DNA of 36,855 nt. Source: Pseudomonadota bacterium (GTDB lineage: Bacteria; Bdellovibrionota; Bdellovibrionia; Bdellovibrionales; JACTMU01). Under the pieces are notes generated by a model. The model saw only the letters and a list, made by a program, of their open reading frames with translations, made no database searches and had not been told where the DNA came from. Every line of letters begins with the position of its first letter. Position 1 is the stretch's first letter. The stretch lies in the NCBI GenBank assembly GCA_014584465.1, contig JACTMU010000028.1:1-36855 (forward strand). Reading direction: 5' to 3'. Of the stretch, positions 1-36,855 are shown piece by piece. The position numbers and the translations under genes were made by a program.

Positions 1-44
1 CTTACAAGCTGAATCAGGTGTTCATTGATTTGAAGTGCATTCAT
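1..44 (-). CDS. 5' end of an unidentified gene, cut by the window edge
   Basis: On the minus strand an ATG at 44-42 is preceded by a good Shine-Dalgarno sequence (AGGAG, five bases upstream) and opens a frame reading MNALQINEHLIQLV up to the window edge. Only 14 residues are visible, so no function can be given. A possible promoter lies upstream at 100-128. The ribosome-binding site is the main reason to believe this start. Confidence 0.45.
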   Translation of the reverse strand, partial: MNALQINEHLIQLV

Positions 45-99
45 ATCTTCTCCTGTCTGTGAGGTTCAGGCAACTCTACCACAACTTTTTCAAGGCACT

Positions 100-128
100 A
101 TTTTGAGTGGTCTTAAGTGGACTTTCAA
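100..128 (-). promoter_or_regulatory. possible sigma70-type promoter for the left-edge gene
   Basis: On the minus strand TTGAAA (128-123) and CAAAAT (105-100) are separated by 17 bases. The -35 is a good match and the -10 matches four of six positions. Transcription would start about 50 bases before the ATG at 44. This is a pattern match only. Confidence 0.3.
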
Positions 129-279
129 GATCGTCCATAAAGCATGAGAGGGCTTATCAGAGAGAGTTCTAAGGAGTGTCCCCTCTTTTTTTCAAAATGA
201 ACTCCAAATAAGTCGCAAAGAGAGGATTAAGAAGGCAAAAACATCGTCAAGCTATGAGAAGACGGAGCTTCTCTGCACG

Positions 280-450
280 ATGACCCACTTGCCAAACCAA
301 AAGGATCCTCAGACGGTCTACTCCGTGAACGGAAGAGCAGTCAGCGCAGCGGAGTTCAATCAGTTTGTAAAAAAACTTGGAATCTTTGGGCTCTTTACTG
401 GTGGCCAGACCGACTCTGAATCTATGTTTGGGGTTGCCAAATCATCCTGA
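280..450 (+). CDS. small hypothetical ORF, possibly a gene remnant
   Basis: A 56-codon frame starts at an ATG at 280 and ends with TGA at 448-450. The residues are protein-like, with a segment reading YSVNGRAVSAAEF. The same frame is open upstream back to a stop near 154 but contains no other usable start, so this may be the 3' part of a decayed gene. No convincing Shine-Dalgarno sequence precedes 280. Two hairpins follow it (472-501 and 507-526). No family is recognised. Confidence 0.25.
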   Translation: MTHLPNQKDPQTVYSVNGRAVSAAEFNQFVKKLGIFGLFTGGQTDSESMFGVAKSS

Positions 451-471
451 AACCCGGATCTGAACTTACCG

Positions 472-526
472 TTCTATGGCTCTCTGGACCGAGCTATAGA
501 AGCCGGGGTCGCCGAATTAGGCGGCC
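472..526 (+). other. two tandem hairpins between converging transcripts
   Basis: The arms 472-482 and 491-501 form an 11-bp stem with one G-U pair when read as plus-strand RNA; on the minus strand that pair becomes an A-C mismatch. The arms 507-513 and 520-526 form a GC-rich 7-bp stem whose 6-base loop contains the stop codon of the kinase gene ending at 517. No T-run follows either stem, so these are not classical terminators. They may separate rightward transcription from the leftward kinase operon. Confidence 0.3.
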
Positions 527-2682
527 TTAGTGAACTGAAAGATCTCATGAATCGTCTCAAGAAGAACCTGCTTTCGAATGGGCTTGGTCAAGTGAGCATT
601 GCATCCTGAGTTGAGGCTTTGAAGAATCTCGCTCTTCATAGCATAAGCAGACAGCGCAATGATGATGCTCTCTTGCACCCCTTGGGTACGCTCCCATTCG
701 CGGATCTCCCGAGTTGCAGTGTGCCCATCCTTTTCTGGCATTTGTATGTCCATCAACACCAGATCGAAATTACTCTCTTTAAACTGATCAACCGCATCGT
801 GGCCATTGGCAACCTCGACCACCGTGCAAGGAATGTCTTTAAGGTAACTGAGGACAAGCATGCGATTGTCATCGCTGTCATCCACGAGAAGCACCTTAAG
901 GGTCTTTTCAATCTGCCGTCGCGCCGACATCCTCTGATCGTTGTTGAACCGAGCTTCAATCCCCTCCGAAACAACCTGACAAAGAATTCCCTCGTCAATC
1001 GGCTTAGAAAGAATCTCAAAAGCTCCAAGGCGCTTGACCATCTTCTCAGTTTGTTCGTCCACAAAGGAGGAGAGGACCACAAAGGGCACATCACTTCCAG
1101 CGACACGGATCGCCGAAAGTAGATCCAAGCCCTTCACTCCCGGCATATGTATGTCCGAAAGTATGAGATCAATCGCCTCACTCTTTAGAGTCTCTAAGGC
1201 CTCCTCTCCACTTTGAGCAACCAGAACCTGAAATCCATGCTCTTTGAGACACATTTCCACAAGATTGAGAAGATCATGTTCATCTTCAACAACAAGAATT
1301 CGGCGACTTGGCTTGGCACTCTTTCGTCTTTCCGTAAACATGGTGGAGCTCGCTCCTGACGACAAAATCCCTCCGTCTGAAACTTCTGCGTGGAGTTCAT
1401 GTTGCCTTATTCGATCTTGATTTCGAATTTCCAAATTCAAATGAAAACTGAATGTGCTTCCCTCCCCGACTTTGCTCTCAACCCAGATCTCCCCTCCCAT
1501 CATCTCGATGAGTCGTCGAGAGATGTTGAGCCCAAGACCTGTTCCCCCAAAACGACGCGTGATCGATGAATCCGCCTGAGTGAACATTTCAAAAATTCTT
1601 CCCAGATGATCCTCTGGAATTCCCACCCCTGTGTCGATGACGGAAAACTTGATGCACGAGTGATTCCCATTGGATACAGGTCCCTTTTCGACTTTGAGTT
1701 TGACGCTGCCCTTTTCTGTAAACTTAATGGCATTCCCCACAAGGTTGATCAAAATCTGTCGCACGCGCTCTGAATCTCCCATACGATGAGCGCGCAAATC
1801 ACATGCAATCTCAACATCCAACTCAAGTCCTTTGTCTCGCGCCTTAAGTTCCAAGACCTCTTTTACATCGACGATCAAATGCCTTATGCTAAACTCACGG
1901 GCTTCAAGACTCAATTGTCCCGCCTCAATTTTTGAAAAATCAAGTATGTCATTGATCAAGAACAAGAGCGCATTGCCAGACCTTTGAAATACTTTCACAA
2001 ATTTTCTCTGATCTTCAGACAAGTTGGTTTCTACAAGAAGTTCGGCCATTCCTAAAATGGCGTTGAGCGGTGTGCGAATCTCGTGACTCATATTAGCTAA
2101 AAAGAGTGACTTTGCCTTAGACGCAATGTCAAGGAGTCCATTTTTTTCTCTGAGATCATCCAGACTCTTTTGCATGGCACGCTTAAACTCCCACTTCATT
2201 GAGAGCGAATAGACAAGTTGAAAGACTTCGATTGGCTCAAAGGGCTTCTTAAGAATGACCAATCGATCACTCGAACCAAGTCGACTCAAGATTTCGCTCC
2301 AGGAGTAGGACGAGTAGGCTGTGCAGATGACCACTTGGATGTCGGGGCACTCTTGGAGAATTTTAAGAGTGGTCTCAAGTCCATCCCAACCTGGCGGCAT
2401 TCGCATGTCGACAAAGGCCACAGAGTAGGGATGCTCCGTCTTCAGACGGTCTCGCACCATCTCAAGCCCCTTTTCTCCCTGAAAGGCTGAGTCGAGAATG
2501 AACTTCATCTGCCGGTCACTGGCAACTTCTTTCGCTGAAGATCCAAAGAAGGCCTCCTCTCGTTTTAGAAGCTCACCCTCTTCACCAAGATCCGAGGCTT
2601 CCAAAATCTTTCGATAGTCCTTATGTATCTGGGCATTGTCGTCCACGATCAGAATATGAAAAACTTTCGTTAAATTGCTCAT
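517..2682 (-). CDS. soluble hybrid histidine kinase with three receiver domains (REC-HisKA-HATPase-REC-REC)
   Basis: This 721-residue signalling protein has no membrane segment. An N-terminal receiver domain of the long type spans about 8-155 (phosphoacceptor D92 in FVDMRMPPGWDG). A short helical linker leads to the HisKA dimerisation domain with H200 in FLANMSHEIRTPLNAILGMA. The ATPase domain covers about 300-418, with N-box NLVGNAIKF, G1 box DTGVGIP and G2 box GGTGLGL. Two further receivers follow at about 460-575 (D510) and 595-715 (D645). The start overlaps the stop of the upstream kinase gene as ATGA, so the two are translationally coupled. The N-terminal receiver could accept phosphate from that membrane kinase. 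No DNA-binding output domain is present, so the final target is probably another protein. The kinase core and last receiver resemble those of the kinase at 28001-30175. Confidence 0.93.
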   Translation of the reverse strand: MSNLTKVFHILIVDDNAQIHKDYRKILEASDLGEEGELLKREEAFFGSSAKEVASDRQMKFILDSAFQGEKGLEMVRDRLKTEHPYSVAFVDMRMPPGWDGLETTLKILQECPDIQVVICTAYSSYSWSEILSRLGSSDRLVILKKPFEPIEVFQLVYSLSMKWEFKRAMQKSLDDLREKNGLLDIASKAKSLFLANMSHEIRTPLNAILGMAELLVETNLSEDQRKFVKVFQRSGNALLFLINDILDFSKIEAGQLSLEAREFSIRHLIVDVKEVLELKARDKGLELDVEIACDLRAHRMGDSERVRQILINLVGNAIKFTEKGSVKLKVEKGPVSNGNHSCIKFSVIDTGVGIPEDHLGRIFEMFTQADSSITRRFGGTGLGLNISRRLIEMMGGEIWVESKVGEGSTFSFHLNLEIRNQDRIRQHELHAEVSDGGILSSGASSTMFTERRKSAKPSRRILVVEDEHDLLNLVEMCLKEHGFQVLVAQSGEEALETLKSEAIDLILSDIHMPGVKGLDLLSAIRVAGSDVPFVVLSSFVDEQTEKMVKRLGAFEILSKPIDEGILCQVVSEGIEARFNNDQRMSARRQIEKTLKVLLVDDSDDNRMLVLSYLKDIPCTVVEVANGHDAVDQFKESNFDLVLMDIQMPEKDGHTATREIREWERTQGVQESIIIALSAYAMKSEILQSLNSGCNAHLTKPIRKQVLLETIHEIFQFTKAA

Positions 2683-5432
2683 GCTACCACCGCCAGATTA
2701 CTTGCATAGGGAACCTCCAACGCAAACGTTGCTCCTTGTCCCAATCCGTGGGTGACACAGCTGAGATGACCGCCCATCTCTTGAGCCGAGAGCAGACAGT
2801 TGTGAAGCCCGAAGCCATGTCCTTCAGGTTTTGTCGTAAACCCGAATTGAAAGATTCGACTTTGGTTCTCATCAGAAATTCCGATGCCATTGTCTATTAC
2901 TTCGATTCGAATTCGATCCTTAAATCGGCCCGTTCGAATTCTGATCTCTTTATTTGAATTGCCAGATTCTTTCAATGCCTCTTTGGAATTCTGAATAAGA
3001 TTGACTAAGATTTGAACGATCTTGTGCTTGTCAACCATCGAAGGTTCAATGGATTCAAATTCTCGGATGATGTCAATTCCCCACTTTCCAAGTGAGCCAC
3101 TCGACATCCGAATGGAGTCTTCCACAATCTCATTGATCGACATGAGCTCCTGAGCACTTGATCTTCCAGCATAGGTTTGCTGAAGATCTACAATATTGGA
3201 CATATGTTCAATGTTCTTTCTCAAAGAGCTGACTTCTGACAAGATCTCCGACTCTGTCTTGACCATCACCTCTGTCACATAGGAAAAGTAGTCCCCGAAA
3301 TTTTTCCCACGCTCATCTTGCGTAAGAAATTCCGCCAGATTGGATTGAGATTTCAGAAGATCCGATGACTCTTTGAGCCTTTGAATCCGCAAGTGATGAA
3401 TCTTTTCTGGCAAAAGATGAATCGTGACATTTGCACTGTTAAGCACATTTCCGACATTGTGAAGAACTCCATTGGCAACTTCAGCCATGCCCGCCTTTCG
3501 AGAAGATTCGATCAGTTGAGTGTGCAGGAAGTGCAATTCCAATTCTGCTTTCTTTCGATCCGTAATCACCTCTGTGAACATGATGATCCCTCCGATCACA
3601 TTGGTTTCCAAATACCAAGGATGAACCTCCCACTTGATCCACTCTATAGTACCCTCCGAAGATTCAAACTTATCTTCTTTACAAACTTCTGAGTAGCCTT
3701 CCAAACAGGATGAATGAATTTCCTTCCATCTCTCTGGGGTTTCAGGAAAGATGTCGTAATGAGATTTTCCAATGAAATCGACATTCTCCAAATTGTAATC
3801 TCTGATCCAACGATCGCTTGCCACAAGATATCTCACGTTTGAATCAAACATGGCGATGGCTGCCGGCGTGTGCTTGACGAAAAGTCGCAATTGAGCTTCA
3901 GATTTCTTCAATGAGTTCTCAATTTTCTTCATCTCTGAGACATCACGGACAATCCCAGCCAAAAGGGTCTCATGTCCAAGTTGGATCAAACTGATCGACA
4001 GAATGACGGGTATTTCCGTGCCATCTCGGTGTCTTCCCATTGCATTTGAAATGGTCCCCTGTTGCTCCCGATCAGGCTTCTCAGAAAAATACTTTTCAAG
4101 GTAGGACACATAAACCCTTTTTAACTCCGCTCCCATGAGTATTCCCACATCCTTGCCAACCACTTCATCTTTTGTGTAACCAAAGAGCTTCTCTGCGGCC
4201 ACATTGAAACTTTTGACCTTTCGATCGATTCCGATCGTGATGACCCCATCTTGAGCGGTCTCAAAGATGACTCGAAATTTCTCTTCACTCTGAATCAAAG
4301 CAAGATTTCTTTGGTGAACTTGCTCCACCATCTTCTGAAATGACCGAGCAAGTGTTCCAATTTCATCACGATAGTGTGTAGGGAGCGAAACCTCATTTGC
4401 ACCTGTCCCAAATCCTTCAACCGCTCGCGTGATCTCAGAAAGTGGGGTCGTGATCTGATTGGCAAGAGTCACGGCTCCAACTGCGCACAAAATGGCAAGT
4501 CCTATGACCACCATCAGACTCTCATTGCGAAGATGCTGAGACGCAAGGAGGGCTCGACGCGAATCCACCACAACTCCTACTCCCAAAAATCGTTCTGCGT
4601 GAAGTGGATCATAGTGCACTTTATGAAAGTAGATGTTCTTCGTATTGGATCCCACCTCGGAATGGACAGGCAAAACGATGCTCTTCTCCCGATGAAAAGA
4701 GCTCAATTTCTCTTCAATTTCAGGAAAGATCTCTCTCACGTTGGGACTTTTTGACATCGTTTTGAATCTCGGACTGGAAAAGTCAAACGCCACAAGATGA
4801 CCCTTTTCATCAACCACAAATGGTTCAAACTCCTTTGCAGTTTCAATGACGAACTCACTCAGGTCTTTCTTGAGATCAAGCGTGAGAACAAGTTCACCGA
4901 TCTGATGTTCCCCTGAAAAGAGGGGTGTCTTTGCAGTCAAATAGGTCTCTTGGCTGAGCGAATGAACGCCTCCTCCAAATGAGATTTCAGAAAAGAAGAT
5001 CTCTCCGGGGTGTCCGCCCAAATTCAAAGGAAACGATACCCTCGCATCCGAAGCCGAAGGAAATGCGCGCAACTCAGTTCCAAACCGCTCAAGTCCAAGT
5101 GCCAAAACCGATGAACCCTCGATACGATGGACCCAAGCACGATGATAGACACTCTTTTCACCAAGAAATTTACGAAGTATCTCTTCGATCTCCACGTCCC
5201 CTTTCTCTGGCTTTACCACCTTCGAAAGAAAAAGGAGATCTTCCTTAAGGACTTCAACCGGCCGCAAGAGACGCTGAGCCCTCATCTCCACATCGGTCCT
5301 TTGGTGATCCTCCAATTGATCGAGCAAAATGGAGCTGGAACCCCGATCCATGTAGACGCCGACAAAGAGTGCTACCGTCATCACCGAACCAAAAACAAGA
5401 AATGTAATCTTTGTTGATATCCGTCGTTTCAT
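2679..5432 (-). CDS. membrane-bound sensor histidine kinase (Cache-like sensor, HAMP, two PAS, kinase core)
   Basis: This 917-residue inner-membrane kinase is the first gene of a two-gene leftward operon. A membrane segment at about 8-27 and another at about 305-325 enclose a periplasmic region of about 275 residues, sized like a double Cache sensor. A HAMP linker (about 326-378) and two PAS domains (about 382-500 and 515-628) follow. The phosphoacceptor is probably H658 in GVLHNVGNVLNS, a variant H-box without the usual HExxTP. The ATPase domain at about 795-910 has NLIQNSKEAL, DNGIGI and a GHGFGLH lid. There is no receiver domain, so phosphate should pass to a partner. The coupled downstream protein, which starts with a receiver domain, is the obvious candidate. 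The ligand cannot be read from the sequence. Confidence 0.93.
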   Translation of the reverse strand: MKRRISTKITFLVFGSVMTVALFVGVYMDRGSSSILLDQLEDHQRTDVEMRAQRLLRPVEVLKEDLLFLSKVVKPEKGDVEIEEILRKFLGEKSVYHRAWVHRIEGSSVLALGLERFGTELRAFPSASDARVSFPLNLGGHPGEIFFSEISFGGGVHSLSQETYLTAKTPLFSGEHQIGELVLTLDLKKDLSEFVIETAKEFEPFVVDEKGHLVAFDFSSPRFKTMSKSPNVREIFPEIEEKLSSFHREKSIVLPVHSEVGSNTKNIYFHKVHYDPLHAERFLGVGVVVDSRRALLASQHLRNESLMVVIGLAILCAVGAVTLANQITTPLSEITRAVEGFGTGANEVSLPTHYRDEIGTLARSFQKMVEQVHQRNLALIQSEEKFRVIFETAQDGVITIGIDRKVKSFNVAAEKLFGYTKDEVVGKDVGILMGAELKRVYVSYLEKYFSEKPDREQQGTISNAMGRHRDGTEIPVILSISLIQLGHETLLAGIVRDVSEMKKIENSLKKSEAQLRLFVKHTPAAIAMFDSNVRYLVASDRWIRDYNLENVDFIGKSHYDIFPETPERWKEIHSSCLEGYSEVCKEDKFESSEGTIEWIKWEVHPWYLETNVIGGIIMFTEVITDRKKAELELHFLHTQLIESSRKAGMAEVANGVLHNVGNVLNSANVTIHLLPEKIHHLRIQRLKESSDLLKSQSNLAEFLTQDERGKNFGDYFSYVTEVMVKTESEILSEVSSLRKNIEHMSNIVDLQQTYAGRSSAQELMSINEIVEDSIRMSSGSLGKWGIDIIREFESIEPSMVDKHKIVQILVNLIQNSKEALKESGNSNKEIRIRTGRFKDRIRIEVIDNGIGISDENQSRIFQFGFTTKPEGHGFGLHNCLLSAQEMGGHLSCVTHGLGQGATFALEVPYASNLAVVA

Positions 5433-5585
5433 AGCTCCACTGTTCCTACTCTATGGCCAACACCTTGGCCCGATGATATGTCCTAGACCATTTTCTGACG
5501 TTCCTTCTTATCGGTCATGTTGGACAAAAGTTTGGGTGTTTTTTCGATGGTCAATGAATTGTATGTAAGAGCTTACAATCCTATA

Positions 5586-7382
5586 TCAGTGTGAAACGAA
5601 TTCGGTATTCTGCGAAGTGTAAAGATCGTAATAGGCACCTTTTTGACTAAGAAGTTCACGGTGACTTCCCTGTTCAACGATATTTCCATGACTCAAAACG
5701 ATGATTCGATCACAGTTCAATATCGTAGAAAGACGATGAGCAATGATCACACTCGTGCGGTTACGAATGATCTCATTTGTTGCTCGTTGAATCCGTGATT
5801 CCGAATGGGAATCAATGTTCGCAGTGGCCTCATCCAGAATCAAGATGTCGGGATCAAAAGCAAAGATCCGTGCAAATGAGATCAATTGCCTCTCCCCCGC
5901 GCTCAGATTGGCTCCCCGCTCTTCCACCAATCGATCGAGGCCAGACTTATGTCGATAGATCAGATCACTGCACTGTGCTCTTTCGACGGCTCTCTCCACC
6001 TGCTCACGCGAAATTTCGGGGTGGTTTAAGCTCACATTGTCACCGATCGTGCCTCGAAAAATAAAGTTATCCTGTTGTACGACCCCCATTCTTCTTCTCA
6101 AAGATCGCACCGCCAACATTGAGTGATCCTGCCCATCAAAGTAGATCACCCCTCTCTCAAGTTGATAAAATCGTTGAAGTAATGAGATCATGGTCGACTT
6201 TCCACTTCCGGTGCGCCCCACAAGCGCAACTGACTCGCCAGGCCGAATGTCCAGATCGACATCCTTGAGTGCCCAGGGCAGATGTTTCGAGTATCGAAAG
6301 AAGACCCCTTTGAAAGTGATCTGTCCAGACAGTTTGGTTCTGCAAACCTCACCCTCAAGTGACTCTGCAGGTTCGTCGAGCAGATCAAAAATCCGCTCTG
6401 CACTGGTCAAGGTATTTTGAAGCTGGTTATACACATCCAAAATGTGTTGAAGTGGTTGCTGAAAGTCTTGAAGGTGCATGAAAAAAGCAATGAGGGCTCC
6501 AATGCCGATGGCATCCTCAGCCTTCAAATATCCACCCCAAAAAAGGGCCATTGCGATGGTCACTGCATTAAACAAACTCAATGTGGGCCACAAAAGCGCA
6601 AAGTATCGCACCGACCGCAGTTGCGTCTTCGTATAGCCCGACGAGAGAGCGTAAAATTTGCGGAGATTCTTTGCCACCCGGTTGTAGAGCTGCAAAATCC
6701 GCATGCCGCTGATGTTTTCCGAAACAAATGAGTTGATCTCTGCCAACTGCTTCTTGGCGATTCGCAAGGTCTCCTTCACCTTCCGGCTCAAATGAATCAC
6801 AACAAAAAAGAGGGGAGGAGCAATCGCCAATGTCCATAAGGTCAGCTTGACTGAAATTAGGAGCATCGCACCCAAAATGGCCAGAAGGCTGATGGAGTCG
6901 CTCAGTACCGTCACAAGCCCTTTGGAAAAGAGCTCTCCAAGAGCTATGATGTCATTGGTCGCACGGGTCACCACACGTCCAACCGGATTTCGATCAAAGT
7001 AGGTCATCGGCAAACTTTGAATATGGTTCATAAGATCACTTCGAAGCTCATACAAAACGCGATTTCCCAGTCGATTGAAGAGATAGCGATGAGAAAACAG
7101 GAGAAGAGATCGACAGATCTCAGCAACAAGATATCCCATCGCAATCTTGGTCAATAGTGAGAGGTCCTTTTTGAGAATGCCATCGTCGATGGCATAGCCA
7201 AAAAGATTGGGAATCACTCTCCCCACTAGGGCAAGCACAACAACCGAAGCGACCGCAAGAGTAAAAACTCCCATCTGGCGGCGAACATAGGGCCAAAGAC
7301 GAACAAAGATCCCCCAATAGTTGGCCTCTTGAGCCACCTTATCTTCTGAAATAAAATTGGATCTCTTTTCAGATGGACTCAT
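5586..7382 (-). CDS. ABC exporter half-transporter, catalytically canonical subunit
   Basis: This 598-residue protein combines an exporter membrane domain (about 28-320, six predicted helices) with a C-terminal ATPase domain. The ATPase shows Walker A GRTGSGKST (389-397), Walker B ILILDE ending in catalytic E518, and the H-loop histidine H549. Its signature motif is altered to LSAGERQ (493-499). It pairs with the gene just upstream on the minus strand: the ATG overlaps that gene's TGA by four bases. In heterodimeric exporters of the MdlAB/TM287-288 type, the subunit with the normal glutamate carries the altered signature, and this pair follows that rule. The substrate (lipid, drug or peptide) is unknown. 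Confidence 0.92.
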   Translation of the reverse strand: MSPSEKRSNFISEDKVAQEANYWGIFVRLWPYVRRQMGVFTLAVASVVVLALVGRVIPNLFGYAIDDGILKKDLSLLTKIAMGYLVAEICRSLLLFSHRYLFNRLGNRVLYELRSDLMNHIQSLPMTYFDRNPVGRVVTRATNDIIALGELFSKGLVTVLSDSISLLAILGAMLLISVKLTLWTLAIAPPLFFVVIHLSRKVKETLRIAKKQLAEINSFVSENISGMRILQLYNRVAKNLRKFYALSSGYTKTQLRSVRYFALLWPTLSLFNAVTIAMALFWGGYLKAEDAIGIGALIAFFMHLQDFQQPLQHILDVYNQLQNTLTSAERIFDLLDEPAESLEGEVCRTKLSGQITFKGVFFRYSKHLPWALKDVDLDIRPGESVALVGRTGSGKSTMISLLQRFYQLERGVIYFDGQDHSMLAVRSLRRRMGVVQQDNFIFRGTIGDNVSLNHPEISREQVERAVERAQCSDLIYRHKSGLDRLVEERGANLSAGERQLISFARIFAFDPDILILDEATANIDSHSESRIQRATNEIIRNRTSVIIAHRLSTILNCDRIIVLSHGNIVEQGSHRELLSQKGAYYDLYTSQNTEFVSH

Positions 7383-9199
7383 ATGCAGTCACAACCCTTG
7401 CTTTCAGACCTCGAAAATAAATCAGATGAATTTCCCTGAAGCTCCTCCAATCTTCGATAGAAGGGACTTGATTCCAGCAACTCCTCATGAGTTCCCACAG
7501 CTTCAATTTTCCCTTGGTCAAAAACCACAATACGATGAGCCAACTTCAAACTGGCGAGTCTGTGGGAAATGATGATGGTGGTCTGTTGACTTTCCATACG
7601 TTGATGGATCGATCTCTTCAATCTCTCAAGGAGCAACTTTTCCGTTTCATGATCCACAGCACTTAGGGAATCATCTAAGATGATGACCGGAGAGTTTCGG
7701 ATGATGGCACGGGCGAGAGTCAACCTCTGCTTCTGCCCTCCGGAAAGATTTACGCCCCTTTCGCCAAGTTCTGAGCCATATCCAAAGGGAAGTGCTTCAA
7801 TCTCCCCATGAAGCTCCACAGCGCGTGCGCTCTCCTGAATGGCTTCAACGGTGGGCATCACTTCAAGCCCCAAAGTGATGCTCTGGTCGATGGTTTCACT
7901 AAAGAGAAAGGACTCCTGAGGGACCAGCGAAATGAGTGATCTCAGAGACTTCTGAGTGATCTTTTCAATGCTGTGACCATTAAAGAGTATGGTGTTTTCA
8001 GCCACAGGATAGAGTCGACACATAAGTTGCGCCAAAGTCGATTTACCTGCGCCCACGGCGCCCACAAATCCAATGGCCTCTCCAGATCGAATCGTCAAAG
8101 AGACCCTTTTGAGAACCTCTTCATCATGGTGCGGGTATTTAAAGGTCAGATCTTGAATCTCAAGCTTTTCAAAATGGTCAAGTTCCACCACGCCCTCATC
8201 GGGAATGTCGCTTTCGGTCCTTAACAATTCGGTGATTCTTTCAAAGGAGGCCTTTCCCTGCTGAACGAAGCTGATCCCAAAACCGATGGCCGTCATGGGC
8301 CAGATCATCTTCTGGATGTAGCGGTGAAATGCGACCAAACTCCCAATCGTCATCGCCCCAGTCATGACGTCAGGCGTAGCATACAGAAGAAGCAGCACGC
8401 TTCCAGAAGCAACTCCAAACTCCATCACTGGTTGAAAATAGGAGTCGACCAGCGCGCTGCTGTTGCAGGCATCCTCGTACTTGCGACTGACTTCGTTGAA
8501 AAGTCGAGTCTGATTCTCCTCCTGACCGTAGCTTTTGATCACCCGAATGCCTGAGATGATCTCTTGAGTGACACCTGATACCTCAGAGAAACGATCTTGT
8601 TGAAGACGATACCTCTCATTCATGGTCTTCTCGACCCTATTGATCACAAACGGTATAAGGGGCAACAGCACGAGGGTCTTCCAGGTCCAGCTCACAGAGA
8701 GCGAAAGCATGAGAGGCAGAACGATGGCGATCACAAAAAAAGCATCAAAGAGAACTAGAAATCCAGGCCCAATGGCCATTCGAAATGAGTTCACATCGTT
8801 GGAAATCAAACTCATCAGCTGTCCAACGGGATTTCTCTGAAAAAATGAGGGCCCCAAAATAGTGAATTTCTCAAAAATGCGACCCCGCAAATCTTCTGCA
8901 ACTACGTGGTGGAATCGCCCAAAAAATATGCGCCAACCATAGCGAAACAGTGCAACCCCACCTATAACAAAAAAGAAGAGGCCCGTCGTGATCGCAAGCT
9001 CTGAAAGCTGAGCCCCCTCTAGGACCTGATCGATTCCACGCTTAAGAATCAAGGGGGGGAGCGCATCCATAACATTTGTGGCCAATAGGGCACCCATCCC
9101 AATTAGGAAAGGACGACGATGGGTCTTAATATAGTAGCGAAAGGGTCTCTCGTAAAAGAGCCCCTCACTCTCATCTCTCGAATTCATTACGGATTTCAT
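7379..9199 (-). CDS. ABC exporter half-transporter, degenerate-site subunit
   Basis: This 606-residue partner of the downstream ABC gene has a membrane domain at about 25-320 and an ATPase domain from about 345. Walker A is GAVGAGKST (380-388) and the signature is the canonical LSGGQ (485-489). Walker B reads VIILDD, with aspartate D510 in place of the catalytic glutamate. The H-loop histidine is H546. The degenerate ATP site would therefore consist of this Walker B and the partner's altered signature, and the active site of the other two halves. It is the first gene of a leftward two-gene operon transcribed away from the nuo operon. No clear ribosome-binding site precedes either ATG (9199 or four codons later), so the exact start is uncertain. 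Confidence 0.92.
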   Translation of the reverse strand: MKSVMNSRDESEGLFYERPFRYYIKTHRRPFLIGMGALLATNVMDALPPLILKRGIDQVLEGAQLSELAITTGLFFFVIGGVALFRYGWRIFFGRFHHVVAEDLRGRIFEKFTILGPSFFQRNPVGQLMSLISNDVNSFRMAIGPGFLVLFDAFFVIAIVLPLMLSLSVSWTWKTLVLLPLIPFVINRVEKTMNERYRLQQDRFSEVSGVTQEIISGIRVIKSYGQEENQTRLFNEVSRKYEDACNSSALVDSYFQPVMEFGVASGSVLLLLYATPDVMTGAMTIGSLVAFHRYIQKMIWPMTAIGFGISFVQQGKASFERITELLRTESDIPDEGVVELDHFEKLEIQDLTFKYPHHDEEVLKRVSLTIRSGEAIGFVGAVGAGKSTLAQLMCRLYPVAENTILFNGHSIEKITQKSLRSLISLVPQESFLFSETIDQSITLGLEVMPTVEAIQESARAVELHGEIEALPFGYGSELGERGVNLSGGQKQRLTLARAIIRNSPVIILDDSLSAVDHETEKLLLERLKRSIHQRMESQQTTIIISHRLASLKLAHRIVVFDQGKIEAVGTHEELLESSPFYRRLEELQGNSSDLFSRSESKGCDCI

Positions 9200-9274
9200 T
9201 GTGATGGTTCAGAATGCCCCTTTTTTCATCAACAATCAAAGGTTCCTTTTTAACAACATCGCGTTATATGCATT

Positions 9275-9303
9275 TTGAAAACAAGAAATTATCTCTTTAT
9301 ACT
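9275..9303 (+). promoter_or_regulatory. sigma70-type promoter of the nuo operon
   Basis: TTGAAA (9275-9280) and TATACT (9298-9303) are separated by exactly 17 bases. Transcription would start near 9310, leaving a leader of about 100 bases before nuoB. Its position rules out the upstream in-frame codons at 9214 and 9268 as nuoB starts. It lies in the gap between nuo and the divergent ABC operon. Confidence 0.7.
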
Positions 9304-9417
9304 CGCAAAGAATTTTCAGATAAGTTATTTAAAGTAGGTATCGTTGAAGTATCGTTGCGAGAGGCTGAGCGCACAACTGCGCACCACTTACGCAAGCGCA
9401 ACACGGGGATGAGTGAG

Positions 9418-9957
9418 ATGCAAGAAGATCTGAAGCGGTCTGAAAGGATGCCCAAGTTTCAACCGCCACTTCCTGAAAATGTGGGGCTAACGACCAAATT
9501 GGATTCCATTGTGGCATGGGGAAGAAAGAACTCTCTCTGGCCGCTTCCTTTTGGAACAGCTTGCTGTGGAATTGAGATGATGTCCGTCATGGGGCCAAAG
9601 TACGATTTGGCGCGTTATGGCGCAGAGGTCGTTCGATTCTCCCCTCGCCAATCAGATCTTCTTTTGATTGCGGGCACAATTACAACCAAGATGGCACCCA
9701 TTGTAAAAACGATCTACGCCCAGATGCTGGAACCCAAGTATGTGATCTCCATGGGAGTCTGTGCCTGTTCGGGCGGATTCTACCGTGCGTACCATGTTCT
9801 TCAGGGAGTGGATCAAGTTGTCCCTGTGGACGTCTACATCCCCGGTTGTCCTCCAGCCCCTGAAGCGGTCTTGGATGGGATCATGCTCCTGCAACGAATG
9901 ATTGCAACCGGACAGCCACGCCCTTGGAAAACAGCCTGGGAGGAGGCCAACCCATGA
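9418..9957 (+). CDS. nuoB: NADH-quinone oxidoreductase subunit B
   Basis: NuoB (PSST subunit) carries iron-sulfur cluster N2, the last centre before quinone, in the connecting module of complex I. With this start it has 179 residues, a normal family length. The ligands are visible as tandem C49-C50 in [11 protein letters not shown]115 in GVCACSGG and C144 in IPGCPPAPE. The frame is open back to 9214, but those codons precede the promoter and lack a Shine-Dalgarno sequence. The ATG at 9418 has GGGG nine bases upstream; the ATG at 9409 is an alternative. The stop overlaps the nuoCD start as ATGA. No nuoA precedes it, which is unusual for this cluster. Confidence 0.93.
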
Positions 9958-11642
9958 AGACCATGGAAGTCCTTAAAGAAGAGCTCTACTCTCGATTTCC
10001 TGAATTTGCTTCTTCCATCCAGATTTTCTCCAATTTCGGAGATGTGACCTTAACTTGCCCCAAAGAGTTGATCTTGCCCCTCCTTGGTCACTTCAAGAAT
10101 CGGGGTCGCTTTGATCTTCTTATGGACATCTGTGGTGTTGATTATCCTGAGAGAGCTCAACGGTTTGAGGTTGTTTACCACCTCTTTTCCTCGAAAAGTG
10201 GAGATCGAATTCGCGTTAAATGTGGTGTTGAGGAAGGAAAATCGATCAAGAGTGTGACTCCACTGTGGAAGGGCGCCAATTGGTTTGAAAGAGAGGCCTA
10301 TGACCTTTACGGAATCCAATTTGAAGGGCACCCCAACCTCACCCGCATTCTCTGCCACCATCAATTTGTAGGCCACGCCCTTAGAAAGGATTATCCTGCC
10401 GACAAAGTTCAACTCTGCACTTCCCCTCTTCCATTTCATCTGAATGGGAATGGCTCAGGTGAATCAGGTGAAGATGAGGAGTCGCTCGTTCCTCTGAACA
10501 TTGGACCTTCTCATCCCGCCACCCATGGAACTCTTCGAATTCTCACCCTTCTGGACGGCGAGCGTGTCAAGAAGGCAGATGTCGAGATTGGTTATCTTCA
10601 CCGATGTTTTGAAAAGATGGCGGAGGTTCACTCCTACACTCAGGTGATTCCCTTCACAGATCGACTCAACTACTGCTCAGCTCCAATGAACAACATTGGG
10701 TACTGTCGAACCATTGAACGTATGCTCGGTGTGGAAATCCCCTCGCGAGCTCAAGCCATGAGGGTGATTCTTGCGGAGCTCTCGCGGATCATCGACCACT
10801 TTGTTTGCATCGGTGCCAATGCCGTCGACATTGGTGCCTTGACGGGGTTCTTTTATCTCTTTGAACTTCGTGAAAGAGTCTACAATCTCTTTGAAAAGCT
10901 TTGCGGTGCGAGACTTACCGTCTCACTGACTCGAATCGGAGGTATGGCTGCTGATGCCCCTGAGGGGTGGTTTGATGACTTGACTCAGACCCTGAAACAT
11001 CTACGTAAAGGCATTGATGAAGTTGATCGTCTGTTGACGAAAAATAAGATTTGGATGGAGCGCACTCAAATAGCTGGAGCCATCTCGGCAGAACAGGCCA
11101 TTCAGTGGGGGTACACGGGGCCTTGTTTGCGAGCTGCGGGCGTGAATCTTGATCTTCGACGTCTTAAACCTTACTATGGCTACGAGACCCTTGACTTTGA
11201 GGTTCCTGTTGGAACAACGGGTGACGTCTACGATCGTTACCTTGTTCGAATGGAGGAGATGCGACAATCCATACGAATCATTGAGCAAGTGATCAAACAG
11301 ATGCCTGGTGGAGATTACATCCTTCGAGACAAATCCTTTGTTTTACCTGAAAAGAAGGATGTCTACGGAAATATTGAGGGATTGATGAACCATTTTATGT
11401 TGGTCGTAAAAGGGATCCACCCGCCCGTAGGCGAGATCTACGACGCAACCGAAGCGGCGAACGGCGAGCTGGGATTTTATCTTGTCAGTGATGGAAGTGG
11501 ATGTCCTTATCGTTTAAAGGTCCGCCCACCCTGTTTTCCCATTTTTCAATCTCTCCCTGAGTGCATAACGGGGGGACTTGTAGCTGATGTGATCGCAATC
11601 TTAGGCAGCATGAATGTCATTGCTGGCGAGTTGGATAGATAG
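9954..11642 (+). CDS. nuoCD: NADH-quinone oxidoreductase fused subunit C/D
   Basis: This 562-residue protein joins the 30-kDa NuoC domain (about 1-155, with [17 protein letters not shown]) to the 49-kDa NuoD domain (about 181-562, beginning [11 protein letters not shown]) through a Gly/Ser/Glu-rich linker at 160-180. NuoD helps form the quinone-binding cavity next to cluster N2, and the conserved SHPATHG and GxxELDR-type C-terminus (AGELDR) are both present. The start at 9954 overlaps the nuoB stop and has a strong GGAGGAGG Shine-Dalgarno eight bases upstream; a start 30 bases earlier is therefore not chosen. Fused NuoCD is known from E. coli and other Gram-negative bacteria. Confidence 0.96.
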
Positions 11643-11649
11643 GTGAATC

Positions 11650-12120
11650 ATGTTTCGATTGTCAAAAAAGGGACTTGAATTTGTACAAAGTGAGATGAAG
11701 CGGTATGAGACCAAGAGATCTGCCATCATACCCGCTCTCTACTGTGCTCAAAACGAGAATGATGGGTGGATCAGTCAAGATGTCATTGCCCACTTGAGTG
11801 AAGTCATGGAACTTCCGGCAAGCCAGATCCACGAAGTCTTTGAATTCTACACAATGTTCAATAAAAGACCGGTCGGAAAGAATCATGTCCAGGTTTGTTG
11901 CAACATCTCATGCGCAATGAATGGAGGACGTGAACTTGCCGACCACATCCTCAAAGAGTTTTCCGTCAACGAAAATGAGGTTACCAGTGACGGAAAACTC
12001 TCCGTCAGCCGAGTCGAATGTCTTGGGTCTTGTGGAACAGCCCCAATGATGCAGGTCAATGATGATTACTACGAAAATCTCACACCGGAAAGGGCCGTTG
12101 AGATTCTAAAGGATTTGTAG
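11650..12120 (+). CDS. nuoE: NADH-quinone oxidoreductase subunit E
   Basis: This 156-residue thioredoxin-fold subunit of the NADH dehydrogenase module binds the [2Fe-2S] cluster N1a. The ligand pattern C-x4-C and C-x3-C is met by C83, C88, C124 and C128, in VCCNISCAMNGG and VECLGSCGTAP. The N-terminal helical bundle typical of the 24-kDa family is present. It starts seven bases after nuoCD and ends two bases before nuoF, with AGGTGA close to the ATG. Confidence 0.96.
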   Translation: MFRLSKKGLEFVQSEMKRYETKRSAIIPALYCAQNENDGWISQDVIAHLSEVMELPASQIHEVFEFYTMFNKRPVGKNHVQVCCNISCAMNGGRELADHILKEFSVNENEVTSDGKLSVSRVECLGSCGTAPMMQVNDDYYENLTPERAVEILKDL

Positions 12121-12122
12121 CT

Positions 12123-13412
12123 ATGGAAGTCAAATTGCTTTCGGAACACTACCATCACGACGATTTCCGTGAAATCAGCGGATATCAGAAGCGCGGCGGA
12201 TATGAAGCCCTGAAGATGGCCTTGAAAAAAAAACCGCAAGAGATCATTGATGAGGTCAAGAATTCAGGGCTGCGCGGGCGTGGAGGCGCGGGGTTCCCGA
12301 CGGGAATCAAGTGGGGCTTCTTACCTAAGAACGGTGAACCTCGATATCTTCTTTGCAACGCCGATGAGGGGGAGCCAGGCACCTTCAAAGATCGTGTGAT
12401 TTTAGAGAGAGCTCCTCACCAACTCATCGAAGGCATGATCATCTCCGCATTTGCCATCGGCTCACACAAGTCCTACATCTACATTCGTGGCGAATATGTG
12501 AAATCTCGCAAAATTCTCGAAAAGGCCATCAAAGAGGCTTATGCTCAAGGCTTTTTGGGCGAAAACATTTTGGGAAGTGGCTTTAAGCACGACCTTGACG
12601 TCTACTCGGGTGCAGGGGCCTACATTTGTGGTGAAGAGACCGCTCTGATCTCTTCTTTAGAAGGAAAGAAAGGGCAACCAACTCTTAAGCCTCCCTTCCC
12701 TGCCATTGAGGGGTATTTGCAAAAGCCGACCATCATCAACAACGTTGAGTCTCTAGCTTCAGTCACTTTGATCAGTCGTATCGGGTCTCAAGCCTACCGG
12801 AAATACGGCACAGAAAAATCTCCTGGGACAAAACTTTTTTCAGTCAGTGGAAATGTTTGTAAACCCGGAACGTACGAAGTCCCGTTGGGATATCCTCTGA
12901 TGGATCTCATCAACGTCGAGTGTGGTGGGCTTCGCACCGGGCGATCTCTTAAGGCCGTAATCCCAGGGGGATCTTCAGCTCCCGTCCTCACTGCAGAAGA
13001 GGCCCAGAAGGCTTTTCTTACTTATGAAAGTATGGCCGAGCTTAAAACCATGCTCGGCTCTGGAGCTGTCATCGTGATTGATGACTCCAACTGCATGGTC
13101 GACCTTCTTCACGTCTTGACCCATTTTTATCATCATGAATCGTGCGGACAATGCACACCCTGTCGTGAAGGAACCGGTTGGCTGAACAAACTCTGCGGGA
13201 CACTCATGTCGGGGCAAGGTCGCCTTCAAGATATTGAACTCATGGATCAGGTTGCCCGCAACATGATGGGGCGAACGATCTGTGCCCTTTCTGATGCTGC
13301 GGCAGGTCCGGTGATCAGTTTTGTATCGAAATTTCGTAGTGAATTTGAGTTTTTCGTCCGAGAGGGGCGTTCTAAAATAAAGGGAGGACCACATGCTCAA
13401 ATGCACCATTAA
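12123..13412 (+). CDS. nuoF: NADH-quinone oxidoreductase subunit F (NADH- and FMN-binding)
   Basis: This 429-residue 51-kDa subunit oxidises NADH, passes electrons through FMN and holds [4Fe-4S] cluster N3. The glycine-rich nucleotide site GRGGAGFPTG (52-61), the acidic NADEGEPGTFKDR segment (79-91) and YSGAGAYICGEET (161-173) are intact. Cluster ligands are C341, C344 and C347 in CGQCTPCREG plus C387 further on. AAGGA upstream fits the ATG at 12123. Its last 20 bases overlap nuoG, so the two are coupled. Confidence 0.97.
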   Translation: MEVKLLSEHYHHDDFREISGYQKRGGYEALKMALKKKPQEIIDEVKNSGLRGRGGAGFPTGIKWGFLPKNGEPRYLLCNADEGEPGTFKDRVILERAPHQLIEGMIISAFAIGSHKSYIYIRGEYVKSRKILEKAIKEAYAQGFLGENILGSGFKHDLDVYSGAGAYICGEETALISSLEGKKGQPTLKPPFPAIEGYLQKPTIINNVESLASVTLISRIGSQAYRKYGTEKSPGTKLFSVSGNVCKPGTYEVPLGYPLMDLINVECGGLRTGRSLKAVIPGGSSAPVLTAEEAQKAFLTYESMAELKTMLGSGAVIVIDDSNCMVDLLHVLTHFYHHESCGQCTPCREGTGWLNKLCGTLMSGQGRLQDIELMDQVARNMMGRTICALSDAAAGPVISFVSKFRSEFEFFVREGRSKIKGGPHAQMHH

Positions 13413-14940
13413 TGGCAAGCAGTATGCGGTTCCTGAAGGAGCCTCCATCATCGAGGCCTTCAAGCTGGCGGGCGAATCCCTTGCTCACTACTGTTGGCAT
13501 CCCGCTCTGAGCGTCGCGGGAGTTTGCCGTATGTGTATGGTCTCTATTGAGGGTAATCCCCGACTGCAGATCGCCTGCAACACCATGGTGACCGAAGGGA
13601 TGGTGATCTCAAATCAGAGTCATGCCGTCAAGGATTCCGTCAAATGGGTCCTTGATTTTCATCTGATCAATCACCCTCTGGATTGTCCTATCTGCGACCA
13701 GGCTGGTGAGTGTGGACTTCAGGATCAGTACATGATGTTTGGGAAGTATACGCCAGAGATGGCCATGCCCAAACAAAGAAAGAGAAAAGTTGTCAGTCTT
13801 GGTGATCGAGTTGTGTTGGACTCTGAACGCTGCATTCTCTGCTCACGATGTGTGAGGTTTACTGAGGAGATCACAAAGACTCATGAACTAGGGATTTTTC
13901 ATCGTGGTGATCGAAGCGAAATCGGGACGTTCAACGACCGCCCACTGAACAACAACTACTCGCTGAATACGGTCGACATTTGCCCTGTCGGTGCATTGAC
14001 CTCTAAGAAGTTTCGTTTTCGACAGAGAGTCTGGTTTTTGAAAGAGAAAAAATCGATTTGCCCGGGTTGCTGCACAGGGTGCAACATCAAAGTCTCCTAC
14101 AATTCAAAAGGTGTTTTTCGCGTCAAGCCCGATTGCAATCCTGACGTCAATGGCTATTGGATGTGTGATGAGGGACGAGATCTTTGCGAGAAGACCCAGT
14201 CAGTCGATCGTCTCTTAAAGGGGATGAGCAAATACGGTGAAGAGAAGTGGCAGGAAGGTCCCGCATTGAAATTTGCCAAGCAAGCGTGCGATGATCTCAG
14301 TGCCCTTCCTAGCTCTTCCGTGGCCCTTGTTCTAACAGCTCAGCATACTTGTGAAGAGTTTGAAGCCTTAATTCAAAGTTTCAAATCGAAATTTAAGAGC
14401 AAGAAGGTTTACTATTGGGTCAATAGGCCTGAGGACTTTCATAAATTTGATGGACTCCTTTTGCGAGGGGACCGAAACCCCAACACCGTTGGACTCCTGC
14501 AAATCCTAGAGAGAGAGGGCTTTAAGTCAACGTGGTCGGAGCTGCTTTCAGATCTCTCCTCGGGAGCCACTCAAGGAGTGATTGTGGCAGCACCTGAGTT
14601 CCCATCCTTCTATCCTGATTTTTCAGAGAAACTCTACGAACTCAGCAGGGCCAAGGTGCTCACCTGCCTCACCTCTCGCCCCATCAAAGACAGGGAGCTT
14701 TTGCCGGGCCAAAGATGGTTGATCCCACTGAAGAGTTTTTTGGAAAAGGAAGGCACCTTCATCAACTACCGTGGAGTTCAACAAAAACTGGGAACACCCT
14801 TGGAGTTGGTTCCTGATGCAATGACTCTCAGCGATTTTGCAAGGATTCTCTCGGGAGATTGGTTGGAACGTCAGGTTGAGCCTCTAGGTTCTCAGAATGT
14901 CATAAATGAGTTTATGAAAACTCCGATGAGGGGACTGTGA
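13393..14940 (+). CDS. nuoG: NADH-quinone oxidoreductase subunit G, short form with extra cluster N7 motif
   Basis: This electron-wire subunit has 515 residues; many bacterial NuoG proteins have about 700-900. Ligands are present for [2Fe-2S] N1b (C34, C45, C48, C62), the His-ligated N5 (H94, C98, C101, C107 in HPLDCPICDQAGEC) and the next [4Fe-4S] cluster (C147, C150, C153, C197). A further C-x2-C-x3-C-x27-C motif (C223, C226, C230, C258) matches the extra cluster N7 known from E. coli and Thermus. The molybdopterin-like C-terminal domain is reduced to about 250 residues but keeps the EGTFINYRG motif. Shine-Dalgarno GGGAGGA precedes the ATG. The next gene is nuoI; nuoH, usual here, is absent. 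Confidence 0.94.
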   Translation: MLKCTINGKQYAVPEGASIIEAFKLAGESLAHYCWHPALSVAGVCRMCMVSIEGNPRLQIACNTMVTEGMVISNQSHAVKDSVKWVLDFHLINHPLDCPICDQAGECGLQDQYMMFGKYTPEMAMPKQRKRKVVSLGDRVVLDSERCILCSRCVRFTEEITKTHELGIFHRGDRSEIGTFNDRPLNNNYSLNTVDICPVGALTSKKFRFRQRVWFLKEKKSICPGCCTGCNIKVSYNSKGVFRVKPDCNPDVNGYWMCDEGRDLCEKTQSVDRLLKGMSKYGEEKWQEGPALKFAKQACDDLSALPSSSVALVLTAQHTCEEFEALIQSFKSKFKSKKVYYWVNRPEDFHKFDGLLLRGDRNPNTVGLLQILEREGFKSTWSELLSDLSSGATQGVIVAAPEFPSFYPDFSEKLYELSRAKVLTCLTSRPIKDRELLPGQRWLIPLKSFLEKEGTFINYRGVQQKLGTPLELVPDAMTLSDFARILSGDWLERQVEPLGSQNVINEFMKTPMRGL

Positions 14941-14941
14941 T

Positions 14942-15463
14942 ATGATCATTGAACGCGACAGGGCTGAATCTGCCTGGTATCTACCTCCAATAGTATCTGG
15001 CCTGATGTTGACACTTCATAAGATGATCAAGAATCTTCTGCACAGAAAAGAGATGTTGACGCTCAATTATCCCGAGGAGAAGTTCGAATATTCACCTCGA
15101 TTTCGTGGGAACCATGTCCTCACCGTAAAAAAAGATGGCTCCCTTCGCTGCACAGCTTGCATGCTTTGTGCAACAGCCTGTCCTGCCGAATGCATCACCA
15201 TTGAAGCCTCTGAACACCAAGATCCCAGTGTGGAAAAGTATCCCATCAAGTATGAGATTGACATGCTTCGATGTGTCTTTTGTGGACTTTGCGAAGAGGC
15301 CTGCCCCGTCGATGCGATTCGAATGGGCCCCGAATGGCAAAGACCGGGCACACCCACAGACTCTTTCATCTACGGAATTCAAGAGCTTGCCTATCGCCCA
15401 AGTCTCAAGGGTGGCATAACTTCAGATGTTGACGATCAAGAGAGGCATCGCTACGGAATTTGA
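14942..15463 (+). CDS. nuoI: NADH-quinone oxidoreductase subunit I (2x[4Fe-4S])
   Basis: This 173-residue subunit carries clusters N6a and N6b in two CxxCxxCxxxC motifs: C70, C73, C76, C80 in CTACMLCATACP and C111, C114, C117, C121 in CVFCGLCEEACP. The N-terminal amphipathic segment (about 14-35) and YPEE...RFRGNHVLT are typical of full-length NuoI, so this is not an unrelated ferredoxin. It starts one base after the nuoG stop. It is the last nuo gene visible; a 21-base gap leads into a lipoprotein gene that is not a complex I subunit. Confidence 0.95.
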   Translation: MIIERDRAESAWYLPPIVSGLMLTLHKMIKNLLHRKEMLTLNYPEEKFEYSPRFRGNHVLTVKKDGSLRCTACMLCATACPAECITIEASEHQDPSVEKYPIKYEIDMLRCVFCGLCEEACPVDAIRMGPEWQRPGTPTDSFIYGIQELAYRPSLKGGITSDVDDQERHRYGI

Positions 15464-15484
15464 ATCACATGGAGGTTTGAATTG

Positions 15485-18415
15485 ATGTTTTCTTCACAAC
15501 AATTAACGATTGCTTTTGCTCTTTACCTTGCTGCTCTTTCCCTCATGGGTTGTCAATCCACATCTCAACATGAGCCCGAATCGTCAAAGAGCCCACTGAA
15601 CTCCTCGACAGGATCCGACAGTGCCGAGTTTTACAAGAATGCCAAGCAACTGATCTTTGAGGGTAAGCGGTCCGGTGAAGGGTACTTCAGTCAAGATGGT
15701 TCGATGATCATCTTTCAAAGCGAACGCGAGACGGACAATCCATTTTACCAGATGTATCTTCTTAACATGAAGAGCGGCGAGGTGCAGCGACTCTCTCCAG
15801 GAACGGGCAAAACAACCTGTGGCTGGATCCATCCCTCAAATAAGAAGGTTCTTTTTTCTTCGACGCACCATGATCCTAAAATTAAAGCCAAACAGGCCGA
15901 AGAGTTTCAGGAACGTTCAAAGGGTGGGCATCGCTACTCTTGGAGCTTTGATGAGATGTATGAGATCTATGAGAGCGACCCTCAGGGAAGAAAGCTTAAG
16001 CGACTGACTCGAAATCGTGGATACGATGCCGAAGGTTCCTACTCTCCCGATGGAAAGTTGATTGTCTTTGCTTCCAATCGACATGCCTACTCTTCGAAAC
16101 TGAATGGCGAGGAGAAAATCCTATTTGAAAAGGATCCCAGTTACTTCATGGAGATCTACATCATGCGCGACGATGGCCGCGAGGTTCGTCGACTCACAAA
16201 TTATGGTGGCTATGATGGAGGACCTTTCTTCAGCCCAGATGGCCAGCGCATTGTGTGGCGAAGGTTTGGATCTGATGGGAAGACGGCTGAGATCTTTACG
16301 ATGGCACTGGATGGATCTGACGTTCGCCAGATCACCAAGATGGGTCACCTCTCTTGGGCGCCCTTTTATCACCCCTCAGGAGATTACATTATCTTTGCCA
16401 CAAGCGCCCATGGGCACCAAAACTTTGAGCTCTACATGGTGGACTCAGAAGGGACACATCAGCCCATTCGCGTGACCCAGCGAGATGGGTTTGATGGACT
16501 CCCTGTCTTCAGTCCCGACGGACGTCATCTGCTTTGGAGTTCAAGCCAAACCAGTCGAAATGAGGCTCAGCTCTTTATGGCCGAATGGGACGATCAGGCT
16601 GTTCGAAGGGCCCTCAAACTTCCCGAGCCCAAAGCGGAACTTCCTTCCCATTATCAACTTTCACCTGAAATTAAGATCGAAGATGCTCAACGCATTGTCA
16701 CCTATCTGGCTTCACCTCATCTGCAGGGAAGATTGACCGGCAGTGACGCTGAAAAGGAGTACACTGGGCAGATCGCAAGATTTTTTTCTAATCTTGGACT
16801 TAAACCGGGTGGCAGTTCGAGCAGCTTTCTACAGGAGTTTGATTTCACTTCGGGAGTTCAACTAGGTGCAAACAACAAACTCTTGATCAATGGCAAGGTC
16901 GGCCCTGAGGTTGATTCTGAGTGGCGCCCTCTCTCATTTTCTCATTCTGGAAGTTACCCGGACGCTCCAATCGTTTTTGTAGGCTACGGCATTGTCTCCC
17001 CTAAGACAGAAACAGTCTCAGAGTATGATTCCTACGCTGGCTTAGATGTGAAAGATAAGTGGGTGCTGGCACTTCGTTACTCTCCCGACGAAGTTTCTGA
17101 GGAAGAGCGCCTCCACTACACCCATTTTTCAAGTCTTCGCTATAAGAGTCTTCTTGCCCGTGAGCGTGGCGCAAAAGGGATCTTGTTTGTTTCGGGCCCA
17201 GCTTCCAAGGTTCAAGAGGAGCTTGTTCCATTAAGAATGGATGGATCTTCCGTCGGCGATACCATGGCGGTCCTCTCCCTCAAGGATGGCCTTGTCGAAA
17301 GCTGGTTTAAAGAAAACCAAAAGGAATTTGGTGAGATTCACAGCGCTCTCAACCGAGGGGAAAAACTCAACGGTTTTGAGTTGAACGGGCTTATCGTTTC
17401 AGCCCACGTCGATCTTCTCCCTATTCGGAAAAAAGGGGTCAATGTGATTGGAATGATTCATCAACACCCCTCCAAACCGACGATTCTGATTGGAGCTCAT
17501 GGTGACCACTTGGGAAAGGGAGATGTTGAGAGCAGCCTTGCACGAGGTGATGAGAAGGGGCAGATCCACTACGGTGCCGACGACAACGCTTCGGGCGTTG
17601 CCACAGTCCTTGAGCTTGCCCACCACTTCAAGGTTCATCCAGCTAAGAACCTAAATCTGATCTTTGCCATCTGGTCCGGTGAAGAGATCGGAATGCTTGG
17701 CTCAAACCATTTTATCACGCAGAGCTCCCAAAAAGGCGTAAAATTGAACTCTCATGTTGCAGCCTACCTGAACTTCGACATGGTTGGAAGATTGCGTGAC
17801 AAACTCATCATTCAAGGGAGCGGCTCTGCAAAGGAGTGGATCTCACTGATTGAACGTACAACTATGCAAACCAAGATGAGTGTCACAACACAAACAGATC
17901 CCTATCTCCCTACGGACTCTACGGCCTTCTACATTGCTGGGGTTCCTGGTCTGAACTTTTTTACGGGAGCCCATCAGGAGTATCACACCCCTCGTGATCG
18001 CGTGGAAACGATCAACTTCGAAGGCCTCACCAACGTTGCACGGTTTGCAGGCTCTCTGCTTAGATCCGTCAACCAAAGGAGAATTCCACTCACTTATGCA
18101 AAAACGGAGAGAAAGAGTGAAGAGCAAGGGACCAATCGAGGTGGCCTTCGCGTTTGGCTTGGCACCATCCCTGATTATGCTCAAGAGGGCAATGAGGGTG
18201 TGAAGATTTCAGGAGTGACCAAGGGAAGCCCTGCCGAGAGAGCGGGGCTCAAAGATCATGACACCGTTGTGAGGCTCGGAAGTCGCACGATCAAGAATCT
18301 TTATGACTACACCTACGCCCTACAAGCATCTAAAATTGGTGAGCCAACAAAGATCACGATTCTTCGCGAAGGTAAGCGGATGGAGCTCTCGATCGTCCCT
18401 GCTTCTCGCCACTGA
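15485..18415 (+). CDS. lipoprotein: TolB-like beta-propeller, M28 metallopeptidase, PDZ
   Basis: This 976-residue envelope protein has a lipoprotein signal with lipobox LMGC (C23). Residues about 60-370 hold TolB-type PD40 repeats (FSPDG, YSPDG, FFSPDG, VFSPDG). The region about 395-865 is an M28-type zinc aminopeptidase with a probable PA-like insert. Predicted metal and catalytic residues are H672 and D674 (AHGDH), D699 (YGADDNASG), E733/E734 (WSGEEIG), D765 (NFDMVG) and H834 (YHTPRD). A PDZ domain at about 885-974 contains GVTKGSPAERAGL. The likely role is peptide trimming at the envelope. GGAGG at 15471-15475 supports the ATG at 15485; a TTG at 15482 is possible. It sits 21 bases after nuoI and may be co-transcribed. 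Confidence 0.9.
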   Translation: MFSSQQLTIAFALYLAALSLMGCQSTSQHEPESSKSPLNSSTGSDSAEFYKNAKQLIFEGKRSGEGYFSQDGSMIIFQSERETDNPFYQMYLLNMKSGEVQRLSPGTGKTTCGWIHPSNKKVLFSSTHHDPKIKAKQAEEFQERSKGGHRYSWSFDEMYEIYESDPQGRKLKRLTRNRGYDAEGSYSPDGKLIVFASNRHAYSSKLNGEEKILFEKDPSYFMEIYIMRDDGREVRRLTNYGGYDGGPFFSPDGQRIVWRRFGSDGKTAEIFTMALDGSDVRQITKMGHLSWAPFYHPSGDYIIFATSAHGHQNFELYMVDSEGTHQPIRVTQRDGFDGLPVFSPDGRHLLWSSSQTSRNEAQLFMAEWDDQAVRRALKLPEPKAELPSHYQLSPEIKIEDAQRIVTYLASPHLQGRLTGSDAEKEYTGQIARFFSNLGLKPGGSSSSFLQEFDFTSGVQLGANNKLLINGKVGPEVDSEWRPLSFSHSGSYPDAPIVFVGYGIVSPKTETVSEYDSYAGLDVKDKWVLALRYSPDEVSEEERLHYTHFSSLRYKSLLARERGAKGILFVSGPASKVQEELVPLRMDGSSVGDTMAVLSLKDGLVESWFKENQKEFGEIHSALNRGEKLNGFELNGLIVSAHVDLLPIRKKGVNVIGMIHQHPSKPTILIGAHGDHLGKGDVESSLARGDEKGQIHYGADDNASGVATVLELAHHFKVHPAKNLNLIFAIWSGEEIGMLGSNHFITQSSQKGVKLNSHVAAYLNFDMVGRLRDKLIIQGSGSAKEWISLIERTTMQTKMSVTTQTDPYLPTDSTAFYIAGVPGLNFFTGAHQEYHTPRDRVETINFEGLTNVARFAGSLLRSVNQRRIPLTYAKTERKSEEQGTNRGGLRVWLGTIPDYAQEGNEGVKISGVTKGSPAERAGLKDHDTVVRLGSRTIKNLYDYTYALQASKIGEPTKITILREGKRMELSIVPASRH

Positions 18416-18582
18416 TCTCTCATGCTGTTTTGATTTGTAGGATGTCACTTTGAACCTGCATCCGTGTTAGAAGATCTCTTATGGGCGTCTTCACTTCTTA
18501 AAAAACTCACCTGGATATGTCCAGATCTTTTCTGCCTCTTCACTGGACTTAAGTTTGCAAGGCGTGTTCTCATCTTTTGCTG

Positions 18583-19260
18583 ATGTTTGAAACTTCATCC
18601 ACTTTGGCCGATACGACACTGATGGGAAGTGTACTTTCTTTTGGTCTCTTTTGCGCAATGATCTTCTTTGGATCGAGGTCCTACTCGCAGATCTATTCAG
18701 AAATAGGAGTAGGAATGCATCATCTTTCTAATATTACCAACCAAGAGATTGGACCAACCACTCCCTACATGCTTCGATTTGCTGGTGTGGAAAAGTCGGC
18801 CTCGTGGTTTCAGTGGGGCGCCAACTTTGGTCTGCTTGTTGGCAATGCCTCAGGTCTTATAGGTGAAGAGACCACGGACTCGGTTGAGTTCGGCATCTTC
18901 TCTGCAGAATTTGGTGGAGGCTGTCACATCACCCCGCTGGGCCACCAACAGGCATTCCCTTTCCAACCCTACTTAGGTTTAGGTGGAGTCCTTGATATGG
19001 CGATGATCTTGCTTCAAAGTGGCACGGCTCCAAATGATCCGAAATCACCACACCATCTGGGATATGCACTTTCTGTCGGAGCCTACATTCACATCACACA
19101 GACCTTTGGGATCAACCTTCAAGTTGAGCAGACACGGTTTCTCACTGGAGCAAAGGGAGAGGCTCACTTCCTCGACGGCGACCGATTCCTCATTACCTTT
19201 TTCAAAGAGATGCAATTGTCCCCAAAGCCAACAAATCCAACAAACCAAAATGGCGAATAG
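18583..19260 (+). CDS. probable outer-membrane beta-barrel protein
   Basis: The 225-residue product has a hydrophobic signal-like segment near the N-terminus (VLSFGLFCAMIFFG) followed by SYSQ, a plausible cleavage region. The mature part alternates polar and non-polar residues and is rich in Gly and aromatics, as in small outer-membrane barrels. No enzyme motif is visible. The start is uncertain: a TTG at 18577, an ATG at 18583 and an ATG at 18622 are in frame and none has a clear Shine-Dalgarno sequence. The last start gives the tidiest signal peptide. Confidence 0.6.
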   Translation: MFETSSTLADTTLMGSVLSFGLFCAMIFFGSRSYSQIYSEIGVGMHHLSNITNQEIGPTTPYMLRFAGVEKSASWFQWGANFGLLVGNASGLIGEETTDSVEFGIFSAEFGGGCHITPLGHQQAFPFQPYLGLGGVLDMAMILLQSGTAPNDPKSPHHLGYALSVGAYIHITQTFGINLQVEQTRFLTGAKGEAHFLDGDRFLITFFKEMQLSPKPTNPTNQNGE

Positions 19261-19412
19261 TTGGTCGCCCCAAAACCTTTCGTCAAGTCCGACTCCAACT
19301 TTGAGACATCTCAATTTGAGAAACGTGCGCTTTGAATAAAGCGATGATAAGATTTAAGAAAGCGCCCGTGAATTCCTAGTCAATCTTATTCATCCAATTA
19401 AGGAGTAGAGTC

Positions 19413-21689
19413 GTGTTCATCGGTTTGAGGATCTTACTCAACCCATTCTTAATTTCTATTGCAATCAACTATCCATTTAGGTATCTCCTCCATGGACGCA
19501 GACGACTCGCGCTGTTGGTGACTCTCTTTACATTGTCTTGTGGCTGCCAAAACGAGGGACTTCTACAATCTCGTAACGAACCGTCTGATCTCGGACCTCA
19601 ATGGAAGGCCCTTCACCTTCGATCCAAGGCTCAAAAGGAGTCTGGCGTTCAAGGTGGCGAGGGCATGCAGATGATCCAGATGGCTCAGTTTGCGCTTTCC
19701 AATCCAAACTACGTCTACTTTGTCGTGGACACCTCTCAGGTGTGGCGTTCCATCGACGGTGGAATGAGTTGGGAGCCAAAACCTCAGGGCTTTAGAGCCA
19801 TAGGGGGCGTCTCTCTGGTCGTCGATCCCCGCAATGAGAAGGTCGTCTTTGTGTCAGGTGCGATACCTACAGGTGGTTCTCCCGTCGATGGAATCTATCG
19901 AACTCTTGATGGCGGCGACTCTTGGGAGCTTGTAAAACAGACCTACTATGAAAAGGGGGAATCAGATCGCGAGGATCCAGGCGAGGGCGAACACTATGCT
20001 TTTGATCCCCAAAGCTTTGATGGCGATCGACATCTCAGAGTCTTTGCGGCCACTCATAAAGATGGTCTCTTTGAATCCAATGATGGTGGGTCAACCTGGG
20101 CCTATCTTGGTTTGAGTGGCAACAAGATCCTGGATGTCGAACTCCATCGCTCAGGTGAAGAGATCACTCTCTACGTTGCAACCAACACATTTACAAACAA
20201 CAACGACTCAGGTCTATTTAAAGTCACTCTCAGCGATTTGAATCACAATCCAACAATTGCCCCTCTTGGCATTTTGCCTAACTACCCGCGTACCATTGCT
20301 CTAGTCCCACAAGATGATTCCAACAACGACATTCTCTACGCAGTCTGTGGCAGCCGAAACGGCGTTAAATCAAGTCTCTACAAATCCTCCGATGGTGGAG
20401 TGAGCTTTGTCTCGATCGATCCCGATGAAACCTACATGGGTGAATACCGCTCAGTCTCCGTCAGTTTGGCTGATCCCAACTACATCTTTCTCAAACCAGA
20501 CAACGATCTTCCCCGTCCATTTATGCCCTTTTTCTCTCATGATGGAGGTCAAACCTGGAATACACCCACCTCCGTGAGCAACAACGACGAGATTCATACG
20601 GTTCCCTACAACGAGCGCGGCATTGCTGTGGCCCCTCACCCAACAGATCCCAACATTGCCATCAGCTTTTTTGATGGGAACTCTCCCAGAATGACCAGAG
20701 ATGGAGGCTTTACCTGGAGTTACTCTGGCCACGGTTATTCGGGAGGCCGAAGAGTCGGAGCATCCTCATCCTACTTCGACCGAAACGATCCAAATCGTAT
20801 GATCTTTTTTCTTCTTGATTTCGGACCCGTTTTATCAACCGATGGTGGGCAAAGTTTTTCTCGAATGACCGCCAGAGTGAAAGGCCTTCAGCAGTCCACC
20901 GCGGTCGGCGCAGTGGATCCTGACGATGCAAACACAATCCTTGTGGCAGGAGGAGTTTGGACAAGCCAAGTCCTCTATCGAACAACCGATGGCGGGGCCA
21001 CCTGGACCAAGAGTCTTGATCCAAATGGGAGTGAGATCTCTGGTGATTTTATTTTTTTCACATTTCATCCACAGAATTCTAGCTACGTCTATGCTGGAAG
21101 TAAGACCGACAGCTGGATCAGCCTCGACCGTGGTGCCACCTTTTCAAAGGTTTCCAATCTTTCCATCATGGGGGTGTTTGCAGGAGATGGTGATACTGTG
21201 TACGCACTCAATGGAAGTGATCTCTACAGCTCCTCAGACAGAGGGACCACCTTTCAAAAGCTCACATCTCTGGATCTCTCCAACATTCGAGAGCTCGTTC
21301 CTGATCCCGAAGATCCAACTCAGATCTATGTGGTGGCCGCCGGTGATCTGTACCGATGGAACGGAACATCGGTTGAAGCCATTGGGATTCAAGGTGGGAT
21401 ACCAAAGGAGACCTTCGGCAATACGACGACGACCTGGTTGTCCACCATGACCATCGACCCCCTCAATCCCAACAACATTTACGTGGGGGCACGATCAGGA
21501 AATGTCGGGCATCGTGAAGAGTTTGTCTTTCGATCTCGAGACCGAGGTAAGACCTTTGAGAACATTCGATACAATCTCCCTACACACTCCTCCGTGTGGG
21601 CCCTCTCAATTGATCCCCATACGGGAGCCCTCCATATGTGCACCGCGCATGGGAACTTTACACTTGCAAATCCCTCACGCCATGAATAG
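19413..21689 (+). CDS. secreted Asp-box (BNR/sortilin-like) beta-propeller lipoprotein
   Basis: This 758-residue protein contains eleven Asp-box motifs of the S-x-D-x-G-x-T/S-W/F type. Examples are SIDGGMSW (113-120), TLDGGDSW (164-171), SNDGGSTW (222-229), SSDGGVSF, SHDGGQTW, TRDGGFTW, STDGGQSF, TTDGGATW, SLDRGATF, SSDRGTTF and SRDRGKTF. These build sortilin/VPS10- or sialidase-like propellers used in binding or glycan hydrolysis. No sialidase catalytic set (arginine triad with Asp and Tyr/Glu) was identified, so binding is more likely. A basic-hydrophobic segment (RRRLALLVTLFTLSCGC) resembles a lipoprotein signal, though the lipobox is imperfect and about 28 residues precede it. The GTG start at 19413 has AAGGAG seven bases upstream. 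Confidence 0.82.
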   Translation: MFIGLRILLNPFLISIAINYPFRYLLHGRRRLALLVTLFTLSCGCQNEGLLQSRNEPSDLGPQWKALHLRSKAQKESGVQGGEGMQMIQMAQFALSNPNYVYFVVDTSQVWRSIDGGMSWEPKPQGFRAIGGVSLVVDPRNEKVVFVSGAIPTGGSPVDGIYRTLDGGDSWELVKQTYYEKGESDREDPGEGEHYAFDPQSFDGDRHLRVFAATHKDGLFESNDGGSTWAYLGLSGNKILDVELHRSGEEITLYVATNTFTNNNDSGLFKVTLSDLNHNPTIAPLGILPNYPRTIALVPQDDSNNDILYAVCGSRNGVKSSLYKSSDGGVSFVSIDPDETYMGEYRSVSVSLADPNYIFLKPDNDLPRPFMPFFSHDGGQTWNTPTSVSNNDEIHTVPYNERGIAVAPHPTDPNIAISFFDGNSPRMTRDGGFTWSYSGHGYSGGRRVGASSSYFDRNDPNRMIFFLLDFGPVLSTDGGQSFSRMTARVKGLQQSTAVGAVDPDDANTILVAGGVWTSQVLYRTTDGGATWTKSLDPNGSEISGDFIFFTFHPQNSSYVYAGSKTDSWISLDRGATFSKVSNLSIMGVFAGDGDTVYALNGSDLYSSSDRGTTFQKLTSLDLSNIRELVPDPEDPTQIYVVAAGDLYRWNGTSVEAIGIQGGIPKETFGNTTTTWLSTMTIDPLNPNNIYVGARSGNVGHREEFVFRSRDRGKTFENIRYNLPTHSSVWALSIDPHTGALHMCTAHGNFTLANPSRHE

Positions 21690-21696
21690 GAATCTT

Positions 21697-21716
21697 ATAA
21701 CCCGGCTCCGGGTTAT
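21697..21716 (+). other. perfect 8-bp hairpin just after the Asp-box gene
   Basis: ATAACCCG (21697-21704) and CGGGTTAT (21709-21716) are perfect complements around the loop GCTC. The stem begins eight bases after the stop at 21689. No T-run follows on either strand, so it may protect the 3' end of the mRNA or attenuate transcription into ogt rather than act as an intrinsic terminator. Confidence 0.45.
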
Positions 21717-21765
21717 GGCTCTGGGCATGACTCCCATCGACCGAATTTGAAAAAGGAGTCTTTCT

Positions 21766-22311
21766 GTGAAACGTTATGAGTGTCTCTCGTACTGTCTCTT
21801 TACGACCTCGCTTGGCATCATGGGAATTATGTGGAACACCGAGGGAGTTGTGCGATTGCAACTTCCTGAAAAAGATCCTAAAGCCACAAGAAAGAATCTA
21901 CTGCTTCATTCACGGGTTAGGGCTGAAGAGGTTTCGAAAGACCCACAGATCGGCAAAGTCATCCAAAAGATCCAGACTCATCTTGCCGGTAAGAGTCAGG
22001 ACCTTCAAGACATTTCGCTTGATCTCTCCTCGGTGACACCTTTTCAAAACAGAGTCTATCTGAAAACCCGTTTGATTCCCCCTGGTCATACAAAAACTTA
22101 TGGTGAGATCGCAAGAGCCATTGGCTCTCCTCAAGCTTCTCGCGCTGTTGGACGGGCACTTGGTCAAAATCCTTTTGGACTCTTGGTTCCTTGTCACCGT
22201 GTGGTGGCTGCAAATGGAAAACCTGGTGGCTTTTCAGCCTTTGGTGGCCTATCTACAAAGGAGAAGATGCTTCACCTCGAAGGCTGTCCATTGGGAAAGT
22301 CTCTGGAGTGA
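21766..22311 (+). CDS. ogt: methylated-DNA-protein-cysteine methyltransferase (Ogt type)
   Basis: This 181-residue suicide repair protein removes alkyl groups from O6-alkylguanine. The active-site motif LVPCHRVV contains acceptor C143. The helix-turn-helix with GEIARAIGSPQASRAVGRA (113-131) carries the arginine finger, and the family tail GGFSAFGG...KEKMLHLEG is present. The N-terminal half is poorly conserved, as usual. The GTG start at 21766 has AAGGAG seven bases upstream. Its 3' end overlaps the converging gene at 22253 by 59 bases. Confidence 0.93.
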   Translation: MKRYECLSYCLFTTSLGIMGIMWNTEGVVRLQLPEKDPKATRKNLLLHSRVRAEEVSKDPQIGKVIQKIQTHLAGKSQDLQDISLDLSSVTPFQNRVYLKTRLIPPGHTKTYGEIARAIGSPQASRAVGRALGQNPFGLLVPCHRVVAANGKPGGFSAFGGLSTKEKMLHLEGCPLGKSLE

Positions 22312-22819
22312 TGGCATCAGATTCCACACTTGGTTTGGAAGCACATTTGAGCTCAACATCGATTCCAAGTGGCTTTCCCGAAAACAAGTAGGCCGAATGC
22401 GCCCTGTTTGCAACCTTTCCCCTTGAAGTGATGCTGTTCATCAGATCAAGACTCATAAGCCCAAAGGCTAAATATTCCGACTTCGACTTGTACCCGTAGC
22501 GCTCTCGAACTTGATGAAGAAATCTTCCCGAAATTTGAAAATTCGATCCTACGTCCTCATTGGAAAAGAGATGAGTTTCAATCGGATCACTCTCCCTATC
22601 GTTAGCTCTAGGTTTCGCAACGGACAGCACGACCATCTTAACATCGATACCCTCCCTGAAAAGTTGGAGCCTCACATCTCCTTTGGAACGATCATGTCCA
22701 GTACAAATGGTAAGAATCTTGCTTGATGGGTTGTCTTCACTTGCAAAGCTCACCCGCGGCCATTCAAAAGCCGCCACTGCAGCCATAAACAAGAGTCCTC
22801 CTAAGATCATCTTCAACAT
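22253..22819 (-). CDS. secreted protein of unknown function
   Basis: The 188-residue product begins with a signal peptide (MLKMILGGLLFMAAVAAF) ending near SFAS. The mature part has no recognised domain; KILTICTGHD near its start and a basic, moderately hydrophobic body are all that can be described. The ATG at 22819 is chosen because AGGAG lies seven bases upstream; a TTG at 22834 falls inside that ribosome-binding site. The gene converges on ogt and overlaps it by 59 bases. The MITE at 22859-22960 lies about 40 bases upstream of its start and could affect its promoter. Confidence 0.6.
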   Translation of the reverse strand: MLKMILGGLLFMAAVAAFEWPRVSFASEDNPSSKILTICTGHDRSKGDVRLQLFREGIDVKMVVLSVAKPRANDRESDPIETHLFSNEDVGSNFQISGRFLHQVRERYGYKSKSEYLAFGLMSLDLMNSITSRGKVANRAHSAYLFSGKPLGIDVELKCASKPSVESDAITPETFPMDSLRGEASSPL

Positions 22820-22850
22820 CACATTGCTCCTCAATCAAAAATTACAATCG

Positions 22851-22858
22851 CTACTTAG
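22851..22858. repeat. left 8-bp target-site duplication of the MITE
   Basis: CTACTTAG lies immediately outside the left terminal inverted repeat and is identical to 22961-22968 on the other side. An exact direct repeat abutting both ends of an inverted-repeat element is the mark of transposition. Confidence 0.8.
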
Positions 22859-22960
22859 GGGCTGTCCGGTAATTCCATTTTTGCCGATTTCTATAAGTTT
22901 TCCTTATACCTTCGTTGAGCCTCCTCGAGTTAGCGCCTCTGGCTAGCCCCCGGACAGCCC
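22859..22960. mobile_element. 102-bp MITE-like non-autonomous insertion
   Basis: The element starts GGGCTGTCCGG (22859-22869) and ends with its exact reverse complement CCGGACAGCCC (22950-22960). Both ends abut the 8-bp direct repeat CTACTTAG. It is too short to encode a transposase, so it would have been moved by one supplied in trans. Eight-base duplications occur in several families (for example IS1595, ISAs1, IS66); the family cannot be decided here. The minus strand contains a purine-rich GAGGAGG stretch and AT-rich sequence that may derive from the upstream end of a parent element. It lies between the secreted gene ending at 22253 and the gene ending at 23130. Confidence 0.8.
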
Positions 22961-22968
22961 CTACTTAG
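22961..22968. repeat. right 8-bp target-site duplication of the MITE
   Basis: CTACTTAG directly follows the right terminal inverted repeat and matches 22851-22858 exactly. The base after it (T at 22969) differs from the base after the left copy (G at 22859), so the duplication is exactly eight bases. Confidence 0.8.
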
Positions 22969-23096
22969 TTTTAACATTCGAAAGTGGAGACTCCTACCTT
23001 TTAAGAGGGAGATGAAAAGTTTTCAACAGAGGTGTCCACATACTAGGCATTGACCTCCTGATCCTATCTGAGATTCACAGAGAATCTATGCTTCCC

Positions 23097-23120
23097 AAAA
23101 GATATATTAATCTTTTTTTG
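23097..23120. terminator. weak AT-rich hairpin downstream of the leftward gene ending at 23130
   Basis: AAAAGAT and ATCTTTT form a 7-bp stem around ATATTA, with a run of T/A on the plus-strand side. It lies just past the stop of the leftward gene. A second small dyad (AGATTC/GAATCT) is at 23071-23087. The stem is AT-only apart from one G-C pair, so confidence is low. Confidence 0.25.
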
Positions 23121-23129
23121 TTTATCTCT

Positions 23130-23834
23130 CTACCATACCCAAAAAAAGCCTACCTTCACTCGAACATCACCACCTCGAAACGAACCACTCGCCTGAAAGA
23201 GAACGCAGACCCCAACCTCTGAAGTGATCATGTCCTCCATCCCAACACCCAATTGACCGTGAAGATTGTTGACATCGCCAAAGTCACCAATTCCTCGCCA
23301 ACGATCAAAACGAAATCCAAGCCCTGCCGCCAAGAACGGACGTCTAAGACTTCGTTGGAAAAAGTACCATCGTCGATCAAGCCCCATTGCACCCATGGAC
23401 CCAAGCAAAGCATCTCCACTGACCGTAAAGACCCCAAAGGATCTGAACGCGAAGGTGTAGGCCACTCCAAACATAATCTTGGTCACGGAATCATGACCAT
23501 CGCTGTTCCACGTTCCAAAAAAACCGCTGTAAATGGCAAATGACTCCGTTTTGGTTAAGAAAAAAAGTTCCTCCTTTGCTCTCGCTCTCAATCGCTCTGA
23601 ATTCGTCTCAGGAGCAGGGGTGACTTCCAACAACATCTGTTCAGGCCTGAGAATGTGCTGTTCAGGAGTTGGTCCACCGAGATCTTCCTCAATCTCGATC
23701 ATCTCACTTGAGGGGGCAGCCATGGTCCTGTGGCCAAGAAACGAAATGCCAAAAAACACAATCCCGACGATGAACAAGAGAGCACGTCTCCGTGTTTTCG
23801 CCTTTAAATTCTTCCAATCTTGAAGAGAGTGCAA
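23130..23834 (-). CDS. envelope protein with N-terminal membrane segment and barrel-like C-terminus
   Basis: The 234-residue product has a basic N-terminus (KAKTRRR), a hydrophobic segment (LLFIVGIVFFGISFLG) and then a Pro/Glu-rich stretch. Its C-terminal part, from about residue 95, is rich in Gly, Phe and alternating residues and ends in FFWVW, an aromatic end as in outer-membrane barrels. A signal peptide or signal anchor is therefore likely. A TTG at 23834 is chosen because AAGGAGGGGGGAG stands directly upstream; a GTG at 23864 would give ten more residues but lacks a ribosome-binding site. A 23-base palindrome lies 36 bases upstream. No family is recognised. Confidence 0.55.
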   Translation of the reverse strand: MHSLQDWKNLKAKTRRRALLFIVGIVFFGISFLGHRTMAAPSSEMIEIEEDLGGPTPEQHILRPEQMLLEVTPAPETNSERLRARAKEELFFLTKTESFAIYSGFFGTWNSDGHDSVTKIMFGVAYTFAFRSFGVFTVSGDALLGSMGAMGLDRRWYFFQRSLRRPFLAAGLGFRFDRWRGIGDFGDVNNLHGQLGVGMEDMITSEVGVCVLFQASGSFRGGDVRVKVGFFWVW

Positions 23835-23869
23835 TCTCCCCCCTCCTTTTCTGATTTCGAGCACTTTGG

Positions 23870-23892
23870 ATCTAGTGGTTCAACCACTAGAT
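23870..23892. promoter_or_regulatory. 23-base perfect palindrome, candidate operator
   Basis: ATCTAGTGGTT (23870-23880) and AACCACTAGAT (23882-23892) are exact reverse complements around a single central C. It lies in the divergent gap between the leftward envelope gene (start 23834) and dusC (start 24049). The single-base centre suits a dimeric repressor better than an RNA hairpin, but either is possible. Confidence 0.5.
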
Positions 23893-24048
23893 GACGACTT
23901 CCATGGTTTTTAGCCCATATCGAACTTCAGATCCAGGTTATGACCTTCTCTCGATCATAGGATCTTACTCCTTGCCCCGTCAAAGTAGAAGCCATTTGGA
24001 CCGACTCAATGGATTCGATTTTCCTTCCCACGTGGTTCTTTAGACGCT

Positions 24049-25035
24049 ATGAAAAGAGTCATGAGAAGAGACGACCCTTCAGAGATGCCCTTTATTATGT
24101 TTGCCCCCATGGAAGGCGTTATGGATCACACCACTCGTGCGGTCTACTCGTCGCTCGGTGGATTTGACCGATTTGTCACCGAGTTTGTAAGAGTGACCGA
24201 CAAAGTTCTTCCCGCTTCGATCTTTCACCGCTACTTACCAGAACTCAGGAATGGCAGCAAAACCCTTGAGGGTGTCCCTGTGTTTCTGCAACTTCTCGGC
24301 GGCAATCCAGAACTTTTGGCAGAAAATGCCCATTTCGCCACTCAACTTGGCGCTTGTGGAATCGATCTCAACTTTGGCTGCCCATCTCCAACCGTCAATC
24401 GTCATGATGGGGGTGCCTCTTTGCTTAAGGAACCCCATCGCCTCTTTGATATTGTCTCAGCTGTGCGCAGACGAGTTCCTCAAGCCATTCCAGTGACAGC
24501 TAAGATTCGCCTAGGATTTTCTGATAAGAACAAAGTTCTTGAAATTGCCAAAGCCATTGACTCCGCGGGAGCAACGGAATTGACCGTTCATGCACGAACA
24601 CGTGATGAGGGCTACCGTCCACCGGCTCACTGGGAATTCATTGCCATGATCAAAGAGGTCATAGATATTCCAGTCATTGCCAATGGAGAAATCTGGTCCG
24701 TCAAGGATTTCCTCAACTGCCAACGCATCTCAGGATGCAACCGATTTGCCCTTGCCCGCGGTGCTTTGGCGACGCCGGACCTCGCTTTACAAATACATGA
24801 GCAGGCAACCCACCAAACCTCAACGCCCATCACCTGGGAGAGCGTTCGCTCAGATGTGTTGGCCAAGTTCATTCAAAGTCTCCAATCCACCGCCCCTTCA
24901 CCCTCTTTTGTTGTTTGCCGAACCAAGCAGTGGCTGAGTCATTTGGGACGAGGATATCCTGAGGCCAAGTCCCTCTTTGATTCAGCCAAACGGGCCCGCA
25001 CTATGGATGAGATCCTGCCATTGCTACTGAGTTGA
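24049..25035 (+). CDS. dusC: tRNA-dihydrouridine synthase, DusC-like
   Basis: This 328-residue FMN enzyme reduces uridine to dihydrouridine in the tRNA D-loop; DusC of E. coli acts at position 16. The N-terminal APMEGVMDHTTRAVY (19-33), TEFVRVTDKVLPASIFH, QLLGGNPELLAENA and IDLNFGCPSPTVN (C111 is the catalytic cysteine) follow DusC closely. VHARTRDEGY, IPVIANGEIW and the C-terminal RTKQWLSHL segment also match. No good Shine-Dalgarno sequence precedes the ATG at 24049, and the first 13 residues are not conserved, so starts at the fifth or thirteenth codon are possible. Confidence 0.92.
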   Translation: MKRVMRRDDPSEMPFIMFAPMEGVMDHTTRAVYSSLGGFDRFVTEFVRVTDKVLPASIFHRYLPELRNGSKTLEGVPVFLQLLGGNPELLAENAHFATQLGACGIDLNFGCPSPTVNRHDGGASLLKEPHRLFDIVSAVRRRVPQAIPVTAKIRLGFSDKNKVLEIAKAIDSAGATELTVHARTRDEGYRPPAHWEFIAMIKEVIDIPVIANGEIWSVKDFLNCQRISGCNRFALARGALATPDLALQIHEQATHQTSTPITWESVRSDVLAKFIQSLQSTAPSPSFVVCRTKQWLSHLGRGYPEAKSLFDSAKRARTMDEILPLLLS

Positions 25036-25071
25036 TCACATATATTTGTATATTCGAACTATAGATTTATT

Positions 25072-25100
25072 TTGAGACAAGATAACTTATTGTTTATACA
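25072..25100 (+). promoter_or_regulatory. sigma70-type promoter of the lipoprotein-TIGR02147 cassette
   Basis: TTGAGA (25072-25077) and TATACA (25095-25100) are exactly 17 bases apart in an AT-rich gap. Transcription would start near 25107, giving a leader of about 157 bases before the gene at 25264. Two copies of TGATCACAT flank the promoter at 25033-25041 and 25129-25137, and could be regulator sites. Confidence 0.6.
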
Positions 25101-25263
25101 TGTCTTTTTAATATTTCTACATCTATTATGATCACATTTGTGAATTCTTATGGAAACTTCCGATCTTTTCAGTAGAATGAATGTAGAGGCAAAAGAAACA
25201 TTGAACCGGATCAAAATCATCAAAGATGATGACAGATCCTGGATTAAACCAAGGAGGAAAATC

Positions 25264-26145
25264 ATGGACGTTTTAGAAAAAAAGAAGAAAGAGAAGATCG
25301 GAATCATGGAATCAATGCTGGGGCTTGCAACCTTTTCATTGGCAGTTGGCGGCTGCTCTTTAGGAAGCAACCAAGACCAACCTGTTGTGGCAGCAGCCCA
25401 AACATCGCTCTACTTAAGCGGCAGTGCCCAGCCGACCACGGTCGCTAAAACATTTCCAACAATACTGCTGGAGGCACTGCTCCCACAGGCAAGCGCCCTA
25501 ATCCCCAGCTCCCTCGTCGACTCCCAGGACCATCCCGTGGTGCTCAACTTGGCATGGATGGCTGTCAAGGAGATCGAGTTCAAATCGGAAGAGTCGGGCA
25601 CAACTGGAGAAGAGAGTGAGGTGGAGTTTCAAGGACCCTACTTCGTGGATCTGCTTTCCGTAAATCCTTCACCGCTCGACACCAGCCAAGTGGCTATAAA
25701 GGACATTCGACGAATCAAAATGAAACTTGAGCCCGCTGGCGAGAATACGGTCCCAGTGGATGCTCCGGCCGAACTTGCAACCAACAGCATTGTGCTTACG
25801 GGCACAGTAGGCGGCGTCAATTTCACCTACATCTCAGATGATGGATCTGAGTACCAAGTCTTTGGTGGTCAAGCCATTCGACCTGAGGACGGCGTCGATC
25901 TGCTGCTCTCAATCCGACTTGCAGATGTTTTGAGAAAAATAGATTTGACCGCCATATCCACAACCACCACGATCTCTTCATCAAATCGTGTTTCTGCGGC
26001 GACCGCTTGTCCTCTCATTGATGCAAGCGCTGAGGATCTCTACACCTGCTTTCGTAAGGGTCTTGAGCAAGAGGCCGATTTCGGCAAAGACACAGATGGT
26101 GATCATGAGTTGGGATCTGATGACGAAGATGTTGAGGTTGAGTGA
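25264..26145 (+). CDS. lipoprotein, DUF4382-like, paralogue of the gene at 26987
   Basis: This 293-residue surface protein has a signal region containing GLATFSLAVGGC with a probable lipidated cysteine. Its middle part resembles DUF4382-type proteins: AWMAVKEIEF, FQGPYFVDLL and IKDIRRIKMKL. The C-terminus has a conserved ASAEDLYTCFRKG segment and a very acidic tail (DTDGDHELGSDDED) that looks like a calcium-binding loop. Large parts align by eye with the gene at 26987, so the two are paralogues. The ATG at 25264 has AAGGAGG upstream; the frame is open back to 25150 but without a ribosome-binding site. The stop overlaps the next start by one base (TGATG). Confidence 0.75.
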   Translation: MDVLEKKKKEKIGIMESMLGLATFSLAVGGCSLGSNQDQPVVAAAQTSLYLSGSAQPTTVAKTFPTILLEALLPQASALIPSSLVDSQDHPVVLNLAWMAVKEIEFKSEESGTTGEESEVEFQGPYFVDLLSVNPSPLDTSQVAIKDIRRIKMKLEPAGENTVPVDAPAELATNSIVLTGTVGGVNFTYISDDGSEYQVFGGQAIRPEDGVDLLLSIRLADVLRKIDLTAISTTTTISSSNRVSAATACPLIDASAEDLYTCFRKGLEQEADFGKDTDGDHELGSDDEDVEVE

Positions 26146-26990
26146 TGGCTTTGCATTCTCAAGAAGAGCGACCCAATGTGTTCAGCTATCATAACCACCG
26201 AGAATTTCTTAAAGATTGGATCGCTCATCTTAAGAAACAGCAGAAAAAGATGTCCCTGCGGGAGATTGCCCGCAGGGCTGAATTTGCCGACGGCTACCTA
26301 CCGATGGTTCTTACAGGCAAACGACGTTTGAGCAGCAAGGCCCTTGAAAAGATGCTCCCACTTCTAAAGCTTACACTTTCCGAGCAAAAATTCCTAAGAC
26401 TCTTGTGGGTCGTTTCCGAATCTGACTCCATTGATGAGCGTAAAGAGACCCTTAAGAAAATGCAAAAATTTTCTCAATATCAAGAAAACAGCACCAAAGA
26501 GATTGAGGTCTACCAATACTTGGTACACTGGTTTTACGTCGTCGTTCGAGAGCTCGTCAGGGTCAAAGGCTTTTCCGAAGACCCTAAATGGATTCAATCA
26601 CTCTTCTATCAAAAGCTCTCCCAACAGGAGATCAAGGACTCATTGGACTTTCTTAAAGCCCGGGAGTTCTTGAAATGCGATCCCAACGGGTCCATTTCAC
26701 AAAATCAAAAGCCGCTTGAGTGCAAAGAGGGGGTCTACAAGGTTTCCCTGGGCTCCTTTCACAAACAGATGCTGACTCAGGCAATCAGATCCATTGAAGA
26801 GGTGCCCAGTCAAGATCGCCTGATCATGGGCCACACTGTGGCTCTATCTCAAGAAGATTGCGAGAAGTTTAAAAAAATGGCCGAGGATTTTTTTAAAACG
26901 ATCTCGGTTCAAGCCCCTATTGGTGAACCTGAAAGAGTCTACCACATGGCATTGAACTTTTTTCCCATTACCAAGGAGCACGTTTCATGA
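26145..26990 (+). CDS. TIGR02147/DUF4423-family regulator
   Basis: The 281-residue cytoplasmic protein fits the TIGR02147 family, expanded in Bdellovibrio and Fibrobacter. It starts with the family's FSYHNHREFLKDWI, followed by a helix-turn-helix-like region (SLREIARRAEFADGYLPMVL, then TGKRRLSS). The C-terminal DUF4423 part includes VPSQDRLIMGHTVALSQEDC and ERVYHMALNFFPITKE, both typical. It has no signal or membrane segment. The start overlaps the upstream lipoprotein stop (TGATG) and its end overlaps the next lipoprotein start (ATGA), so it is coupled on both sides. The family is presumed to regulate transcription; its neighbours are the likely targets. Confidence 0.85.
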   Translation: MALHSQEERPNVFSYHNHREFLKDWIAHLKKQQKKMSLREIARRAEFADGYLPMVLTGKRRLSSKALEKMLPLLKLTLSEQKFLRLLWVVSESDSIDERKETLKKMQKFSQYQENSTKEIEVYQYLVHWFYVVVRELVRVKGFSEDPKWIQSLFYQKLSQQEIKDSLDFLKAREFLKCDPNGSISQNQKPLECKEGVYKVSLGSFHKQMLTQAIRSIEEVPSQDRLIMGHTVALSQEDCEKFKKMAEDFFKTISVQAPIGEPERVYHMALNFFPITKEHVS

Positions 26991-27865
26991 ATCATTTAAG
27001 TTATCGTTTCAATTTACAAACGTTTCTTATATCTATGATGATATCCCTATTCTTAATTTCATGCCAATCCAACAGTGATGGTGGCACGACCACTGGCAAT
27101 CCCGTTACGGTTGGTTTTGCAGTTGCCGGAAACAGCCAAGTCACGAATGTCACAAACTCCTTTAGGTCCATCTTGGATTTGAAGCACCTCTTTGACTCTC
27201 TCTTTCTCAAAGTGGCTCAAGCGGCCATTCTACCCATGAATCTCCAAGACCTTTCGGGACTTACAGTGACCGTGACGGAAGCCTGGGTTGGAATCAAGGA
27301 GGTCGAATTCAAAGTCGAACAAGTCAATGATGGAACGGACGAAATTGAGATCAGATTTCAAGGCCCCTACATGGTCAATCTCCTGGAATCCTCACCGGAA
27401 CTCTTGGCAACAGGGACCATTTCACAACAGACCTACAAACGAATTCGAACCAAGCTTTCACGAGTCGAAGATCTCCCATCGGGTGCCCCCTCTGAACTTC
27501 AAACAAACAGTCTCTATCTTGCGGGTACAATTGGACCTTACTCATTTTCCCTATCTTCAAATGACGAAACGGAATTTGAAGTCGCCGGCGAAAATGGCAT
27601 AACACCCCAGAACAACCGAAATCTCCTTGTGGTCATGAACCTTGCAGATCTCTTCAGAAAGATCGACCTTTCTGTGATCACATCCGACACAAACATCAAT
27701 GAAAATAGCCGCTTTGACACATCGAACGTTTCCAAGTGCACGGCAATTGATCCAAGCGCCCACGATCTCTACACCTGTTTTCGTAATGGAATTGAAAGTG
27801 AATCCAATTTTGGTCAAGACGACGGTGACTTTGATCTAGACGAAAATGATGAAACTGTTAAATAG
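26987..27865 (+). CDS. lipoprotein, DUF4382-like, paralogue of the gene at 25264
   Basis: This 292-residue protein has a clean lipoprotein signal ending LFLISC (C26), then SNSDGGTTTGNPV. It shares with its paralogue the blocks GIKEVEFK (KEIEFK there), FQGPYMVNLL, YKRIRTKL, LQTNSLYLAGT, LADLFRKIDL and DPSAHDLYTCFRNG, and a short acidic tail (DDGDFDLDENDE). The segment encoding DLYTCFR is close to identical at the DNA level in the two genes. AAGGAG lies eight bases before the ATG, which overlaps the regulator's stop. A surface role in binding or adhesion is plausible but not shown. Confidence 0.78.
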   Translation: MNHLSYRFNLQTFLISMMISLFLISCQSNSDGGTTTGNPVTVGFAVAGNSQVTNVTNSFRSILDLKHLFDSLFLKVAQAAILPMNLQDLSGLTVTVTEAWVGIKEVEFKVEQVNDGTDEIEIRFQGPYMVNLLESSPELLATGTISQQTYKRIRTKLSRVEDLPSGAPSELQTNSLYLAGTIGPYSFSLSSNDETEFEVAGENGITPQNNRNLLVVMNLADLFRKIDLSVITSDTNINENSRFDTSNVSKCTAIDPSAHDLYTCFRNGIESESNFGQDDGDFDLDENDETVK

Positions 27866-28000
27866 CCCTTCTGCCGAGGCGGATCCAAGTGATACGGTGA
27901 GGTCATCTTTCTGAGCTCTTCGGTTCTAGTGGTGATTCCAATAGTATTGAGCTCATTTCTAATTTCAAGTCCGGGCTTAGAGTCCATCGATCTTTTCGAA

Positions 28001-30175
28001 TTAGGATACCCCAACGTACTTGGCCACTGTGGAAAGAAGCACTTCCTTAGCCACGGGCTTAGTAATATGGGTGTCGCACCCAGCTTCTATACTACGCTCA
28101 AGATCCTCTTTTAAGGCGTATGCAGTAAGTGCTATGATCGGAATTCGTGGCCTCTTTTGCTGAACTTCCCATTGTCGTATGGATTGAACAGCTTCATGAC
28201 CATCCATTAATGGCATTTGAATATCCATAAGAACTAGGTCATATGTGTGATTCATGTACTTATCTACTGCTTCGATTCCATTCTTCGCATAATCCAAATC
28301 TACAGGACACTTTCCCAAATATGCACTGATGAGCAGTTGATTGTCCTCAGAATCATCTGCCAATAGAATCTTGGTGGATCGAGCCCAAAGAATCATCTGT
28401 GGGTTCAGCGCAACAACTCGACTGTAATCACCCTCGGATCCCTCGCTTACCTTTTCCAACTGAACCGTAAAAAAGAAGGTGCTCCCGATTCCTACATAAC
28501 TTTCAAGACCAATCTTTCCGCCCATCAACTCAACAAGCCTCTTGGAAATTGCCAAACCAAGACCCGTTCCACTGATACCTCTCACTTTTTGCGCCTCACC
28601 TCGATGAAAACTTTCGAAAATTGATTGACACAGTTCGTCTGGAATACCTACCCCTGTATCCTTGACCACAAACTTAAGAGCAATGGTTTCATCTTGCTCA
28701 CTGATGCATTCAACGAAAACCTCCACGCCTCCTCGATGAGTGAATTTGATCGCATTTCCGATCAAATTCACCAATATTTGCTTCAAACGATTCGGGTCAC
28801 CACGTAATAAAAATCTATCAAACTCACTCCCAAGATAGCCAAAAGACAAACCTTTATCTTCAGCTAACTGTTTCATCAAGGGCTCGATATCACCCATCAA
28901 TCCACCAAGAAAGAATTCCTCGCCTACTAAATCGATCTGTCCCGAGTTAACTTTCGAAAAATCCAAGATATCATTGATCACGTGCAGAAGGTTTTTCCCG
29001 GCATTTTGAAAAATTCGAACAAATTTCTTTTGTTGCAAATTCAGTTCTGTTTCACCAAGTAGTGAAGCCATTCCCAAGATGGCATTCATAGGCGTTCTTA
29101 TTTCATGACTCATATTTGCTAGAAATTCTGACTTAAATCTTGACGACGTTTCCGCCGACTTCAATGCTTGCTTTAACGACTCTTCAAGTGATCGAAATTC
29201 TGTAATATCTGTATGCAAAGAAACAAGCGATTCGACGTTGCCGTCCGGATCTAACATTGGAACCACGGTGAGCCTTACATTAAAATGACTCCCGTCCTTA
29301 CGTCGATTGAGAAGCTCACCTCCCCAATTTTCTCCCGACAGAACTGTCTGCCAAAGATTTCGATAGAACTCTCTAGACTGAAGACCGCTTTTCAATATGC
29401 TCGGTTTCTTTCCAAGAACTTCACTCGATTCATAGCCTGTCAACTTCGAAAATCCAGGGCTCACAAATCGAATGACACCTCGAGTATCAGTCATGACAAT
29501 GGCCTCTCCCGCTGCCTCTACCATGGCTGCATAAGCTCGAACTCGTTTCTCAACATGACGCAACCTCGTAATGTCGACCCCGTAAATGTTCACGATCTTT
29601 CCAGAAAAGATTCTCTGTAAAATCCTTACATCCTCAACTTGATAGGCAATCTCAGTCACCGATCGAAAAATCTGCTCAATCAAAAGTGTGTACTCGGCGA
29701 TGAGTTCAGTATGAGAAATCTTTCGACCAACCACATTTTCTCTTAAGTTTTGAAACCTATCACGGCTCTTAAGCAGATCTCTGATGGTCATTTGTATCGA
29801 TGGTTTCAAATAAGAAAACGATGGTGAATTGACGAACTCTCCAAGTCTCTTCATTTCGTCATCTGTTACGATCCATTGATCTTCAAGTACTGGTCCAAAC
29901 TCGCCCACGACGGAAGCCAAGAACATCGTTGAGTAACCCCGTTCAATTTGTATTTCATGGGCTAAATTCGACAGTCGAATTGCACTTTGAGACTCCATTC
30001 CTACTTGATCCATTTTGGCGATCACATCCAAACCAGGAACAATCTGTTGACTTAGAAAATAGAGAGAAAGAAGAAGGGGGCTTGCCACAATGAGTGCAAG
30101 CTTGGCTTGAAAACTCAAATCCCCTAACCACTTCATGAATGATTTAATAGCTTTATAGAGCCTATGGTGTTTCAT
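28001..30175 (-). CDS. hybrid histidine kinase with NIT-like sensor and PAS (HisKA-HATPase-REC)
   Basis: This 724-residue kinase has one membrane segment at about 26-45. The region 60-200 resembles a NIT (nitrate/nitrite-type) helical sensor, with LAHEIQIERGYSTMFLAS at 71-88, but is shorter than usual. A PAS domain (about 213-328), HisKA with H357 in FLANMSHEIRTPMNAILGMA, an ATPase domain (about 455-575: NLIGNAIKF, DTGVGIP, GTGLGL) and one receiver (about 600-720, D651) follow. Neither a second membrane segment nor HAMP is visible, which is odd for a NIT kinase. The kinase core and receiver closely resemble those of the kinase at 517-2682. It stands alone, with a dyad (AGTATT/AATACT, 30203-30217) just upstream of its ATG. 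Confidence 0.92.
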   Translation of the reverse strand: MKHHRLYKAIKSFMKWLGDLSFQAKLALIVASPLLLSLYFLSQQIVPGLDVIAKMDQVGMESQSAIRLSNLAHEIQIERGYSTMFLASVVGEFGPVLEDQWIVTDDEMKRLGEFVNSPSFSYLKPSIQMTIRDLLKSRDRFQNLRENVVGRKISHTELIAEYTLLIEQIFRSVTEIAYQVEDVRILQRIFSGKIVNIYGVDITRLRHVEKRVRAYAAMVEAAGEAIVMTDTRGVIRFVSPGFSKLTGYESSEVLGKKPSILKSGLQSREFYRNLWQTVLSGENWGGELLNRRKDGSHFNVRLTVVPMLDPDGNVESLVSLHTDITEFRSLEESLKQALKSAETSSRFKSEFLANMSHEIRTPMNAILGMASLLGETELNLQQKKFVRIFQNAGKNLLHVINDILDFSKVNSGQIDLVGEEFFLGGLMGDIEPLMKQLAEDKGLSFGYLGSEFDRFLLRGDPNRLKQILVNLIGNAIKFTHRGGVEVFVECISEQDETIALKFVVKDTGVGIPDELCQSIFESFHRGEAQKVRGISGTGLGLAISKRLVELMGGKIGLESYVGIGSTFFFTVQLEKVSEGSEGDYSRVVALNPQMILWARSTKILLADDSEDNQLLISAYLGKCPVDLDYAKNGIEAVDKYMNHTYDLVLMDIQMPLMDGHEAVQSIRQWEVQQKRPRIPIIALTAYALKEDLERSIEAGCDTHITKPVAKEVLLSTVAKYVGVS

Positions 30176-30376
30176 TTTTCATAAGGAAAATACACCTTAA
30201 AAAGTATTCTTAATACTAAAGAATTCTATATAAGTTCGAATATTCCCAAGAGAAGATCAGGAGATGTTTCCAAAAGAGCGACCTCAGTTCAGCTGGCAAT
30301 ACCGAGGGGAAACCCATTGTTCCATCATATATATGAATCTATAATACATCTTTACCTTCATGTTAACGCCTGGGCT

Positions 30377-30922
30377 TCAAAAATGAATTGTCTTGATGAC
30401 CCCTCCGGAGACAAAGTGGACCGACCACCGGATCGTCTTCAAAGCATGCCTCTTCGGGGTGTTGGCGGTCTTTACAAGACCTGAAGCAATGATGAAACTT
30501 TGACCAATGGGTGACAACCCACCTTCCTCTAGGCGAGAACCTGTTCTTTCAAGAAGATGGGAAACAAGATCTGAAATCTCATCAGTGACCCTTTCAGCAT
30601 AAACGAGAGCGTCCACTCCTATCTGCCCTGTTCGCTCCACAGTGATCGAAACAAGATCACCACCTAGGTTGATCAAACATAATGGCGTCTTAACCGGACC
30701 ACGATCTTCCTCTTTGATCAAACACTCCGGAGATCGAAGCGCCTTTTCAATGAGTTCGGTGTAACCGAGAATGTTCCTGGCCTCCTCTCCTATGAAAACC
30801 ACGGTCTCTCTGCCAATCTCTCTTGTGTAGGATGACTCCTCCCCGAACCACTCATCGGCTTTTACATCAACATGGGACAGTAAAACTGAACTTAGAAGCA
30901 ATGTGAATATAAATCCTTTCAT
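30377..30922 (-). CDS. secreted protein of unknown function
   Basis: The 181-residue product has a typical signal peptide (MKGFIFTLLLSSVLLSHV, cleavage probably at VKA-DEW). The mature part includes a Cys pair in SPECLIKEEDRGPVKTPLC that could form a disulfide, and a C-terminal SGGVIKTIHF. No domain is recognised. The ATG at 30922 is chosen because AAGGAG lies upstream; a TTG 33 bases earlier is in frame but precedes the ribosome-binding site. A gap of about 270 bases separates it from htpX. Confidence 0.62.
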   Translation of the reverse strand: MKGFIFTLLLSSVLLSHVDVKADEWFGEESSYTREIGRETVVFIGEEARNILGYTELIEKALRSPECLIKEEDRGPVKTPLCLINLGGDLVSITVERTGQIGVDALVYAERVTDEISDLVSHLLERTGSRLEEGGLSPIGQSFIIASGLVKTANTPKRHALKTIRWSVHFVSGGVIKTIHF

Positions 30923-31193
30923 GATTTTTCTCCTTTTTCTAATGTTCTTGTGCAACTCATCTCCATTCTCGCGTCCACATCCCAGAACCTCATTCTGAAA
31001 GAGGGACGGCTGAGCTCGAAGGCTAGCTCATCGAGCTTCGAATCAGCAAAACCCTTACGGGCCTTGATGAATTCGAAGTGCACTCTTATTCGTTAAAGAA
31101 ACGGTGATCAACCATGAAAAAATTTTATGAAAAATTTTCCTCGTAAGGACAAAAATTGGCTCTTTTCGACTCTCTACGAGGGTTATACGAGTC

Positions 31194-32111
31194 CTACAAT
31201 GCGGACGATCTCTTCAATCGTTCAATTCGCTCCTCAAGAGGAGGGTGAGTGGAAAAGAATCGCATAAACCCAGCAGGCTTGCTCGATATCTTAAAAGCTT
31301 GAACGGCCGTTTGGCCTCGACTCTGATCAACTCCGTCAAATGTGCGTCTTAAGCCCTCAAGTGCGCGGATCATGTTCTCTCTTCCTGCCAAACGAGCACC
31401 ACCTCGATCGGCACGATATTCACGAAATCGCGAAAACCAAGCTACCACCATTGAACCTAAGATCATGAAAACAATTTCCAAAACAATTTGAACGGCATAA
31501 AATGCCATTGGACTTCCCTGACTTTGACGATCATCACGATCCCGACCGGCCATGGTAAGAGCAAACGCAATCACTCGAGACAAGAACATCACAAAAGCGT
31601 TCACAACTCCTTGAATCAGAGTCATCGTCACCATATCGCCATTGGCAATATGAGCAACTTCGTGACCAAGTACGCCTCGAACCTCTTCACGCCCCATCCT
31701 TTGAAGGAGACCTTGAGATACAGCCACAAGCGATCGAGACTTCGTCGGCCCCGTCGCAAAGGCATTCACCTCGGGTGAGTCATAGATCCCCACCTCCGGC
31801 ATGACCGGCAATCGAGCAGCTCGAGCAAGATCATGGACTGTCTGGACAATCTGTTGCAACTCAACATCGCGCACATCCGGCGGAATGACTCGAACGCCCA
31901 TCATCATCTTGGCCATAACCCTCGACAATCCGAGCGAAATCAAAGCACCACCCATCCCCCACACGAGACAGAAAACAGCGAGAGAGCCATAATCTAAACC
32001 GTACTGATTCAAATAGGGCTTGACGCCCAAAAGACTCAGAATCACAGAAATGGTGGTGACCACCAAAATGTTCACAATCAAAAATAGACCAACTCTCTTA
32101 AACAGTGCCAC
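31194..32111 (-). CDS. htpX: membrane zinc protease HtpX
   Basis: HtpX is an inner-membrane M48 metalloprotease that degrades misfolded membrane proteins. The 305-residue product has two N-terminal membrane helices (about 7-27 and 42-62), the zinc motif HEVAH (H150, E151, H154) and the third ligand E231 in FREYRADRGGA. Two hydrophobic segments lie between these motifs. The tail STHPPLEERIERL is typical of the family. The GTG at 32111 is chosen because AGGAGG stands just upstream; the longer frame to 32129 starts inside that site. It is divergent from the NhaR-like regulator. Confidence 0.95.
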   Translation of the reverse strand: MALFKRVGLFLIVNILVVTTISVILSLLGVKPYLNQYGLDYGSLAVFCLVWGMGGALISLGLSRVMAKMMMGVRVIPPDVRDVELQQIVQTVHDLARAARLPVMPEVGIYDSPEVNAFATGPTKSRSLVAVSQGLLQRMGREEVRGVLGHEVAHIANGDMVTMTLIQGVVNAFVMFLSRVIAFALTMAGRDRDDRQSQGSPMAFYAVQIVLEIVFMILGSMVVAWFSRFREYRADRGGARLAGRENMIRALEGLRRTFDGVDQSRGQTAVQAFKISSKPAGFMRFFSTHPPLEERIERLKRSSAL

Positions 32112-32152
32112 AAATCCTCCTCTCAACAACGAGACAACCTACATCTCTTTCC

Positions 32153-32181
32153 AATATATCTCAAATTGATACTTGTGAAAA
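32153..32181 (-). promoter_or_regulatory. possible sigma70-type promoter of htpX
   Basis: On the minus strand TTTTCA (32181-32176) and TATATT (32158-32153) are 17 bases apart. The -10 matches five of six positions and the -35 four of six. Transcription would start about 30-40 bases before the htpX GTG. Confidence 0.4.
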
Positions 32182-32189
32182 GACGATAA

Positions 32190-32201
32190 ATTTGATCAAA
32201 T
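32190..32201. promoter_or_regulatory. 12-base palindrome in the htpX/nhaR-like divergent gap
   Basis: ATTTGATCAAAT is a perfect palindrome located just upstream of the putative htpX -35 and about 50 bases before the LysR-type start. LysR regulators usually bind dyads between their own gene and a divergent gene, so this is a candidate site. Its AT-rich sequence makes chance occurrence possible. Confidence 0.35.
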
Positions 32202-32252
32202 CATTCGTTAAAAAGAATAGATCATCCCTCTCATTTGCAACCTGGAGACATG

Positions 32253-33137
32253 ATGCAGTGGCTCAATTATCACCATCTCTATTACTTTCGAACCATCGCC
32301 ACCGAAGGCGGAATTGCCAAGGCTGCCGAGAAGCTCCGATTGGGGCAACCCACTCTCAGCACTCAGCTCAAACAACTTGAGGAAGCCGTAGGCACTCCAC
32401 TCTTTGAGAGACGAAATCGCAAAATGTTACTTACAGATGCAGGTAAAGCTGCGCTCAATTACGCCAATGAGATCTTCAAACTTGGCGATGAGATGGTGGA
32501 GGTCCTTCGCGATCAGACTGTGGGAAACAAGACTCATCTGCAGATCGGTGCACTTGACGGAGTCCCAAAGAGCATCGTCCTTTCGCTCGCGTTAGCTGCA
32601 TCCAAAATGGAGTCCTGCACGATCTCAATCTTAGAGGGTAAGGGAGATGAGCTCTTTCGTGAGCTCTACGCACATACCATTGACCTCATCATCTCAAATT
32701 ATCCACCCCCCACTCTGGAAAAGAGACAGACCTACTCTCGTCCCGTTGCAAAGATTCCCGTTGCAATCTTTGGCGTATCAAAATTTCGTTACCTCAAACA
32801 AGGCTTTCCTTCATCGCTCAATGGGGCCCCTTTCGTACTTCCAACTGCGCACAGCCGACTTCGACATGATCTCAACCACTACTTCAAGCTTCAAAACATT
32901 CAAATTGAATCAAAGGCTGAGACCCAAGACACGAGCCTTCAGAGGCTCTTAGCTCAAAATGGATTAGGTGTTGCCCCACTCTCAGAAGTTCCTAGTGGCA
33001 ATTCTATGCAAAGCGAAAAACTTCACAGGATTGGACGCCTCAAGGGAGTCTACGAGGAGATTTGGTTGATTGCGGCCGATCGAAAGCTTGAAAATCCTGT
33101 TGCCTCAAAGCTGCTTAACTCTTTCTCTCTGGATTGA
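32253..33137 (+). CDS. LysR-family regulator, NhaR-like
   Basis: The 294-residue protein has the NhaR-type N-terminus WLNYHHLYYFRTIATEGGIA, then the winged helix with LGQPTLSTQLKQLEE and LFERRNRKMLLTDAG. The C-terminal effector domain is the usual length. In E. coli NhaR activates the sodium/proton antiporter gene nhaA, but no antiporter is adjacent here; the neighbours are divergent htpX and, downstream, a TerC-family gene. GGAG lies five bases before the ATG at 32253; an ATG at 32250 is immediately before it. The symbol is withheld because the regulon cannot be inferred. Confidence 0.88.
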   Translation: MQWLNYHHLYYFRTIATEGGIAKAAEKLRLGQPTLSTQLKQLEEAVGTPLFERRNRKMLLTDAGKAALNYANEIFKLGDEMVEVLRDQTVGNKTHLQIGALDGVPKSIVLSLALAASKMESCTISILEGKGDELFRELYAHTIDLIISNYPPPTLEKRQTYSRPVAKIPVAIFGVSKFRYLKQGFPSSLNGAPFVLPTAHSRLRHDLNHYFKLQNIQIESKAETQDTSLQRLLAQNGLGVAPLSEVPSGNSMQSEKLHRIGRLKGVYEEIWLIAADRKLENPVASKLLNSFSLD

Positions 33138-33162
33138 GCTTCACTGAAAAACGGCTCTAGTG

Positions 33163-33194
33163 ATGGTCCAGAGAGGGTTTGAACCTCTGGCCAT
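33163..33194 (-). other. hairpin resembling the T-arm and 3' acceptor strand of a tRNA
   Basis: On the minus strand AGAGG (33188-33184), the loop TTCAAAC (33183-33177) and CCTCT (33176-33172) reproduce a tRNA T-arm exactly. CTGGACC and A then follow, in the place of acceptor positions 66-72 and 73. No matching 5' acceptor strand (GGTCCAG), D-arm or anticodon arm is found upstream. On the plus strand the same bases form a bulged 10-bp hairpin after the LysR gene. It may be a tRNA 3'-end remnant (attachment-site-like) or a transcript-end hairpin. Confidence 0.35.
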
Positions 33195-33273
33195 TGTGCT
33201 CGATCGATAAAACAAAAGAATCTCTTTCTCTTTTTCGAATGTCTTTCGTCCAAAGAGTCTGTTAGCTTGAGGT

Positions 33274-34254
33274 ATGAGTTCACTCGTTTCCACGATCTCT
33301 GTTGCTCCTCCATGGCTTTGGACTGCCTTTATAGTGGGCATCCTCATTCTACTTGTGGTGGATCTTGCGCTGTTCGGCCATGGTGAGGGGATGAACCGAC
33401 CCAAATCTGCCCTTATCGAAAGTGCAGCATGGATCTCAGTTGCCCTCGCGTTCAATCTTTGGTTTGCGTTTGCCTTTGGCAAGAACCTTGGACTTGAGTT
33501 CCTCACGGGTTATCTTGTGGAGAAGAGCCTGAGTGTCGACAACCTCTTTGTGATTTTGCTTATCTTTAGTTCGTTTCGGATCCCTAACAAGTTCCAACAC
33601 CGCATTCTCTTTTATGGTGTTTTGGGAGCCCTCGTTTTAAGGGCCATCTTCATTATCTTGGGCGCTCATTTGCTGGCATTGTTTCATTGGATACTCTACA
33701 TCTTTGGGCTCATTTTGGTTTTGACGTCCATCAAATTCTTACGAGATACAGATGACGAAGTCAACGCCACAGAGAATTGGTCGATCCGACTTCTTAAGAG
33801 GTTCATTCCCACAACGTCGTCACTGAGTGAAAATCGTTTTTTCATTCGTGAAGGAGGAGTGAGAAAGGCAACTCCACTCCTGCTTGCGCTGATTGTGGTT
33901 GAAGTGACCGACCTGATCTTTGCTGTGGATTCAATTCCTGCCGTTTTTGCCGTAACCCAGGATGCCTTTGTTGCTTTTGGATCAAACATCCTGGCCGTTT
34001 TAGGTCTGAGAGCTCTCTATTTTGTCCTTGCCGATTGGGTCGGAAAGCTACGCTACCTCAAACCTGGACTTGCCGCTATTCTGGGTTTTATTGGCGCTAA
34101 GATGCTCCTTATGGACATCTTCAAGATCCCGAGCTGGATCTCGCTTTTGGTCATCGTGGCCATCTTAACAACGGCAGGCTTAAGTTCCTGGTACGTCGCT
34201 CGAATTGAACAAAAGCGAAAGGACGGCACCGACCCTTACCAAAAGGACTCCTAA
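33274..34254 (+). CDS. TerC/Alx-family integral membrane protein
   Basis: The 326-residue protein has about nine membrane segments and the two family signatures: EKSLSVDNLFV (83-93) and EVTDLIFAVDSIPAVFAVT (210-228) followed by FGSNILAVLGLRALYF. The acidic residues in the helices are those thought to bind metal. TerC/Alx proteins are linked to manganese efflux, metal loading of exported proteins and tellurite resistance. No tellurite-operon partners lie nearby. The yybP-ykoY riboswitch that precedes some relatives is not recognised in the 136-base upstream gap. GAGG stands one base before the ATG, closer than ideal. Confidence 0.9.
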   Translation: MSSLVSTISVAPPWLWTAFIVGILILLVVDLALFGHGEGMNRPKSALIESAAWISVALAFNLWFAFAFGKNLGLEFLTGYLVEKSLSVDNLFVILLIFSSFRIPNKFQHRILFYGVLGALVLRAIFIILGAHLLALFHWILYIFGLILVLTSIKFLRDTDDEVNATENWSIRLLKRFIPTTSSLSENRFFIREGGVRKATPLLLALIVVEVTDLIFAVDSIPAVFAVTQDAFVAFGSNILAVLGLRALYFVLADWVGKLRYLKPGLAAILGFIGAKMLLMDIFKIPSWISLLVIVAILTTAGLSSWYVARIEQKRKDGTDPYQKDS

Positions 34255-34273
34255 CCTAGGGCTCATTGTTGAT

Positions 34274-34993
34274 TTACTCAGCCTTTAAGTGATCCATCGT
34301 CAACTCGGTGGACTCGATGACTGCAGACTTCACAGAGTCTTTAAAGTTTCTCGATTCCCACTTAGTTCCGACCATGAACCCTGAGATGGACACATCGGTC
34401 ATTTGAGGATTCTCTGCATTGACCGCAAACTTCCACGCCACATTTGTGTAACCAAAATTCGTTGAATGGCCACGCCCCGTCTTCTCAGAAAGCTCAGCAA
34501 TTCTCTGTTTTGTAGGAGTTTCCATCTCGATTTCAATGGAACCATCCTCGTTTTCTTGGCTTCGCACCCCAATGAAGGCATAATCATTGAAGATTGCAGC
34601 TTTCACCCATGACCATACATACATTCCGTCGTCTTCATGGTGGACTTGATTCTCGATCACCGACGGAAGTAGATATTCACATCTCACCTCTTCACCCGTT
34701 TCCCGATTCACTCTTGTTGATCGGCAATAGTTTTCAAAATCAAGCAATCGATCTTGGATTGCCACAGGTGGCTTTGCAGCTTGAGTCGAACCTGTCACTT
34801 CGTAGATCACAAACTTGTTTCCAAACTCTCTCTCAATTCCGTCCAGGGCATCAGATCCAAGAACAGATACAAGTCGTTCTGAGTCAACCACGTCGACTGT
34901 GACCTCTGCCCACCCGACTGCGTGAAATGCAAGCACCGTCAAAAAAAACAATATCCCTCTCATAGATCTTGATTCCAATTTCGTCCGTTTCAT
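34274..34993 (-). CDS. secreted protein of unknown function
   Basis: The 239-residue product has a signal peptide with a long basic n-region (MKRTKLESRSMRGILFFLTV, cleavage probably at GWA-EVT). The mature protein contains a Cys pair (NYCRSTR and VRCEYLL) and the conserved-looking stretches MYVWSWVKAAIFNDYAFIG and GRGHSTNFGYTNVAWKF, but no recognised domain. The ATG at 34993 is chosen because GGGGGA lies about eight bases upstream; the ATG at codon 11 of this frame would give a shorter signal but has a poorer site. It converges on the TerC-family gene, with only 19 bases between the stops. Confidence 0.6.
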   Translation of the reverse strand: MKRTKLESRSMRGILFFLTVLAFHAVGWAEVTVDVVDSERLVSVLGSDALDGIEREFGNKFVIYEVTGSTQAAKPPVAIQDRLLDFENYCRSTRVNRETGEEVRCEYLLPSVIENQVHHEDDGMYVWSWVKAAIFNDYAFIGVRSQENEDGSIEIEMETPTKQRIAELSEKTGRGHSTNFGYTNVAWKFAVNAENPQMTDVSISGFMVGTKWESRNFKDSVKSAVIESTELTMDHLKAE

Positions 34994-35037
34994 TCTGAAA
35001 TTCCCCCATCGGTCTCGCACCCTCAATTGTTCCCAAA

Positions 35038-35055
35038 ATCGTATACAAATACGAT
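35038..35055. promoter_or_regulatory. 18-base interrupted palindrome upstream of the secreted-protein gene
   Basis: ATCGTAT (35038-35044) and ATACGAT (35049-35055) are exact reverse complements around ACAA. It lies 45 bases upstream of the start at 34993, in the 176-base gap after the gene ending at 35170. The arm and spacer sizes suit a dimeric repressor, but no regulator gene is adjacent. Confidence 0.35.
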
Positions 35056-35169
35056 CCCTATTCTCCTATACCACTGCCTTGGGGGAGTTTCATCTAAGAA
35101 GATGGAGGTTTGAAATAATTACAGAACTCGATGCTATAATAGTTCCAGGTTGTTTACAAACCCGTGGCT

Positions 35170-35724
35170 CTAGAGCTCAAATGTAATGGTCAGTGCGGCA
35201 AGACCATTTGCAACACCCACCAACATGAGAGCGTTTTGAAGATCTTTGTTTGTCTGTAAGGTTGAGTTGTAGATCCCTAATCCCGCAATCTGTAGGTGGG
35301 AGAGCATTCGAATCTTCCTAAGGTGTCGATCCTGACGGGTGCGAATTTTATGGTAATTGGTTAGAAAGTCGCTCCTCTCCTCAACTGAGAGCGAGCGGCT
35401 CTGAGAAAGCGCATCCCCAAGCACACGAAGATCGCTCCCAACGTTTCGAAGACTGAACCCATGACCAATCGACATGACCCCAATGCCTTGAAAAAGAATG
35501 TAGACGCCCTTTTCGCCACGATCGACCGCCGCATTCTGCCCCACAAGGCCTCCCAACAAAAGAAGTGAGCCACTGATGACGTAACTGAGCCCCTCGCTCG
35601 ACTCCCGCCGCTCAATGGCTTGAACCTCTTTCTTGAATTCAGGCCATTTGGTAGAAAACTCCTCAGCGCTTGCTGCAAATGGAAAAAAAAACGTAGCTGC
35701 AATGATCAGTTTTAGATTTGCCAT
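35170..35724 (-). CDS. secreted or envelope protein of unknown function
   Basis: The 184-residue product has a signal peptide (MANLKLIIAATFFFPFAASA-EEF). The mature part has a hydrophobic Gly-rich stretch (ISGSLLLLGGLVGQ) and a second one near the C-terminus (NALMLVGVANGLAALTI). These could be two membrane helices around a charged, helical middle. Its start overlaps the 3' end of the upstream barrel gene by 13 bases, so the two are probably co-transcribed. The Shine-Dalgarno sequence is poor, which fits coupling to the upstream gene. No family is recognised. Confidence 0.6.
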   Translation of the reverse strand: MANLKLIIAATFFFPFAASAEEFSTKWPEFKKEVQAIERRESSEGLSYVISGSLLLLGGLVGQNAAVDRGEKGVYILFQGIGVMSIGHGFSLRNVGSDLRVLGDALSQSRSLSVEERSDFLTNYHKIRTRQDRHLRKIRMLSHLQIAGLGIYNSTLQTNKDLQNALMLVGVANGLAALTITFEL

Positions 35725-36644
35725 GACACTTGAAGATAGACTGTTTGGGTATAGAAATCGCTCTCCTTAAGAAAAACAGTGGCACTGTAGAGAATCCCTG
35801 CATTGAAATTTTCGTAGACCGAAAGAGCTCCGGCGGAAACTCCGAACTGGTCGACCCCTGCCACAAGAGACATCGCTCCGTAAGAGTAGATGCCTCCAAA
35901 GTGAATTTTCTCCGAAAAGCCCTCTTCGTAGGAGAGACTTCGATAGTCTAAGGCCAACTCAAGCTTGCCAGCTCCTACAGGAGGTGTGATGCCTACTCCG
36001 ACCTGGGGCTCAACCGGCATCGGAACCTCATCATGAGGATCAGAAATGACGCCAAGATTTGCAACCTTCACAGCCCATTTGGGTTTCCAAGGAACATCGT
36101 AGATCCAAATCATGGATGGTTCCACAAAAAAACCCTGCTGTTTCTTCGGCTTGAGTTTTTCGTTTCCTGTCTCAGTCAGAAGCTCAAAAATGGAGAACTG
36201 CTGCTTCACGAATCCCTGTTCCACAGCTCGTAACTCTCCTCCTACATAGAAACCTCGAAACAGTCTTAGTCCTGACTGCAATCGAAAAGATTTTTCATCC
36301 ATTGTGTTGAGTTCAATCACTGGACTTGCTTCATTTCGCGTAACTGAAAACCCCTTCAAACTGGCCTCATAGGATGCATTGAAATAGCGAGAAAGAAAAC
36401 TGAGATTGCCGTCAACCTCAATCTGCATGATCTGTGAGTCACCAAAGAGTGTATCGACATTTTCTTGATTGACACCTGATTGAACTATATTGTTGACACG
36501 CTCATAGGAGTTGTACCCGTTGGACATCACAAACTGAAGATGATACTGACCCTTCTTTGTTAAGGGTGTCAGAGCAGCGTTGCAGGGAAGGCCCGCCAAT
36601 GGCACAGTGACTGTAAGGCATGCGTAGGCAAGACCTTTAACCAA
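35712..36644 (-). CDS. probable outer-membrane beta-barrel protein
   Basis: The 310-residue product begins with a signal peptide (MVKGLAYACLTVTVPLAG, cleavage probably at CNA-ALT). The mature part is built of short alternating strands separated by turns (YHLQFVMSNGYNSY, KLELALDYRSLSY), as in outer-membrane barrels, and ends VYLQVSWQI. No family is recognised; a porin-like or transport role is only a guess. The start is a TTG at 36644 with GGA a few bases upstream; no ATG is available until much later. It overlaps the following gene by 13 bases. Confidence 0.62.
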   Translation of the reverse strand: MVKGLAYACLTVTVPLAGLPCNAALTPLTKKGQYHLQFVMSNGYNSYERVNNIVQSGVNQENVDTLFGDSQIMQIEVDGNLSFLSRYFNASYEASLKGFSVTRNEASPVIELNTMDEKSFRLQSGLRLFRGFYVGGELRAVEQGFVKQQFSIFELLTETGNEKLKPKKQQGFFVEPSMIWIYDVPWKPKWAVKVANLGVISDPHDEVPMPVEPQVGVGITPPVGAGKLELALDYRSLSYEEGFSEKIHFGGIYSYGAMSLVAGVDQFGVSAGALSVYENFNAGILYSATVFLKESDFYTQTVYLQVSWQI

Positions 36645-36711
36645 AATGGATCCACTTTGTGTTTCAAATGTTCTATAGATATTAACGAAAAAATAATCAC
36701 ATTATTGATAT

Positions 36712-36734
36712 AAAAAAGCGTTGTCGCAACGCTT
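36712..36734 (-). terminator. strong intrinsic terminator for a leftward gene beyond the right edge
   Basis: On the minus strand AAGCGTTG (36734-36727) and CAACGCTT (36723-36716) form a perfect 8-bp stem with loop CGA, running directly into TTTTTTA. This is a classical Rho-independent terminator for leftward transcription. The gene it serves must start to the right of the window. One frame with a TGA at 36840-36838 could be its end, but another frame stays open through the hairpin to 36702. Confidence 0.75.
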
Positions 36735-36855
36735 AAAAATTCCTCTTACTTTCTTCTTATCTCTCACTAAGCGATTCATTTTCTTCTCCGTTAGCTTCTT
36801 TAGATCCTTCAAATTTGTTTCCTGATGACTTTTCAATTCATGATTCTTCAGATGA

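Follow-up and report, generated by a model that had tools for sequence, protein, structure and literature searches.

Twin upstream sites and a predicted two-residue recognition code at a putative autoregulated operon of two sister lipoproteins and a TIGR02147 regulator

The window, as the whole analysed stretch of 36,855 nucleotides is called here, contains at 25264-27865 three genes on one strand in the order lipoprotein A - regulator - lipoprotein B. Very probably they form a self-contained operon that encodes two sister surface lipoproteins and is autoregulated: the regulator would bind twin sites ahead of the first gene and use residues 53 and 54 to read site bases 3 and 5. The following elements were located.

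25033..25040, + strand: putative distal operator half-site TGATCACA, 96 bp upstream of the proximal site and forming with it the only exact twin in the genome
25072..25100, + strand: promoter-like TTGAGA-17-TATACA, between the two sites, absent from the scan list; the weaker promoter candidate
25129..25144, + strand: putative proximal operator TGATCACATTTGTGAA, near-palindromic, with the twin element at 25129-25136
25151..25178, + strand: TGGAAA-16-TAGAAT, promoter-like, directly following the proximal site; the preferred promoter candidate on account of its conserved position
25251..25257, + strand: AAGGAGG, ribosome-binding site of lipoprotein A, as read from the sequence
25264..26145, + strand: lipoprotein A (lipoA), 293 aa, lipobox Cys31, DUF4382-like core, C-terminal Cys pair and acidic EF-hand-like loop
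26145..26990, + strand: TIGR02147/DUF4423 regulator of 281 aa with Pro53-Met54 in its helix-turn-helix region
26987..27865, + strand: lipoprotein B (lipoB), 292 aa, lipobox Cys26 followed by a GTTTGNP tag, DUF4382 above the cut-off

Organization and conservation of the cassette

The initial annotation described paralogous lipoproteins around a TIGR02147/DUF4423 regulator with overlaps at both junctions, and all three genes were confirmed. The stop codon of lipoA overlaps the start of the regulator gene in TGATG, and the end of the regulator gene overlaps the start of lipoB in ATGA. Since the AAGGAGG element precedes 25264, the start of lipoA was placed at the ATG at this position; the first ATG of the longest ORF, at 25150, is probably not the true start. 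A gene for a hybrid sensor kinase (28001-30175, minus strand; NIT, PAS, HisKA, HATPase and receiver domains) is convergent with the cassette and is generally not a neighbor of it in other genomes.

Homology between the two lipoproteins, which had been chosen beforehand as a point on which the proposal could fail, was detectable (37% identity over 289 aa, E 6e-61), and the blocks KEIEF/KEVEF, FQGPY, RKIDL and DLYTCFR were found in both, as had been described. They are the sole two members of their family in the window genome. LipoB passes the gathering cut-off of DUF4382 (PF14321; 28.6 bits versus 25), whereas lipoA fails it with 17.4 bits; because its homology to lipoB is clear, lipoA is counted as a relative of the DUF4382 family and not classed as a member. 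The paired family is thus homologous to DUF4382 but differs from it in that lipoA and the short lipoproteins described below score under the cut-off and in that the long family has an extra Cys-pair helix and the EF-hand-like loop. Canonical DUF4382 proteins of the order are mostly encoded at loci other than the cassette.

LipoA and lipoB each have a signal peptide and a lipobox cysteine and were classed as putative bacterial lipoproteins; we infer that both are exported. The lipobox cysteine (C26 of lipoB) is aligned and invariant in all 22 long proteins. At the C-terminus of the long family, a Cys pair is invariant and is accompanied by an acidic, EF-hand-like loop, which makes calcium binding reasonable to consider. 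AlphaFold models calculated from few sequences were poor (pLDDT 53 for lipoB, 57 for the regulator), and Foldseek searches with them gave no significant match. A match to MbnP (E 0.42) was weak and was set aside, and a sequence search for solved relatives returned weak HTH matches and nothing further.

To follow the cassette beyond the window, 141 genomes of the order were surveyed. Ten other genomes clearly encode the long lipoprotein, always as two copies, and the order A-regulator-B is maintained in every one of the 11 genomes that have the long pair, that of the window included. Together with 29 further cassettes recovered from regulator loci within the order (L114-L152) and outside it (L183-L222), 40 lipoprotein-regulator-lipoprotein cassettes were collected across the phylum, which bears out the expectation of a conserved neighborhood in related genomes. 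A second, shorter lipoprotein pair occurs in the same layout, and these shorter proteins are homologous to the long ones (hhalign 98.4%).

Lipoproteins of this kind also occur singly: family f12/g105 consists of lone lipoproteins without an adjoining regulator, and lipoprotein genes of the family with no regulator next to them were seen at L093-L098 (G225, G236, G241, G243, G245). At L133 (G050:C183), the second cassette copy of its genome, a TAA stop interrupts the regulator gene, and both lipoproteins and the twin sites are retained.

Twin sites upstream of the first gene

The distal site at 25033..25040 and the stop codon of dus, the gene upstream, overlap. At the proximal position no more than two mismatches to TTCACAnnTGTGAA were found in 10 of the 11 long cassettes, and in nine of the 11 the region upstream of A contains a pair of TCACA-type sites at a distance of 94-96 bp, against at most two in any one spacing bin when the long cassettes were shuffled; in the first cassette set the motif was recognized post hoc. 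Across the 40 dual cassettes, an identical TGnTnAC pair, of the form TG(A/T)T(C/T)AC and with 60-120 bp between its members, is present in 23, while shuffles yielded a mean of 0.04 and a maximum of 1 of 40. Among 1024 pattern classes TGnTnAC ranked best with these 23 cassettes, the next class reaching 10. The spacings found were 64, 74-75, 88 and 93-98 bp, mostly the last, with 74-75 or 88 bp in some clades; 88 bp is not a whole number of helical turns. Most of the 17 cassettes without an identical pair have a single concordant site or a variant, and four (L137, L188, L190 and L198) have neither a twin nor a single concordant site.

In an order-wide scan, the exact twin in its W-form occurred once in the window genome and once in genome G004, each time upstream of a cassette. 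About two thirds of all W-form matches in the order lie away from cassettes, many in coding-like sequence, and these look like chance occurrences. Upstream of 56 other TIGR02147 genes, no convincing excess of twin direct repeats at 93-98 bp was detected, and we therefore confine the twin-site claim to the clade of the cassette and its closest relatives.

The clear promoter noted in the initial annotation, TTGAGA (at 25072) and TATACA (at 25095), sits between the conserved sites, and TGGAAA/TAGAAT at 25151-25178 is favored as the promoter candidate. With a loose search, a -10-like hexamer was found 32-33 or 43-46 nt from the start of the proximal site in most of the 11 long cassettes. Within the coding sequence of lipoB, TGTGATCACA at 27673-27682 fits the operator half-site on both strands, possibly by chance.

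Covariation of regulator residues and site bases

In the 23 cassettes with an identical pair, the identity of two bases in the site follows that of two residues in the adjacent regulator. Proline at position 53 goes with A at base 3 (10 of 10) and serine, asparagine or threonine with T (13 of 13), while methionine at position 54 goes with C at base 5 (17 of 17) and any other residue with T (6 of 6), so that both rules hold in 23 of 23. Regulators with Pro53 are found with TGATCAC and those with Ser, Asn or Thr with TGTTCAC; where Leu or Ser replaces Met54, TTAC replaces TCAC. For the regulator in the window, Pro53-Met54 is predicted to set the site TGATCAC. In the regulator alignment the Pro53 column is the only one that splits both site classes perfectly, and shuffled labels split as well in 1 of 1000 cases.

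The code was fixed in writing before 40 further loci were retrieved, and the sites located upstream of the held-out dual cassettes fit it; with single sites included, 31 of 31 were concordant. Seven specificity changes were counted on the tree (6-7 in bootstraps), of which well-supported branches force only two independent ones, and for this reason a phylogenetic sign test cannot reach significance. The only site at L192 (Pro-Leu) is TGATAAC, in which base 3 is consistent and base 5 is neither C nor the predicted T. L205 and L208 have the predicted TGTTTAC and an additional TGATTAC. Single TG(A/T)T(C/T)AC matches were also seen upstream of other-clade regulators (L212, L216, L220 and others).

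Taken together, the twin sites and the residue-base covariation favor the earlier suggestion that the regulator controls its partner lipoproteins, and we infer that, by binding the twin sites, it regulates the operon that encodes it. The N-terminal helix-turn-helix of the regulator would bind the twin TGATCAC elements, which lie 96 bp apart ahead of the first gene, and residues 53 and 54 would read bases 3 and 5; as the AlphaFold models were poor, we assume the geometry of the helix-turn-helix on the basis of weak HTH similarity. Because the spacing is nearly constant, at about nine helical turns in most clades, we would guess that two bound dimers touch, perhaps by DNA looping, and so set transcription of A-R-B. 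The tight overlap of regulator and lipoB would couple regulator output to lipoprotein output. Our guess is that the regulator acts by repression, relieved by a cytoplasmic signal.

Autoregulated operons with two spaced operators and DNA looping are known from regulators of the lambda CI and Lac repressor type. The cassette resembles these in having the regulator gene inside the operon and two similar upstream sites on the same helical face. It differs in that the sites precede a lipoprotein gene pair and in that their spacing is kept across genera at about 95 bp; looping is putative here.

Regulator family and its exported partners

The regulator is a member of the TIGR02147/DUF4423 (PF14394) family, well over both cut-offs: it matches TIGR02147 with 156.7 bits (curated cut-off 50) over model positions 2-271 of 272, and DUF4423 with 118.4 bits (gathering cut-off 30). 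TIGR02147 has 16 matches in the window genome and about 19 genes in G004. An exported protein is encoded directly downstream of the TIGR02147 regulator, usually with an ATGA overlap, at 36 of the 39 loci sampled in the order (L114-L152) by our reading of the neighborhoods, and likewise at 38 of 40 outside it (L183-L222). In G004, where signal peptides were called by a simple hydropathy rule, an exported partner lies within 30 bp of 11 of the 19 TIGR02147 genes, compared to 26 of 269 in the background (P 1.3e-6, inflated by the relatedness of the counted partners).

Soon after the signal peptide, 75 of the 91 partners carry GxxxGN[PGS] or a similar GN motif, versus 3 of 131 other exported proteins; the P-value of 5e-39 is overstated, as the motif was found by eye and the partners are related, and the contrast is still large. 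Such a tag is present in 1 of the 11 A lipoproteins. It may serve sorting or feedback. Among partners such as those at L121, L123, L134, L135, L136, L138, L124 and L125, an unusual [FYW]Q[NAS]C that resembles a lipobox is frequent (YQNC, FQNC, FQSC, WQAC). In G004, non-lipoprotein partners (L057, L058, L059, L060 and L063) start with a GNGG-type motif after the signal peptide, often with a Cys next, e.g. WVGNGGNVISC.

The frequency of exported downstream partners, far above chance in G004 and nearly universal in both sampled sets, and the tag that otherwise unrelated partners have in common could also be explained if the regulator were a receptor for its exported partner, bound by unexported precursor or by a re-imported piece of lipoB, so that the operon would sense its own export. 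The model for this would be the RRNPP regulator-peptide systems PlcR-PapR, Rgg-SHP and ComR-ComS, which likewise combine a cytoplasmic HTH regulator with a gene for an exported product directly after it. Here the product is a full-size protein and peptide import is purely hypothetical: the partners are proteins of 114-630 aa, and beside the regulator in the window, with partners of 293 and 292 aa, no short exported pro-peptide was found. A Pfam scan of the regulator, for which the AlphaFold model was poor, detected DUF4423 and a weak HTH and no TPR family, and the match of a G004 regulator to AimR covers the HTH only and is far under the cut-off. Since, further, the tag may serve sorting and the interrelated partners inflate the P-value, we regard sensing of export as unlikely. 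It is similarly doubtful that TIGR02147/DUF4423 regulators and their downstream exported proteins make up a widespread two-gene sensing module that reads the GxxxGN tag or a piece of the partner, reports on export or the outside, and uses a two-residue operator code.

Inheritance of the cassette and further alternatives

The genes around the cassette differ between genomes, except among a few close relatives. This, and its patchy presence, might suggest a mobile or selfish element that is kept through horizontal transfer and not for a shared function. Neither a recombinase nor terminal repeats were seen, and the trees of A, regulator and B broadly agree. A and B form separate clades, with the window B weakly placed; together with the regulator tree this indicates that the duplication is old and that the unit was inherited together. 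Moreover, payload pairs exchange while the layout and the putative operators persist: the two lipoproteins at L114 come from an unrelated family but are 57% identical to each other in an unchanged layout, and have been replaced as a pair. A mobile element is thus an improbable explanation.

The twin sites could instead belong to an unrelated global regulator, with the TIGR02147 protein a passenger or acting elsewhere. The sites are short, promoters often carry sites for global regulators, and TGTGA/TCACA look like half-sites of Crp/Fnr, although their order is reversed and their spacing differs. Sites of a global regulator should be present at many promoters, and the exact twin is found a single time in each of the window genome and G004; in 23 of 23 cassettes, moreover, bases 3 and 5 covary with positions 53 and 54 of the neighboring regulator. 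We consider this reading highly improbable. Least probable of all, and very remote, is the switch between two surface proteins suggested by the initial annotation, in which the regulator would alternate their expression: paralogues do flank one regulator in many genomes, but A and B are co-oriented members of a single closely packed operon whose twin sites are found upstream of A only, no inverted repeats suitable for phase variation were found at the cassette, and the direct repeats shared by A and B reflect their paralogous coding sequences.

Implications for the TIGR02147/DUF4423 family

In the literature search, which took in only a minority of subscription papers, no mention of TIGR02147 or of an assigned target of the family was found, and nothing relevant was found on the GxxxGN tag or on lipoprotein-regulator operons of this kind. 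DUF4423 was met once, for Bd3700 in a table, a gene up 2.67-fold during growth in prey (PMC12546842). A link between the cassette and Bd3700 was rejected, as a rough calibration on YkuD genes places Bd3700 at about 3.58 Mb but the cassette close to Bd372x; Bd3719-Bd3724 are named in no paper found.

TIGR02147/DUF4423 regulators are numerous in Bdellovibrio-like bacteria, and the favored reading of the cassette as an autoregulated lipoprotein operon adds to this family a candidate target site with two residues predicted to recognize it, and a partner rule. If it is right, the operators of other members would become predictable, and the exported proteins under their control would form a defined set of regulated surface proteins.
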